Positions 1 to 64,000 of a stretch of 64,000 nt of DNA are shown here, piece by piece. The notes beneath the pieces are model-generated. The model ran no database searches, was not told where the DNA came from, and was given only the letters and a program-made list of their open reading frames with translations. The stretch covers positions 1,364,001 through 1,428,000 of the forward strand of contig NZ_CP089932.1 in the NCBI RefSeq assembly GCF_021365465.1. The letters are read 5' to 3'. The DNA comes from Erwinia tracheiphila (lineage in GTDB: Bacteria; Pseudomonadota; Gammaproteobacteria; Enterobacterales; Enterobacteriaceae). The position numbers and the translations under genes were made by a program. The first letter of the stretch is position 1, and each line of letters begins with the position of its first letter.

Positions 1-1
1 G

Positions 2-1498
2 TCGCTGGTGATTACCGCCTTTGCCCGTGTGGAAGATGTCCGTCGCACCGTCACGCCGCAGTTGCAATCCCGGCAGGATAACGCGTTACTGCTGATTGAT
101 TTGGGACAGGGTGAGAACGCGCTCGGGGCGACAGCCCTGTCTCAGGTTTACCGACAGCTGGGTGACAAACCTGCCGACGTACGCGACGTGCAACGTCTGG
201 CTGGCTTCTTCAACGCAATTCAGGTACTGGTCTCGGAAGGGAAACTACTGGCCTATCACGACCGTTCGGATGGCGGCTTGCTGGTGACGCTGGCTGAGAT
301 GGCCTTCACAGGGCACTGCGGCCTGGAAGTGGATATTTCCGCGCTGGGTGACGATGTGCTGGCTGCGCTGTTCAATGAAGAGCTGGGTGCGGTGATTCAG
401 ATTGCTGCTGGTGATCGTGCGGCGGTTGAGCAGTGTCTGGCTGCGCACGGGCTGGCGACATGCGTGCATTATATGGGCAGCGCACAGGCCGGCGATCATT
501 TTGTTATTACCTCTGGCGATACCACCGTATACAGTGAAAGCCGTAGCACACTGCGTACCTGGTGGGCGGAAACTACCTGGCAGATGCAGCGCCTGCGCGA
601 TAACCCGGACTGTGCCGATCAGGAACATGAAGCGAAGAAAAACGATGACGATCCGGGTCTGAATGTCGCACTGAGCTTCGGGCCGGAGGAGGATATCGCG
701 GCACCCTTTATCGCTACGGGTGTACGTCCGAAAGTCGCTGTACTGCGTGAGCAGGGGGTGAACTCTCATGTTGAAATGGCGGCGGCTTTCCACCGTGCGG
801 GTTTTGATGCTGTTGATGTGCACATGAGCGATTTACTGTCCGGTCGCCTTGGGCTGGAAGACTTTCAAACGCTGGTGGCCTGTGGTGGTTTCTCTTACGG
901 CGATGTACTGGGCGCGGGTGAAGGCTGGGCCAAATCCATTCTGTTTAATAACCGCGTTCGTGATGAATTCGAAACTTTCTTCCATCGTCCACAGACGCTG
1001 GCGCTGGGCGTCTGTAACGGTTGCCAGATGATGTCCAACCTGCACGAACTGATCCCAGGCAGCAGAGCCTGGCCACGTTTTGTGCGCAATCAGTCAGAAC
1101 GTTTTGAAGCACGCTTCAGCCTTGTGGAAGTGGCGGCGAGTCCGTCACTGCTGCTGGAGGGTATGGTTGGGACGCGCATGCCGATAGCGGTTTCTCATGG
1201 CGAAGGTTTTGTTGAAGTGCGTGATGAGGCGCATCTGGCGACGCTGGAACATAAAGGACTGGTGGCGCTGCGCTTTGTTGATAACTTCGGTAAGGTCACG
1301 CAGCAGTATCCGGCTAACCCAAATGGTTCGCCAAATGGCATTACCGCCGTGAGCAATGAAAGTGGCTGCGTTACCATTATGATGCCTCACCCTGAGCGCG
1401 TTTTCCGTACGGTCAGCAACTCCTGGCATCCGGCTGAGTGGGGCGAAGACAGCCCCTGGATGCGTATTTTCCGTAATGCGCGTCGGCAGCTGGGCTAA
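2..1498 (+). CDS. purL: Phosphoribosylformylglycinamidine synthase, C-terminal part
   Basis: PurL makes FGAM from FGAR, glutamine and ATP in the cytoplasm (step four of purine synthesis). The window opens inside the gene: the frame is open from base 2, and about 498 of the roughly 1295 residues usual in enterobacteria are present. Visible are the end of the second AIRS-like half ([26 protein letters not shown]) and the whole glutamine amidotransferase domain. The latter has the nucleophile Cys in [10 protein letters not shown] and the C-terminal His/Glu in [10 protein letters not shown]. The reading frame is intact to the TAA. Followed by a hairpin terminator. PurR control is usual for this gene, but the promoter lies outside the window. 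Confidence 0.98.
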
Positions 1499-1596
1499 GT
1501 TCTGACGAGAGTTCGACATCTTATTGATGCAAAAAGGTAACTCACAGGCTAATGCCGATCATTTAAGGATCGGTTGACCGATCCGGTTGATGCGGT

Positions 1597-1631
1597 AAAA
1601 AGGGTTCTATGTCCATCATGGAACCCTTTTT
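1597..1631 (+). terminator. Rho-independent terminator after purL
   Basis: An 11-bp near-perfect stem (AAAAAGGGTTC / GGAACCCTTTTT) with a 12-base loop ends in a T-run. It lies about 100 bases after the purL stop. A second short palindrome (GATCGGT-TG-ACCGATC, 1568-1583) lies just before it. Confidence 0.85.
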
Positions 1632-1636
1632 AAATC

Positions 1637-2430
1637 GAACTTTCCCAGGCCCCCGGCATCATCAATGCCGCCACTACTGAGCGCGCCCGTAGTCTCGCCG
1701 AGCTTATTCAGCAGGCGCTCACCCTGACCGATACCGTTACTTTGCGTAAACGTTCCCTCGAATCCATGATTTGGCCTGTCGTTGGGATGTCCATTTTTTG
1801 CGATCGTCCGATGACCGAGATCGTCAATCTAATGGATATTACTGACCGGGCCGGAGCTCCCTTTACCGCTCGCAGCGCTGTCATTCAGCGCCGTAAGACT
1901 CCGGGTGAAAGGGATCCCGGAAGAAACGGTGGCAAGACTGCTGACCCGCAGGGTGGACGGTAAAGAGAGGCAGGTGCTGACGTCACTGACAGACCCGAAT
2001 CGCTATCCGGGTAAAGATATCAGCAAGCTATATCGTCACCGCCGGGAAACAGAACTGGGTTACCGGGAAGCAAAGCAGGGTATGCTGGACAGCCGGTGGA
2101 CATTACGCAGTCGCCTGCCGGAGCTGGTGAGACAGGAGCTGTGGGGGGGTACTGCGGGCTTATAACCTGGTGCGATATCAGATGATGCAGATGGGGTTCC
2201 ATCTGAAAGGAGATTATCTGCCTTACCATCTGAGCTTCAGTGGAGCGATAAGTGAAATAATCCGGATGCTGATAACCCTGCCCCGTGCTTCGCCGGGAAA
2301 AATGCCGGGAGAACTGAGAACCCTGTATAAGCAGGCGAAATGGCTTGTGCTACCGGGTAGAAGAGAGCGGAGTTACCCGAGAGAGTTGAGGGTAAAGAGC
2401 AGGAAGGTCAGCGTTCTGTTTGTCAAATTA
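1637..2430 (+). pseudogene. IS4-family transposase remnant (internal deletion, frameshifts)
   Basis: Translations in three frames match IS4/InsG-type transposase in order. Frame 2 from 1637 gives the N-terminal part (TLRKRSLESMIWPVVGMS, IVNLMDI, SAVIQRR). From about 1910 a different frame gives the C-terminal part (VARLLTRRV, YRHRRETELGYREAKQGM, SRLPELVRQELWG), and after a G-tract at about 2142-2148 a third frame continues (YNLVRYQMMQMGFHLKG, SPGKMP). Roughly 190 residues of the middle are gone, including most of the catalytic DDE core. The YREAKQ motif remains. The start codon and clear terminal repeats are missing. The element cannot move by itself. Boundaries are approximate. Confidence 0.8.
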
Positions 2431-2436
2431 CACCGG

Positions 2437-2660
2437 TCAGTGTCGTGGAATCGCACTTTTAGCACCACGAAACAGCCCTTCGGTACTCAGGTCCTCATCC
2501 AGTTCAGGCCAGTGGATACCATAACCAGCACCACACAGCTCCCAGTTTTGTTGCTGTTCAGCAGTACCGACAGCAAGACGCGGGAATCAGGCAACGGGAA
2601 CAGAGATACTGCGTCAACCACAGATAGCATTGTGGTGCAAATATCACCGGTCTGGACACC
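2437..2660 (-). pseudogene. DUF2442-family protein, C-terminal remnant
   Basis: Read on the minus strand, the frame ending at the TGA at 2437-2439 gives FPRLA, then QQQNWELCGAGYGIHWPEL and DEDLSTEGLFRGA. This is the typical C-terminal signature of DUF2442 proteins, small proteins often paired with DUF4160 partners in toxin-antitoxin-like modules. An in-frame TGA and a shift near 2585 separate it from an upstream piece (VVDAVSLFPLP). No start or partner is left. It lies between the IS4 and IS200 remnants. The family call rests on motif recognition only. Confidence 0.6.
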
Positions 2661-2687
2661 AGCCTGTTGTTTCACAATCGATCCCAG

Positions 2688-2830
2688 CACAGACGGAAAA
2701 CGCTGTGGGGCAACCATTTTTGCGCCAGGGAATACTTTGTCGATAGGGTTGATGTGAACGAAGAAATTATCAGGCGATATGTGAGGCATCAGGATAAGAA
2801 GGACCGGGAAATCGGGCAGCAAATGACGAT
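2688..2830 (+). pseudogene. IS200-type TnpA remnant (C-terminal end)
   Basis: The plus-strand frame reads TLWGNHFCAREYFVDRVDV, then NEEIIRRYVRHQDKKDRE. This is the C-terminal signature of IS200/IS605 TnpA, including the region of the catalytic tyrosine (RRYVRHQ). It resembles the corresponding parts of the complete copies at 10853 and 52765. The N-terminal half with the HUH motif is missing, so it is a dead fragment. Confidence 0.75.
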
Positions 2831-2839
2831 TCATGCACA

Positions 2840-3388
2840 ACATCGACGACCTCCCTTCTGGAATGCGTATTAACGCTCCCATCTCACGGGACATCAGGTT
2901 AAAACCATGTCGGGTCTGGTCATCAACCTGTTTTGGCTCTGCCTTATTGCCCCGGGATTTAAATCTGGCGGCACAAGCAGAGAGGGCTTTTTAGGGTTTG
3001 AAATACACCTCTGGAGGACGTGCTTAATGCCGTCTTATAAGCTGCTACTGAAAACATTGCCAGGTTGTGTCTTCATTAACACGCTTTAGCTCTGCCGCCG
3101 TTGTTTGTACACGCCGTGATTATCTGTTTTTAAGGTGGGGAAGTACTCCTGTGAGTGCAATCAGCACTGGCTTACAGGGAACAGCACTTTTTAGTCTCAT
3201 TTGAACTATCCGACGACAAAGGGAGAGCTGGCCTCAGGTTGGTGTTAAATTTTTTAATTCATATGGTTACGATTGTCGGTAAAAGCGGGAAGACTGTCAG
3301 TTTGGCAAGAAACATGCATTGATTTCTGCGCAGGTTGTGTTTGACTACAGCATACTGTTGCAAATAAATGACAGATGAGTCATCAGTA
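2840..3388. other. Stretch with no recognisable gene
   Basis: A short open stretch at about 2844-2995 (+) reads LPSGMRINAPISRDIRLKP and so on to a TAG. I do not recognise it, and it lacks a start with a ribosome-binding site. The rest, up to the glmY control region, has stops in all frames and no clear repeat. It probably represents worn-down insertion sequence debris. Confidence 0.5.
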
Positions 3389-3469
3389 TGTCTCAGAAAA
3401 GAGACATTTAATTTATTGTTTTAAATGGATATCGATCCTGGCTAAAAATAATGTTACTTGTGAGCGACA
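3389..3469 (+). promoter_or_regulatory. Two GlrR-type upstream activator sites of glmY
   Basis: TGTC-N10-GACA is present exactly at 3389-3406 (TGTCTCAGAAAAGAGACA). It recurs with one mismatch at 3452-3469 (TGTTACTTGTGAGCGACA). TGTC-N10-GACA is the known binding motif of the enhancer-binding protein GlrR upstream of glmY in enterobacteria, and glrR lies downstream in this window. The sites lie about 85-190 bases before the predicted start, as expected for a sigma-54 enhancer. A further GACA half-site is at 3492-3495. Confidence 0.75.
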
Positions 3470-3553
3470 ATTGTTCCGAAACAAGGTGACCGACACAGGC
3501 CGCCTTTTCCATTTTTTTGATTTAAAATCATCTCAGTAAATTTAAATAAAAAA

Positions 3554-3570
3554 CTGGCATACTTTTTGCT
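3554..3570 (+). promoter_or_regulatory. Sigma-54 promoter of glmY
   Basis: CTGGCATACTTTTTGCT matches the -24/-12 sigma-54 consensus (TGGCAC-N5-TTGCW). The GG at 3556-3557 and the GC at 3568-3569 have the required 12-base offset. This predicts a start near 3581, just at the first bases of the GlmY-like sequence. Confidence 0.85.
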
Positions 3571-3580
3571 AAAATATGTC

Positions 3581-3803
3581 GGGTGGCTCATTCGCCTGGT
3601 TATGAAAGCCCTGCGCAAGCGGTAAAGTGCTTCTTAACACTTCGAATGACGCACAAAACGGTGCCTGCCGTCCTCCAGACCGATATTCGCTCACAGCGGG
3701 CCTTATCAAGCATCGGACGAAACGTTGAGTTAGGCACCACTTAATTTTTGATGAACAATCTTTCCAAAATCGCATGGCAGATTCCCAGAGTCTGCCATTT
3801 TTC
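3581..3803 (+). ncRNA. glmY: GlmY small RNA
   Basis: GlmY is the sRNA that protects GlmZ from RapZ/RNase E and so raises GlmS (glucosamine-6-phosphate synthase). The position between purL and glrK is the conserved one. The sequence begins GGTGGCTCATTC and contains CTTCGAATGACGCACAA, then GCATCGGACGAAACGTTGAG and TTAGGCACCAC, which are recognisable GlmY blocks. A terminator hairpin (ATGGCAGA / TCTGCCAT, then T5) closes at 3774-3802. That would make a primary transcript of about 220 nt, longer than the about 184 nt known in E. coli, unless it ends earlier or is processed. Confidence 0.85.
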
Positions 3804-3913
3804 GTATGGAGAATTCGAACTTTCCTGACGTGATGTACTCCGTTAGCATGGCAGTAACAGACAGTTCGGCACAGTATTGGCAAAGCACAGCCTGTGACTC
3901 AGGAGAATGTTGA

Positions 3914-5347
3914 TTGAAAGCATGGCGTTTCTTCCCCCGTTCTCTGCGTCAGCTGGTGCTGATGGCCTTTCTGCTGGTACTGTTGCCGTTGTTGGTTCTG
4001 GCATGGCAGGCCTGGGAAAGTTTATCAGCCCTGAGTGACCGCGCGGCGGATACCAACCGTACGACACTGACCGATGTGCGTCGTAGTGAGGTCATGGCCC
4101 GCATCGCACTTGAACTTGAACGAAGCTACCGGCAATACTGCGTTCTCGACGATCCGATGTTGGCAAATCTCTACCAGACCCAGCGCAGCAAATATGCACA
4201 ATTGTTGGACGCGCAGGTACAGATTCTGTCGGACAGCCACCAGGCGGATTCTCTGCGTCAGTCGCTGGCGTCCTTAAGCCAAATCACCTGTGAAAATAAC
4301 AATCCCTTGCCTGGCGCTTCGGCAGCGCTTGAGGCGTTTTCAGCGTCCAGTGCGCGGCTGGCTCAGTCCACCCGTGAAGTAGTTTTTTCCAGAGGGCTTC
4401 AGCTTCAGCGTGAAATTGCGGAGCGGGGGCAATATTTTGGCAGGCAGGCATTGATCCTTTTTCTGCTCAGTGTTGGTTTAGTGCTGCTATTTACCCGCAT
4501 GATCATTGACCCGGTTAAGGCGGTTGAACGAATGGTTAACCGCTTGGGGGAAGGGCGGTCACTCAGTCACAATCTGGCTTTTATCGGTCCGCGTGAACTG
4601 CGTTCCCTTGGGCAGCGCATCCTCTGGCTGAGTGAGCGGCTTGCCTGGCTGGAATCGCAGCGCCACGAATTTCTACGCCATATTTCTCATGAGCTTAAAA
4701 CCCCGCTGGCTAGCATGCGTGAAGGAACAGCACTGCTGGCGGATGAGGTGGCAGGGCCGCTGACGGTCGACCAGCAGGAAGTGGTAAGTATTCTGGATGA
4801 AAGTAGTCGCCATCTGCAACGGCTTATTGAGCAACTAATCGATTACAATAGAAAATTTTCCGAGTCTCCCATTGTTATGCAGCCTGTTCAACTGGCCCCG
4901 CTGGTGGAGAAGATCGTCATTACGCATGGCCTGACGGCTCGGGCGAAAAAGATGCAGACTGAAATTACATTATCGGCAAGCGTCTGTCTGGCAGAAGCGA
5001 ATTTGCTCAGTCGCATCATCGATAATCTCTACTCGAACGCGATACATTACGGTGCTGAATCAGGTACCATCTGGATCCGCAGTGGTTATCAGGGACGAAA
5101 GGTAATTATTGAGGTTGCTAACAGCGGAACGCCGGTGCCACAAGCTGAACAGGCAATGATTTTCGAGCCTTTCTTCCAGGGAAGCCAGCAGCGTAAAGGG
5201 GCGGTAAAAGGCAGTGGGCTTGGCCTCAGCATTGCCAGAGAGTGTGTTCACCGTTTGCAGGGTGATATCCGGCTGGTCAAGAGTGACACGGCGGATGTTT
5301 GCTTCAGAATCGAACTTAACACCATTGCCGGGAAAGAATCATCATGA
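3914..5347 (+). CDS. glrK: Sensor histidine kinase GlrK (QseE)
   Basis: Inner-membrane sensor kinase that phosphorylates GlrR and thereby controls glmY. 477 residues from a TTG start, preceded by AGGAG eight bases upstream; no in-frame ATG fits the homologous N-terminus. Order: TM1 (about residues 14-33), a periplasmic sensor part, TM2 (about 175-195), HAMP, then the kinase core. The core has the H-box RHISHELKTPLASMREG (phospho-acceptor His near 259), N-box NLYSNAIHYG and G-box KGSGLGLSIA. Its stop overlaps the qseG start (ATCATGA), indicating translational coupling. Intact. Confidence 0.96.
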   Translation: MKAWRFFPRSLRQLVLMAFLLVLLPLLVLAWQAWESLSALSDRAADTNRTTLTDVRRSEVMARIALELERSYRQYCVLDDPMLANLYQTQRSKYAQLLDAQVQILSDSHQADSLRQSLASLSQITCENNNPLPGASAALEAFSASSARLAQSTREVVFSRGLQLQREIAERGQYFGRQALILFLLSVGLVLLFTRMIIDPVKAVERMVNRLGEGRSLSHNLAFIGPRELRSLGQRILWLSERLAWLESQRHEFLRHISHELKTPLASMREGTALLADEVAGPLTVDQQEVVSILDESSRHLQRLIEQLIDYNRKFSESPIVMQPVQLAPLVEKIVITHGLTARAKKMQTEITLSASVCLAEANLLSRIIDNLYSNAIHYGAESGTIWIRSGYQGRKVIIEVANSGTPVPQAEQAMIFEPFFQGSQQRKGAVKGSGLGLSIARECVHRLQGDIRLVKSDTADVCFRIELNTIAGKESS

Positions 5348-6072
5348 CATCACACGCCTTTTGGGTTGTCGCGAAATACGTCGGTCACTTCAGGAGATTC
5401 ACCCTGGCTGCATTGGTGCCTGTTGTACTGGTCGGCTGCAGCAGTAAAACGGCCGTGCCGCCCGTTACGGATAAACCTGGCGGACTGATTGAGCCGGAAA
5501 GTAAGGTGGTTGATTACCAGCAGGTGTCATGCGACCGCATCTGGCAGGTCGATGATAAAAAAATTAATGGTAATCCACTTTACTGGTTACGGACGATGGA
5601 TTGTGCTATCCGACTCTCACCCGCAGAAGCCCGCCAGGCGGCGCGCCGTTGGGCGGATGATAACTGGCAAAGCGCGTTTAAGCAGGGCGTTCTGCTGGCA
5701 AATGGCAACGTGACACCACAGGAACGTCGGCAATATCTGCAACGGCTGGATACCTTCAATCAGGACTATCCGGTCCCTGTTCGACCTTTGATGCAGCTCT
5801 GGTTAAGCGATCAAATGGGGCAGCTTCAGCTTTCTGAAGAGCGTATGCGTTATCACCATTTGCAACAGAGCAGCGATGCGCAACTTGATGCTTTGCGCCA
5901 GCAGCAGCAGAGCCTGAATAAGGACCTGATGCTTACCCGTCGCAAACTGGAAAGGCTGACGGATATCGAACGTCAGCTGTCGTCCCGTCGCTCGCCTGAC
6001 GGTGCTGATAACGGCCACAATGATAAAAGCGACCTACCACGAGCCAGCCCCGAGGAGGCAACCCGACAATGA
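5344..6072 (+). CDS. qseG: Outer-membrane lipoprotein QseG
   Basis: 242 residues. The signal peptide ends in a lipobox (VVLVGCSS), so the mature protein is anchored by lipidated Cys, expected in the outer membrane. In E. coli and Salmonella QseG interacts with the kinase GlrK/QseE and stimulates it. The C-terminal half is rich in Gln/Leu heptads (LDALRQQQQSLNKDL and following), likely a coiled coil. It starts 4 bases inside glrK and ends 4 bases inside glrR, so all three genes form a coupled operon. Residues after the coiled coil are charged and look disordered. Confidence 0.93.
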   Translation: MTSHAFWVVAKYVGHFRRFTLAALVPVVLVGCSSKTAVPPVTDKPGGLIEPESKVVDYQQVSCDRIWQVDDKKINGNPLYWLRTMDCAIRLSPAEARQAARRWADDNWQSAFKQGVLLANGNVTPQERRQYLQRLDTFNQDYPVPVRPLMQLWLSDQMGQLQLSEERMRYHHLQQSSDAQLDALRQQQQSLNKDLMLTRRKLERLTDIERQLSSRRSPDGADNGHNDKSDLPRASPEEATRQ

Positions 6073-7403
6073 TAAAGAAATCGGCTACGCTGCTGCTAGT
6101 GGATGACGATCCCAGCCTGCTCAAGCTGCTGGGAATGCGTCTTGCCAGCGAAGGTTTTCGGGTACTTACCGCACAAAGCGGCCCTGAAGCATTACGCACT
6201 TTGCTGCGTGAGAAGATCGATCTGGTCATTAGCGATCTTCGTATGGATGAAATGGACGGGCTGGCGCTGTTCAGTGAGATCCAGAAAATTGAGCCAGGCA
6301 TGCCGGTTATTATCCTGACTGCTCATGGTTCAATTCCCGAGGCTGTTTCGGCAACCCAACAGGGAGTCTTTAGCTTTCTGACCAAACCGGTGGATCGGGA
6401 TGCGTTGTACAGCGCAATTGATCAGGCGCTGGCACATCGCGCACCGGCCAGTGATGATGCCTGGCGCGAAAGTATCGTCACCCGTAGCCCGCTGATGTTG
6501 CGCATGCTGGAGCAGGCCAGAATGGTTGCGCAGTCCGATGTCAGCGTGCTGATTAACGGTCAAAGTGGCACGGGAAAAGAGGTGCTTGCGCAGGCTATCC
6601 ATGCGGCCAGTCCGCGAGCGGGAAACGCGTTTATCGCTATCAACTGCGGTGCGCTGCCGGAGCAGCTACTGGAATCGGAGCTGTTCGGTCATGCGAAAGG
6701 CGCATTTACCGGTGCGGTCAGCAGCCGTGAAGGGTTGTTTCAGGCCGCAGAGGGGGGCACACTGTTTCTTGATGAAATTGGCGATATGCCCCCTGCCCTT
6801 CAGGTGAAGCTTTTACGTGTGCTACAGGAACGTAAAGTCCGCCCGCTGGGGAGCAATCGCGACCAGGAGATTAACGTGCGTATCCTCTCTGCCACTCACC
6901 GCGATCTGCCCAAAGCGATGGAGAAGAAAGAGTTCCGTGAGGATCTGTTTTACCGGCTGAATGTGGTCAATTTGAAAATTCCTGCGTTGCACGAGCGTGC
7001 AGAGGATATACCTTTGCTGGCGAACCATTTACTGAAGCAGGCGGCCGAGCGTCATAAACCTTTTGTTCGCCGTTTCTCTACGGACGCCATGCAGCGTCTG
7101 GTGGCAGCCAGCTGGCCGGGTAATGTTCGTCAGCTGGTTAACGTCATTGAACAATGTGTGGCCTTAACCTCTGCGCCAGTGATTGGTGAGGCGTTGGTTG
7201 AACAGGCGCTGGCAGGCGAAAACACGGCGCTGCCCACCTTTGTCGAGGCAAGGCATCAGTTTGAGCTGAATTATTTACGCAAGCTGCTACAGATGACCAA
7301 AGGTAATGTCACTCATGCCGCGCGGCTGGCCGGGCGCAATCGCACCGAATTTTATAAGCTCCTGTCGCGTCATGAACTGGATGCGTCTGATTTTAAAGTG
7401 TAG
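6069..7403 (+). CDS. glrR: Sigma-54 response regulator GlrR (QseF)
   Basis: 444 residues. Receiver domain with phospho-acceptor Asp56 in VISDLRMDEMDG, AAA+ domain with Walker A (NGQSGTGKE), the sigma-54 contacting loop GAFTGA and Walker B (GGTLFLDEIGD), then a Fis-type helix-turn-helix at the end (AARLAGRNRTEFYKLL). It activates the sigma-54 promoter of glmY, whose TGTC-N10-GACA sites occur upstream of this operon. Start overlaps qseG by 4 bases. Complete, no lesions. Confidence 0.97.
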   Translation: MIKKSATLLLVDDDPSLLKLLGMRLASEGFRVLTAQSGPEALRTLLREKIDLVISDLRMDEMDGLALFSEIQKIEPGMPVIILTAHGSIPEAVSATQQGVFSFLTKPVDRDALYSAIDQALAHRAPASDDAWRESIVTRSPLMLRMLEQARMVAQSDVSVLINGQSGTGKEVLAQAIHAASPRAGNAFIAINCGALPEQLLESELFGHAKGAFTGAVSSREGLFQAAEGGTLFLDEIGDMPPALQVKLLRVLQERKVRPLGSNRDQEINVRILSATHRDLPKAMEKKEFREDLFYRLNVVNLKIPALHERAEDIPLLANHLLKQAAERHKPFVRRFSTDAMQRLVAASWPGNVRQLVNVIEQCVALTSAPVIGEALVEQALAGENTALPTFVEARHQFELNYLRKLLQMTKGNVTHAARLAGRNRTEFYKLLSRHELDASDFKV

Positions 7404-7451
7404 TTTTTCATGCCGCACAAACCGCTGAATATGGTAGGTTAAACGTCCTGA

Positions 7452-7883
<432 letters not shown>

Positions 7884-7905
7884 TCCGCTGCCTGAGTGGC
7901 AAAGA

Positions 7906-7939
7906 AAAGGGCGGTGACCTGTGGTTACGCCCTTTTTTG
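7906..7939. terminator. Terminator between glnB and hmp (bidirectional)
   Basis: AAAAGGGCG ... CGCCCTTTTTT forms a stem with T-runs on both strands. It lies between two convergent genes, so it can end both transcripts. Confidence 0.85.
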
Positions 7940-7943
7940 CGGC

Positions 7944-9122
7944 TCAAATTACCTGGTGTGGGCCAAAAGTTTCATAGTGGATCCGTTGCCTGCTTATTCC
8001 TGTAGCCATGAGCTGCTGTGTTACAGACTGCATAAAACCCGTTGGGCCACAGAGATAAAACTGCATGTCAGGGTCGCTGATTTCATGCCTGTAAGGCATA
8101 AGTTCCATCAGCCCCTCGCGGTGGTAACGATCGTTATCCTGCGGTAAAGGTGAGTTATACCAGATGCATTGTGAAAACGTTGCCAGCCCGGCACCTTTTT
8201 CTGTCACCTCTTTGTCAAAAGCGTGTTGTCTTCCGTTATCAGTGGCATGGAACCACCATATTGTCTTCGGATGCTGCTGTCTGACCAGCACGTCAAGCAT
8301 CGACAGCATTGGTGTTTGTCCTGCGCCAGCCGAGATAAGCGCAATGGCTGTATCTGTTTGTACATCAAGGAAAAAGTCTCCGGCGGGGGGCGTAAGCAAT
8401 AATTCATCGCCTGTTTTTGCCTGCTGATGCAGCCAGCCTGAAACTTTGCCGTTATCGGCATGACGTACTGCAATACGATAGTCTTTACCATTGGGTGACT
8501 GCGTCAGGGAATATTGACGTATTTGCTGACCAGACGCTGTGCGCAGCCAGACGCTGAGGTACTGTCCGGCACAATAGTCTGCAACGGGAAGTCCGTCCGT
8601 AGGTGTCAGAATAAAGCTTTTGATTTTTTCACTTTGTGTATCGATCTTACTGATATAAAAGCTGCGCAGTCCCCGCCACCCACCTGGTTTACCCTCACTT
8701 TCCCGATAAATTTCTTCTTCGCGAGTAATAAACAGACTGGCCAGAATCCGGTAGGCTTCACCCCAGGCAGTCAGTACCGTCGTTCCCGGCGAGAGCTTCT
8801 CTTCAAGGGTCGCCAGTAAATGTTTACCGACAATCTCATAATCATTCGGCTGAATGGCCAGACTGGCATGTTTTTGTGCAATTTTTTCTATCACGGGCTG
8901 AAGAACGGACAGGTTTTCAATGTGAGTGGCACAGGCGCAAAGGGTATTAAAAAGCGCTTCACGCTGCTTGCCATTGTGCTGGTTACTCATATTGAAAATA
9001 TTTTTGAGTTCCGGGTTATGAGTAAACATGCGGTCATAAAAATAAGCTGTGAGGCTGGAACCTGTGGCGAGTAAAGCAGGAATAGTGCTTTTGATGGTGC
9101 TGATAGTGTGGGGATCTAACAT
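7944..9122 (-). CDS. hmp: Flavohaemoprotein nitric oxide dioxygenase
   Basis: 392 residues (E. coli 396). Converts NO to nitrate with O2 and NAD(P)H, or reduces NO anaerobically, in the cytoplasm. The globin domain (about 1-140) contains the proximal-His segment KIAQKHASLAI. The ferredoxin-reductase-type FAD domain carries RQYSLTQSPNG, and the NAD domain carries ISAGAGQTPMLSML and FYLCGPTGFMQSV. Transcribed against glnB and away from glyA. An NsrR-like operator lies just upstream of the start, matching NO-induced control. Complete. Confidence 0.97.
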   Translation of the reverse strand: MLDPHTISTIKSTIPALLATGSSLTAYFYDRMFTHNPELKNIFNMSNQHNGKQREALFNTLCACATHIENLSVLQPVIEKIAQKHASLAIQPNDYEIVGKHLLATLEEKLSPGTTVLTAWGEAYRILASLFITREEEIYRESEGKPGGWRGLRSFYISKIDTQSEKIKSFILTPTDGLPVADYCAGQYLSVWLRTASGQQIRQYSLTQSPNGKDYRIAVRHADNGKVSGWLHQQAKTGDELLLTPPAGDFFLDVQTDTAIALISAGAGQTPMLSMLDVLVRQQHPKTIWWFHATDNGRQHAFDKEVTEKGAGLATFSQCIWYNSPLPQDNDRYHREGLMELMPYRHEISDPDMQFYLCGPTGFMQSVTQQLMATGISRQRIHYETFGPHQVI

Positions 9123-9144
9123 GGCGCAGCTCCTTGTGTATTAG

Positions 9145-9167
9145 CAGATTTATTTAAAATGAATCCT
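9145..9167 (-). promoter_or_regulatory. NsrR-like operator of hmp
   Basis: CAGATTTATTTAAAATGAATCCT matches 19 of 23 positions of the NsrR consensus (AAGATGYATTTAAAATRCATCTT) and lies 23 bases upstream of the hmp start. NsrR is the NO-sensitive repressor of hmp in enterobacteria. Confidence 0.7.
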
Positions 9168-9306
9168 TCCAAAAAGGAAAAAGTATCAATTTCCCTCTCA
9201 AATACGGCGAGTTGACAACGGCATGGGTAAACTTTTGCCTGTTGACAATAGCAGCATAGTCAGGGATTTATTAGCTAAAGTGAGCGTATTACACCGTCAA
9301 TCTTCA

Positions 9307-9322
9307 GGCCAATCGTTTGCGT
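9307..9322 (+). promoter_or_regulatory. PurR-like operator upstream of glyA
   Basis: GGCCAATCGTTTGCGT keeps the strong half (CGTTTGCGT) of the PurR operator. It lies about 115 bases before the glyA start, as expected for purine control of glyA. Confidence 0.6.
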
Positions 9323-9434
9323 AAAAAGCGCGGTTTCGACTGGCAGTGGGCGGGCAAAACAGTTTACACTGTCAGCCTGCGCCCTAAAGGGCCGTTTAAT
9401 GCCGAATACCAGTTAGCTGAGTCAGGAGAAGCGG

Positions 9435-10688
9435 ATGTTAAAGCGTGATATGAATGTTGCTGATTATGATGCCGAATTGTGGCAGGCAATGGAGCAGGAG
9501 AAAGTGCGTCAGGAAGAGCATATTGAACTGATTGCTTCGGAAAACTACACCAGCCCACGCGTGATGCAGGCGCAGGGTTCTCAGCTAACCAATAAATATG
9601 CCGAAGGTTATCCAGGTAAGCGCTATTACGGCGGCTGTGAATATGTTGATATTGTCGAACAGCTGGCCATCGATCGTGCAAAAGCGGTGTTTGGTGCTGA
9701 CTTTGCCAACGTCCAGCCCCATTCTGGTTCTCAGGCAAACTTCGCCGTCTACACCGCACTGCTTCAGCCGGGCGATACCATCCTGGGGATGAATCTGGCA
9801 CACGGTGGTCATCTGACTCACGGTTCACCGGTTAACTTTTCAGGCAAACTGTATAACGTGGTGCCTTACGGCATTGATGAAACCGGCCATATCGATTACG
9901 ACAATCTCGCTGCACAGGCGCAAAAGCACAAGCCGAAGATGATCATCGGTGGTTTCTCTGCCTATTCTGGTGTGTGTGACTGGGCAAAAATGCGTGAAAT
10001 TGCCGACAGCATCGGAGCATATCTGTTTGTGGATATGGCACACGTTGCCGGTTTGATCGCGGCAGGTGTTTATCCAAATCCGGTTCCTCATGCGCACATT
10101 GTTACCACCACTACACACAAAACGCTGGCAGGTCCTCGTGGCGGCCTGATCCTGGCAAAAGACGGTGATGAAGAGCTTTACAAAAAATTAAACTCAGCGG
10201 TTTTCCCTGGTGGGCAGGGTGGTCCGTTGATGCATGTTATTGCCGGAAAAGCAGTGGCGCTGAAAGAGGCTATGGAACCGGAGTTCAAAGTTTATCAGCA
10301 GCAGGTTGTCAAAAACGCTAAGGCGATGGTGGAGGTGTTTCTGGAGCGTGGTTATAAAGTCATCTCCGGCGGAACGCATAACCATTTGTTCCTGCTGGAT
10401 TTGGTTGATAAAAACCTTACCGGTAAAGAAGCTGATGTGGCGCTGGGGCGTGCCAATATTACCGTTAATAAAAACAGTGTGCCCAACGATCCAAAAAGCC
10501 CGTTTGTCACCTCCGGTATTCGTATTGGCTCGCCAGCCGTTACCCGCCGTGGTTTCCAGGAAGCAGAAGTGCGTCAGCTGGCTGGCTGGATCAGCGATAT
10601 TCTCGACAACATCAACGATCAGGATGTGCAGGAACGCGTGAAGAAGCAGGTGCTTGAAATCTGTGAACGCTTCCCGGTTTACGCATAA
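9435..10688 (+). CDS. glyA: Serine hydroxymethyltransferase
   Basis: 417 residues, same as E. coli. PLP enzyme that converts serine plus tetrahydrofolate to glycine and 5,10-methylene-THF, the main one-carbon source. The PLP lysine is in [14 protein letters not shown]. The N-terminal signature [15 protein letters not shown] and the folate/PLP region [10 protein letters not shown] are intact. Start ATG with GGAG upstream (TCAGGAGAAGCGG). Divergent from hmp with about 310 bases of control region. A strong terminator follows. Confidence 0.98.
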
Positions 10689-10707
10689 AAACCACAGGTG
10701 AACCTTT

Positions 10708-10732
10708 AGCGGGACAATATGTCCCGCTTTTT
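10708..10732 (+). terminator. Terminator after glyA
   Basis: AGCGGGACAATATGTCCCGCTTTTT: a 9-bp GC-rich stem followed by T5, 20 bases after the glyA stop. Confidence 0.9.
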
Positions 10733-10740
10733 ATTATCAA

Positions 10741-11358
10741 CACTAAACCACCTCCTGTGGAGGTGGTGATCGTTCATGTGGGGCTTTGCCCGTAGAATGC
10801 CCATGCTAAATACTGCCCCGGTTTGTTACCAGCAAATCAAGGAGTAAATAGCATGAGCAGATATAAATCCGCTTCCCACGTATCCTATCGCTGTCAGTAT
10901 CATCTTGTATGGACACCGAAGTACAGATACAAAATCCTCAAAGGTCATCTCGGTAAAGAGGTTTACCGCAGCATCTACATTTACAGCAATATGAAAAAAT
11001 GCACAGTAGTTGAGCTAAATGTGCAGATAGATCATATACATCTGGTGGTGAGGACGCCGCCGGGCTTGAGTGTTTCTGAGTTGATGGGATTTGTGAAAGG
11101 GCGAACGGCCATCAGGCTGTTCGAGAAGTTTCCTTATCTCAGGAAGCACAAGCTTTGGTGTAACCACTTTTGGCAAAGAGGGTATTTTGTGGATTCGGTG
11201 GGTGCAAAAGAAGAAGTAATTCGAAGGTATGTGCGGTACCAGGACAAGGTTGCCAAAGAGGAAGAAGAAAGGCAAATACAGCTCGGACTGGAAAGGTGGT
11301 GTTTAAGCCCCCTTTTAGGGGGCGGTGTCAAAGCCACCTGCTATGCAGGTGGCTTTTT
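10741..11358 (+). mobile_element. IS200/IS605-family element
   Basis: A tnpA-only element bounded by subterminal hairpins instead of inverted repeats. The left hairpin is CCACCTCCTGTGGAGGTGG (10748-10766) and the right hairpin is AAGCCACCTGC/GCAGGTGGCTT (11331-11355). An internal terminator-like stem (GCCCCCTTTTAGGGGGC) lies at 11308-11323. The element sits directly downstream of the decayed csiE. Related to the copy at 52254-52870 and the fragment at 2688. Confidence 0.85.
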
Positions 11359-11446
11359 ACTCCTGCCTCACGGCAGTAAAGTCAGGGCTCCAGCAGCATT
11401 CCGATGCGCTGCTGCTGGAGCGCAAACGGGAACTCAGCGTGGATAA
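10853..11446 (+). CDS. tnpA: IS200-type transposase TnpA, probably extended at its 3' end
   Basis: HUH single-strand transposase of IS200. The HUH motif is in VQIDHIHLVV, and the catalytic Tyr is expected in the helix IRRYVRYQD. The start is chosen at MSRYKSASHVSYRC after an AAGGAG site; an earlier in-frame codon at 10823 lies upstream of this site. The family protein usually ends near 150 residues, soon after EEEERQIQLGLE. Here the frame runs on through both end hairpins to 11446 (197 residues), while TTTAA stands in another frame. A one-base indel near 11296-11305 has therefore probably removed the normal stop. Confidence 0.8.
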   Translation: MSRYKSASHVSYRCQYHLVWTPKYRYKILKGHLGKEVYRSIYIYSNMKKCTVVELNVQIDHIHLVVRTPPGLSVSELMGFVKGRTAIRLFEKFPYLRKHKLWCNHFWQRGYFVDSVGAKEEVIRRYVRYQDKVAKEEEERQIQLGLERWCLSPLLGGGVKATCYAGGFLLLPHGSKVRAPAAFRCAAAGAQTGTQRG

Positions 11447-12569
11447 GCGGCGGTGACACCGCGTAGGGTGAAATCACCATGGAAACCCCTTTCGGCGCAC
11501 TGTCTCGCTGGTAAATTTCCACATCAAGATATTTGAGGTAGCAAAGTCAGTTCCCGAAGCTGCTGCTCAATCTCCTGTTCCAGCAACGCACCGAAGATAA
11601 TGGCAATGAGTGCGATCTCTTGCTGCAACAGGCAGAGATTGTAACCTTCCTCAATATACAGAACGGTTTCACGGGTTGTACGAAGCAGGCGGGGGTAGAG
11701 CCGAACCATCTCTTCAGCCAGGCTGTTATCGATGTCGATAGTACACAGGCTGCGTTCAGGCGTCTGGATCAGATGGGTGTAGAGTTGTGCACACAAACCC
11801 TGCTCATCACTAAAGCGCAGGGCGGAAAGCTGTTGGAAATGGACGACCATTTGCTTAATATCAGACAGTAAACGATATCCATGCTGGTGGCAGGCATGCT
11901 CTGATAACGGGGTATGTAGCTGACTGAACATCAGCGCCAGCAGCATCACTTCGCTGTCATCCGGTACAACTTCACAACGTTTTTGCCAGTGGCGCACCAT
12001 CTCAAGGGCGACGCGTTGCTCGGGTCGCGATGACAGCCAGGCGATCTGTGCGGCAGTAAATTCAGTACGGACATGGCGACCCAGCGAATGCTGCATAAAA
12101 AGTGTTAAAAACTGGTGGTCGCGGTTGCTGAAATTCCGTGTCAGTCTGTTAACACAATGTCTTACCAGCGCGTCAAGATTGCGCCCGTCGTAAAATGTCT
12201 TGCTTACCCCTGGTTTTCCAGCTGCTGTTTCACCGCGGGTGCAAAATGATCCCGGACAAAATCTGGCACAAGGCGAAGCGCCCGCCGCAACCAGTGCAGC
12301 AGGCACAAACGGTGATGCCACTCCGCGCCGACAATCCGGTAGTAGCCCTGCGCATCCGGAATGAGCCTGAGCCGATGATAGCGCTGGATTTCTGCGGCCA
12401 CCTCCGTTATATCTTGCCGGGTTATCGACTGTTCCACCTGATTCAGCTGACTGAGCGATATCAGGGTGACAGGGGTTTCCGAAAGATAAAGCAGTAACAA
12501 CAGGTGGCATTGTCGTTGCGGAGTGGAAAAGGCAGAAGGGGCGGGTGCGGTTAAGCTTATCGTCTGCAA
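11382..12569 (-). pseudogene. csiE: csiE (stationary-phase protein with PRD-like domains), broken
   Basis: The N-terminal 121 codons (12569 to about 12204) read as CsiE (QTISLTAPAPSAFSTPQRQ, AEIQRYHRLRLIPDAQGYY). A shift near 12200 moves the match to another frame (FYDGRNLDALVRHC onward). About 20 codons are missing between GALL and EQEIEQQLREL compared with E. coli as I remember it. A second shift near 11540 moves the end (KYLDVEIYQRDSAPKG, SMVISPYAVSPPLIHAEF) into a third frame that stops at 11382. CsiE is non-essential and its biochemical role is unclear. The IS200 end lies within about 25 bases of its stop. Confidence 0.85.
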
Positions 12570-12696
12570 TCCAGCTCAATAAGAAACAGCATAAGAATAG
12601 CGAGGCTGGCGCGGAAAATTTCCGTACAGAACAGATTTATTCGCATCTTTTAAGATAGGTCACGGAATTTTTCCAGATAACAGGAAGGAATACGAT

Positions 12697-13344
12697 TTGT
12701 TATGTTATAACGTATTTATCAGGTTGGCTTTCGGCATGATGCTGTTGTTGTCGGCACCATTAACGTGGGCTCATCCTCACAGTTTTATTGCTATGCAGGT
12801 CACACCTGTACACAAAGACAACGTGCTGACCGGGCTGAAAATGCATTGGGTAATGGATGAGATCACCTCTGCCGACCTGCTTTATGATGCGGGTAAGGCA
12901 AAGCCTGGATCGGAAGTCTGGAAAAAGCTGGCGGCAGAAGTGATGGCCAATGTTCTCGGACAGCACTACTTCAGCGAATTCTGGCATGAAGGCAAAGCCG
13001 TAAAATTTTATAACTTTCCGCCGGAGTACCAACTTTTCAGAGAAGGACATAAAGCTGTGTTGGAATTTATTTTACCATTGAGTGAGCCGCAGCCGCTGGC
13101 TGGTCAGCGCTACACGTTTTCTACTTTCGATCCGACTTATTTTGTGGATATGTATTACGATTCTGAAAAATCGCTTCACCTCCCTCCTGAGCTTGCCCAG
13201 CGCTGTCAGCTTACGCTACACACGCCTAAACCCAATGAATCAATGAAAGCATATGCGTTGTCGCTGGATAAAGCGGATGCGCCACCGGCGGAAATGGATT
13301 TGGGGCGGCAATTTGCGCAGACGGTGATGCTGGTATGTCAGTAA
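12697..13344 (+). CDS. ZevA-like periplasmic DUF1007 protein
   Basis: 215 residues starting at TTG, eight bases after AGGAAGG. The only other nearby in-frame starts are the ATGs at 12736. An N-terminal signal sequence (FIRLAFGMMLLLSAPLTWA) is followed at once by HPHSF, a His-rich mature N-terminus. The body matches the DUF1007 family, whose member ZevA works with the membrane protein ZevB in Haemophilus zinc acquisition. The stop overlaps the next gene by 10 bases. Substrate (zinc, or another metal such as nickel) is inferred from family and the Zur-like site only. Confidence 0.75.
   Translation: MLCYNVFIRLAFGMMLLLSAPLTWAHPHSFIAMQVTPVHKDNVLTGLKMHWVMDEITSADLLYDAGKAKPGSEVWKKLAAEVMANVLGQHYFSEFWHEGKAVKFYNFPPEYQLFREGHKAVLEFILPLSEPQPLAGQRYTFSTFDPTYFVDMYYDSEKSLHLPPELAQRCQLTLHTPKPNESMKAYALSLDKADAPPAEMDLGRQFAQTVMLVCQ
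12698..12712 (+). promoter_or_regulatory. Zur-like palindrome at the start of the ZevA-like gene
   Basis: TGTTATG-T-TATAACG agrees with the core of the Zur operator (TGTTATA-N-TATAACA) at 12 of 14 arm positions. It overlaps the predicted TTG start codon, so binding would act as a roadblock, or the true start is further downstream. Zinc control fits the transporter family, but the assignment is inference. Confidence 0.45.
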
Positions 13345-14330
13345 TCTCATCGCGTAAAAAGAATGCTGGCTGGTGGCAGGCCTGGCCTCTGATGGTGCTC
13401 ATAGCCGTGTTGCTGGCTGCGAGCGCGGCTGTGTGGTTGTACTGGCCCCAGATTCTTCTGCAAAGCACGCTGTGGCAGCGTTCACTTAATCAGCAAATGA
13501 CGATTTTGCTACAGCAGGTTGCCACGCATCCCCATCAGACCGGAATGACCCTGACAGGATTTAGTTTGATTTATGGTGTGCTGCATGCACTAGGACCGGG
13601 TCATGGCAAAATTGTCATCGCGACTTTTCTGGCGACGCACCCAACCAGAGTCAAAACCAGTTTGCAAATCACACTTGCGGCTGCCGTGGTGCAGGGGGGA
13701 GTAGCCATATCGCTGGTAACGGTGATGCTGGGCATTCTGGGCCTGTCATCGCGGCAGCTGCATCTCAGCAGCTTCTGGCTCGAGAAAGCAAGCTACCTGC
13801 TGGTTATTGTTCTTGGCGGGTGGTTGTGCTGGCGCGCCTTACGCAAAATTCTGCGTCTGTTACGAACACCGCAGAATAGGGCAGCGAATAAAATTATCCC
13901 GCTGGAACATCATCACAGCGCAGACTGTGGTTGTGGGCAGCAGCATGTGCCGGACAGCGCGATGCTTGATAAAGCAGTGAGTGGCAGGACAAAAGCAATA
14001 GTGGTGCTGTCGATGGGACTGAGGCCCTGTTCCGGCGCAATTATGATGTTACTGTTTTCGAAAGTAATTGGTGTTTATCTGTGGGGAGTGCTTTCCGCAC
14101 TGGCAATGGCGGTGGGTACGGCAATAACGGTTTCCGCGATGGCCTTTCTGGTGCAGGTTTCCCGTTCACTTGCATTAACATTAAGCCAGAATACGCCGAT
14201 CGCACGTTGGCAAAAAATGGGCTGGTTGTGCCTCTCTCTGAGCGGAGGGCTTGTGCTGATGGCTACAGGGGAAATGCTCTGGCTGACTGCACAGCCAGCG
14301 ATGTCAGGAGGGATCCGGCCTTTGTTCTGA
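13335..14330 (+). CDS. ZevB/NicO-type inner-membrane metal transporter
   Basis: 331 residues, about six transmembrane helices. Family motifs are HALGPGHGKIVIATFLATH in the second membrane segment and a later LRPCSGAIMMLLFSK. Between helices lies a His/Cys-rich loop (EHHHSADCGCGQQH), a likely metal-binding site. This is the NicO (RcnA-like) fold found in ZevB. Overlap with the upstream DUF1007 gene indicates one operon and a two-part transporter. Direction of transport cannot be told from the sequence: NicO proteins include both exporters and importers. Confidence 0.8.
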   Translation: MSVISSRKKNAGWWQAWPLMVLIAVLLAASAAVWLYWPQILLQSTLWQRSLNQQMTILLQQVATHPHQTGMTLTGFSLIYGVLHALGPGHGKIVIATFLATHPTRVKTSLQITLAAAVVQGGVAISLVTVMLGILGLSSRQLHLSSFWLEKASYLLVIVLGGWLCWRALRKILRLLRTPQNRAANKIIPLEHHHSADCGCGQQHVPDSAMLDKAVSGRTKAIVVLSMGLRPCSGAIMMLLFSKVIGVYLWGVLSALAMAVGTAITVSAMAFLVQVSRSLALTLSQNTPIARWQKMGWLCLSLSGGLVLMATGEMLWLTAQPAMSGGIRPLF

Positions 14331-14340
14331 TTGGAAGACG

Positions 14341-14364
14341 GCCCGCGCAATGTGCTGCGCGGGC
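14341..14364. terminator. Hairpin between the convergent zevB-like gene and suhB
   Basis: GCCCGCGCA ... TGCGCGGGC forms a 9-bp GC-rich stem between two convergent stop codons. The T-run is weak, so factor-independent termination is not certain. Confidence 0.55.
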
Positions 14365-14378
14365 AATACCTGATACGA

Positions 14379-15182
14379 TCAGCGCTTCAGCGCTTCGCTG
14401 AGTTCGTCACGCATGGTCGCCACCATAGATTTCACCACGCGAGGATTGCCAGCGATAATGTTACCGGAAACCATGTAACCGTGCCCGCCAACGAAATCAG
14501 TCACCAGGCCACCCGCCTCACGTACCAGTAGTTCGCCGCCGGCGAAATCCCAGGGCTTCAGACCAACTTCAAAGTAACCGTCCACGCGCCCTGCGGCAAC
14601 GTAAGCCAGATCCAGCGCAGCAGAGCCACCACGGCGAAAATCTGCACACTGAGTAAACAGTTTGCCAAGGATGTTGATATAGGGTGCTGCATGCTGCTTC
14701 ATCTTGAACGGGAAGCCAGTGGCAAGAACCGTCCCATCCAGATCGCGGGCGTTGCTACCGCGTAAACGGTAGCCGTTAAGTTGAGCGCCCTGACCGCGCA
14801 CTGCACTAAATAATTCATTGCGCATCGGATCGTAGACTACGGCGGCTTCCGTGCGGCCTTTAATGCGTACTGCAATGGAAACGGAGAAGTGAGGGAGACG
14901 TTTGATAAAATTTGATGTGCCATCCAGAGGATCGATAACCCATTGCACATCCTGGTCTTCACCCGCTAATTCACCACATTCTTCTGAGATAATGGTGTGT
15001 TTCGGGTAAGATTTACGGATCACCTCAATAATCAGGCGTTCAGCGTCGCGATCAACATTGGTAACGAAGTCGTTGCTGCTTTTCTGGCTGGCTTCAACCG
15101 CGTCCTGGATTTCGTAACTTTTTGCAATTAAATTTCCGGCCTTGCGCACAGCGCGCACGGCAATGTTGAGCATCGGGTGCAT
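14379..15182 (-). CDS. suhB: Inositol monophosphatase / Nus factor SuhB
   Basis: 267 residues, same as E. coli. Mg2+-dependent phosphatase of the IMPase superfamily that also joins the rRNA antitermination complex. Motifs are EECGE, WVIDPLDGTSNF (metal-binding Asp residues) and KPWDFAGGELLVREAGG. Complete; divergent from trmJ. Confidence 0.97.
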   Translation of the reverse strand: MHPMLNIAVRAVRKAGNLIAKSYEIQDAVEASQKSSNDFVTNVDRDAERLIIEVIRKSYPKHTIISEECGELAGEDQDVQWVIDPLDGTSNFIKRLPHFSVSIAVRIKGRTEAAVVYDPMRNELFSAVRGQGAQLNGYRLRGSNARDLDGTVLATGFPFKMKQHAAPYINILGKLFTQCADFRRGGSAALDLAYVAAGRVDGYFEVGLKPWDFAGGELLVREAGGLVTDFVGGHGYMVSGNIIAGNPRVVKSMVATMRDELSEALKR

Positions 15183-15301
15183 CGGTCTCTCTCACTGGAT
15201 GTTAAAGAACATGGAAACGGCGCGCATTATAGCAGGAGGAACGGCAATTGTCCTGAAAATATGCTAGCATCGCTAAATTATCTCACGGACCTGACACACC
15301 T

Positions 15302-16030
15302 ATGCTGCAAAACATCCGAATCGTGCTGGTTGAAACCTCTCATACCGGCAATATGGGCTCCGTCGCGCGTGCGATGAAAACAATGGGCCTGAGCAACCTT
15401 TACCTGGTTAATCCACTTGTTAAACCTGACTCTCAGGCCATAGCGCTGGCTGCCGGTGCCAGCGATGTCATCGGTGAAGCCCACATTGTTGATACACTCG
15501 ATCAGGCGCTGGAAGGCTGTAGTCTGGTGGTTGGCACCAGCGCCCGTTCCCGCTCGCTGCCGTGGCCAATGCTCGATCCGCGTGAATGCGGTGTAAAAAG
15601 CGTGCAGGAAGGACAACAGGCTCCTGTTGCATTGGTTTTTGGACGCGAGCGCGCAGGCCTGACTAATGAAGAACTGCAGAAGTGCCATTACCATCTGGCG
15701 ATAGCCGCCAATCCCGAATACAGTTCGTTAAATCTGGCGATGGCGGTGCAGATTATTGTCTATGAAGTGCGCATGGCATTTCTTGAATCGCAAAAAACGG
15801 TGCAACCGGAATACGAAGACTCACCTTATCCGTTGGTGGACGATCTGGAGCGTTTTTATCAACACCTTGAGCAGGTGATGATACACAGTGGTTTTATCCG
15901 TGAGGGAAGCCCCGGTCAGGTCATGAGTAAAATACGACGCCTTTACACCCGTGCCCGCCCGGAGCGTGATGAACTGAATATCCTGCGTGGCATGCTGTCA
16001 TCGCTGGAAAAGCCCAAGGGTGAAAAGTAA
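15302..16030 (+). CDS. trmJ: tRNA (cytidine/uridine-32 2'-O) methyltransferase TrmJ
   Basis: 242 residues (E. coli 246). SPOUT-family enzyme that methylates the 2'-OH of position 32 in tRNAs using SAM. Motifs: N-terminal [20 protein letters not shown], and the knot region [15 protein letters not shown] with [16 protein letters not shown]. It lies upstream of iscR as in other enterobacteria. Complete. Confidence 0.96.
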
Positions 16031-16052
16031 ACAAATGGGGCTGATGCAGGGA

Positions 16053-16138
16053 AAGTAGTTGAGTAAATTACCAGGATAAATAGTTGAGTAAATTACTTGG
16101 TTAAATAGTTGACTAAAAAACTCAGGAATGTCAGACTT
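16053..16138 (+). promoter_or_regulatory. iscR promoter with three 25-bp spaced IscR (type 1) boxes
   Basis: Three direct copies start at 16053 (aagtagttgagtaaattacc), 16078 (aaatagttgagtaaattact) and 16103 (aaatagttgactaaaaaact), at a strict 25-bp period. The third (ATAGTTGACTAAAAAACTC AGGAAT) fits the type 1 IscR consensus best and contains a TTGACT -35 with a possible -10 (CAGACT) 17 bases later. In E. coli [2Fe-2S]-IscR represses its own promoter through such sites. Confidence 0.75.
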
Positions 16139-16194
16139 GCATCCATCTTTATTGTGCATTCCCTTAACAGGGTAAAACTGAGGTTGTTTACGCC

Positions 16195-16692
16195 ATGAGA
16201 CTGACATCTAAAGGCCGCTATGCCGTTACCGCTATGCTTGACGTTGCACTTCACTCACATGAAGGCCCGGTGCCATTAGCTGATATTTCTGAACGTCAGG
16301 GTATCTCCTTGTCTTATCTGGAACAGCTTTTTTCCCGCCTGCGCAAGAATGGCCTGGTTGCCAGCGTGCGTGGTCCGGGTGGTGGTTACCTGTTGGGTAA
16401 AGCGTCGAACGAGATTGCCGTCGGTGCAGTGATCACAGCCGTCGATGAGTCCGTCGACGCCACAAAATGCCAGGGTAAAGAAGGTTGTCAGGGTGGAGAA
16501 CGCTGTCTGACTCATGTTCTGTGGCGCGACCTCAGTGAGCGCATCAGCGATTTCCTGAATAACATCACGCTGGCCGAGCTGGTTAATAACCAGGAAATTC
16601 TGGATGTCGCAGACCGTCAGAATAATACCGAAAAAGTGCGCATGTCGGCTGGCCGCACGCACGAAACAATTAACGTCAATCTGCGCGCCTGA
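16195..16692 (+). CDS. iscR: Fe-S cluster regulator IscR
   Basis: 165 residues. Rrf2-family winged helix ([19 protein letters not shown], then [21 protein letters not shown]) with all four cluster ligands: Cys92, Cys98, Cys104 and His107. The [2Fe-2S] form represses isc; the apo form activates suf and other type 2 sites. Complete, about 100 bases before iscS. The operon it normally controls is here reduced to iscR-iscS, so the cluster it senses must come from another machinery such as SUF. Confidence 0.97.
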
Positions 16693-16792
16693 ATCATTCA
16701 GGCGAGGTCAAATCCCGTCATTCCTCGCATCCGCTGAATGGCGGGAGCGACGTACCGTATTGAATGACGTTAATATACGGAGTTCAATAGTA

Positions 16793-17947
16793 ATGAAAGT
16801 ACCTGTTTACCTCGATTACGCAGCAACCACGCCAGCCGACCAGCGGGTCGCTGAAAAAATGATGCAGTATCTCACTCAGGATGGCACCTTTGGCAATCCG
16901 GCTTCACGCTCTCATCGCTATGGCTGGCAGGCTGAAGAAGCCGTCGATATTGCCCGTAATCAGGTGGCAGCGCTGATTGGAGCCGATCCACGAGAAATCG
17001 TTTTTACCTCCGGCGCGACGGAATCCGACAACCTGGCTATCAAAGGCGCTGCCTGGCAGCACCAGCAAAAAGGCCGTCATCTCATCACCTGTGAGACCGA
17101 GCATAAAGCGGTACTCGACAGTTGTATGCAGCTGGAACGTGAAGGTTTTACCGTTACCTATCTTTCGCCCCGCCCGGATGGTTTGATCGACCTGAAAGAG
17201 CTTGACGCTGCTTTTCGCGATGACACCGTGCTGGTTTCAATCATGCACGTAAATAATGAAACTGGCGTGGTGCAGGATATTGCCGCTATCGGTGAACGGT
17301 GCCGCGCTCGCGCTGTTCTTTTTCACGTTGATGCGACGCAGAGCGTTGGAAAACTCTCGGTGGATGTCAGTACGCTTCCGGTCGATCTGCTCTCTTTTTC
17401 TGCTCATAAGGTATATGGCCCGAAAGGCATTGGTGGTCTTTATGTGTGCCGCAGACCGCCCGTTCGCATCAATGCTCAGGTTCACGGTGGGGGGCATGAG
17501 CGCGGCATGCGTTCCGGCACCCTTCCTGTGCATCAGATTGTCGGAATGGGTGAGGCATATCGTCTGGCAAAAGAAGAGATGGCGGACGAAATGGCCCGCC
17601 TGAGCATACTTCGTACTAAACTGTGGAAGGGTATCAGCCAGCTTGATGATGTCTCGTTCAACGGCAGCTTTGAGCAGGGCGTAGCGGGCATTCTTAATGT
17701 CAGCTTTGGTGCTCTCGAGGGCGAAACGCTGTTGATGGCGCTGAAAGATTTGGCGGTGTCCTCCGGCTCTGCGTGCACCTCAGCCAGCATGGCCCCTTCC
17801 TACGTGCTGCGTGCGCTGGGACTTTCTGATGAGTTAGCACACAGTTCCCTGCGCTTTTCCCTCGGCCGCTTTACCACCGAAGAAGAGATCGACTTTGCGA
17901 TTAAAACGGTGAAAAATGCGGTCAATCGTCTTCGCGGCCACATGTAA
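16793..17947 (+). CDS. iscS: Cysteine desulfurase IscS, lacking the C-terminal tail
   Basis: PLP enzyme that takes sulfur from cysteine for Fe-S clusters and tRNA thiolation. The start is the ATG giving [18 protein letters not shown]. The PLP Lys is in [12 protein letters not shown] and the persulfide Cys is in [10 protein letters not shown]. The protein is 384 residues and ends RLRGHM, where E. coli IscS (404 residues) continues with about 20 more (SPLWEMYKQG and so on). That tail is part of the IscU docking site. No iscU follows; the next gene is pepB. The core is intact, so sulfur delivery to TusA/ThiI may persist. Confidence 0.95.
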
Positions 17948-18103
17948 CCTTAATAATTTTGCAGCATAATCATGCCGGTCGGTCGGTCGGTCGGCAGGCG
18001 GGTTTAGCGGGACGGTAATAAACAACGCGTTATTGTAATGTCCGGCCGTTTCAAGAGTGGCCGCGATTACAGAACAAATAAAAAACGAATAAGGAGCCAT
18101 GCG
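17948..18103. other. Junction where iscU-iscA-hscB-hscA-fdx-iscX would be expected
   Basis: Only 156 bases separate iscS from pepB, whereas about 4 kb with six genes occupies this place in E. coli. The stretch contains a short tandem repeat (CCGGTCGGTCGGTCGGTCGG, 17975-17994) and the pepB ribosome-binding site (AAGGAG). I find no fragment of iscU, fdx or iscX in any frame, nor any insertion sequence. Confidence 0.85.
17975..17995 (+). repeat. GGTC tetranucleotide tandem repeat
   Basis: Four copies of GGTC (in ccGGTCGGTCGGTCGGTCggc) in the noncoding junction after iscS. Such a repeat is a possible slippage or deletion end point. Confidence 0.8.
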
Positions 18104-19387
18104 ATGACAACGACGCTAATGAAAATATCACTGTCAACGGCAGCGGCCGATCCGCGCTGGGGAGAAAAAGCGATCCTTACCAGCAACGACAGTGGATTCA
18201 CCATTCATCTTACGGGTGAGGATGAACTTGCCGTTATTCAACGCGCGGCGCGAAAAATTAATGGTCAGGGGATCCGTAACGTCAGCCTCAATGGTGAATG
18301 GGATTTGGAAAAAAGCTGGGCATTTTGGCAGGGTTTCCGCAGCCCTAAAGGCGAAAACCAGGTGGAATGGCCAACGCTTGATGCAGCCGATGCGGCGGAG
18401 TTCGAACATCGTTACAAAATTATTAACTGGGTGCGTGACACCATCAATCTTCCTGCAGAAGAACTGAGTCCTGAGCAATTGACTCAACGTGCGGTTGATC
18501 TGCTCAATGCGGTTGGCGGTGATAAAGTCAGTTACCGTATCACCAAGGGTGAAGATCTGCGTGAGCAAGGCTACATGGGGCTGCATACGGTTGGTCGCGG
18601 CTCCACACGCAGCCCGGCGTTACTGGTGCTGGATTACAACCCCAGTGGTGATGAGGCTTCGCCTGTCTTCGCCTGTCTGGTGGGTAAAGGTATTACATTT
18701 GACACCGGTGGTTATAGTCTTAAGCCCAGCGGTTCTATGGATTCGATGAAATCTGATATGGGTGGTGCAGCGACACTGGCTGGCGCACTGGCACTCGCCG
18801 TCAGCCGCGGGCTGAACAAGCGCGTTAAGCTCTACCTGTGCTGCGCTGACAATATGGTGAGCGGCAACGCGTTCCGCCTCGGCGACATCATTCGCTATCG
18901 CAATGGCAAAACGGTGGAAGTGATGAACACCGATGCAGAAGGGCGCCTGGTCTTGGCTGATGGTCTGATTGACGCCAGTCAACAGCGGCCAGAACTTTTG
19001 ATTGATGCCGCCACCCTGACCGGGGCTGCCAAAACCGCGCTGGGCAATGACTATCATGCACTGTTCAGCTTCGACGACAAACTGGCGCAGGATTTGTTAA
19101 GTTGTGCGGCCAGCGAGAACGAGCCTTTCTGGCGTTTGCCGCTGGCGGAGTTCCACCGAAACCATCTGCCATCTAATTTTGCCGATCTCAATAATATTGC
19201 GGCACCTTCTCATATGGCGGGGGCCAGTTCTGCGGCAGCGTTCCTTTCTTATTTTGTTGAGCGCTATCAGCAGGGATGGTTGCACATCGATTGTTCAGCG
19301 ACCTATCGTAAAAGTGCGGTTGACCAGTGGGCTGCCGGAGCAACCGGACTGGGCGTGCGCACCGTAGCCAATATCTTGCTGAAATAA
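18104..19387 (+). CDS. pepB: Peptidase B (M17 leucyl aminopeptidase family)
   Basis: 427 residues, the same as E. coli PepB when the ATG after AAGGAGCCATGCG is used; earlier in-frame codons lack this spacing. Cytoplasmic hexameric two-metal aminopeptidase acting in peptide turnover. Motifs: [15 protein letters not shown] (metal Lys/Asp) and [14 protein letters not shown] (signature). Complete. In relatives it ends the isc operon; here it follows iscS directly. Confidence 0.97.
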
Positions 19388-19460
19388 TTCTTACTGCAAA
19401 TATGCCGGACGCATCATCGCATCCGGCATATTTGCTCTTGCCGCTGACGGAACCCATCTG

Positions 19461-20240
19461 ATGAATCAAAATAACCAGCGTCTGGAAGAGGTGTTAAAAC
19501 TGGCGGCGACGGAACCCGCTCATCGCCCGGAGTTTTTTACTTTACTGATGGACGCCAGCGTGTGGGTGCCCGGCGAAAGTTTGGACGAGGCGCACCGTGT
19601 TTCAAATCCGGCAACGGTGAATTTACGGCACTGGAAGAAAGAGGATGGTAGCCGCATTATTCCTTTTTTCACCTCGGCCAGTGCGATGGAGCAGGCTGTC
19701 AGTGATGAGCAGCCGTTTCTGGTCATACCGGTGCGAACGCTGTTCGCCATGACAAAGGGGGAAACTCTGTTTCTTAACCCGGAACTGCCGTCGGGTAAAG
19801 AATTTACGCCAGCAGAAATCCAACATTTGTTAACTGATAATGGCAATGCCCTCACTCAGCATCGCGTGCTGGAAGGAGGAACTGCGCTGCTGCTTTCCGG
19901 GGTGACCGAGCCGCCGACACAAATGCTCAATTCACTTATCGGTCTGTTTACAAAATATAAGCAGGTTCGCCGGGCATTTATTGCGCATATTAAAGAATCT
20001 TCTGAAGAAGCACCCAATCTGTTGATTGGGATTGAAGCTGACAGCGATATTGCCACGATTATTCAGGCGGCAGGCAATGTGGCAACCGACACACTTATCG
20101 GTGACGATCCGGTTGATCTTTGCCAGGTATCTGAGGGTGAAGCGGGTATCAGTCATTTCTTTACCGCGCACATCACCCCCTTTTATGAACGCAAATGGGG
20201 AAGCTTTCTGCGCGAATTCAAAGCGGGTGCTCAATCCTGA
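19461..20240 (+). CDS. sseB: SseB family protein (serine sensitivity enhancer)
   Basis: 259 residues, cytoplasmic. Belongs to the SseB family named from E. coli, where overexpression changes serine sensitivity; the biochemical role is unknown. N-terminal SseB domain (LEEVLKLAATEPAHRPEF, then VIPVRTLFAMTKGE) and a conserved C-terminal domain (LIGIEADSDI). It is adjacent to pepB and convergent with sseA, as in E. coli. Complete. Confidence 0.93.
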   Translation: MNQNNQRLEEVLKLAATEPAHRPEFFTLLMDASVWVPGESLDEAHRVSNPATVNLRHWKKEDGSRIIPFFTSASAMEQAVSDEQPFLVIPVRTLFAMTKGETLFLNPELPSGKEFTPAEIQHLLTDNGNALTQHRVLEGGTALLLSGVTEPPTQMLNSLIGLFTKYKQVRRAFIAHIKESSEEAPNLLIGIEADSDIATIIQAAGNVATDTLIGDDPVDLCQVSEGEAGISHFFTAHITPFYERKWGSFLREFKAGAQS

Positions 20241-20283
20241 CGATTTGCTGAGTATCATTTTACACATGCGTTAACAAAAGAGG

Positions 20284-20326
20284 TGAGCAGGGTAATTCCT
20301 GGTATTAAAAGTGGACACCCTGCTCA
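20284..20326. terminator. Inverted repeat between convergent sseB and sseA
   Basis: TGAGCAGGGT and ACCCTGCTCA form a perfect 10-bp stem with a 23-base loop between the two stop codons. It is a plausible bidirectional terminator but lacks a strong T-run. Confidence 0.5.
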
Positions 20327-20341
20327 TCATGTATCACCATG

Positions 20342-21190
20342 TTATTCGCCGGGGCTGATGGGCAAATCGTTGCGGCTACCCCATTCTCCCCATGAACCGT
20401 CGTACAGCCTGACATTTTTTGCGCCTAACGTATTGAGCGCCAAAATAAGAACAGCTGCCGTTACGCCCGAACCGCAGCTAGCCACGGTGGGTTCAGCTGG
20501 ATTGATGCAATGCTGTTGAAAAATTTTTTTCAGCGTCTCAGCTGGCTTTAACTGACCATTTTCCACCAGCTCATTCCAGGGCAAATTATGGCTGCCGGGA
20601 ATATGACCACGTCGTAAACCGGGTCGTGGCTCATCCACTTCTCCCCTGAAACGGTTCGCCGCTCTGGCATCGACCAGTTGCGTACTGCCTTCATGACTAA
20701 TCAGCAGTACATCCGTAACGTTAACCGTTGTATGAGGGTCAAAACTGGCGCTGAACTCCCCTTCGGGCAGCGTGACGATCCCCTTTTCTAACGGGTAACC
20801 TGCTTCTCTCCAGCCTTTCAGGCCACCTGCGAGGATCGAAACATGCTGTGTGCCAGATTGGCGCAGCATCCACCAGGCGCGGGGGGCGGAAAAAAGATTC
20901 CCTTCATCATATACCACCAGATGTCTGTCACTGTTGATGCCAAGTTGCCGCATGGCAACGGCAAAAGATTCAGCACGGGGTAGCATATGGGGATAAGGCG
21001 AACTATGATCGGAAAGCGCCTCAATATCAAAGAAAGGGGCATTGGGTAAATGTTGGTTCAGATATTCGGCGTGAATGTCACGTCCCCGATCCTGACCTGG
21101 CGGTAACATACGCGCATCAATAATCTGAATGTCATTATCAGAATAATGTTTCGCCAGCCAGTCGGCGGTTACAAAGAAGGTGTTGGTCAT
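20342..21190 (-). CDS. sseA: 3-mercaptopyruvate sulfurtransferase
   Basis: 282 residues (E. coli 281) from the ATG giving MTNTFFVTADWLAKH. A longer frame exists up to 21301, but it has no similarity to the family. Two rhodanese domains; the catalytic Cys lies in the C-terminal loop VASCGSGVTAAV. Transfers sulfur from mercaptopyruvate to thiols or cyanide in the cytoplasm. Complete; the AT-rich island begins just upstream. Confidence 0.95.
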   Translation of the reverse strand: MTNTFFVTADWLAKHYSDNDIQIIDARMLPPGQDRGRDIHAEYLNQHLPNAPFFDIEALSDHSSPYPHMLPRAESFAVAMRQLGINSDRHLVVYDEGNLFSAPRAWWMLRQSGTQHVSILAGGLKGWREAGYPLEKGIVTLPEGEFSASFDPHTTVNVTDVLLISHEGSTQLVDARAANRFRGEVDEPRPGLRRGHIPGSHNLPWNELVENGQLKPAETLKKIFQQHCINPAEPTVASCGSGVTAAVLILALNTLGAKNVRLYDGSWGEWGSRNDLPISPGE

Positions 21191-21541
21191 CGTGGCCTCG
21201 TTGGTTGTGCTGGTATACAAAGTGTTAACTATACTGGCAGGTAGTACAAGACATCGCTGGCATTCATCATTTAAAGGTAGAAACGGCATTATCTTTCGCA
21301 AGGGGGCATATCAATATAAAGGGTAAGAATCTGAGCAAGAAGATCAAATGTTGTGGAATAAAACGGATTATTCGTATGAAAAGAAAGTGATTTTTTTATG
21401 TTGACGTTATGTTCGTCAGGTATTTTTTTGAAGTAAAATATCGTTTTTTGAAAGTTAAAAAAATATAACTATTTAATATAAATGAAGATTTATGGGGTGA
21501 TGTTGATATTTTTATCTTCTAAAATTAACGGAGATTTTACT

Positions 21542-23342
21542 ATGGGTTCGCCAACGAAAGTGTCATCTAAATATTGCAGCTATAAAGAAAAATTACTACT
21601 AAAAAATAACAGAACCATTAAAACACAGTCTGACTATAGACATGAAAAAAAATTATTTACTAAGCAGATCGAATATATCAAGAATAATCCTGGGTTGCAC
21701 AGTGGTAATATAAAAAGGCATTGTTTAAGTAATATCTTTCTGAGATGTATCCCGGATACAGTGTGTGCGGTAAAGTTTATTTGTGATGGGGTATTAAAGA
21801 TCCCATCGCAAAATTCTTCTGTTCAACGAATTGGTCATTTCACAGGTAATTCTCTGTGTAAAAGTGTGAGCGAGAACGGGGATGCGAACGAAGTTATTAG
21901 CAATAACTCGAATAATCTTCACTGCTATAAAGGTAAATCGCTTTACCGACGAGGTGGAAAAAAAGAACTGATTTTTCTAAAATAAAAAATACAGGAAGTA
22001 AAAAAGAAAAAACAGATGAAATCAAAAAAAATAATATAAAAATGGACGCAGATGTTTCTGATGAAACTAGTCTGTTGAAAAAGGATTATCAAGAAAAAAA
22101 AGAGGCATTTTTACAGGTGGTAATAATTTTTTCGGTGTTGATGCTGTACCAGTCACAATAAATGAAAATGAAGTTCTGAACAATTTTCCTTTTAGTAAAT
22201 TTATTTATCATGATAACCAAAAAAAAGAAATTTTAAATAAATTGGTAAATAGAATTATAGATCATGGTTTTTCACAAAATGATGACAGAGCTAATCTCGA
22301 ATATATTACAAGAATAATCAGTGCCGATGAGCCAATCCTACATTCAGTGTTCAAAAAACCAGAAATAAAAGGCCTTGGGTTGGATGACTGGAACGATGAT
22401 AAAAAAGATTTTTTAGAAATTACTGTGGGTGAAAACGGAGAAAAAAGAACTATATCTAAAGATGAATTTATTAAATTCTCTGCATCCGAGCGAGGAATGA
22501 TTATATTGCGTAACGCACTGGATGAAAATATTGTTGCAGGGTTAATTGATAATAGTTCAGAAAAAATAACCAGTTTTTCCGAAAAGGAGTTTCTTAACGC
22601 TGATGGTGACGTTGAAGGCAGGTTTCTATTGTTAGTAACTGAAAAAAATAATGGAGGAGTGACATCTGAAAAGGATGAGACTAAGAATAAAAAATCTGGA
22701 GAGCTTATAACGTTTGGTATAAGTCCTGAAATAGCGAGGCTGATTAGTGATTTTATGCACACGGAATATTTAAGAGATTCGAATAAGTTCACTATTAACG
22801 ATCTCTCCGTAAGCAAAAACTATGCAGCGATGCTGGCAGACTTTACCTCTGAAGAGGAAAAAATAATTTTACATAAAAGGTTGGGTGATGAAGTCACACC
22901 TGTTGAGCTAAAAAATTCGTTATCTGTCCCAGAGAGGGCTGCTTTTTACAGCCGGGATCCCTTAACGGGTGTGAGGACAGAGATTCTCATCAGGTTGCAT
23001 AGAGAGAAGTATGATAATTCTGATATAGATACATTTATTTACTTAAAACCCACTGAAAAGAAGAATATTTATTCTACGTACAAAGTTGAAAATAATAAAG
23101 TAGAACAACTGGGTAAAAATGTCTTCCTGAATGAGGAAACCCTCTCATGGCATTATGAAGATACTCCGAAAGAAGAAAGTATTGAGATCGATTTTGTTGA
23201 AGGTAATAAGCAGGTAGAGCTTTATGGTCGTTATTATAATGCAAAAATGAATGGCAAAGACAAATATGTTATCGAAGTTTTAAGGAATGATGGTGTGAAG
23301 CGAGAAATTCCGCTGTACCAGGAACCTTTATCAAAGAAATAG
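21542..23342 (+). pseudogene. Large AT-rich effector-like gene, N-terminal part in three frames
   Basis: I do not recognise the family. From the ATG at 21542 (good AACGGAG site) a polar, Ser/Asn/Lys-rich N-terminus runs to 21985 in frame 2. After an A7 tract (21958-21964) the sense continues in frame 1 (RTDFSKIKNTGSKKEK). After an A8 tract (22094-22101) it continues in frame 0 (GIFTGGNNFFGVDAVPVTIN) without a stop to 23342. Both changes equal the loss of one A. The C-terminal part (VELYGRYYNAKMNGKDKYVI, EVLRNDGVKREIPLYQEPL) looks like a beta-rich module. There is no signal peptide. The polar start and size suggest a secreted effector, but that is inference. Confidence 0.55.
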
Positions 23343-23373
23343 CATCTTTCGACAAATCATTATTATTCTGTAT

Positions 23374-25731
23374 TTGATCATTGCTAATGAAAACCTTATT
23401 AATAAAATAGCCACAGATGTTAGCGATGATTATACGTATTTTACGTTAGGTAATAATAACAATAAATATTACGGTAATGGGGGTATATATAATAAGGTTT
23501 ATAAAAACACAGAGGTGAATTATATTTTATCCAGATATGTGGAAATGAATGGAAAAATTGTCCCTGTAAGAAATAAGAAGCACGCAGTTCAGGGGGCATT
23601 GTATGAGGTTTTTAACACAATGGATCCAACGGCAGGTTACCCCATTGAATGGGATGGCAGACGTTGGCTATTTGAATCGCCAACATCAATGCATGTATCA
23701 GATAAATTAAAAAACAGTATCACACCTGATATGTACGAAAAGAATATTGATACGAGTTTACTCTCTTCACCTAACGATGAGGGGCTAAGGCAAGACAGTG
23801 AAAATAACAAATATATAAAGATAAATGATAACTTTGTTCGTATTATTCAAGGCAAGACGCAATACTTTATCAGGAAGGAAAACGGAGAGAAATTATATCT
23901 TGAGTTAAGAGATGGCAAGTTCTTCCCGGAAAATATGGTACCTAAAACGGGCGGAAAGATTTTTAAGCGGAATGTGGGAAGTGATTGTCCTGATTGGCAG
24001 AAACTTTATGATCAACTGGGAGATATTGCAAGTAAAGATAAAATTATTACCGTACGTCATCGTGGGGATTCAGATACAAATGTAGCTGAAAACAGCCTCA
24101 GTGCGTTCAGGCTCTCATATAAAATGTGTCGTCCAGCAATAGAAACAGATGTTCTGTTAACTAAAGATAATCAGCCTGTGATATTTCATGATGTCAGAAT
24201 AGGTAAGATGATGGAACCCACTTATGACCCCGACAGAAACACGGGGTCAAATGTCCTTCTCAGCCAAATGATGTTAGCTGAACTTAAAAGAAAACCACTT
24301 CTTGATCCAAGAAGGCGGCCTACAAGAGACACAATCATTACGGTAGAAGAGTTACTCAGGGATTACCGTGAACAAAATGGACAAGCCTTGCTCTATCTCG
24401 AAGTAAAAGAGCCTAAGCTTATTATGCGTGTGGCGAAAATTATTACTGATGAGGCCAAGTCAGATCCTACTTTAATTAAAAGAGTTATCGTTAAATTCAA
24501 TATGGCAGAGTATCCAACCTATGTTGATTGGGTTGCCGGGTTAAGGGATATTGGGGCAGATATTAATATTATGGCAAACCCTGTAATGAGTCCTGCTGCG
24601 GCAGAAAGAATTAATAAACTGCCTGAGTCTGCTATCGCGAAACCCGAGGGTGACCCTTTGCACGACAACGCAAGCAGGGCTGTTTATTGGTGGTCCTCTG
24701 CTCATGGACAGAATGTTCCTAACGTTGAGATTGTTATTAAAAACTCAAAAAGTGGATTTATAAAAACACAACATATCCCATCCGTACAAGGCGGTTATGA
24801 CAGGCCAGAAAACCTTTACATGAATAATACTATTCCTGGTTCACCTGCCTATATGATTGCCATTGTGAAAAAAAATGGCAAGCCTTTAGGTACTTATGTA
24901 CCCGTAGGCGATCGCATTATGTGGAGAGATGACGTTGTGTCGGGTGTTACTGTACCTAATACTTCTAATCATAAAAAAAGAATTGATATTACCAAAGCCT
25001 ATTACAACAACGATTCCCAATGTTGCTACAGCCTGAAGGACAGGTTGGCCAAAAATGAACTTGAAGATATTAGAGAAAATCTCGCATGGAATCGGGCAAT
25101 TGGTGCTAATGTCATCACTGCCGACGATACTGACAGTATTGATAATTATTTTGCGAAGAGAGGTAATCTGGACAAGATTTCAATACCGAATCCACACTAT
25201 CCAAGGCAAAGTATGCAATCAACCCTCGCCTGGGCATTGCAATATTGGTCTACCCCGGACGGGGTAACGGCAAAATTTAAAGGTTGGGGCGGCGGTTCAT
25301 CACCGTTGATTTGGAATGGTCAGGTGTGTATATACGATAACAGCTATTCAAAATACCCATGGGTTTATGCATGCAAGTACGCTGACAAAATTAGTTATAG
25401 TAATAAACTCAAAATGAGGGTAATTGAAAATGTTAAATACGGTGCTGTAAATCAAATTTACTCTAATGATGATAAATTCTGTCTTAGTGGAAGAGATGGA
25501 GATACTTCATATCTGAAATTTACTTCTAACTGCAACCCTGAAAATACTGAAACACATTTCTGGCATACGGAAAACTATAAATTACGCAATTTATACACCG
25601 GAGATGATACAAAATACATCGAGTTTTATCGGGGGGGAGTTTATTATGGTATTGCATATGGGTTGCTTAGAAATACAAATACGCCAGACGATTGGGCAAG
25701 CTGGTATCTGGAAAAAATAGAAGAGGAATAA
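23374..25731 (+). CDS. GDPD-domain protein (possible toxin/effector C-terminal half)
   Basis: 785 residues from TTG; the frame is open further upstream, so it may be the continuation of the preceding gene after one more shift. Residues about 215-620 contain a glycerophosphodiester phosphodiesterase-type domain. Its motifs are TVRHRGDSDTNVAENSLSAF (catalytic His, Arg, Glu), AIETDVLLTKDNQPVIFHD (Glu/Asp metal ligands, second His), LYLEVKEPK and ANVITADDTDSI near its end. The N-terminal part has a module YPIEWDGRRWLFESPTSMHV. A roughly 150-residue tail with several Tyr, Trp and Cys is unassigned and could be a binding domain. No signal peptide is seen. Likely phosphodiester or lipid hydrolase; target unknown. 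Confidence 0.65.
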   Translation: MIIANENLINKIATDVSDDYTYFTLGNNNNKYYGNGGIYNKVYKNTEVNYILSRYVEMNGKIVPVRNKKHAVQGALYEVFNTMDPTAGYPIEWDGRRWLFESPTSMHVSDKLKNSITPDMYEKNIDTSLLSSPNDEGLRQDSENNKYIKINDNFVRIIQGKTQYFIRKENGEKLYLELRDGKFFPENMVPKTGGKIFKRNVGSDCPDWQKLYDQLGDIASKDKIITVRHRGDSDTNVAENSLSAFRLSYKMCRPAIETDVLLTKDNQPVIFHDVRIGKMMEPTYDPDRNTGSNVLLSQMMLAELKRKPLLDPRRRPTRDTIITVEELLRDYREQNGQALLYLEVKEPKLIMRVAKIITDEAKSDPTLIKRVIVKFNMAEYPTYVDWVAGLRDIGADINIMANPVMSPAAAERINKLPESAIAKPEGDPLHDNASRAVYWWSSAHGQNVPNVEIVIKNSKSGFIKTQHIPSVQGGYDRPENLYMNNTIPGSPAYMIAIVKKNGKPLGTYVPVGDRIMWRDDVVSGVTVPNTSNHKKRIDITKAYYNNDSQCCYSLKDRLAKNELEDIRENLAWNRAIGANVITADDTDSIDNYFAKRGNLDKISIPNPHYPRQSMQSTLAWALQYWSTPDGVTAKFKGWGGGSSPLIWNGQVCIYDNSYSKYPWVYACKYADKISYSNKLKMRVIENVKYGAVNQIYSNDDKFCLSGRDGDTSYLKFTSNCNPENTETHFWHTENYKLRNLYTGDDTKYIEFYRGGVYYGIAYGLLRNTNTPDDWASWYLEKIEEE

Positions 25732-25777
25732 TGTATATAAGTGTTAACTTGATACTCACCGAATGACAATTTGTAAC

Positions 25778-25820
25778 CAGATACGGCGAATGATGGAAGT
25801 TTCGTCGTATCTGTTTTTTA
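25778..25820. terminator. Terminator between the GDPD gene and the LacI-type gene
   Basis: CAGATACG ... CGTATCTG with a run of six T and more AT after it, in the space between convergent genes. Confidence 0.8.
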
Positions 25821-25922
25821 GCACTGTGTTTATTATTATGTACGATAAGTGAAAAAATTTCAAATTTGCTTAACATTAGTAAAATATATTATGTCGCTAA
25901 TGTGTTCATATTGAGGCCCGCT

Positions 25923-28082
25923 TCAATATTTTGCTAGTCTGGCATTGATTTTCTGGATGCTATCGACAATGTTAAGTTTTCTATCAATAATTTGAATTAT
26001 CTCACCGCCTATAATATCTTCAGCCTTGTGTAAATCAAAATACTTTCCATCGTCAAACGCATTTTCACGAATGCCACAGATTGAATTTTTTTCTACTAAT
26101 GAAATCCACGGATAACAATCTATAATTTTTGCATTGTTGTACTGATGACGAGAAGCTGAACTTCCTCCAAGCAGAACGATCTGTTCAATAATTGTGGGGG
26201 AATAGAGCCATTGTAAAAATAAAGCAGACTGTGTTTTTTTGACAGAACTCTTTATCACTCCAATTGATCCTCCTCCTAGTAAAGGCTTGCTTCCGGGTAC
26301 GATAGAATACCCGATGGTTGAGGAAAGCTCGTTACCTGCAACATTTGATAATAAGTTATTATAGACAAGCAGCATGACAAGATTACCTTGTTCAAAATGG
26401 GTAATTGCATCTTTCCACCAGTTACTATTGATACGTAAGTTATGGTCCAGGCTGGTCAGATATTGTTTAAGCACATCTTCTGCTATCTGTTGATCAAGTT
26501 GTGCGGGCGGTTTTTTATTTAACAGTCGTCCACCTTTAGCGTAGTAGCGCAGTAAAAACTCTGTAGCTATTACTTCTGTTCCCCCCGTATTGACGCATGA
26601 GCCTGTTGGTGTTATTTCACCTTGTCTTTGAAGTTCTGAAAAAAATAAAGATAGCCTGTCAAATTGCTCGAAACTCTCAGGTACATTCATAGATTGTCGA
26701 AATTTTTCAAAATATATTCTCCTGATTTTCTGGTCTTCAAACAGGTCCCTACGGTAAAAAAGCATCTGAGCACTGGAGTCAAAAGGTATAGCATAAGTAA
26801 TATTATTAACTTTACTATATCTGTTAGTTATTTCATTTGGGAAGTCATCAAGAAGATAGGATAAATCTGGTGTTAGTTTTTTTAATGGTTCAAAAATTTC
26901 TTTCGCTAACACTGGCAACGTTGCTATATCTATTCTTATTAAATCGTATTCGATAAACTTTCTCGGGTTTTTTGTAATTTCAATAAAATTATTGAATGGT
27001 GTTTTAGTTATTTCAACGTTAATTCCCGTTATTCTAAAAAAATGCGGTAATAACTTTTCGAGTACATCTGTCGTTGGACTCGGGATAGTGAGGATCTTTA
27101 TTTTATCTGGGAAGTCTTTAAGATCGTTTTTTGAATAAAAATGTCGATAGTTATCGTTGTATTTGGGCTGTATGTTATTCTTCTTATTTGAGGCGCCTGT
27201 TAATTTTTCAGCCAGTTCTACTCCGAATGTTTCATAATTTATTGAGGAACAGTAAATATTTTCTTCAAGGCGTAATTCTTCACCGGAAAATGTATAGATG
27301 GGAGGGCAGCTCAGATTAGAACTAAGCTGACTTGCATTTTTAAGGTGGCGAACTTTATCAAAATCGGAACAGACGATAACATCAGGTACAGAATCTTGAA
27401 AAAATCGAAAAGCAGTTCTGTGACATTCAGAATCGGTACAAGAGTAATGCTGTAATTTTATATTTTTCCCTCTGGAAAGTGCCATATTCAAATGTTGCAT
27501 AAATTTTTTCATATTCGAATATTTTTCAGGCTCGGTAAACACACCAATTTTTTTATACCCTTTCTTTAAAATTTCTGCAGTGAGATGATTGATTTCATTT
27601 TGGTGTTCGATGTTAAAATAACATTTTGTTCCGGTTGGCTCTCTGTAAATGAACAGGATCTTTTCCTGCGAAATTGAGAGTTGCTTATAATATATATCAG
27701 CGGCAGACAGACAGCTCACCACAATAACTCCCTGGCATTGGTGGCTTGCCAGAAGTTTTACCTGTTTTTTTTCGATATCTTGATTATCGTTAGTTATAAA
27801 TATTTCAACATGATAGTCATGTTTCGATAAGATATTATTAACACCACTATAAAGGTCATGATAGCGCTCTGCGCGCAAATTAGGTACAACCAGCGCAATG
27901 CGTCTGGAGCTTCCCCCACGTAGCGTTTGTGCCTGCACATTGACCTGATAGCCAAGTTGTTCGGCTGCTTTTTTAACGGCACTGATTTTAACTGCACTTA
28001 CATTGCCGCGTTTGTTGAGGACATTCGAAACAGTTCCATGTGAAACCCCTGCCAGCCTGGCTATATCTTTGATTGTTGCCAT
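25923..28082 (-). CDS. LacI-type regulator fused to an extracellular-type solute-binding domain
   Basis: 719 residues from the ATG giving MATIKDIARLAGVSHGTVSN, about twice the usual LacI length. LacI helix-turn-helix and hinge (about 1-60), then a type 1 periplasmic-binding-like sugar domain (about 60-320: RRIALVVPNLRAERYHDLYS, CQGVIVVSC). A second, SBP-type sugar-binding domain follows (about 335-700: YDLIRIDIATLPVLAKEI, ITYAIPFDSSAQMLFYRRDL, GYSIVPGSKPLLGGGSIGV). No signal peptide is present, so both ligand domains are cytoplasmic. Divergent from the PhnP-like and MFS genes, which it probably controls. Such double sensing is uncommon; function is inferred. Confidence 0.8.
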   Translation of the reverse strand: MATIKDIARLAGVSHGTVSNVLNKRGNVSAVKISAVKKAAEQLGYQVNVQAQTLRGGSSRRIALVVPNLRAERYHDLYSGVNNILSKHDYHVEIFITNDNQDIEKKQVKLLASHQCQGVIVVSCLSAADIYYKQLSISQEKILFIYREPTGTKCYFNIEHQNEINHLTAEILKKGYKKIGVFTEPEKYSNMKKFMQHLNMALSRGKNIKLQHYSCTDSECHRTAFRFFQDSVPDVIVCSDFDKVRHLKNASQLSSNLSCPPIYTFSGEELRLEENIYCSSINYETFGVELAEKLTGASNKKNNIQPKYNDNYRHFYSKNDLKDFPDKIKILTIPSPTTDVLEKLLPHFFRITGINVEITKTPFNNFIEITKNPRKFIEYDLIRIDIATLPVLAKEIFEPLKKLTPDLSYLLDDFPNEITNRYSKVNNITYAIPFDSSAQMLFYRRDLFEDQKIRRIYFEKFRQSMNVPESFEQFDRLSLFFSELQRQGEITPTGSCVNTGGTEVIATEFLLRYYAKGGRLLNKKPPAQLDQQIAEDVLKQYLTSLDHNLRINSNWWKDAITHFEQGNLVMLLVYNNLLSNVAGNELSSTIGYSIVPGSKPLLGGGSIGVIKSSVKKTQSALFLQWLYSPTIIEQIVLLGGSSASRHQYNNAKIIDCYPWISLVEKNSICGIRENAFDDGKYFDLHKAEDIIGGEIIQIIDRKLNIVDSIQKINARLAKY

Positions 28083-28239
28083 AAATAACCTCTTAAATCC
28101 GACAATACCCATCCTACCATCAGTGCATCAATAGCAACAAATCTGTGAGGGGTGTAAAACATTAGAATTTGCATAATTGACACGTACCAAAAAAAGTTTC
28201 TCCTGATTAACATTGAGCAGCAGTACCGTCTGAGAATTA

Positions 28240-29064
28240 ATGAACATGCAGCTTCATTTTTTAGGAACAGCAGCTTCAGAGGGAATTCCCAATCCCTATT
28301 GTTCCTGTGATTTATGTGAGAAAACGCGGATTATTGGTGGGAAAGATATCCGCACGCGTTCTTCTGTAATTATTGATGACGTTATGCAAATCGATATATC
28401 TCCTGAATACAGTTATCAGTTGATGCGTGATACTGTGGATGCCAGAAAAATAACGAATTTATTTTTTACGCATACTCATCCTGATCATTTCAATGTTGGA
28501 GAGCTTTACAGCCGGATGGAAGGGTTTGGTCACAATATTACCCACCCATTGAAAGTACATGGTAATGATATTGCTATAGGGAAATGTGCTCAACTTCTTG
28601 AAAATTACAGTGACGAGCGTTTTATACTCAATAAGATCATACCTTTTAATGATGTGGAAATCGATGGTTATACTATTACACCACTACTGGCAAATCATGC
28701 AGTATGGGAGTTTTGTTATGTTTATTTAATAAAAAAAGGAAACAAGGCAATATTTTATGGTCATGATTCGGGTTGGTTTCCCGAGTTGACATGGCAATAT
28801 CTTGATGGAAAAAAAATAGATCTTTTAGTTTTGGAATGCACAATAGGAAGTAATGGTAACAGTAAAACTAATGGACATATGAGTTTTGAAACAATTATTG
28901 AAGTCAAAAAGAAAATGATATCCATGGGTTGTTTGAATGAGTGTAGTAAAATAATTCTCTCGCATATTTCACATAATGTCAAAATGACCCATTCTGAAAT
29001 TAATGAAAAAATGAAACCGCACGGAATATGCATTGCACACGATGGATTGAAAATTAATCTGTAG
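28240..29064 (+). CDS. PhnP-like metallo-beta-lactamase-fold phosphodiesterase
   Basis: 274 residues. Starts MNMQLHFLGTAASEGIPNP. Has a Cys cluster (YCSCDLCEKTR) like the structural zinc site of PhnP and the metal motif HTHPDH in FFTHTHPDHFNVG, with further ligands in YGHDSGW and the C-terminal LSHISHN. PhnP cleaves 5-phosphoribosyl 1,2-cyclic phosphate in phosphonate use; no phn genes are nearby. First gene of an operon with the MFS gene (14-base gap). A cytoplasmic cyclic-phosphate or similar phosphodiesterase is likely; the substrate is unknown. Confidence 0.75.
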   Translation: MNMQLHFLGTAASEGIPNPYCSCDLCEKTRIIGGKDIRTRSSVIIDDVMQIDISPEYSYQLMRDTVDARKITNLFFTHTHPDHFNVGELYSRMEGFGHNITHPLKVHGNDIAIGKCAQLLENYSDERFILNKIIPFNDVEIDGYTITPLLANHAVWEFCYVYLIKKGNKAIFYGHDSGWFPELTWQYLDGKKIDLLVLECTIGSNGNSKTNGHMSFETIIEVKKKMISMGCLNECSKIILSHISHNVKMTHSEINEKMKPHGICIAHDGLKINL

Positions 29065-29078
29065 AAGGAAAAATCTAT

Positions 29079-30293
29079 ATGGAATTTAAAAAAACGCCAC
29101 GGCTTTTTATTATGATGTATGCTCAGTACTTTGTGCAAGGGGCCTGGAATATGACGATGGGTCTGGTATTAAGCACTTATGGTATGTCAGAAATTATTGG
29201 CACAGCTTATGGTATGTTAGGTTTGGCGACAATACTTTCACCACTGATCATAGGTATGATAGCAGACAGATTTTTTTGTTCTCAAAAAGTAATGGCAGTG
29301 TTGCATTTAGTCAACGCCGGGATTTTATTATTGACACCCCAATATATCATCGCTCATAACGATGTAATGTTTTTGGTTATGGTTTTTATCGTTGGGCTGC
29401 TTTTCTACCCTACAGCTGCATTAGCTAACAGTATAAGTTTTTGCCACGTCAGTGGTGTTAAGACCTTTCCAATTATACGTGTGTTTGGCACTTTCGGATT
29501 TATGTCAATAGGTTTTATACTCGGACAGTTTGGCTTCTCTGGAAGCATAATGACATGGTATATTGCGAGTTTTTCGGGTGCATGTCTTGGGCTGTACTGT
29601 TTGACGTTGCCTGATACACCGCCTAAAGCGAAAGGAGAAAAATTTAAAATTAATGACCTGCTTTGTCTTGATGCATTATTGCTTTTTAAAGACAGAAATT
29701 TCAGTATTTTCATGCTATCAACATTTGTACTTATGATCCCGAAAACAGCATATTCTGCTTATATACCCGTTTTTCTCAAATCATTGGGATTTGATAATGC
29801 GGCAACTATGCTGCAAGTCGGTACCGTATTTGAGATTATTTTTATGTTTGTACTTGCATTCTCTCTGATGAAATTTGGTTTTAAGAGAGTTATTTTATTG
29901 GGGGCGATCTGCTGGATTATAAGATGTTTGCTTCTGTCTCACTCAGCAATGGATAATAATATAGCCTATGTTTTAATTGCCTTGATGTTGCAAAGCTTTT
30001 GCTGGGATTTTTTCTTTACTGCGGGAGATATTTTTGTTAACAGCAAGGCTGGTGAGAAAATTAAAGCACAGGCGCAGAGTTTACGTTTTATTATATCGAA
30101 CGGAATTGGTTTAATGTTTGCTTCCACCGTCTGTGGAAAAATATTCAACAGCACAGTAACATTGACTGATTCTCAGTCTCTATTGCAATGGAAAACATTT
30201 TGGTTATATCCTATGGTAATTGCGGCAGTTGTTTCTGTGGCTTTCTTCATTTTTTTCAGGGATGAGCCGAAAACAGACTTTCCAGAGCAGTAA
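29079..30293 (+). CDS. MFS transporter, nucleoside:H+ symporter (NupG-like) family
   Basis: 404 residues, about 12 membrane helices. The N-terminus (FIMMYAQYFVQGAWNMTMG) and GMLGLATILSPLIIGMIADR follow the NupG/XapB/YegT pattern. Co-directional and 14 bases after the PhnP-like gene, so the two likely act together: import of a nucleoside-like or phosphodiester compound, then hydrolysis. The divergent LacI-SBP protein is the probable regulator. The exact substrate cannot be told. Confidence 0.8.
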   Translation: MEFKKTPRLFIMMYAQYFVQGAWNMTMGLVLSTYGMSEIIGTAYGMLGLATILSPLIIGMIADRFFCSQKVMAVLHLVNAGILLLTPQYIIAHNDVMFLVMVFIVGLLFYPTAALANSISFCHVSGVKTFPIIRVFGTFGFMSIGFILGQFGFSGSIMTWYIASFSGACLGLYCLTLPDTPPKAKGEKFKINDLLCLDALLLFKDRNFSIFMLSTFVLMIPKTAYSAYIPVFLKSLGFDNAATMLQVGTVFEIIFMFVLAFSLMKFGFKRVILLGAICWIIRCLLLSHSAMDNNIAYVLIALMLQSFCWDFFFTAGDIFVNSKAGEKIKAQAQSLRFIISNGIGLMFASTVCGKIFNSTVTLTDSQSLLQWKTFWLYPMVIAAVVSVAFFIFFRDEPKTDFPEQ

Positions 30294-30420
30294 AAATATT
30301 TGTAGTAAAATATTAGTGTTGGGGCTTTTAATTTGTAGTGCAATATATAAATAATACACTATCCAATTAAGTTTTTATGCTGCATTACAAGGAGTATTGA
30401 CTTGGGAGAGCTTTGTTTTG

Positions 30421-31131
30421 ATGGAACAGTACTTTTATACTCTTTTCAGTTTTTCAGAGTTCTGGAATGCAATTTTAAAATTCAGTGCATCTTTCATTTT
30501 GGGTGCTATCATTGGCTGGGAGAGGGAGTCGAAGAATAAGCCCGTTGGAATTAAAACCTGTATCATTATTTCTGTTGCCAGTTGTTTATTAACTCAAGTA
30601 TCAATTCAGTCGGCTGAGTATTATGCTGAAATGTCATCTAATATTCGCACAGACCCCATGAGACTTGCTGCCCAGGTCATTAGTGGCGTGGGCTTTCTTG
30701 GCGCAGGTGTCATTATGCACAAAGAGGGGGATGGTATTTCAGGTTTGACGACTGCTGCCATGGTATGGGCTTCTGCTGGTGTGGGTATCGCTTGTGGCTC
30801 AACTTTTTATCTTTATGCGCTGATGGGAACGGTGTTGTTTTTGTTCGCAATAAGATTCAGTTCTGCTCTTGCCCGTTTCAGGCTGACTGACGGACATATT
30901 CACCGGGCATCCGTTCATTTAGTTATTCTTGACAGGAATACCATTCCGTTAGTTTTTTCTATAATGCATGATAAAAGTTGCTACATTGATAATCTCAATA
31001 TTATCGATGGTAAGAAAGAAAAAATAATAATGAATATGAGGCTTTCAACCAGGAAAAAACTCACGGTTTTTAGCCTGTACTCCACGCTAAAAGATATTGA
31101 TGGTGTTTATTCCGTTGCACTTGACAGATAA
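30421..31131 (+). CDS. MgtC/SapB-family inner-membrane protein
   Basis: 236 residues from the ATG at 30421; an upstream TTG at 30397 lies too close to the GGAG to be preferred. Family signatures: FILGAIIGWERESKNKPVGI, then IRTDPMRLAAQVISGVGFLG and AGVIMHKEGDGISGLTTAA. Four to five membrane helices precede a soluble C-terminal domain (about 155-236) like the ACT-like domain of MgtC. MgtC proteins help bacteria at low Mg2+ and inside hosts by acting on the F-ATPase and other targets. Same strand as the MFS gene but 127 bases away. AT-rich, part of the island. Confidence 0.85.
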   Translation: MEQYFYTLFSFSEFWNAILKFSASFILGAIIGWERESKNKPVGIKTCIIISVASCLLTQVSIQSAEYYAEMSSNIRTDPMRLAAQVISGVGFLGAGVIMHKEGDGISGLTTAAMVWASAGVGIACGSTFYLYALMGTVLFLFAIRFSSALARFRLTDGHIHRASVHLVILDRNTIPLVFSIMHDKSCYIDNLNIIDGKKEKIIMNMRLSTRKKLTVFSLYSTLKDIDGVYSVALDR

Positions 31132-31671
31132 GTCATTAAAAACTTCAGGTGCTCAAAACTATTGTCAGGTTAATTTTATATATGGAAAGGGAGGGCGGTT
31201 TCTATATTTCTTCTTGCCTGAAATGAGTGAGTGGTTGTACAGGTTTTATCGTCAGTGAGTTTTCCAAAAGAGCCGCGGCATGGTTGTTTTCAATGTGTGG
31301 CTGAAATGGTTCTTATAAGAACCGATTATGGTTAATTCACGGATGTGCGGACGAGTGCGGAGTTTGTCACAATTGTGTGCGCTGCTGAATTTCAATTTGG
31401 TTTGCTGTGAATAATTTATCACTGAAGCCTTTATCGCACTCATTTCGCCGCGTTTACCTAGCTTTTGCAGATAAGCAAACCCCGTACAGATGACACAATT
31501 AAAATAATGCCACTCAGATCCGGCGATCCAAATTGTTGCAAAATAAGCAGATATTGAAAAATTTGTAAAATATCTCATAGGCAAGCCCGGCGATGCACCC
31601 TATAATCTGCGCCATTTTCCGAGCCGGAGAGCTTTCTTACCGGTCACATACGATGTCAAACAGAGGTCCAA
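31132..31671. other. Island edge / ndk upstream region without a convincing gene
   Basis: Base composition rises toward the backbone value. A 110-codon minus-strand frame (31252-31584) has no recognisable domain and poor context, so I do not call it. CTATAATCTGCG near 31600 could be the ndk -10. Confidence 0.5.
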
Positions 31672-32103
31672 ATGACTATTGAACGTACATTTTCTATCGT
31701 AAAACCGAACGCGGTGGCAAAAAACGTGATTGGTGCCATCTTCAATCGTTTCGAAAGCGCAGGCTTCAGGATTGTTGGTAGCAAAATGCTTCACCTCAGC
31801 AAAGAGCAGGCTGAAGGTTTCTATGCAGAACACCAGGGGAAGCCTTTTTTCGACGGTCTTGTCGAATTTATGACCTCCGGCCCCGTTGTGGTTTCTGTGC
31901 TTGAAGGCGAGAACGCCGTACAGCGTCATCGTGACCTGATGGGTGAGACCAACCCTGCTAATGCTTTGGCCGGTACGCTGCGTGCTGACTATGCCGACAG
32001 CTTTACAGAAAACGCGACCCATGGTTCAGATTCCGCTGAATCTGCTGCCCGTGAAATCGCTTACTTCTTCGGCGAAGGTGAAGTTTGCCCGCGCACCCGC
32101 TAA
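31672..32103 (+). CDS. ndk: Nucleoside diphosphate kinase
   Basis: 143 residues, as in E. coli. Transfers the gamma-phosphate between NTPs and NDPs through a phospho-His in [14 protein letters not shown]-terminal signature [18 protein letters not shown]. Complete, with the ribosome site AGAGG before ATG. First backbone gene after the island. Confidence 0.97.
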
Positions 32104-32341
32104 TTTGCGGGCGGGCAGGTTGGGGACGTGCTTACAAATTATTTTGTTAGTATGCTTTAATCCGTTCTGCCAGACCTGTAGAATGCAGGCCCCTGAGTAA
32201 GAGCGCTTTCTCAGGGGCGTTCCAATTATATCTGACGTGTTAATCCGCAGTGGCCAAAAGCAGCTTTACGCTGTTTTGACGCCTTTAAATATGTACTCTT
32301 CCCCAGTGCCATAACGTGTAACAACGAGGCCAGAGAAAATT

Positions 32342-33517
32342 ATGTCTGAACACAACGTGACTTCATCGTCTGCTCCCTCTGCCATTGCCGTGGCTGAAGC
32401 TAAAAAAGAAAAAATCAATTTACTCGATCTGAATCGCCAGCAAATGCGCGAATTTTTCGTCAGCCTGGGTGAGAAACCTTTTCGTGCCGATCAGGTAATG
32501 AAGTGGATTTACCATTACTGTTGTGATGATTTCGATCAAATGACCGACATTAATAAGGTTTTTCGCGGCAAGCTGAAAGCACTGGCTGAAATCCGTGCTC
32601 CGGAAGTGGCGGAAGAACAGCGTTCTGCGGATGGCACTATTAAGTGGGCTATTTCGGTCGGTGGACAGCAGGTTGAAACCGTTTATATTCCGGAAAAAGA
32701 TCGTGCCACACTGTGCGTCTCCTCACAGGTTGGTTGTGCGCTGGAATGCAAATTTTGCTCGACGGCCCAGCAGGGGTTCAACCGTAATTTGCGCGTATCA
32801 GAGATCATCGGCCAAGTCTGGCGTGCCGCTAAAATTATTGGGGCGTCAAAGATTACCGGACAGCGCCCGATTACGAATGTTGTCATGATGGGAATGGGGG
32901 AGCCGCTGCTAAATCTCAATAATGTCGTACCGGCAATGGAAATCATGCTCGACGATTTTGGTTTTGGTCTGTCCAAACGTCGTGTGACACTGTCTACTTC
33001 CGGCGTCGTTCCCGCGCTGGACAAACTTGGTGATGTTATTGACGTGGCGTTGGCCATCTCTTTACATGCACCAAATGACACAATACGTGATGAAATCGTT
33101 CCTATTAATAAAAAATACAATATTGCGACTTTTCTGGATGCCGTCAGCCGTTACATTGCGAAATCGAATGCAAATCAGGGACGTGTGACCATTGAGTATG
33201 TGATGCTTGACCATGTCAATGACAGCACGGATAACGCCCATGAACTTGCGGCTTTACTGAAGGATACGCCCTGCAAAATCAATCTGATTCCCTGGAACCC
33301 CTTCCCCGGCGCACCTTACGGACGCAGCTCGAACAGTCGTATCGATCGTTTCTCTAAAGTATTGATGGATTATGGTTTTACTACTATTGTGCGTAAGACT
33401 CGCGGTGATGATATTGATGCAGCCTGTGGGCAGCTTGCTGGTGAGGTCATTGATCGTACCCGGCGGACAATGCGTAAAAAAATGGCTGGTGAGCCGATTT
33501 CTGTGAAAGCGCTCTGA
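32342..33517 (+). CDS. rlmN: 23S rRNA (A2503-C2)/tRNA (A37-C2) methyltransferase RlmN
   Basis: 391 residues. Radical SAM enzyme with the cluster motif [14 protein letters not shown], preceded by SQVGC. N-terminal accessory domain ([18 protein letters not shown]) and the C-terminal catalytic Cys region ([15 protein letters not shown]). It depends on a [4Fe-4S] cluster, so it is an Fe-S client in a genome missing the isc scaffold genes at their usual place. Complete. Confidence 0.97.
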
Positions 33518-33599
33518 GAGCTTTATTTTTGATCGGAGCGTGGCTGTTTCTCTTGATTTGTTTGCCGTAGAGTAAGGCGCAATCTAATCAGGAGGCAGT

Positions 33600-34337
33600 A
33601 TGGGAAAAGGATTTCTGGCTGGGCTGGCATTATTGCTCAGTGCATGCAGCCAGTCACGACAACATCATCAGCTGGCCTTAACAAGGCTGCAACTTGGTCT
33701 TGCTTATCTGGACCGTAGCGAGTTGGAGTCAGCAGGGCGCAATCTGGGTGAGGCTATGCGGCTCTCACCTGATGATTACCGCACTTATCTGGCGATGGCG
33801 CGTTATCAGGAAAGGTTGGGGCACGAGGATACAGCGCAAAGGTATTATCAACATGCGTTACGGCTGGCAGGAAGCAACCACGATGTAATCAATAATTACG
33901 GTGCGTTTCTCTGTCGTTTAGGGCAGTATGATGCGGCCCAGCGGCAGTTCAGCCGCGCCGCAGAATTATCTGCAAACGATAGCCGGGCCGATGTGTTAGA
34001 AGTGTTAGAAAATGCCGGATACTGCTACCTTCGTGCCGGAAACAGGCAAGAGGCTGAAGTGGCGCTGATTAAGGCGACGCGTAATGATCCGCATAAAGGT
34101 CAAATGCTCCTGGCAGAAGCCGAAAGGCGATTTGAAAATAATGAGCGCGATAGTCCGCTGCTCCTTTTAAAAATTTATCAACACAACTTTCCTGCCAGTG
34201 CAGAAAGTCTGTGGCTAGAGATTCGCTTCGCCGCGCAGGCCAGGCATCCTGAAGGCGTCATGCAGGCAGGGGAGCAGCTGGCGCGAAATTTTCCACAATC
34301 GATACAGTACCTGCACTTTTTAGCTAATGAATACTGA
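33600..34337 (+). CDS. pilW: TPR lipoprotein PilW/PilF
   Basis: 245 residues. Short signal peptide with lipobox LLLSACSQ, then tetratricopeptide repeats ([53 protein letters not shown]). Pilotin for type IV pilus secretin assembly in Pseudomonas and Neisseria. In enterobacteria the gene sits before rodZ and its role is less clear. It overlaps rodZ by 11 bases. Complete. Confidence 0.9.
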
Positions 34338-35328
34338 AGCCATTCAAGACAAATCATTACCAAACTCAACGGGCCAGCGCTTGCGGGATGCTCGTGAAAA
34401 AATGGGTCTGACTCAGCAAAATGTAGCCGAGCGCCTGTGCCTGAAACTTTCTACCGTGCGGGACATTGAGGAAGATAAATCGCCGACAGAACTGGCATCG
34501 ACCTTTCTGCGTGGCTACATTCGTTCCTATGCACGTCTGGTTCACGTACCTGAGGAGGAGCTGCTGCCAATGATGGCGAAGCAGACCCCTGTCCGTGCAG
34601 CAAAGGTGCAGCCAATGCGAGGATTTTCGCTGGGTAAGCGCCGTAAAAAACGCGATGGCTGGCTGATGACCCTCACTTGGTTGGTGTTTATTGTTGTACT
34701 GGGACTAACCGGAGCGTGGTGGTGGCAAAATTATAAGGCAGCTCAGGACGATATTGCTTCCATGGCAGAACAAAATTCAGCCAGTCGGGGCGACGGCCAG
34801 CCTGTTTCTCTGACTGACAGCAGCAGCACTGACAGGTCACCTGCTGTACAGACGGCACCAGCGCAAACTACCCCGGCAGGCGCGCCTTCAGCACGGACAG
34901 AAAACGCTCCTTCCACTTCACCAGCAGCCTCCGCGAATAGTCCTGCTCCCTCCGCAAGCACGACTCAGCCGTCCGGTAACGAGCAGCCCACGGGTGCTTC
35001 GTCAGCACAGGTCCCCACTGAAAGCCAGGCAGCTCCATCCATGCCAACGGCCGCTGCTGGCGTTAGCGCGCCTGCTGTGGATGCCACGGCATTGATTATG
35101 AATTTCACAAAAGATTGCTGGCTGGAAGTGAGTGATGCATCGGGTAAGAAGTTGTTTAGCGGAATGCAGCGTAGCGGTGGCAAACTCAGCCTGAACGGCA
35201 CCGCGCCTTATCATGTAAAAATTGGTGCACCTTCCGCCGTGCAGATTCAGTATCAGGGACAGCCAGTGGACCTGAGTCGTTTTATCCGTTCAAACCAGGT
35301 TGCCCGTCTGACCGTTGGTGGGCATTAA
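34327..35328 (+). CDS. rodZ: Cytoskeletal cell-shape protein RodZ
   Basis: 333 residues (E. coli 337). N-terminal Cro/C1-like helix-turn-helix ([19 protein letters not shown]) that binds MreB, a membrane helix near residues 110-132 ([20 protein letters not shown]), a long Pro/Ser/Thr/Ala-rich periplasmic linker, and a C-terminal beta domain ([20 protein letters not shown]). Links MreB to the elongasome. Complete. Confidence 0.96.
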
Positions 35329-35365
35329 TATCGCTGTTGGTCGCGGGTAATTTCGGAGAAAGAAT

Positions 35366-36487
35366 ATGCATAATGAAGCACCCATCACCCGTCGCAAATC
35401 GAAACGTATTTACGTCGGCAAGGTGCCTGTGGGCGACGGTGCACCCATCGCCGTCCAGTCAATGACGAATACGCGAACAACGGATGTTGACGCGACGGTC
35501 AGGCAAATCAAAGCGCTGGAGCGCGTCGGCGTGGATATTGTCCGCGTGTCGGTTCCCACTATGGATGCTGCGGAAGCTTTTCACCTGATTAAGCAACAGG
35601 TTGACGTTCCTTTGGTTGCCGATATTCATTTTGATTATCGTATTGCTCTGAAAGTGGCTGAATATGGCGTGGATTGTCTGCGGATCAACCCCGGTAATAT
35701 CGGTAATGAAGAGCGTATCCGCCAGGTCGTGGATTGTGCCCGCTATAATAACATTCCCATCCGTATCGGCGTAAATGCCGGGTCCCTGGAAAAGGATTTA
35801 CAGGAAAAATATGGCGAGCCAACCCCTCAGGCATTGCTCGAATCCGCGATGCGCCATGTAGATCATCTTGATCGCCTTAACTTTGACCAGTTCAAAGTCA
35901 GCGTCAAAGCGTCCGATGTCTTTCTTGCGGTAGAATCGTACCGCCTTCTGGCAAAGCAAATCGATCAGCCGCTGCACCTTGGTATCACTGAAGCGGGGGG
36001 GGCACGGGCGGGATCGGTTAAGTCTGCCATCGGTCTTGGGTTGCTTTTATCGGAAGGGATTGGCGATACGCTGCGCATTTCTCTGGCCGCCGATCCGGTT
36101 GAAGAGGTAAAAGTAGGTTTTGATATCCTGAAGTCACTGCGTATTCGCTCACGGGGTATCAATTTTATTGCTTGTCCCACCTGTTCCCGCCAGGAGTTCG
36201 ATGTTATCGGCACGGTAAATGAGCTTGAACAGCGGCTGGAAGATATTATCACGCCTATGGATGTTTCTATCATCGGCTGCGTGGTAAACGGGCCGGGTGA
36301 GGCCCTGGTCTCCACCCTCGGCGTGACGGGCAGTAATAAGAAAAGTGGTTTCTATGAAGACGGCGTGCGCCTTCGCGAGCGTCTTGACAATCATGACATG
36401 ATTGACCAACTTGAGGCGCGCATCCGTGCCAAAGCCGCGATGATGGACCAATCGCGACGCATTGATGTTCAGCAGGTTGAAAAATAA
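35366..36487 (+). CDS. ispG: 4-hydroxy-3-methylbut-2-enyl diphosphate synthase
   Basis: 373 residues. Penultimate step of the MEP isoprenoid pathway, using a [4Fe-4S] cluster. TIM-barrel half ([18 protein letters not shown], in the IAVQSMTNT context) and C-terminal cluster domain with ligands in [11 protein letters not shown] and [10 protein letters not shown]. Essential Fe-S enzyme, so another cluster assembly system must supply it here. Complete; 38 bases after rodZ. Confidence 0.97.
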
Positions 36488-36539
36488 TCGGGCAGCTGGC
36501 TCTCCCGCCTCTGTCCAATCCATATTGTGAGAACATGTA

Positions 36540-37829
36540 GTGGCAAAAAATATTCAGGCAATTCGTGGCATGAACGATTATCTGCCAGCAGATACCGCAG
36601 TCTGGCAACGTATTGAACAAATCCTAAGACAGGTGCTGGCCAGCTATGGTTACAGTGAAATCCGCCTGCCCATCGCAGAACAAACCTCGTTATTCAAACG
36701 CGCAATCGGAGAAGTCACCGATGTGGTTGAAAAAGAAATGTACACCTTTGACGATCGTAATGGCGAAAGCCTGACGCTTCGCCCGGAAGGAACAGCAGGC
36801 TGCGTGCGTGCCGGTATTGAGCACGGTTTGTTATATAACCAGGAACAACGGTTGTGGTACAGCGGCCCGATGTTTCGCTATGAGCGTCCGCAAAAGGGGC
36901 GCTATCGTCAGTTCCACCAGCTGGGGGCAGAGGTGTTTGGCCTGCAAGGGCCGGATGTTGATGCCGAAATGATCATGATGACGGCTCGCTGGTGGAAAGC
37001 GCTCGGTATTGCCGACCACATCAGTCTGGAACTTAACTCAATCGGTTCGCTTGAGGCGCGTGCCAGCTACCGTGATGCCCTGGTCGCTTTTCTTGAACGC
37101 CATCAGGATATCCTGGATGAAGACTGCAAGCGCCGCATGTACAGTAACCCATTGCGAGTACTGGACAGTAAAAATGCGCAGGTACAGGCGCTACTGAATA
37201 GTGCGCCGCAGCTATCCGATCACCTTGATGCCGATTCCCGCGAGCACTTTGCCGGCTTATGCCAATTGCTGGACGCAGCAGGAATCGTCTATACCATTAA
37301 TCAGCGTCTGGTACGCGGGCTGGATTATTACAACCGCACCGTATTCGAATGGGTCACCAGCAGCCTCGGTGCTCAGGGAACGGTCTGCGGCGGTGGCCGT
37401 TATGATGGTCTGGTTGAACAGCTGGGTGGTCGCGCGACCCCCGCCGTTGGTTTTGCCATGGGCATGGAACGACTGGTACTGCTGGTGCAGGCAGTAAACC
37501 CGGAATTTGAACCGACGCGCATTGTCGATGTCTATGTTATCGCTTCAGGGCAGGGCGTACAGTCTGCCGCAATGCAACTGGCAGAAAAACTTCGTGATGC
37601 CGATCCCCTTATAAAGTTGATGACCCATTTTGGTGGCGGCAACTTTAAAAAACAGTTTGCCCGTGCGGATAAGTGGGGAGCTCGTATCGCACTGGTGCTG
37701 GGCGAAGCAGAAGTCGCTGACGATCGGGTCGTGATCAAAGATTTACGTAATGGCGAGCAGCAGACGGTGGCGCAATGCGAAGCGCCAGCCATATTGGCTG
37801 GGTTGTTAAGTCAGGCAGCCGCTATTTAA
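36540..37829 (+). CDS. hisS: Histidyl-tRNA synthetase
   Basis: 429 residues from a GTG start ([16 protein letters not shown], the normal N-terminus). Class II synthetase: motif 2 around [16 protein letters not shown], HisA/HisB motifs [15 protein letters not shown] and [14 protein letters not shown], and a C-terminal anticodon-binding domain. Complete; followed 13 bases later by yfgM. Confidence 0.97.
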
Positions 37830-37842
37830 GGAGAAGGTTTGC

Positions 37843-38463
37843 GTGGAAGTTTATAGCAACGAGAATGAACAGGTCGACGCGCTGAAGCGTTTCTTTGCCC
37901 AGAATGGTAAGACCCTGATTATCGGGGCAGTGATTGGTGTGGGAGCACTTGTCGGCTGGCATTATTGGAGCAGTCATCAGCAGGGCAGCAATGAGGAAGC
38001 ATCAAAAATCTATCAGCAGGTTTCCACTGCGTTAGATATCAGCAAACCTGAAACCCTGGATGCTGCCGCAAAATTTGCCAGCGAGAACAACAACACCTAT
38101 GGCGCTCTGGTATCGCTGGATCTGGCCAAACGTTATGTTGATGCTAATCAGTTAGATAAAGCCGCTGCTCAATTGCATAGCGGTCTGAAAGATACCACCG
38201 ATGCAAACCTTCAGGCCGTGTTGAATCTACGCCTGGCCCGGGTTCAGCTGCAGTTAAAGCAGCCGGACGAGGTGCTGAAAACGCTTGATGCAGTAAAAGG
38301 CGATGGATGGGCGGCAATTGTGGCGGATGTCCGTGGCGAAGCGCTTCTCAGTAAGGGCGATACCAAAGGTGCCCGCGATGCCTGGCATAAAGGCATCGAC
38401 TCTGACGCGTCTCCGACGTTAAGGGAGATGCTGCAAATGAAAATGAATAATCTCCCGGGCTAA
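37843..38463 (+). CDS. yfgM: Ancillary SecYEG translocon subunit YfgM
   Basis: 206 residues from GTG, after AAGGAGAAGG. One membrane helix near residues 23-40 (TLIIGAVIGVGALVGWHYW), then a TPR-like periplasmic domain (NLRLARVQLQLKQPDEVL). YfgM binds the SecYEG-PpiD complex and periplasmic chaperones. Located between hisS and bamB as in E. coli. Complete. Confidence 0.93.
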   Translation: MEVYSNENEQVDALKRFFAQNGKTLIIGAVIGVGALVGWHYWSSHQQGSNEEASKIYQQVSTALDISKPETLDAAAKFASENNNTYGALVSLDLAKRYVDANQLDKAAAQLHSGLKDTTDANLQAVLNLRLARVQLQLKQPDEVLKTLDAVKGDGWAAIVADVRGEALLSKGDTKGARDAWHKGIDSDASPTLREMLQMKMNNLPG

Positions 38464-38509
38464 GTCCACTTCGGGTGAAAATAGCCTCAACAGGCACAAG
38501 AGGGATTTC

Positions 38510-39691
38510 ATGGAATTGCGTAAGATACTTCTGCCGGGACTGATTTCAGTTACCTTACTTAGCGGATGTTCATGGTTCAGCGGTGAAGAAGACGTGGTGA
38601 AGATGTCTCCGCTACCCAAAGTCGAAAATCAGTTTACGCCACAGCAGGTCTGGAACGTTTCTGTCGGTGATGGCGTCGGTGATTTTTACTCAAATCTACC
38701 CCCCGGCTGGTCTGACGGCACCGTGTACGCCGCTGACAGGTTCGGTGTTGTCAAGGCGGTAAATACGGCCGATGGCAAAGAGCAGTGGAATGTCAACCTT
38801 TCTGAAAAAACAGGCTTTTTCTCTAAGAATCTGTCTGCCTTACTCTCCGGTGGCGTGACGGTTGACGGCGAACACCTTTATCTGGGCAGTGAACGCGCCC
38901 AGGTTTACGCATTGAATACTCGTGATGGGTCTGTTGCATGGCAAACCAAAGCCGCGGGTGAGATCCTGTCCCGCCCTGTTATCAGCGATGGTCTGGTTCT
39001 GGTACATACCAGCAACGGCATGCTGCAGGGGCTTGATCAATCCAGCGGCGTGGTGAAATGGACCGTAAATCTTGATGTACCTTCACTCTCACTGCGCGGC
39101 GAATCTGCACCAGCAACCGCCTTTGGTGCGGCGATTGTCGGTGGTGATAACGGTCGTGTCAGTGCGGTGATGATGAATCAGGGTCAGATCATCTGGCAGC
39201 AACGCATTTCTCAGCCCACAGGGGCCACGGAGATCGATCGCCTTGCCGATGTTGATACCACGCCGGTTATCGTCAATGGTGTGGTTTATGCGTTGGCATA
39301 TAACGGAAACCTCGCTGCACTGGATTTACGTTCTGGTCAGATTATCTGGAAACGCGAGATTGGTTCCGTTCACGATATGATCGTTGATGGTGGACGGATT
39401 TACCTTGTTGATCAGGACGATCGCGTGATAGCAGTGAGCACAGAAGGTGGCGTCACCGTCTGGCGTCAGAGTGACTTGCTGCATCGCAACCTGACTTCCC
39501 CGGCGCTTTACAATGGCTATCTGGTAGTAGGGGACAGCGAAGGCTACCTGCACTGGCTTAATACAACTGATGGCCGCTTTGTTGCACAGCAAAAAGTGGA
39601 CAGTTCAGGCTTTCAGACCGAACCTGTTGTTGCCAGTGACAAACTGTTAATTCAGGCGAAGGGCGGTAAAGTTTACGCTATTACCCGCTGA
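38510..39691 (+). CDS. bamB: Outer-membrane assembly lipoprotein BamB
   Basis: 393 residues. Signal peptide with lipobox LLSGCSWF, then an eight-bladed propeller of PQQ-like repeats (YAADRFGVVKAVNTADGKEQW, shown in part; LYLGSERAQVYALNTRDGSV). Part of the BAM complex that inserts beta-barrel proteins. Complete. A terminator follows. Confidence 0.96.
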   Translation: MELRKILLPGLISVTLLSGCSWFSGEEDVVKMSPLPKVENQFTPQQVWNVSVGDGVGDFYSNLPPGWSDGTVYAADRFGVVKAVNTADGKEQWNVNLSEKTGFFSKNLSALLSGGVTVDGEHLYLGSERAQVYALNTRDGSVAWQTKAAGEILSRPVISDGLVLVHTSNGMLQGLDQSSGVVKWTVNLDVPSLSLRGESAPATAFGAAIVGGDNGRVSAVMMNQGQIIWQQRISQPTGATEIDRLADVDTTPVIVNGVVYALAYNGNLAALDLRSGQIIWKREIGSVHDMIVDGGRIYLVDQDDRVIAVSTEGGVTVWRQSDLLHRNLTSPALYNGYLVVGDSEGYLHWLNTTDGRFVAQQKVDSSGFQTEPVVASDKLLIQAKGGKVYAITR

Positions 39692-39716
39692 GAACACCCA
39701 GTCTGACAGGTTTACC

Positions 39717-39751
39717 ACGGCTCCTGATCCGTCAGGGGCCGTTTCGTTTTT
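39717..39751 (+). terminator. Terminator after bamB
   Basis: ACGGCTCCTGA-TCCG-TCAGGGGCCGT stem (one G-T pair) followed by TTCGTTTTT. Confidence 0.88.
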
Positions 39752-39907
39752 CTCAGGGCGTGGTATTCTTTACGCCTTCAGCCTGTGGGTGATATAGCCT
39801 GAGTGTCGCAGTGATTTGCATCTTCTGGTTAGATGCATTTTTGTTGTGCTGCCGTACTGGCTATCGCTTTTTTGTTGGGCATTTTCATTTTGTCATGAGG
39901 CTTCAAT

Positions 39908-41392
39908 ATGATACCTGTGGTCGCGCTGGTCGGGCGTCCCAATGTGGGAAAATCCACTTTTTTCAATCGCTTAACGCGCACGCGAGATGCACTGGTTGCA
40001 GATTTTCCCGGACTCACCCGCGATCGTAAATACGGACGCGCTGAGGTTGAAGGACGCGAGTTTATCTGTATTGATACCGGTGGTATCGATGGTACAGAAG
40101 AAGGCGTCGAAACCCGGATGGCCGGACAGTCACTGCTGGCGATTGAAGAGGCCGATGTGGTGTTGTTTATGGTCGATGCACGCGCTGGCCTGATGGCAGC
40201 CGATCAGGCTATTGCAAAACATCTGCGTACACGTGAAAAGCCGACCTTTCTGGTTGTGAACAAAACAGACGGACTTGATGCTGACTCTGCGGTGGTTGAT
40301 TTCTGGTCGCTTGGCCTGGGTGATATCTATCCGATTGCGGCTTCCCACGGGCGTGGCGTCACCAGCCTGCTGGAAAAGGTGCTGCTGCCGTGGATGGATG
40401 AAATTGATCCTCGTGAAGTGGCCGGAGAAGATGAGGCTTACTGGGCGGCACTGGCGTTGAAAGAGAACCCTGAAGAGGCTGATGAGGAGACCCGGGACGA
40501 TTTTAACCCGCTGGATTTGCCCATCAAGCTGGCAATTGTCGGTCGTCCAAACGTCGGCAAATCGACGCTGACCAACCGTATTTTTGGTGAAGACCGCGTA
40601 GTCGTCTATGACATGCCCGGAACCACGCGTGACAGCATTTATATTCCAATGGAACGCGATGGCCGGGAATATGTGCTAATTGACACGGCTGGAGTACGCA
40701 AACGCGGCAAAATCACTGATACCGTTGAGAAGTTTTCGGTGATCAAAACCCTTCAGGCGATCGAAGATGCCAATGTGGTTATGTTGGTAATTGATGCCCG
40801 TGAGGGGATTTCCGATCAGGACCTGTCACTACTGGGCTTTATTCTCAATAGCGGACGTTCACTGGTGATCGTGGTCAACAAGTGGGATGGGCTGTCTCAG
40901 GATGTGCGTGACGAAGTAAAAGAGGCGCTGGATTATCGCCTTGGCTTTATTGATTTCGCCCGCGTACATTTTATTTCTGCGCTCCATGGCAGCGGCGTTG
41001 GCAATCTGTTTGAATCGGTGACCGAGGCTTATGACTGCTCCACCCGCCGGGTAAACACGGCTATGCTCACCCGCATCATGAATATGGCAGCTGACGATCA
41101 TCAGCCTCCCATGGTGCGAGGACGCCGCGTGAAGCTGAAATATGCTCATGCAGGGGGATATAATCCGCCGATTGTCGTTATTCACGGTAATCAGGTTAAG
41201 GATCTGCCGGATTCCTATAAACGCTATCTGATGAACTATTTCCGTCGTTCTCTTGATGTTATGGGAACGCCAATACGTATTCAGTTTAAAGAAGGCGAGA
41301 ACCCGTTTGCCGGGAAACGTAACGTGCTGACGCCTAATCAGCAGCGCAAGCGTAAACGTCTGATAAGTCATTTGAAAAAGAACAAACGCTAA
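39908..41392 (+). CDS. der: Ribosome-assembly GTPase Der (EngA)
   Basis: 494 residues. Two tandem GTPase domains, each with a P-loop GRPNVGKST (near residues 9 and 213) and matching G3/G4 motifs ([29 protein letters not shown]), then a KH-like C-terminal domain. Essential for 50S maturation. Complete. Confidence 0.97.
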
Positions 41393-41395
41393 ATT

Positions 41396-41418
41396 AAAGG
41401 GTCATATCTGGCCCTTTT
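41396..41418 (+). terminator. Terminator after der
   Basis: AAAGGGTC-ATATCT-GGCCCTTTT stem immediately after the der stop. Confidence 0.7.
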
Positions 41419-41615
41419 ATGACCACATCCCGTGGGTGTCGTGGGTGTGGTTGTCAACAGCTCTCGGTTCTGACTTATTGTCTTTGCATCTTAATTGTAC
41501 AGATCGGGATTGTACAGATCGGGGTTTTTTAAAAGGTCGGTAGTCCATCTCTTCAGAGGGTAATCAAAGGTACTTTCTTTGATGGCTGTTTATATGCAGA
41601 AAAAAGGAAATGTTT

Positions 41616-41834
41616 ATGAGCAACGTCTGCCCGGTTTGCCAAAATCTTCTGAGCATGCATGAAGGGCTTTTTCACTGCTCATGCTGTGACAACACGTTTA
41701 TCGCACTGCCTTTCTGCCCGGATTGCGCAAAGCCGTTACAGGTGTTAAAGGCATGCGGCGCTGTAGATTATTTTTGCGCAGAGGAACATGGGCTTATCTC
41801 AAAGAAACGGGTGCAATATTTGCCACGACCATAA
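41616..41834 (+). CDS. yfgJ: Small zinc-ribbon protein YfgJ
   Basis: 72 residues from the ATG after AAAAAAGGAAATGTTT. Three CxxC-type pairs (CPVCQN, CSCCDN, CPDCAKP) and the conserved C-terminal part LKACGAVDYFCAEEHGLISK. Uncharacterised; the location after der is conserved in enterobacteria. Confidence 0.88.
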   Translation: MSNVCPVCQNLLSMHEGLFHCSCCDNTFIALPFCPDCAKPLQVLKACGAVDYFCAEEHGLISKKRVQYLPRP

Positions 41835-42201
41835 TGTGATCATTGTCGGTCTGTAAAATTATCCTTCCGGTAAGTTGGTTGTTTTATTTAATTACTTCCA
41901 ATAATCACTCGGTTAATCTTTTTAATTGTTGTTTATTTTCACTCTCCTTGTTTTATTAAACTCCCTTTAATTAATTCACTTCCCTCTGAATAATAAATTT
42001 ATCGCTATCTTATTGTCTGGGTAAGATTGAATGGTTTTTTTAAACGTTATCGGAAATTATATATCTACTTCGCTTTGTATAGAATATAAAAAGGTACTGC
42101 TTGTTAATTTTATATCTCTCTGTTTGTGAAGCATATGGTACAATTTTTGGCGTTATTTAAATAATTCTGCTGAACCTCATTTTATTAAGGAGTTGTTTGC
42201 T
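41835..42201. other. AT-rich intergenic region upstream of the dehydrogenase gene
   Basis: No open frame of interest. The sequence is markedly AT-rich, with T-tracts, and ends with AAGGAG just before the next start. It presumably holds the promoter; no operator recognised. Confidence 0.6.
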
Positions 42202-44634
42202 ATGTCTGAAATTAATTCCCGCGCATCAAAAATGCTGGGGTTATGGTGCTTTGCGCTGGGAGGACTTTTTCTGGCAGCAGGCCTGTGCTTTATTATCGGC
42301 GGTGGGAAACTGATTTCCCTTGGTGGAAGCGCTTATTTTCTTATCGCCGGTATCTTCATTGTTATTTCTGCCATTCAGTTTTTTCGCTGCAAATCTTCCG
42401 CCGTATTAACTTTTACTCTGGTGTTTATCGGTTCAGTCATCTGGGCGGCACTGGATGTTGGATTTTATTTCTGGCCGCTGGTGTCGCGGCTAATGACGCT
42501 GGCGGGTTTCCTGCTGCTGGCGACGATCACACTGCCTGCATTACGTAAGCATGAAGGTAAATCTTCTGCAGCCAGAGCATCTTATGCACTTTCGGCTATT
42601 GTGCTTACCGGTATGGTGGTGACACTGGTGCAGATGTTCCAGCCACATCCAGCCGTGCAGGAAGGGCATTCATTACCACTGATCCCGGTTACAGAGGATC
42701 AGCAGCAGAAAAACTGGGACAATTATGGCAATACGCCCGGTGGCAACCGTTTTGTCGCGCTGGACCAGATAACCCGCGATAATGTCAACAACCTGAAAGT
42801 TGCATGGATTTTTCATACCGGTGATATACCACTAAGTCCTGATGGTAACGGTGCCGAAGATCAGCAAACACCGTTACAGGTTGGCAATACTGTCTTCCTT
42901 TGCACACCTCATAATAACGTGATTGCGGTGGCGGCCGACAGCGGTAAATCGATCTGGAAAGCGGAAATTAACGCCAAATCGTCAGTGTGGATGCGCTGCC
43001 GTGGGCTGGCATATTTCGATGCCACCAGACCATTGATACAGCCTGCTGCCCCGGATTCAGTGCCGCCTGCGCCCGTTAATCTCGCTGCCGATGCTGCCTG
43101 CCAGCGTCGTATCCTGATGAACACCATCGATGCCCGTTTAATGGCGTTTGATGCGGATACCGGTAAAGCCTGCGCGGATTTTGGCCACAACGGTACCGTT
43201 AACCTGCGTGAAGGAATGGGAGAGGCAAAAGATCCAAGTTACGTATTAACGTCGGCACCCACGGTAGCTGGTACAACGGTTGTTGTCGGTGGACGCGTGG
43301 CAGACAACGTCAGTACGGATATGCCGGGTGGCGTGATACGGGGTTTCGATGTTATCACCGGTAAATTGCGCTGGGCCTTTGACCCGGGTAAGGACGAACC
43401 CAATGCGCCGCTGGCGTCTGGCGATCACTATACGCGCAGCACGCCAAACTCATGGGCGCCTATGTCCTATGATGCCAATATGAACACGGTGTTCATTCCT
43501 ATGGGTAGCTCCTCGGTTGATCTGTGGGGAGTGAATCGTACCAAACTTGATCATAAATATGGCTCTGCGGTGCTGGCACTTGATGCCACCAGCGGCAAAG
43601 AGAGGTAGGTTTATCAGACGGTCCACAACGATCTGTGGGATTTCGACCTGCCCATGCAGCCGAGTCTGATCGATTTCCCGATGAAGGATGGCGTCAGCAA
43701 GCCAGCAGTGGCTATTGGCACAAAATCAGGACAGATTTATGTACTGGACCGCCAGACCGGTCAGCCGCTGACCAAAGTGGTAGAGCAGCCGGTGCCTCAG
43801 GCTAATATCCCCGGCGAACAGTATTCCAGAACGCAACCGCGCTCCGTTGGCATGCCACAGATTGGCAATGAAACCCTGAAAGAGTCGGACATGTGGGGTG
43901 CTACGCCCTTTGATCAGCTTGCCTGTCGTATCAGCTTCAAATCCATGCGCTACTCCGGGCTTTACACCGCGCCGGGTACGGATAAATCCCTCAGTTTCCC
44001 GGGTTCCCTTGGTGGAATGAACTGGGGCAGTATGTCCACCGATCCAAACCATCACTATTTGTTTATCAATGATATGCGCCTGGGGCTTTGGCAGCAGATG
44101 GTGCCAGCTGCACCGGCGAAAAACGGTGCGGTCAGTAACGGTGGTGAAGCGGTTAACACCGGTATGGGCGTGGTGCCGATGAAAGGCACACCTTATGCGG
44201 TAAACAAAAATCGGTTTATGTCCCCGCTGGGCATTCCCTGCCAGAAACCGCCGTTTGGTACCCTGTCAGCGGTTGATCTAAAAACGCAGAAAGTAGTCTG
44301 GCAGGTGCCGCTTGGAACCGTTCAGGACACCGGTCCCTTCGGCATTAAAATGCATGCTCAAATGCCAGTGGGCATGCCCTCTCTTGGCGGCTCGCTGGCC
44401 ACGCAGGGTGGCCTGGTATTTATTGCTGGCACGCAGGACTACTATTTGCGCGCATTCGATACCGCAACGGGTAAAGAAGTGTGGAAAGCCCGTTTGCCAG
44501 TGGGCAGCCAGGGTGGGCCAATCAGCTATGTTTCACCGCAAAACGGTAAGCAGTATATTTTGATTTCTGCTGGTGGTGCCCGCCAGTCACCGGATCGCGG
44601 TGACTATGTCATTGCGTTCGCATTGGATAAGTAA
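42202..44634 (+). pseudogene. gcd: Membrane PQQ-dependent glucose/quinate-type dehydrogenase with in-frame amber
   Basis: One frame of 810 codons matches the Gcd family over its whole length (E. coli Gcd 796). It has an N-terminal part with about five membrane helices, then a PQQ propeller domain facing the periplasm (NWDNYGNTPGGNRF, CRGLAYFDA, TVHNDLWDFDLPMQPSL, LSPLGIPCQKPPFGTLSAVD, GTQDYYLRAFDT). A TAG at 43606-43608 in GKER-stop-VYQTVHNDLW interrupts it; relatives have a sense codon here. Everything after it is intact, so it is a recent mutation, a sequencing error, or read by suppression. The family oxidises glucose (or related polyols) and feeds ubiquinone. The exact substrate within the family is not certain. 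Confidence 0.8.
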
Positions 44635-45374
44635 GCTTACGCGTGCTGTCCCTCAGGTAAACAGGCATTCAGGTAAGTAACTGCCCGGCTGATGCCGGGC
44701 AACACTTAAGTGAACGCAGTTGAATATTGCGATTTCCTTCAATAACTGTGCCTGTACCGCTACCTCTCACTTTTGGATCTACGTGACATGCCGGGTAAAG
44801 GCAACAGATCTCAGGCCGGATGCCGCGCGGTCAAACAGAAAAAACGCCCCTGACGACATGCCCTTGACAGGCCATTCCGCGTGGCTATTTAGCGACCGAC
44901 AAAAAGCGTATATGAAAGTAATGCAACGTTATTGCCAGATAATGACGTCCACCCAGAAAACGTGCGTCAGCCAGTGTTTGTCAGGGCTTATAGCAGGGAG
45001 TGAAAGCTGACCAGCACAGAAGGTGGCATACATCTGCGGCTTTTAAAGACGCTATTGCCACACATGTCATTCATCAGATCGGCATAATAATCCAAAACCT
45101 GACCTCGGGGCTGACCAAAACACCGCGAGTAAACCTGTTTTCTGGAACGGGGAGTGATCGGCTCGTTTGTCGTTCATCTGCATTGATCAGACCTCAGAAA
45201 GCGGGATGCTGACTGATTAGCATACCGCTCAGTGCAGGTTTTCTATCACAGGGAATGGCGTTATTTGCGTGGCGTGCACTTTTGACCGATTCGACTTACA
45301 AAAATATGCAGGCGCGTTTGTTTCCTCCTGCAACCAGCCACTGAGTGTGGAGTTTTGATAAATAAGAATGCTTA
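44635..45374. other. Degenerate region without a supported gene
   Basis: A hairpin (TGCCCGGCTGATGCCGGGCA, about 44681-44700) follows the dehydrogenase gene. Short frames such as 44720-45010 (+) have no recognised domain. A short stretch near 45210-45345 (+) ending ALLTDSTYKNMQARLFPPATSH is not identifiable. Probably eroded coding sequence. Confidence 0.5.
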
Positions 45375-46077
45375 ATGACCAATAAATTGCGTCTACTGGC
45401 CTGCCTGCCAGAGTCGGACCTGGTTATTCGGAGCAAGTTCTTCGGGGATAACAATCACTACGCCATTTATCTGCTGCTGCGAAGCGTAGCAGATGGCCAC
45501 CCGAAAATAGCGGCGATCGCCACTTCCGGCACAGCATTGCGTGTCTTCGGCTTTGTCAGCGGTTTGTTGAAGATGAAACTGTTTGACCAGCGAGCCAAAG
45601 ACATCTGACAGACTCATTCAACGCACCGGCCTGGCCAAAATAAATCAGTCCTGCTTCCGATTCCGTTACGCCGTGCCCCGGCTCGTGGCCGATAACATCC
45701 AGTGCGATGGTGAACCGATTAAATATCTCGCCGTCACCATCACCAAACACCGTCTGTTGACCGTTCCAGAACGCATTCTGATAATTTATCCCATAATGAA
45801 CACTGCTTTTTAGTGCCAGCCCTTTATCTCGAGCGAGTTGCGCTGCCAGACCTGCCAGAAAAAATCATAGGTTATCCCCACATAATCATATGCTTCGCTG
45901 CAGGCTATCGGGTTGAACTTCGCGGCGAACCAGCGTGCATGGCAGCGTTTGCGTATTTTCTGCATCATAGATTTCGCGCTCAACCTGTCCTGGTTGCGTT
46001 ACGCCAGTGTTCACCGGTTTTACCCGGTTTGCTGGCATGAGTGTCTGAACATGAGTCAGCGTGCTCCGTGCACAGTA
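45375..46077 (-). pseudogene. Thermolysin-family (M4) neutral metalloprotease, protealysin-like, decayed
   Basis: Minus-strand frames give, in order, REIYDAENTQTLPCTLVRRE, QNAFWNGQQTVFGDGDGEIF (shown across the frame), NRFTIALDVIGHEPGHGVTE with the zinc motif HExxH (45673-45687) and the following ESEAGLIYFGQAGALNES, then DVFGSLVKQFHLQQTADKAE in another frame. At least two frameshifts and a missing C-terminal third show it is dead. Protealysin-type enzymes are secreted or cytoplasmic proteases often paired with emfourin. No inhibitor gene is seen. Confidence 0.85.
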
Positions 46078-46247
46078 TTGCTGCTGTCCTGAGCCGTTAT
46101 TAATAATCTTGCGCAGAACACAGGGAGGAATAACGCTGTGTTTCGTTTTGCACTCCTGAACTGTCAGACAATGTGGCTAAAGTATAGACAGGGTTGCTCA
46201 TTCATGCGTTGGCACTGATATATTGCCAAAAGAAACGCTGGCAGAAT

Positions 46248-47657
46248 TCAGACGGTGTTCCGGAAAAGTTGCGAATGGGCATCAGGAAGAGGAGTATACT
46301 TTTCGCGTTTTTTTACCGGCGTGATCGCTGTAATGCCACTTTCGACCCAGCCGTCATCCAGTCGGGTTTTTAATTTATCACCTGGCTGGATCTGCCGGAT
46401 ATTTTTAAGCACTTTTCCATCAGGCGCGGTGGTCACACTGAAACCACGTGCCAGCGTTGCCAGCGGACTGACCCCTTCGAGGCTGGCGACGAGCGCAGAA
46501 AAACGCTGTTTATCATGATTGATATGCTGCTGAAGTGATTGCTGTAGCCGATAGAGAATCTGTTGCAGGTGCTGCTGTGCACGGTGAATTTTTCTTTGCG
46601 GCTGTAGACCCAGCAGGCGCTGGCCGATGCTTTCCTGCCTGCGGACTGCCTGACGTAACTGAAGCAGCATGACATCTGCAAGACGGCGCTGAAGTTTTAT
46701 CATGGCTGTTTGCTGGCGTACCAGTCGAAGTTGCGGGTGCTGCTGCTGCAGACGGTGATGCAGACGGGTAAATGTACGGTTCTGCTCCGCAAGGTAATAA
46801 TCTGCTGCCATCTCCAGTCGGGTTTGCTGCGACTGCAGCTGACGCAGCAATTCGACCTGGTTTCGACTGACCAGTTCAGCAGCAGCGGAGGGCGTGGGGG
46901 CTCGTAGATCGGCGACAAAATCACTGATAGTGACATCGGTCTCATGACCGACCGCGCTGATAATGGGAATGCGGCTGGCGTAAATAGATCTGGCCACGCG
47001 TTCATCGTTGAAGCACCACAGGTCTTCCAGAGAACCGCCGCCGCGCCCTACGATTAATACATCGCATTCATTGCGCCGGTTGGCCACGTCAATTGCATTT
47101 GCAATCGCATCTGGTGCTTCTGCGCCCTGTACCAGCGTTGGATAAATCACCACTGGCAGGGATGGATCCCTGCGCTGTAACACGCGTAACACATCGTGCA
47201 AGGCGGCACCGGTAGCGGAAGTAATCACGCCAACCTGACGTGCGGGTTGCGGAAGGGCCTGCTTGCGCGCCTGCTCGAACAATCCTTCCGCCTGCAATCT
47301 ATGTTTAAGCTGCTCAAACTGCTGCCGCAGCGCACCTTCTCCGGCAGGTTGCATACTTTCGGCAACCAGTTGATAATCGCCGCGCGGTTCATAGAGCGTA
47401 ATGGTTGCTCTGACCAACACCTGCTGACCATTTTGTGGACGGAAGGTGACGTGGCGATTTGTGTTGCGAAACATGGCACAGCGAACCTGTGCGCTATCGT
47501 CTTTCAGCGTGAAGTACCAGTGGCTGGAAGAGGGTTGGGAAAAATTTGAGATCTCAGCGCTTAACCAGATTTGCCCCATCTCCATTTCCAGCAGCTTACG
47601 CACCGTGCTATTAAGGCGACTAACGGTAAAAATGGGAGTGGATGGAGGTTGTAACAT
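46248..47657 (-). CDS. xseA: Exonuclease VII large subunit
   Basis: 469 residues from the ATG giving [17 protein letters not shown]. An in-frame ATG 21 bases earlier is possible but not supported by homology. OB-fold N-domain ([17 protein letters not shown]), catalytic domain ([34 protein letters not shown]), then coiled coils and a C-terminal domain. Single-strand-specific exonuclease with XseB. Divergent from guaB. Complete. Confidence 0.96.
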
Positions 47658-47748
47658 GTGATTAAGATCAAATTCCAAATCAGAGAGTTAATTGATCAAT
47701 ACTACATGGCTGTCCACTGGAATCAAGAGTTTTCGTAAATAAAGCTGG

Positions 47749-47774
47749 AGGCAATCGGTTACGGCCTGTATAAT
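47749..47774 (+). promoter_or_regulatory. guaBA promoter with PurR-like operator and stringent discriminator
   Basis: AGGCAATCGGTTACGG (47749-47764) resembles the PurR box. TATAAT (47769-47774) is a perfect -10, followed by a GC-rich discriminator GCCGCGGC, typical of promoters shut down by ppGpp. The arrangement is like the E. coli guaB promoter. Confidence 0.7.
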
Positions 47775-47826
47775 GCCGCGGCAATATTTTATATGTTCTC
47801 ATTTATCCTGAGGTTGAGATATTGCC

Positions 47827-49293
47827 ATGCTAAGAATTGCTAAAGAAGCCCTGACATTTGACGACGTTTTGCTCGTTCCTGCTCATTCAACTGTTTTGCC
47901 AAATACCGCCGACCTCAGCACCCAGCTTACCAAAACCATTCGTTTGAACATTCCTATGCTGTCTGCTGCAATGGACACCGTAACGGAAGCCAGCCTGGCT
48001 ATTGCGCTGGCGCAGGAAGGTGGTCTGGGCTTTATCCACAAAAATATGTGTATTGAGCGCCAGGCTGAAGAAGTTCGCAAGGTAAAAAAACATGAAAGCG
48101 GAGTAGTGACCGATCCACAAACCGTGCTGCCTGATACCGCGCTGAGTGAAGTGAAACGTCTGACTGAACAGAATGGATTTGCCGGTTATCCTGTGGTAAA
48201 TGGCAATAACGAGCTGGTGGGGATTATTACTGGACGTGATGTGCGTTTTGTTACCGACATGAATCTGCCTGTTTCTGCAGTGATGACGCCCAAAGAGCGC
48301 CTTGTCACCGTGCGTGAAGATGACACACGCGAAGTCGTCTTGCAGAAAATGCACGAAAAACGCGTCGAAAAAGCGCTGGTGGTGAATGACAGTTTCCACC
48401 TGCTGGGCATGATTACCGTAAAAGATTTCCAGAAAGCCGAACGTAAACCTAATGCCTGCAAAGACGAGCATGGACGCCTGCGCGTTGGTGCTGCAGTGGG
48501 CGCGGGTGCAGGTAATGAAGAGCGCGTGGACGCGCTGGTGGCAGCGGGAGTGGATGTGTTGCTGATTGACTCCTCCCACGGTCATTCCGAAGGCGTGTTA
48601 CAGCGTATTCGCGAAACCCGCATGAAATATCCCGATTTGCAAATTGTCGGCGGAAACGTTGCCACGGCATCGGGTGCGCTTGCGCTGGTTGAGGCGGGCG
48701 TTAGCGCAGTAAAAGTGGGCATCGGTCCGGGTTCAATTTGTACCACCCGCATCGTCACAGGCGTGGGTGTGCCGCAGATCACCGCAGTAGCCGATGCGGT
48801 TGAAGCGCTGAAAGGTACGGGCGTTCCGGTGATTGCCGACGGCGGTATCCGTTTCTCAGGGGATATTGCCAAAGCCATCGCCGCCGGTGCTTCTGCCGTG
48901 ATGGTGGGTTCAATGCTGGCTGGTACTGAAGAATCACCGGGTGAAATCGAACTTTACCAGGGGCGTTCCTTTAAGTCATATCGCGGCATGGGCTCATTAG
49001 GCGCGATGTCGAAAGGTTCCTCTGACCGTTACTTCCAGACGGACAATGCGGCTGACAAACTGGTGCCGGAAGGTATAGAAGGGCGTGTTGCCTATAAAGG
49101 CCGTCTGAAAGAGATCGTCCACCAGCAAATGGGGGGGCTGCGTTCCTGTATGGGACTGACGGGCTGTGGTACTATAGACGACCTGCGCACGAAAGCTGAA
49201 TTTGTTCGCATCAGCAGCGCCGGTATTTCAGAAAGCCATGTTCACGACGTAACCATCACCAAAGAGTCCCCGAACTACCGCATGGGCTCCTGA
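47827..49293 (+). CDS. guaB: IMP dehydrogenase
   Basis: 488 residues, as in E. coli. Oxidises IMP to XMP, the first guanine-specific step. Catalytic Cys in [15 protein letters not shown], the flap region around [13 protein letters not shown], and two CBS domains (about 95-210: [19 protein letters not shown]). First gene of the guaBA operon. Complete. Confidence 0.98.
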
Positions 49294-49371
49294 TAACCCT
49301 TTTTTGCGCCCGGCACAGCCGGGCTTTGTTAATCCTGAACCCTGATTTTGCTATTGCCCTGGAACAATCCA

Positions 49372-50952
49372 ATGACAACGGAAAATATTCATAAACACCG
49401 CATACTGATCCTTGATTTCGGCTCGCAGTATACGCAGTTAGTGGCACGCCGTGTGCGTGAGCTGGGCGTTTACTGTGAACTCTGGGCATGGGATGTCACT
49501 GAGGAGCAAATCCGCCAGTTCAACCCAAACGGCATTATTCTTTCCGGCGGTCCTGAAAGTACCACGGAAAACGGCAGTCCGCGCTCGCCAGCATATGTAT
49601 TCGAGGCGGGTGTTCCGGTTCTGGGCGTTTGCTATGGCATGCAGACAATGGCGCTACAGCTGGGCGGAAAAGTATCGTGCTCCAGCGAACGCGAATATGG
49701 CTATGCTCAGGTTGAAATCGCTGTGGAAAGTGCGCTGACCCACAACATCGAAGACTCTCTCAGCACGTCCGGTAAGCCAGTACTGGACGTGTGGATGAGC
49801 CACGGCGATAAGGTGACCGCAATACCGGCTGATTTCGTCACCGTCGCCAGCACGGAAACTTGCCCGTTTGCCATTATCGCGAATGAAGAAAAACGCCTGT
49901 ATGGCGTGCAGTTCCACCCGGAAGTGACCCATACCCGTCAGGGGCTGCGACTGCTGGAGCGTTTTATTCGGGATATCTGCCACTGTGAAGCACTGTGGAC
50001 GCCAGCAAAAATTATCGAAGATGCGGTTGAACGCCTGCGTGAGCAGGTGGGCAACGATAAGGTTATCCTTGGCCTGTCTGGTGGCGTCGACTCTTCCGTT
50101 ACCGCGCTGTTACTGCATCGTGCCATTGGCGATCGTCTGACCTGCGTATTTGTTGATAACGGCCTGCTGCGTTTGAACGAAGCAGGGCAGGTGATGGATA
50201 TGTTCGGTGATCGCTTTGGTCTGAATATTGTTCATGTTCCGGCAGAAGCACGTTTCCTTGATGCGCTGGCGGGCATTGACGATCCGGAAGCGAAGCGCAA
50301 AACTATTGGCCGCGTGTTTGTTGAGGTCTTCGATGAACAGGCAACACGCCTCACCGATGTTTCCTGGCTGGCGCAAGGCACTATTTATCCCGATGTAATT
50401 GAATCTGCGGCTTCCGCGACCGGTAAAGCACATGTCATTAAATCGCATCACAACGTGGGTGGCCTGCCGAAAGAGATGAAGCTTGGGTTGGTGGAACCAC
50501 TGAAAGAGTTGTTCAAAGATGAAGTGCGCAAAATCGGCCTGGAACTGGGGCTGCCTTACGATATGCTGTTCCGTCATCCATTCCCTGGTCCGGGACTTGG
50601 CGTACGCGTGCTGGGCGAAGTTAAAAAAGAGTATTGCGACCTGCTGCGTCGTGCCGATGCTATCTTTATTGAGGAACTACGCAAAGCGGAGCTGTACGAC
50701 AAAGTCAGCCAGGCATTCACCGTATTTCTCCCGGTGCGCTCGGTGGGCGTTATGGGGGACGGTCGTAAATACGACTGGGTTGTATCATTGCGGGCCGTGG
50801 AAACCATCGACTTTATGACCGCACACTGGGCTCATTTGCCTTATGAATTCCTCGGTCGCGTTTCTAACCGTATTATTAATGAAATTAACGGCATTTCCCG
50901 TGTGGTTTATGACATCAGCGGCAAGCCGCCTGCGACGATTGAGTGGGAATGA
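49372..50952 (+). CDS. guaA: GMP synthase (glutamine-hydrolysing)
   Basis: 526 residues from the ATG giving [18 protein letters not shown]. An in-frame codon at 49348 has no homology support. Class I glutamine amidotransferase domain (nucleophile Cys in [11 protein letters not shown], His/Glu in [10 protein letters not shown]), ATP-pyrophosphatase P-loop [14 protein letters not shown] and a C-terminal dimer domain (PPATIEWE). Converts XMP to GMP. An IS481-type element begins only 3 bases after the stop. Confidence 0.98.
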
Positions 50953-50954
50953 AT

Positions 50955-52146
50955 TGTATTAGCTCAGACCTGATCTGACAGTTACCGGTTATTTATACAG
51001 GTATCTGTCAGATTACATCTGGCTTAAATTCTTCTCAGCCCGGATGCGCTTTCCATCAAGTAATGTTTCCATTGGCGTTCGCCCACAGCACATTTTCCCC
51101 TGATGGGTTCGCTCATTATTATAGTGAGCCAACCATTCATCAAGACCTGATTGTAGTGCGTCGAGAGCGCCATACAGTTTTTTGCGGAACGTCACCTGAT
51201 AAAACGCCTGCAATATCGTCCGGTGGAACCGCTCGCAGATGCCGTTGGCCTGCGGTGACATCGCTTTGGTTTTCGTGTGGTCGATATCGTTTATTGCCAG
51301 ATAAAGCGGGTAGTCATGCTGCTCCACTTTGCCACAGCACTCTGTGCCTCTGTCAGTGAGTATCCTCGGCATCGGCAAACCATGAAACTCATAAAACGGC
51401 AACACACGGTCATTCAGTAGATCCGCCGCCGTAATCGGCGTTCTGGTGACGTAGAGCTTGCAGTGAGCCACCTTCGAGTACGTGTCAATGAACGTTTGCT
51501 GGTAAATACGCCCGACGCCTTTCAGATTGCCAGCACAGAACGTGTCCTGCGAGCCAGGATGAGCGGTTTCGATTTCGCCACAGGCTTCATCATCACTGGC
51601 TTTACGTTCCAGCGCTGCGATCCGGGTATCCGTCAGTTCTATGCCGTCACAGGCCACTTTTTCTTCCAGTGCTTTCAGGCGTTTTTTGACGTTCTCAAGG
51701 TTATGACGTAACCAGACGGAACGGACACCGCTGCCGGAGATAAAAACGCCCTGTTTACGCAGCTCGTTACTGGTCCGGTGCTGACCGTGCGCCGGGAAAG
51801 CGACAGCATAATCCACAACAGCGCGTTCAGTTGCATCATCGGTACGGTTCTTAAGGTTAGGTGTGCGGCGACTACGGTTTATCAGCGCATCCACGCCACC
51901 TTCCTCGGCCAGTTCGCGATAACAGTAGAACGTATCTCGTGAAACGCCCATGATTTTGCAGGCTCTGGATACATTGCTGAGTTCTTCAGCCAGATTGAGT
52001 AAACCGGCTTTGTGTTTGATTACGGGATTGTGAGTATGAAGCATGAGAGTGACCTCGTGTTTTGTATAAGGCTTCGACACCCATATCAAAACCGGTAACT
52101 CTCAACCTTTCAAGGTTATATGTCAGATCTGGTCGCGACTAATACA
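50955..52146 (-). mobile_element. IS481-family element (left copy)
   Basis: About 1.19 kb bounded by imperfect inverted ends (TGTATTAGCTCAGACC at the left; the right end reads inward as TGTATTAGTCGCGACC), each followed by GATCTGACA. One transposase gene, transcribed toward guaA. Inverted relative to the copy at 62677-63877. The two differ at many residues, so they are separate isoforms or old copies. No clear target duplication. Confidence 0.82.
51013..52044 (-). CDS. IS481-family transposase (left copy)
   Basis: 343 residues from MLHTHNPVIKHKAGLLNLAE, matching the start of the other copy. Helix-turn-helix (SRACKIMGVSRDTFYCY) and a DDE integrase core: Asp in FIDTYSKVAHCKLY, Asp in RILTDRGTECCG, Glu in NGICERFHRTIL. 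Compared with the right copy, three residues are missing at AHPG-SQDTF, plus several substitutions, including Cys for Tyr near the second Asp. Activity is uncertain. Confidence 0.85.
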   Translation of the reverse strand: MLHTHNPVIKHKAGLLNLAEELSNVSRACKIMGVSRDTFYCYRELAEEGGVDALINRSRRTPNLKNRTDDATERAVVDYAVAFPAHGQHRTSNELRKQGVFISGSGVRSVWLRHNLENVKKRLKALEEKVACDGIELTDTRIAALERKASDDEACGEIETAHPGSQDTFCAGNLKGVGRIYQQTFIDTYSKVAHCKLYVTRTPITAADLLNDRVLPFYEFHGLPMPRILTDRGTECCGKVEQHDYPLYLAINDIDHTKTKAMSPQANGICERFHRTILQAFYQVTFRKKLYGALDALQSGLDEWLAHYNNERTHQGKMCCGRTPMETLLDGKRIRAEKNLSQM

Positions 52147-52253
52147 CTTTAGTTGTATTGGTCGTTTCATTTAGCAATGATACTTATATAATAGTTAATC
52201 CACACGTATGGCAATAACTCATCAGGAAACACCCGACTTATTCAGAGTAAAAA

Positions 52254-52870
52254 ACCACCTGCATAGCAGGTGCCATTGATTTCGCCCCACAGGGGCGCAC
52301 TAAGTCCAGACTCAGAGAGCCTTCCCTTCACACTTCTTTCAGTGGAAGCTGGCTCTCTTCAACTTCATGTTTTTCCTGATACTTCACGTACTTTATTATC
52401 ATTTCTTCGTTTATACCTACGGTATCGACACAATAACCTCTTGCCCAAAAATCATTCCCCCACTGCTTGTTCTTACGCAGGCAGGGAAATTTACTGAACA
52501 ATCGAAGGGCTGTTTTACCCTTTAAGTCGCCTGTTACATGGGAAATCGAAAGCCATGGAGGCACTTTTACCCGCAAATGGACATGGTCTGTCTGGACATT
52601 CAGCTCCACTACTTCTATCCCGGGCTGCTCACCTGAGATCCTTATCGGCTTACAGACCTCTTTACCAACATTGTTACTAAGGATGCGAAACCGGTACCTG
52701 GGTGTGCATACGATATGATATTGACAACACCAGAGCACATGAGATGCTTTCTGGAATCTGCTCATGGTTAAATCCCTGGCAGTTATGGGGATAACAGATT
52801 CGGATTTTCCCATGAGTAGCATGACTGGCAGAGCCAACTTATTGCTGACCACCTCCACAGGAGGTGGTGT
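52254..52870 (-). mobile_element. IS200/IS605-family element (second complete copy)
   Basis: tnpA-only element with subterminal hairpins: CACCTGCATAGCAGGTG at 52256-52272 (right end) and CCACCTCCACAGGAGGTGG at 52849-52867 (left end). The hairpins are related to those at 10748 and 11331. No inverted repeats, as expected. Confidence 0.82.
52328..52765 (-). CDS. tnpA: IS200-type transposase TnpA
   Basis: 145 residues from MSRFQKASHVLWCCQYH; the frame is open further upstream but the family starts here. HUH motif in QTDHVHLRVKV; Tyr helix around IIKYVKYQEKH. Several residues differ from the 10853 copy (about two-thirds identical by eye). Length is normal. Confidence 0.85.
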   Translation of the reverse strand: MSRFQKASHVLWCCQYHIVCTPRYRFRILSNNVGKEVCKPIRISGEQPGIEVVELNVQTDHVHLRVKVPPWLSISHVTGDLKGKTALRLFSKFPCLRKNKQWGNDFWARGYCVDTVGINEEMIIKYVKYQEKHEVEESQLPLKEV

Positions 52871-53073
52871 TCATGCAGGGATAAAAAGGCCGCATAAGTG
52901 GCCTGCCTTTGTACGGTTAATGTTATTGATAGCAGTGCATATTTTTATACAGATGTCCACTCAGTGACCACACTTCGAAAAACAAAGCCCTTTCGCCGGG
53001 GCTTTCTCTGTTTACAGTTAACGCCATAAACGACATATTACCAACCGACCAACAATTTAACTGAGGAACAGAT

Positions 53074-53593
53074 ATGACGTTACATGGAACGTTCGTAGTC
53101 AATGAGGCTAAGTTCTCACCGCTCACAATTTCTGGCATAGGCACGTTCATGGCGTTTTCCGGCAATAAGCAGTTTCGCAATAAAGACGGGGGCGTTGGTG
53201 TACCAGATAACGGGCCACTGCCACCGGGTAAATACTGGATTGTCGAACGGCCAAAAGGCGACCTGAGAACATGGCTACAAAATAAAGTAAAAGAAATTCC
53301 GACCTGGTTAACCTCAACCCCTACGCACTATGATGAATGGTTTGCTCTGTATCGTGATGACGGCAGAATTGCCGATTACACATGAGTTAGTGCAGTTGAA
53401 CGCGGTCATTTCAGGTTACCACCCCATCGGCCCAATGGGTGTCTCCAAAGGATGCATAACTCTTCAGCATTCGTCAGATTTTGCAGGTATTCGCAGTGCG
53501 TTGCTCCAAACCCGCAGGGAACCCATCCCGAATAGCAACCTGTTAACATATGGCACAATAGAGGTGTTCGCATATGGTAAAACCTGCCCGTAG
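53074..53593 (+). pseudogene. Tlde1-type (DUF2778) T6SS effector, two inactivating lesions
   Basis: The frame from 53074 starts MTLHGTFVVNEAKFSPL and contains VPDNGPLPPGKYWIVERPKG and EWFALYRDDGRIADYT, typical of DUF2778/Tlde1 L,D-transpeptidase-exchange effectors that attack peptidoglycan. A TGA (53383-53385) stands where relatives have Trp. The same frame continues VSAVERGHFRL, and an extra C at 53419 then shifts the catalytic part (HPIGPMGVSKGCITLQ, with the Cys) into another frame that ends at 53593. Both the stop and the shift must be repaired to give a whole protein. The neighbour is the likely immunity gene. Confidence 0.75.
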
Positions 53594-53819
53594 CCTAATT
53601 AAATTGTTGATTTTTATTGGGCTGTGTATTCTTTCTCTGAAGTTCGTTCATACATACCCCTACCCGATGCCCGAAAATCAGCTGGCCGTGTGGTTTAAAA
53701 TTTCAGAGTGCTTAGGCGTCAGTGACCCGAAAAATGTCTATTTCCCGGTGGTTTTAGTCATTGATCTGATTGTTGCTGTCATTGCGTATAAGTTGATTGT
53801 GAGGCTGTGGAGAATTTAA
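53574..53819 (+). CDS. Small membrane protein, probable Tldi1-type immunity partner
   Basis: 81 residues, overlapping the end of the effector by 20 bases. Two membrane helices (LIKLLIFIGLCILSLKF and VVLVIDLIVAVIAYKLIV) with a short periplasmic loop between them. A short two-helix protein directly downstream of a Tlde1 gene is the usual immunity arrangement. Intact although the effector is broken. The role is inferred from position. Confidence 0.6.
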   Translation: MVKPARSLIKLLIFIGLCILSLKFVHTYPYPMPENQLAVWFKISECLGVSDPKNVYFPVVLVIDLIVAVIAYKLIVRLWRI

Positions 53820-53826
53820 AATGACA

Positions 53827-53851
53827 GCGTTCCCCGCGTGAGCGGGGATAA
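53827..53851 (+). repeat. Single type I-E CRISPR-like repeat
   Basis: GCGTTCCCCGCGTGAGCGGGGATAA matches the core of type I-E repeats of Erwinia/Dickeya-like bacteria (GTGTTCCCCGCGTGAGCGGGGATAAACCG as remembered) apart from both ends. There is only one copy and no spacer array or cas gene nearby. It could be a stray repeat, or the terminator hairpin of the upstream gene (CCCCGC/GCGGGG) with chance resemblance. Confidence 0.5.
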
Positions 53852-53987
53852 TGACACCACAAGAATGGGGCAGGCATTATGCAGTTCAGATTTAATTTCT
53901 CATTCTTCCCGCAGCCAGCGCCAGTACTGATATGGGTCGTGACGCAGACTTGCTGATCACGTATGCTTTGCGCTTTGGATGTAACAT

Positions 53988-54263
53988 ATGGCTAAAGTTG
54001 ATGTCGTCTGCCCTCAGTGCAATGAAACTCATGCTGTACGATGTAACGGACATTCAGCATCCGGTGCCCAACGTTACATCTGCAAGCATTGTTCAAAGAC
54101 CTTTCAGCTCAACTTTAGCTACTCCGGTGCCAAACCAGACACACACCAGACCATTGTTAATATGGCCATGAATGGTTACGGATGTCGCGATACCGCACGG
54201 GTTCTCGGTATCAGCCTCAATACGATTCTGCGGCACTTAAAAAAATTTCCCCAAAGCAGGTAG
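53988..54263 (+). CDS. insA: IS1 protein InsA
   Basis: 91 residues, the standard InsA length. Zinc-ribbon Cys pairs (CPQCNETH, CKHCSKTFQ) and a helix-turn-helix (GCRDTARVLGISLNTILRHL). DNA-binding inhibitor of IS1 transposition; the fusion InsAB' made by -1 frameshifting at the A-tract is the transposase. Confidence 0.92.
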   Translation: MAKVDVVCPQCNETHAVRCNGHSASGAQRYICKHCSKTFQLNFSYSGAKPDTHQTIVNMAMNGYGCRDTARVLGISLNTILRHLKKFPQSR

Positions 54264-54685
54264 CTGAGAATATCGACCCCGAAACGGAGGTTGTTATCTG
54301 CTGTGAAGCCGGTGAACAATGGTCTTACGTGCGGTGTAAAAGCAATCCCCGGTGGTTGTTCTATGCTTATGACCGTATCCGCAAACGTGCTCTGGCCCAC
54401 GTCTTCGGCCCGAGAAATGCCCCGACCCTGCGACGATTGCCGGCCCTGTTAAGCAAATTTAACATTGCCTTTTATATGACAGATGCCTGGCCGGTTTATA
54501 AAGTTCTGTTAAGTGCAACAAGCCACGTGGTGAGCAAGAAATATACCCAACGGACAGAACGGCATAATCTTAATCTTCGCACACATATCAAACGACTGAC
54601 CCGCAGAACAATTTGCTTTTCGAAGTCAGAGGAAATGCACGATAAGATCATCGGTTGGTATCTTACTCTTCATCATTATCAATAA
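54182..54685 (+). CDS. insB: IS1 transposase part InsB'
   Basis: 167 codons in the -1 frame relative to insA, overlapping it. DDE-type core: WLFYAYDRIRKRALAHVFG, FYMTDAWPVYKVLL, YTQRTERHNLNLRTHIKRL. Where E. coli IS1 has AEMDEQW, this copy reads CEAGEQW, so one acidic residue is Gly at that place. Whether it is catalytic in this isoform is not certain. Expressed by frameshift rather than from its own start. Confidence 0.85.
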   Translation: MSRYRTGSRYQPQYDSAALKKISPKQVAENIDPETEVVICCEAGEQWSYVRCKSNPRWLFYAYDRIRKRALAHVFGPRNAPTLRRLPALLSKFNIAFYMTDAWPVYKVLLSATSHVVSKKYTQRTERHNLNLRTHIKRLTRRTICFSKSEEMHDKIIGWYLTLHHYQ

Positions 54686-54701
54686 ATCTGCGTCACGACC
54701 C

Positions 54702-55245
54702 TGATATGAGCGCAGTTTCCCTCACAAAATAAGCGAGAATCTCTGTTAAAAATCATTAAACAATAATTACAACCCATATTATTTCATAGCAAAATCACAA
54801 TAAAAAATTAGAAATGCGAATCACTCATCACACATTTACTTCCAAAGAAAAATCCATATAACCCTTTAAAAAATAAAATCGAAAAAATTAAAAAAGCAAA
54901 CCGTTAAATTCTAAAAAAACCGCTATAACAAGTTTGTTATCCGAAATAACGAACTCCAGAATATCAACCTCCCGATAACCTTTATCATCAGATAAACGCC
55001 AGCGTACCCTGTTATAATTTTTGCCAGAAAAGAAAATAACTAAACTAATTCAACTTCAAATAACATGAATGACTGGCAATAATCATAATGGATTGAAATT
55101 TATATATAAAAATCCTGTTACCATCCTGTTTTTATATATTACCTGCCTCTTTTTCTGCTGTGCTACCCTGACCGCCCTGCCCATATAAAATACATTACTA
55201 ACCGGCCTCACAGGCATACATCGCAAAAAACACAGGGAGTGAACG
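54702..55245. other. AT-rich intergenic region upstream of vgrG
   Basis: No coding frame. Contains a palindrome ATAACAAGTTTGTTAT (54925-54940) and an 11-bp perfect inverted repeat ATATATAAAAA/TTTTTATATAT (55102-55139) enclosing two direct copies of ATCCTGTT. The low GC is typical of H-NS-silenced effector genes (inference). A GGGAG ribosome site precedes vgrG. Confidence 0.6.
55102..55139. repeat. Perfect AT-rich inverted repeat before vgrG
   Basis: ATATATAAAAA and TTTTTATATAT, 11 bp each, are separated by 16 bases that include ATCCTGTT-ACC-ATCCTGTT. It may be a cruciform, a regulator site or a weak terminator. Confidence 0.6.
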
Positions 55246-57260
55246 ATGTCTTATGATGACAACAACAAAAAACCTTACGGTGTATTTGCTTCTTCTCAGA
55301 TAAGTTCTGGGACGTCATCCTTAACTGGTGCCAGTAAAGATTTACTATCAAGTCTGGTTGACAGCGCTGCACCTGGATTACAGTTCACGCTGACAGTGAC
55401 CGGACAGGCAGCAGCGCTATTTGTCGTATCCGATTTTAGCCTGACGGAAAGTCTGTCGTCACCATGGACGCTGGATGTAAATCTTGTCAGCGCAGAGCCG
55501 GACGTTGATTTTGCCCGCGTACTGGATGGGCATGCCACACTGAATATCCTTCAGGGCGGAACCCTGCTGCGCAAGGTCAGCGGTATGATTGCCGCCTTTG
55601 AACAGGGCAATACCGGCCTGCACCAGACGCAATACCGTATGACCCTGCGTCCTGAACTGTGGCGCACCTCGCTGCGCCGTAACTGTCGTATTTTTCAGCA
55701 ACAAACCCCCGAAGATATCATCACTACCCTGCTGCGCGAACGCGGAATACTTAACGCCCGGTTCGTTCTTCGTTATCCCCATCCGGCGCGAGAATTTTGT
55801 GTCCAGTATCAGGAAGATGACCTGAGCTTTATTCAGCGTCTGAGCGCGGAAGAAGGCATCTGTTACTGGTTTGACAGCAATCAGGACGGCAAGATGGTAT
55901 TCGCCGACGATGCAGGACCGCTGCCAGCGGATCTCTCACTGCCATGGAATCCTGATGCTCAGCCCCAGACCGGGGAGTTTTGCGTAAATCAGTTTATCCG
56001 CAGCGCTCAGGTCAAAGCCGCCAGTGTGCAGCTCAAGGACTACACCTTTAAAAGACCGCTCTGGTACGGCCTGTTTACCGAAGAAGCGCGCAAACTGCAT
56101 AACCAGCGTCCCGATTACGAATACTATATGTTTCCGGGACGTTTTAAAGACGACCAGCATGGTCAGGATTATACCCGCTACCATCTGGAGGGACTGCGTA
56201 ACGATGCTGATGGTGGCTACGGGATCAGTAATGCGCCACAGCTTTTCCCGGGACTGTTATTTACTCTGACATCTCATCCCAGAGCCTCACTCAACACGCG
56301 CTGGCAGGTAGTCAGCATCACTCATACCGGCAGTCAGCCTCAGGCGCTGGAAAGAGCGTCTCAGGAACAGGGAACAACGCTTGGCAACCGGTTCACCTTT
56401 ATTCCGGCACATCAGACCTGGCGGCCAGCACCACTGCCTAAACCCCGGGTTGATGGTGCTCAAATAGGCATCGTAGTCGGGCCGCCTGATGAAGAAATCT
56501 ATTGCGATGACCATGGTCGGGTACGGGTACAGTTTCCGTGGGATCGCTATGGTTGTTCAGATGACAAAAGCTCCTGCTGGATACGGGTATCCCAGCCCTG
56601 GGCGGGCAACGGCTGGGGAATGATTGCCACCCCGCGCATTGGTCAGGAAGTGATCGTGGACTTTCTGCATGGTGACCAGGATCAGCCGATTATTATCGGG
56701 CGTACCTATCACGCGAATAATCTGCCGTCGATTGGCCTGCCAGCCGCAAAGACGCAAATGGCGTTCAGGAGTAAGACTCACAAAGGCGAAGGTTATAACG
56801 AACTCATGTTTGAGGATGCGAATGGGCAGGAAATGCTCTCAATGCATGCGCAAAAAGACATGAGTACGCATATCAATAATGACCGGACAACGACCGTCGG
56901 GGCAAACCACTCGGAAACAGTGAAAGGCAATCAGCGTGTTCAGATCCAGGAGGGAAATCGAACGGTTATTGTCAGTAAAGGTGATGAAAGCAAATCTGTA
57001 AAGGCCGGTGCATTAACCGAAGATATTGCCAAAGAAAAAAGCATTACCGCTGACAGTATCAATGTTTTTGCAACGGGGCTCAGGGTGGGGAAAGCTCGGG
57101 TCTTCAAATGTTTCTGGCTAAAAACGGGATCTCACTGGGCGTGGGTGACAGCCAGATCACTCTGACACCGGACGCCATTGTTTTACATATCGGGGATTCT
57201 GTCATTCAACTGGGTAAGGATGGCATCACCATTAACGGCAGCAGCGTATTTGTCAACTAA
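55246..57260 (+). pseudogene. vgrG: T6SS spike protein VgrG, frameshifted near the C-terminus
   Basis: VgrG is the trimeric tip of the type VI secretion needle. The frame from 55246 contains the gp27-like part (LSSPWTLDVNLVSAEPDVDF, LSFIQRLSAEEGICYWFD), the OB domain (GRVRVQFPWDRYG, WIRVSQPWAGNGWGMIATPR, EVIVDFLHGDQDQPIIIGR) and the beta-needle (NNDRTTTVGANHSETVKGNQ). Near 57070-57092, in GGGG runs, sense moves to another frame (ESSGLQMFLAKNGISLG, ITLTPDAIVLHIGDSVIQLG) ending at 57260. About 57 residues are thus lost from the needle tip, where PAAR proteins sit. The unshifted product is 639 residues with a wrong tail. True loss or a sequencing error cannot be told apart here. Confidence 0.82.
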
Positions 57261-57270
57261 GGGAGCAACC

Positions 57271-57690
57271 ATGCGTTACCAACTTAATGAAGGAATTATT
57301 CAGCTGCCGGAAAACTGGAATGATGAAACGCTTAACGCATTTTCTGCGCCAGATAAAAGTGGTCTCAATCTGGTGATCACCCGCCAGGGGTTGCCTTTTG
57401 GTACCGACAAAGATGAATTTCTTGAAAATATTCTGACCCAGTATCGGGAGCAGTTGCCCGGTTATACCGAGGATGAATATAAAACTATCACTCTGGCAGC
57501 GCAGAATGCCTGTTTACTGGCGTATCACTGGCAAAGTGATGAGGGGCGTATCGATCAACTGGCGGTAATGCTTTATCTCAATGACGTCTTGCTCTCATTT
57601 ACAGCCAGCAGTGCCAGTGGCATGAGCAAAAAACAAAAGGAAACGCTACTGGGCGTTATTCAGAGTTTTAATCCCGAATCCACCGATTAA
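57271..57690 (+). CDS. EagR/DUF1795 effector chaperone
   Basis: 139 residues from the ATG after GGGAGCAACC; longer frames upstream only overlap vgrG. DUF1795 (DcrB-like) fold: MRYQLNEGIIQLPENWND, LNLVITRQGLPFG, AYHWQSDEGRIDQLAVMLYL. Eag proteins bind the N-terminal membrane segments of PAAR-Rhs effectors and load them onto VgrG. Placed exactly between vgrG and rhs. Intact. Confidence 0.88.
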   Translation: MRYQLNEGIIQLPENWNDETLNAFSAPDKSGLNLVITRQGLPFGTDKDEFLENILTQYREQLPGYTEDEYKTITLAAQNACLLAYHWQSDEGRIDQLAVMLYLNDVLLSFTASSASGMSKKQKETLLGVIQSFNPESTD

Positions 57691-57739
57691 CCCGCTGTTT
57701 TATATTATTCAGACAGATTGACAGGGAGAGGAGATACAC

Positions 57740-60700
57740 ATGTCGATCGGTAGAGCAGTCGCAGCAATGGGGGCTATGGTTGGAGCCTCGCTGGCAGGTA
57801 ACAAAGCGACACTGATTCAGGCCAGAATACAGCGTGATGCGTCATTTGAGAATGTTAAACAGACCCGTTCAGGCTGGCAACCCGGACCCGGGGCAGCCAG
57901 AGTGGATGATCAGGTTAAACATAAAAGCTTTCTGGCTGCGCTTGCCGGTGCCGTGGTGGGAGCGGCATTAACTATCGCTACCGGTATTGTTGTCGTCGCT
58001 GCATTTTCCCTGGCGTTCCCGGCCAGCCTGCTGGTAGGCGGGCTGGCGCTGGTGGCGGCGTTTAAAGCCGCACCGCTGATTGATAAGCTCAGTGAGGGGG
58101 TCACTAACTTTGTAGACGGTCTGTTCACTTCTCCAGATGGTGCCATTATTACCGGCTCCCCAAATGTCGTTATTAACAAGAAAAAGGCTGCCAGAGCAGG
58201 TGTTACGCTACCGACAGAGCCGGTGGAAGTGAGTGAGAGTGCGCCGACCGATTTTCAGGGGATAGCAGCAGCGCTTGGTGAGGGAAATTATGCTGATGCA
58301 GCTTCACACCTGCCTGGCGCGCTGGCAGAAGGTGTCAGCAATGCCCCGGGATGGATCAATGATGCAGCAAACTGGGCCGATAACGTCACCCAAAAGAACA
58401 AGGATACGATTCTGGGGCGTAATGATGCCAGCGTTATGGAACGGCTGGAGGCTGCCAGTTCGTGGTTAATCGGGGGGCCTGTCACTGCGGAGCTTATTAC
58501 CATGGCAGGCGGTCATGGGGGAATAAAGCGGGACGTTGATTTTCCCGAGGCGCCGGGAGATACCTCTACCTGTAAGGAAGGTAAACCGCCGCGAATCGCC
58601 CAGGGAAGCGGCAGTGTATTTATTAATGGTCAACCTGCGGCGCGCAAAGACGATAAACTGGAATGCTCTGCGATCATCAAGACAGGGTCAGAAAATGTTT
58701 TTATTGGCGGGGGGCAACTAACCTGTCTGGATATTGATGCGGAATTCCCCCCCTGGATGCGTAAAGTTCTCGGCGTTATCAATATCGCCAGTTATCTTCT
58801 GCCGCCGTCTTCGCTCGGACAGAAGCTGGCAGGCAGGTTAGCAGGAGGCGTCAGTAAACTGCTGGGTCGACTTCCCCGGCTCAGAGGCGCATTGCTTGGT
58901 GCGCAGAGAGCGCTGGCCGCAGTGCGTAACGGTCCATCGAAAGTGGCAACGCATGTGGCGAATTTTGCCCGACCTATAGGCGAAAAAGCACGCAATGGTT
59001 TTGCCCGGGTAAAACGATGGATATTCGATCCTGTTGATATTGCAACCGGTGCTTATACTGAAATGCGCACCGATATTCGCCTGGGGCAGACATTGCCACT
59101 GGAGTTTATTCGCTATTACGACTCGACGGAGAGCCACGCCGGACTGTTGGGGAAAGGATGGAGTGACAACTGGAGTGAATATGCTCTGGTCAGCGAGCTG
59201 GGAAGTTTTATTGATATCTTCGATTATACCGGTCAGGTTTACAGCTTTAATTTTATGCCGGATGAAGATATTGCCTGTAACGCCAGTTATTCCCACCTGA
59301 CCTTACGGCGTCGGGGAAACGTACTGGAGCTGTTTGATGCACAGACACTTATCAGCCGCTACTTTTACGATGCGTTTAACCACCGACAGATGGCTGACGG
59401 CGAAGAAAAACGCCATTTTTATCTGGGGGCGATGACGGATGTTAACAATAATAAACTCTATTTTGAGCGCAACGATGCTGCGCAGATAGTCGGAGTTATC
59501 CATACCGACGGGATCCGGTTAAGACTGCATTATCACCCCAGCGGTTATCTGCACAAAATTATTCGTTATACCGGTGAGCTGGAAGTGCTGGCGGAATATC
59601 ACCAGGATGAACATGGTCGGCTGACGGAGGCGGATATTGCCCGGGAGTTTCATCTTTTTTATCAGTATGATGCGGATCACCGGCTGGTGAGATGGGCGGA
59701 TAACGACCAGACCTGGGTGAATTTCCGTTATGACGCGCAGGGATGTTGTATCAGCACGCAGGGAGCGCAGGGATATTACAGCGGGACATTAAGCTACGGT
59801 GATGATTATACGGATGTGGCGGATGGTCGCGGCCAGCGTACCCGGTACTGGCGTGATGCGCTTTATAACATTACGGCGGAAGAAACGCAGGACGGGCGGA
59901 TCACCCGTTACACTTATGATGACGATCGCAACATCACGTCCCGCACCACTCCGCAGGGGCGTCAGACCTTTTACGAATACGTGCCGCACACGCAGTTACT
60001 GCGTTGCTACACTGACGAATCTGGCAGTCAGTGGCAGTATGAATATAACTATCAGGGCAGACTCAGCAAAGTCACCGATCCACAGGGGCACGAATGGCGG
60101 CAGGCATATGATGCACTGGGTAAGCCTGTCCATATGATTTCCCCGAACGGTGACAAAACACAGTTTCATTATCATGCGGATGGCTTGCTGGCCGCGATTG
60201 TCCACCCGGATAGCAGCAGTCAGCGCTATCGCTGGGATGCGCACAAACGCCTGAGCCAGATAACCGATGAGGCCGGACGTCATTATCAGTTTGGTTATAA
60301 CAAACGCGATCAGCCTCAGACACTGGTTCAACCCGGCCAGTCGCAGACACACTTTCACTGGCAGCACCAGCGGCTGAAGGCGGTGATCCACCCGGATCAG
60401 ACGAAGAAAAGCTACCGTTACGATCGCCATGGCAACCTGTTGAGCTATGTTGATCAGGCGGGATACGAGTGGCAACTGGAATATGGTCCCTTTGATATGC
60501 CGGTGGCACGTACAGACGCGCCGGGTAACCGCTGGCGCTACGTTTATGACACCGTGACAGCACAGCTGGCGCAGGTGATCAATCCGCAGGGTGAATCCTG
60601 GCGTTATACTTACAATGCGCAGGGGCAGGTTGAGCGAGAGGAAGATTACGGCGGTGCTGTGTGGCATTACGCGTACGATGAAGACGGGCACTGCATCAGC

Positions 60701-62554
60701 CGGACTGACGGCCAGGGGCAGGCCATCACCTTTGACTATAATGCCCGGGGCCAGTGCATTGCTGCACACAGTGAAGAAGGCACCACATATTATCATTACA
60801 GTGACACCGGTCAGTTGCTTTCAACGCAAAAAGACGGCGATATCATTGCGTATGAATACGACGAGGCACTGCGTTTAGCCCGGGAGATTCATCCGGCGCA
60901 CGAAATCACATACCGCTATCCGTCCCGGCACAGCATTGAGCGGGAAATCTGTTATACCAGTGAAGACGGCGGGCGCCATACCCTGAAAACCACCTTCCGG
61001 CGTAATGCAGTCGGGGAGCTGGTTCAACTGGCCTTGCCGGAAAATGCGGCGCTCGATCTGGCGTATGATGCGTGTGGCAACGAAGTCCGGCGCAGCGCCG
61101 ATAGCGGCTTTATGCTGTGCCAGTATTACGATGGGATGAACCGGGCGGTCCGCAGAAGAGCGGGCCGGCAGCCCCGGTTGCTGCTGGATGCCAATGAGGA
61201 GAAGGAGATACCGTACCCGATACTGGCCAGCCAGGACAGGGTTTATCACTATGACGTACGGGGCAGCATCGTTGCCGTAAATGACGATGAGGGGCTGGTA
61301 CGCTACCAGCTAAACGGTAACGGGCAGGTGACTGCCGTGGAATACCCGCTCGAAAGTGAGCAGTACGGTTATGATGAATGCGGTTATGTGACGGAGCAGC
61401 GTCTGCCCTATCCTTTCCGGCACAGCGACAATACTCACTATGTTGAGGGTCACCGGCTGAGTCAGCGTGGTGATGAGTGGTTTGAGTATGACCGCTGCGG
61501 ACGGATGTGCAAACGGGTGCTGCGCCAGGAGGGATACCGGCCGCTGATATACACCTACCAGTGGAACAGCCTGAACCAGCTTACCGGCTTTAAAAAACCG
61601 GACGGCGAAGTCTGGCAGTATAAATATGATGCGCGCGGACGGCGGACAGAAAAGTCATGCGAACGGAAAAAGTGCCGGACGGTTTATCTGTGGGATAATG
61701 ATACAATAGCGGTCATCCGGGAATACCGTGATGAGAGGCTGTGGCGAACCCGCCATCAGGTGTTTAACGGATTTGAGTTGCTGGCACAGCAGGACTGCTA
61801 TACAGATGAGGGAGTCTGGCAGACACACTATGCCAGCACCGACCTGAACGGTCTGCCGCTGGCGCTGTATACCCCGGAGGGTCATCAGGTCTGGCGTAAA
61901 AGGCACACCACGCTGTGGGGGTTGCGGCCAGAGCGAATGCGCCATCTGGCAGAAGACAGACTGGATCCGGGGCTGCTGTTTGCTGGTCAGATGGAGGACA
62001 AGGAAAGCGGTCTTGTTTACAACCGGTTCCGGTACTATCATCCTGAGTCAGGAACTTATTTAAGTCCTGACCCGATAGGGCTGGCGGGGGGACTGAATAC
62101 TTATGCTTACGCGCCGAATCCGCTGAACTGGGTTGATCCGCTGGGGTTATCCAAATGTTCGGCATCTGGTAAATATAAGCCAGAAACAATTTTAGGCCGT
62201 ACAGTATATAAAAATACGGTTGATATAAGCCCAAACGCTCCTGGTTTTGTGCATCCAAGCGTCCATAGATCTATCCGTCAAAAAGTTGCTGATGGATGGA
62301 CTAATTTAGATTTGATGAAAAATGGATACGCGCCTATTGGTCCCGATGGTAAGCAAATGAACTTACACCATGTTTTAGGGCAGGAGCCAGGGCCGATGGC
62401 AGAGTTGGTTTCCTCAACACATAAACAATATCACAAAGAATTACATGGTTTGATAGAAGATGGCCGAAGCTTCAGACATGATGGAAGCCTAAATTATCAA
62501 TACGATACGTTCAGGAATAAATATTGGGCGTTACGCGCTCAAGACTTCATGTGA
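57740..62554 (+). CDS. PAAR-Rhs T6SS effector with C-terminal LHH (HNH/Endo VII) nuclease
   Basis: 1604 residues, intact. Pre-PAAR N-terminus, hydrophobic Eag-binding/translocation segment (about 64-109), PAAR domain (from about 130; SPNVVINKKKAARA and GQPAARKDDKLECSAIIKTG), then many YD/RHS repeats (YDARGRRTEKSCERKKC, YDRHGNLLSYVDQAG). The Rhs core ends with DPIGLAGGLNTYAYAPNPLN and WVDPLGL. The last 134 residues (from about 62150) are a variable, AT-richer tip with QMNLHHVLGQEPGPM, the LHH signature of HNH/Endo VII toxins, and further His residues (HKQYHKELHG). Delivered by a T6SS into rivals to cut DNA. The core should self-cleave and cage the tip. No T6SS structural genes are here, so it is an orphan cluster. 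Confidence 0.93.
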   Translation: MSIGRAVAAMGAMVGASLAGNKATLIQARIQRDASFENVKQTRSGWQPGPGAARVDDQVKHKSFLAALAGAVVGAALTIATGIVVVAAFSLAFPASLLVGGLALVAAFKAAPLIDKLSEGVTNFVDGLFTSPDGAIITGSPNVVINKKKAARAGVTLPTEPVEVSESAPTDFQGIAAALGEGNYADAASHLPGALAEGVSNAPGWINDAANWADNVTQKNKDTILGRNDASVMERLEAASSWLIGGPVTAELITMAGGHGGIKRDVDFPEAPGDTSTCKEGKPPRIAQGSGSVFINGQPAARKDDKLECSAIIKTGSENVFIGGGQLTCLDIDAEFPPWMRKVLGVINIASYLLPPSSLGQKLAGRLAGGVSKLLGRLPRLRGALLGAQRALAAVRNGPSKVATHVANFARPIGEKARNGFARVKRWIFDPVDIATGAYTEMRTDIRLGQTLPLEFIRYYDSTESHAGLLGKGWSDNWSEYALVSELGSFIDIFDYTGQVYSFNFMPDEDIACNASYSHLTLRRRGNVLELFDAQTLISRYFYDAFNHRQMADGEEKRHFYLGAMTDVNNNKLYFERNDAAQIVGVIHTDGIRLRLHYHPSGYLHKIIRYTGELEVLAEYHQDEHGRLTEADIAREFHLFYQYDADHRLVRWADNDQTWVNFRYDAQGCCISTQGAQGYYSGTLSYGDDYTDVADGRGQRTRYWRDALYNITAEETQDGRITRYTYDDDRNITSRTTPQGRQTFYEYVPHTQLLRCYTDESGSQWQYEYNYQGRLSKVTDPQGHEWRQAYDALGKPVHMISPNGDKTQFHYHADGLLAAIVHPDSSSQRYRWDAHKRLSQITDEAGRHYQFGYNKRDQPQTLVQPGQSQTHFHWQHQRLKAVIHPDQTKKSYRYDRHGNLLSYVDQAGYEWQLEYGPFDMPVARTDAPGNRWRYVYDTVTAQLAQVINPQGESWRYTYNAQGQVEREEDYGGAVWHYAYDEDGHCISRTDGQGQAITFDYNARGQCIAAHSEEGTTYYHYSDTGQLLSTQKDGDIIAYEYDEALRLAREIHPAHEITYRYPSRHSIEREICYTSEDGGRHTLKTTFRRNAVGELVQLALPENAALDLAYDACGNEVRRSADSGFMLCQYYDGMNRAVRRRAGRQPRLLLDANEEKEIPYPILASQDRVYHYDVRGSIVAVNDDEGLVRYQLNGNGQVTAVEYPLESEQYGYDECGYVTEQRLPYPFRHSDNTHYVEGHRLSQRGDEWFEYDRCGRMCKRVLRQEGYRPLIYTYQWNSLNQLTGFKKPDGEVWQYKYDARGRRTEKSCERKKCRTVYLWDNDTIAVIREYRDERLWRTRHQVFNGFELLAQQDCYTDEGVWQTHYASTDLNGLPLALYTPEGHQVWRKRHTTLWGLRPERMRHLAEDRLDPGLLFAGQMEDKESGLVYNRFRYYHPESGTYLSPDPIGLAGGLNTYAYAPNPLNWVDPLGLSKCSASGKYKPETILGRTVYKNTVDISPNAPGFVHPSVHRSIRQKVADGWTNLDLMKNGYAPIGPDGKQMNLHHVLGQEPGPMAELVSSTHKQYHKELHGLIEDGRSFRHDGSLNYQYDTFRNKYWALRAQDFM

Positions 62555-62562
62555 GGATAGAA

Positions 62563-62700
62563 ATGGCTGATATTCAAGACCTGATCGACAGGCTTAACAG
62601 TTCAAGCAAACATGAGATTTTTTGGCTCGGTGCAGCAGATAAGAGCCAGATAAGCAACCTTGAAAATGCCCTAATGTGTATTAGTCGCGACTTGATCTGA
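62563..62700 (+). pseudogene. Immunity gene for the Rhs toxin, cut by IS481
   Basis: Starts 8 bases after rhs with AGGATAG before ATG. The first 37 or so codons read MADIQDLIDRLNSSSKHEIF, then WLGAADKSQISNLENAL, resembling the start of SMI1/KNR4 (SUKH) immunity proteins, which often accompany LHH/HNH toxins. At 62677 the IS481 end begins and the frame stops at 62700. No continuation is visible after the element. Confidence 0.65.
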
Positions 62701-63877
62701 CACTGGACCTTGAAAGGTTGAGAGTTACCGGTTTTGATATGGGTGTCTAATCCTTAAACAAAACGCGAGGTAACTCTCATGATTCATACTAACAATCCCA
62801 TCATCAAACACAAAGCCGGCCTGCTCAATCTCGCCGAAGAACTCGGTAACGTATCAAAAGCCTGCAAGATCATGGGCGTGTCACGCGACACGTTTTACCG
62901 TTATCAGGAACTGGCTGCTGAAGGCGGCATCGATGCGCTGATTAACCAGAACCGCCGCGTCCCCAACCTGAAGAACCGCGCCGACGAAGCCACTGAACGC
63001 GCTGTTGTTGAATATGCCGTTGAGTTCCCGGCCCACGGGCAACACCGGACCAGTAATGAGCTGCGTAAAAAAGGCGTGTTTATCTCCGGTAGCGGCGTGC
63101 GCTCCATCTGGCAACGGCACGACCTGGAGAACTTCCGTAAACGCCTGAAGGCACTTGAGGAAAAGGTCGCCAGAGAAGGCATCGTGCTTACCGACGCTCA
63201 AATCGCAGCGCTGGAGAAGAAGGCCCACGATGACGAGGCCAGCGGAGAAATCGAAACTGCTCACCCGGGTTATCTCGGGTCGCAGGACACCTTCTACGTG
63301 GGCAATCTGAAAGGTGTGGGTCGTATCTACCAGCAGACGTTCGTGGATACGTACTCGAAAGTGGCACACTGCAAGCTGTATACGAGTAAAACGCCGATCA
63401 CCGCCGCAGACCTGCTCAATGATCGCGTACTGCCGTTCTACGAGGCTCAGGGACTGCCGATGCTGAGGATCCTGACCGACAGGGGAACGGAGTACTGTGG
63501 TAAGGTGGAGCAGCATGATTACCAGCTGTATCTGGCCATCAACGATATCGACCATACAAAAACGAAGGCGATGTCTCCGCAGACGAACGGCATCTGCGAG
63601 CGCTTCCATAAAACTATTTTGCAGGATTTTTATCAGGTTACGTTCCGTAAGAAGTTATACGAAGACCTGGAGAGCCTGCAAACGGATCTGGACAACGGGT
63701 TGTGGCATTACAATAATGAGCGAACTCATCAGGGAAAAATGTGCTGCGGGCGTACGCCAATGGCCACGTTACTTGATGGTAAACGAGTCTGGGCAGAAAA
63801 AAATCTGAACCAGATGTAATCTGACAGACACCTGTATAAATAACCGGTAACTGTCAGATCAGGTCTGAGCTAGTACA
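62677..63877 (+). mobile_element. IS481-family element (right copy)
   Basis: About 1.2 kb. Ends TGTATTAGTCGCGACTTGATC at the left (shown in part) and ...GATCAGGTCTGAGCTAGTACA at the right, the same end type as the copy at 50955-52146. Transposase transcribed rightward. Interrupts the Rhs immunity gene. Confidence 0.85.
62779..63819 (+). CDS. IS481-family transposase (right copy)
   Basis: 346 residues, intact. Helix-turn-helix (SKACKIMGVSRDTFYRY); DDE core Asp in FVDTYSKVAHCKLY, Asp in RILTDRGTEYCG, Glu in NGICERFHKTIL. Keeps residues (YLG, Tyr) that the left copy has lost, so this looks like the functional copy. Confidence 0.92.
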   Translation: MIHTNNPIIKHKAGLLNLAEELGNVSKACKIMGVSRDTFYRYQELAAEGGIDALINQNRRVPNLKNRADEATERAVVEYAVEFPAHGQHRTSNELRKKGVFISGSGVRSIWQRHDLENFRKRLKALEEKVAREGIVLTDAQIAALEKKAHDDEASGEIETAHPGYLGSQDTFYVGNLKGVGRIYQQTFVDTYSKVAHCKLYTSKTPITAADLLNDRVLPFYEAQGLPMLRILTDRGTEYCGKVEQHDYQLYLAINDIDHTKTKAMSPQTNGICERFHKTILQDFYQVTFRKKLYEDLESLQTDLDNGLWHYNNERTHQGKMCCGRTPMATLLDGKRVWAEKNLNQM

Positions 63878-64000
63878 ACTAAAGTCAAGTCTGTCCTCCT
63901 CAATTTTATTTTAGATGAGGTATATAATGAACGTCAGTCTGACACCAGAAGAATGACGATGGCTGCTCAAACCACCATGTCACATATTCGTTAGACGAAA
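63878..64000. other. Window end, no feature
   Basis: Only 123 bases after the IS481 copy. No continuation of the immunity gene and no open frame of note. Confidence 0.5.

Follow-up and report, generated by a model that had tools for sequence, protein, structure and literature searches.

The isc Locus in the Window

The window, by which we mean the whole 64-kb stretch of DNA that was analysed, carries iscR, iscS and pepB in this order on its forward strand. The iscR gene (16195..16692), which encodes the [2Fe-2S] regulator of the isc and suf genes, was assigned from its translation and from a match to the NCBIfam model TIGR02010 (IscR, 222.4 bits with a cut-off of 207.55), and the translated protein carries a C-x5-C-x5-C-x2-H stretch that we take to be the cluster ligand region. 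In the iscR leader lies a putative IscR operator region (16055..16127, forward strand), assigned by resemblance, with three repeats of the type tagttgaNtaaa...; two related repeats are found at the same place in G029, a genome of the same genus, and the additional repeat in the window possibly represents extra IscR half sites. The iscS gene (16793..17947) was delimited from the sequence and its translation, with an ATG at 16793, a stop codon ending at 17947 and 384 codons in between, and encodes a 384-aa cysteine desulfurase that lacks the tail for docking of IscU. An earlier note on this DNA had placed pepB directly behind iscS, and this was borne out by the coordinates and by a junction that is common to nearly the whole genus: the gene for aminopeptidase B (18104..19387, forward strand; NCBIfam NF003450, 747.2 bits with a cut-off of 437), which in relatives adjoins the isc operon on its 3′ side, has its ATG at 18104, at a distance of 156 bp from iscS.

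The 156-bp gap between the two genes (17948..18103, no strand assigned) is the place where G029 has iscU, iscA, hscB, hscA, fdx and iscX. A tblastn search of the 64-kb window with Kluyvera proteins gave no match for IscU, IscA, HscB, HscA, Fdx or IscX, and no isc gene remnant was found by tblastn in the gap itself; PepB (73%) and SseB (61%) were both found in the same window. In a comparison with E. coli at the DNA level, suhB-trmJ alone matched (~76%), and the iscS-pepB junction was unmatched. Within the gap, the tetranucleotide GGTC occurs four times in tandem (17977-17994). The window encodes the Fe-S proteins listed in the earlier note, namely RlmN (32342-33517) and IspG (35366-36487) in addition to IscR (16195-16692).

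The iscS product passes the models for IscS-type enzymes, scoring 657.5 bits with TIGR02006 (cut-off 643.2, profile positions 1-379 of 402) and 670.3 with PRK14012 (cut-off 548), and the catalytic residues Lys206, His104 and, in the long loop, Cys328 are present, the codon of Cys328 being read in the sequence at 17774..17776 (forward strand). Residues 1-381 of the protein align gaplessly to E. coli IscS (PDB 1p3w, 404 residues), and the chain terminates with RLRGHM three residues further on, so that about 20 residues are missing at its end, just as had been read from the sequence before. Residues 382-384 (GHM) and the stop codon occupy 17936..17947 (forward strand), where IscU-positive relatives run on as SPLW(E/D)M...W..H, and with the end at residue 384 the C-terminal IscU-docking helix (379-391, tail to 404) is not intact. 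All six TusA contacts (W45, E49, D52, R55, R220, and R237) are present in the window IscS.

Absence of the ISC Scaffold and Frataxin in Most of the Genus

The genome from which the window comes consists of 4,958,521 bases in two contigs with a completeness of 100. A profile search of this complete 4.96 Mb genome gave no match to IscU (PF01592), the control search with the same profile being positive in 12 of 14 genomes, E. coli among them, and HscB (PF07743) had no match anywhere in the complete genome. The genome does hold a complete sufABCDSE operon, with six ORFs in order (locus L096), in which SufB and SufD were recognised by PF01458, and SufA, SufC, SufS and SufE were named from sequence and order. 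The claim of the earlier note that the genes from iscU to iscX are missing stands for all six in the window and, genome-wide, for IscU and HscB, the result for HscA, Fdx, IscA and IscX being one on the window only; the search it proposed for iscU elsewhere and for the suf genes ended with no IscU and with the suf operon complete. A mis-assembled junction, or another place for the isc genes in the genome, can be rejected for IscU and HscB from the lack of PF01592 and PF07743 in this two-contig genome, and the identical junction was read at the locus in 34 other genomes of the genus, L173, a 5.6 kb fragment, among them; we give such an account practically no weight. PF01592 is missing from all but one of the 35 other genus genomes and, therefore, neither chance nor mis-assembly explains the absence.

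The exception is G029, which has a complete isc operon (iscRSUA-hscBA-fdx-iscX) between trmJ and pepB, at the same site as in the window, and an IscS of 404 residues with an intact tail. Between the window and G029 the identity of IscS is only 76%, yet it is 93% for IscR, 89% for SuhB and 87% for TrmJ. Horizontal regain of isc by G029 from a close relative was considered, but the isc proteins of G029 group with L124 inside an Erwiniaceae-like clade (support 0.97), and its isc and cyaY genes both lie in neighbourhoods seen elsewhere, which favours retention. Core matches to SufB/SufD were found in 36 of 36 genus genomes, with two matches each in 35 and one in the fragmented G001, and in one of 24 outgroup genomes. 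In G018 (L100) and G031 (L156), IscX is the sole isc gene beside pepB and IscU is absent, as if the lone IscX were a leftover of stepwise loss at an intermediate stage.

Frataxin (CyaY, PF01491) was found in one of 37 genus genomes, and this was G029, where cyaY lies between an lptM-like gene and cyaA in the dapF-cyaA neighbourhood (gene names read from sequence); the window's genome has the same neighbourhood, with cyaY missing from it. A weak match to CyaY over 30 residues in G020 (E 0.004) and G031 (E 0.019) was dropped as chance, being located beyond dapF and away from the cyaY site. Across 149 genomes sampled from the family, 93 had an IscU match and 85 a CyaY match, and CyaY without IscU occurred in none of the 85 CyaY-positive genomes; the same rule, that all genomes with cyaY also have iscU, has been reported (PMC4440780, in part; papers so marked are cited from a portion of their text). 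Unlike in that bare rule, here cyaY and iscU are both gone across nearly a whole enterobacterial genus, one congener of which keeps both. IscU without CyaY was seen in eight genomes of the sample, which are G551, six genomes of 0.4-1.0 Mb, and G445 of 5.4 Mb. The IscU match of G551 (L121) is a nif-type NifU only, with no IscU beside iscS, while G445 (L122) has a full isc operon and no CyaY match, and its IscS keeps R112, R223 and R225. IscS itself was found in 141 of the 149 family genomes at E 1e-120, the eight genomes without it being 0.2-0.6 Mb in size.

Recurrence of the Loss in the Family

A marker tree of 96 rows was calculated from SuhB, TrmJ, IscR, PepB and SseB; the first tree was made without L030, L102, L107, L111, L120 and L173, which had too few markers, and without three duplicates. 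In the 96-row tree the IscU-negative rows formed eight separate clades or single rows, i.e., the main Erwinia clade with the window, a second Erwinia clade next to G029, Pantoea, L110, a large putative Sodalis-like clade, Lonsdalea, a near-Yersinia group, and L116, where clade names were partly assigned by us and the IscU state for part of the tree loci was read from the iscS neighbourhood only. On a 79-row tree, thinned by us from the 96 rows, at least seven changes of IscU state were needed, and a single clade of all IscU-negative rows was rejected (AU p 3.7e-11). Erwinia and Pantoea as one loss gave a borderline result (AU p 0.0497). The tree is still compatible with a single loss for the IscU-negative Erwinia as a whole (AU p 0.169), and separate losses in the two Erwinia groups are by this value not established. 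The loss of the ISC scaffold is real; it spans the genus, has recurred in the family and, together with the disappearance of frataxin and with wear that reaches other partner sites of IscS, extends what the earlier note had described.

Partner Sites of IscS With and Without IscU

The alignment comprised 163 IscS, of which 100 were classed as IscU-positive and 62 as IscU-negative, and residues were counted without L108 (ambiguous residues), L123, L155, L163, L164 (duplicates) and L075 (too little downstream DNA). The tail motif SPLW(E/D)M with the final W..H is present in 100/100 IscU-positive and 0/62 IscU-negative proteins; the tail is conserved with IscU and decayed without it, and the loss of the partner and the loss of the docking tail thus do fit each other, as had been proposed. 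Arg112 follows the same division, being present in 100/100 IscU-positive and 2/62 IscU-negative proteins, and the window has a Met at this position (codon 17126..17128, forward strand). The two IscU-negative IscS that still have R112 are L114 and L107. Both R112 and R116 touch ferredoxin in a docking model that has been tested with mutants (PMC3750173, in part). At other sites the residue is kept in 18 (E309), 46 (E347), 45 (R223), 52 (R225), 57 (M315) and 43 (P385) of the 62 IscU-negative proteins, while W45, E49, D52 and R55 and the catalytic K206, H104 and C328 are present in all 62, and R220 and R237 in 61.

Among the core columns, 138 are invariant in the IscU-positive proteins, and 57 of these vary in the IscU-negative ones. 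IscU contacts on IscS (309-316, 347, and 379-391) and the list of TusA contacts are available from earlier work (PMC2854127, in part). By permutation among the invariant core columns, with uncorrected P values, the IscU core contacts change above expectation (six columns, P 0.013), the R220/R223/R225 patch for CyaY/IscX is less clear (P 0.08), and the TusA contacts show no significant advantage in conservation over the remaining invariant columns (P 0.22). A triple change in the R223/R225 patch affects ThiI too (PMC2854127, in part) and weakens TusA binding (PMC11302665, in part) and, therefore, the wear at R223/R225 may touch the retained routes as well. Four further residues, F89, Y123, S324 and L333, are invariant in the 100 IscU-positive and variable in the 62 IscU-negative proteins; we know of no partner contact at these sites.

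Because R112 had been picked from the first data set, an additional set of 20 small genomes of our choice was fetched (0.4-1.2 Mb, probably endosymbionts), 12 of them IscU-positive and eight IscU-negative. R112 was present in 11/12 IscU-positive versus 0/8 IscU-negative genomes of this set (Fisher p 7e-5) and SPLWEM in 12/12 versus 0/8, and W45 and E49 were found in 20/20. The TusA contact R237 was lost in four of the eight IscU-negative genomes and changed from R to K in two of the 12 IscU-positive ones, which speaks against too simple a picture. R112 was also present in five of six IscU-positive small genomes that lack CyaY, and in G445 mentioned above, and we conclude from its persistence without CyaY that frataxin does not hold R112 in place. 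When independent pairs on the tree were compared, R112 went with IscU in 6/6 (p 0.031), while W45 and R237 differed in 0/6, R223 in about 2/6 and E309 in about 3/6.

These data bear on a simpler account of the short tail, by which the deletion of iscU clipped iscS at its 3′ end and all other changes are functionally meaningless drift. A deletion reaching into iscS would yield exactly such a junction, and the window IscS with its 384 aa is among the shortest; the ends of IscU-negative IscS, however, vary from 379 to 405 aa, with five of the 62 still having 404 residues with a changed tail, and so many different ends argue that the tail decayed stepwise. Moreover, Arg112, E309, E347 and other sites distant from the 3′ end changed in parallel, Arg112 repeatedly and in independent pairs, and the dN/dS of IscS stays at 0.03-0.10 (see below), so we regard a mere by-product of the deletion as highly improbable. 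The stepwise decay of partner sites on an enzyme that has lost its partners can be carried further to a more speculative proposal, in which loss of Arg112 would be the entry step of a convergent and partly adaptive respecialisation of IscS to a dedicated TusA-type donor, followed by the docking helix and E309/E347, and the constraint on Arg112 would come from ferredoxin or the IscU complex and not from frataxin. This we put forward only tentatively, and the odds are rather against it; if true, Arg112 would everywhere mark a functional ISC system and could be read from IscS alone.

Rate of Change and Probable Retained Role of IscS

The branch lengths of IscS and of the marker proteins were compared on a fixed topology with L108 and L123 left out. 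The IscS/marker ratio was 0.31 where branches were IscU-positive or mixed, against 1.61 for the IscU-negative branches taken together; within IscU-negative clades of more than one row it was 1.28-1.91, and on their stems 0.59-4.36. The medians for terminal branches were 0.31 (n = 37) versus 1.63 (n = 52), with a p of 1.8e-15 without kinship correction. IscU-negative IscS evolves about five times faster relative to the marker proteins. The dN/dS ratio of IscS ranged from 0.03 to 0.10 across the ten IscU-negative pairs compared and from 0.015 to 0.032 across six IscU-positive ones, and these low values indicate that IscU-negative IscS is under purifying selection for function.

A TusA-family protein (PF01206) is encoded in 37 of 37 genus genomes, the window's own genome (G000) included. 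In E. coli, IscU competes with TusA for IscS (PMC11302665, in part), and the loss of IscU should therefore favour TusA. From the sequences we infer that IscS may be kept for tRNA thiolation, as the earlier note had suggested, a role that fits the kept TusA contacts and the presence of the TusA-family protein. The region upstream of sufA was scored with a consensus that we take to be that of the Fur box; the best match reached 14/14 for E. coli and 13 for G029, and lay at 9-12 in 32 IscU-negative genus genomes, in a comparison that covered 33 of the 37 genus genomes and included only two IscU-positive comparators and two IscU-negative lineages. A putative IscR-site block before sufA is identical in 31 of the 32 IscU-negative genomes and G029. 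The suf genes of E. coli are repressed by Fur and activated by IscR (PMC8593673, in part). The pattern upstream of sufA suggests that suf may have become less iron-controlled in the IscU-negative genomes.

The reading that joins the observed and recurrent gene losses, the pattern of residues, the faster evolution of an IscS still under selection, and the presence of SUF and the TusA family in the genus is that the ISC scaffold was lost, that SUF builds the clusters, and that IscS survives as sulfur donor for TusA-type routes, and we hold this to be very probable. In this course the isc locus lost iscU, iscA, hscB, hscA and fdx, and later iscX, and cyaY disappeared from an unlinked locus; SUF would make the Fe-S clusters, those of IscR, IspG and RlmN included. 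The iscR and iscS genes were retained, and IscS would stay a PLP-dependent cysteine desulfurase whose persulfide sulfur would go to TusA-type acceptors for tRNA thiolation and, probably, for molybdenum cofactor. With no IscU, ferredoxin or CyaY to serve, the enzyme no longer has its C-terminal docking helix or Arg112, and its core IscU contacts and Arg223/Arg225 have been going more slowly, with the TusA contacts being kept; the Enterobacteriaceae took this course several times. That SUF does all of the cluster building, and that TusA-type transfer is the job retained by IscS, are the parts of this course that we infer.

Alternatively, the lone IscS might still take part in cluster building without IscU, by giving sulfur to SUF or directly to apo-proteins, a part that has been proposed for the single enzyme of M. 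tuberculosis. M. tuberculosis, which has SUF and a single iscS, offers a precedent in that an iscS mutant is impaired in Fe-S enzymes (PMC10848736, in part), and IscS is retained in 48 of the 56 IscU-negative genomes of the family sample; on the other hand, the window's genome encodes its own SufS and SufE, and the wear is concentrated on known IscU and ferredoxin contacts while the TusA contacts stay. A continued part of IscS in cluster building is in our judgement unlikely, though less so than the clipping of its tail as a by-product, and we prefer its role as a sulfur donor for TusA-type routes beside SUF.

Comparison With Known Systems

The combination of SUF with a lone IscS is known from M. 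tuberculosis (PMC10848736, in part), where SUF is likewise the main system and isc is reduced to iscS, with no iscU, hscA, hscB or iscA beside it. In that distant phylum, however, iscS lies next to trmU and the state is ancient, whereas here iscR-iscS has stayed where enterobacteria had it ancestrally, the loss happened recently and more than once, and IscU-positive sisters exist. With the isc operon of E. coli and G029 the window shares the trmJ-pepB site and orthologous iscR and iscS, but iscU to iscX are missing and IscS is without its IscU-docking tail. Most bacteria have one Fe-S system, mostly SUF, while E. coli and related enterobacteria have both, with ISC as the house-keeping and SUF as the stress system in the enterobacterial model (PMC11559095, in part); here, in contrast, nearly a whole enterobacterial genus has SUF but no ISC scaffold, and other large genera of the family probably share this state. 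Our literature search found no statement that the ISC scaffold is missing from Erwinia, Pantoea or their relatives; a phylogenomic survey may list these genera, and the distribution itself may already be in print. As far as we searched, three points are new, namely that the loss recurred among enterobacteria, that frataxin, encoded at an unlinked locus, went as well while one sister genome stayed intact, and that IscS is worn at the sites of particular partners, with Arg112 in the lead; the recurrent enterobacterial variant of a state known from M. tuberculosis was likewise absent from the literature searched.

Whole enterobacterial genera that have come to be without the ISC scaffold or frataxin, several times independently and with IscU-positive sisters available, provide a natural mutational scan of IscS, in which residues that decay with IscU and ferredoxin are separable from those that serve TusA. 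IscS is a hub enzyme, and its human relative NFS1 works with frataxin. Two predictions follow: fast-growing enterobacteria should be able to live with SUF only, and suf, to judge from the weakening of its Fur-like box, should have been released from iron control.

Other Features of the Window

Two further regions of the window were noted. Between sseA and the ndk/rlmN region, a block at 21482-30293, missing from the corresponding position of G029 (L095), contains a 366-aa ORF, a 785-aa GDPD-domain protein, a LacI-type regulator joined to a part that resembles solute-binding proteins, a protein with an MBL fold and a nucleoside symporter; the 785-aa GDPD protein weakly resembles the effector AvrBs2 (33 bits; cut-off 1000). 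An IS200-like transposase (Y1_Tnp) lies at 10823-11446 between glyA and a csiE-like gene, whose name was read from the sequence.
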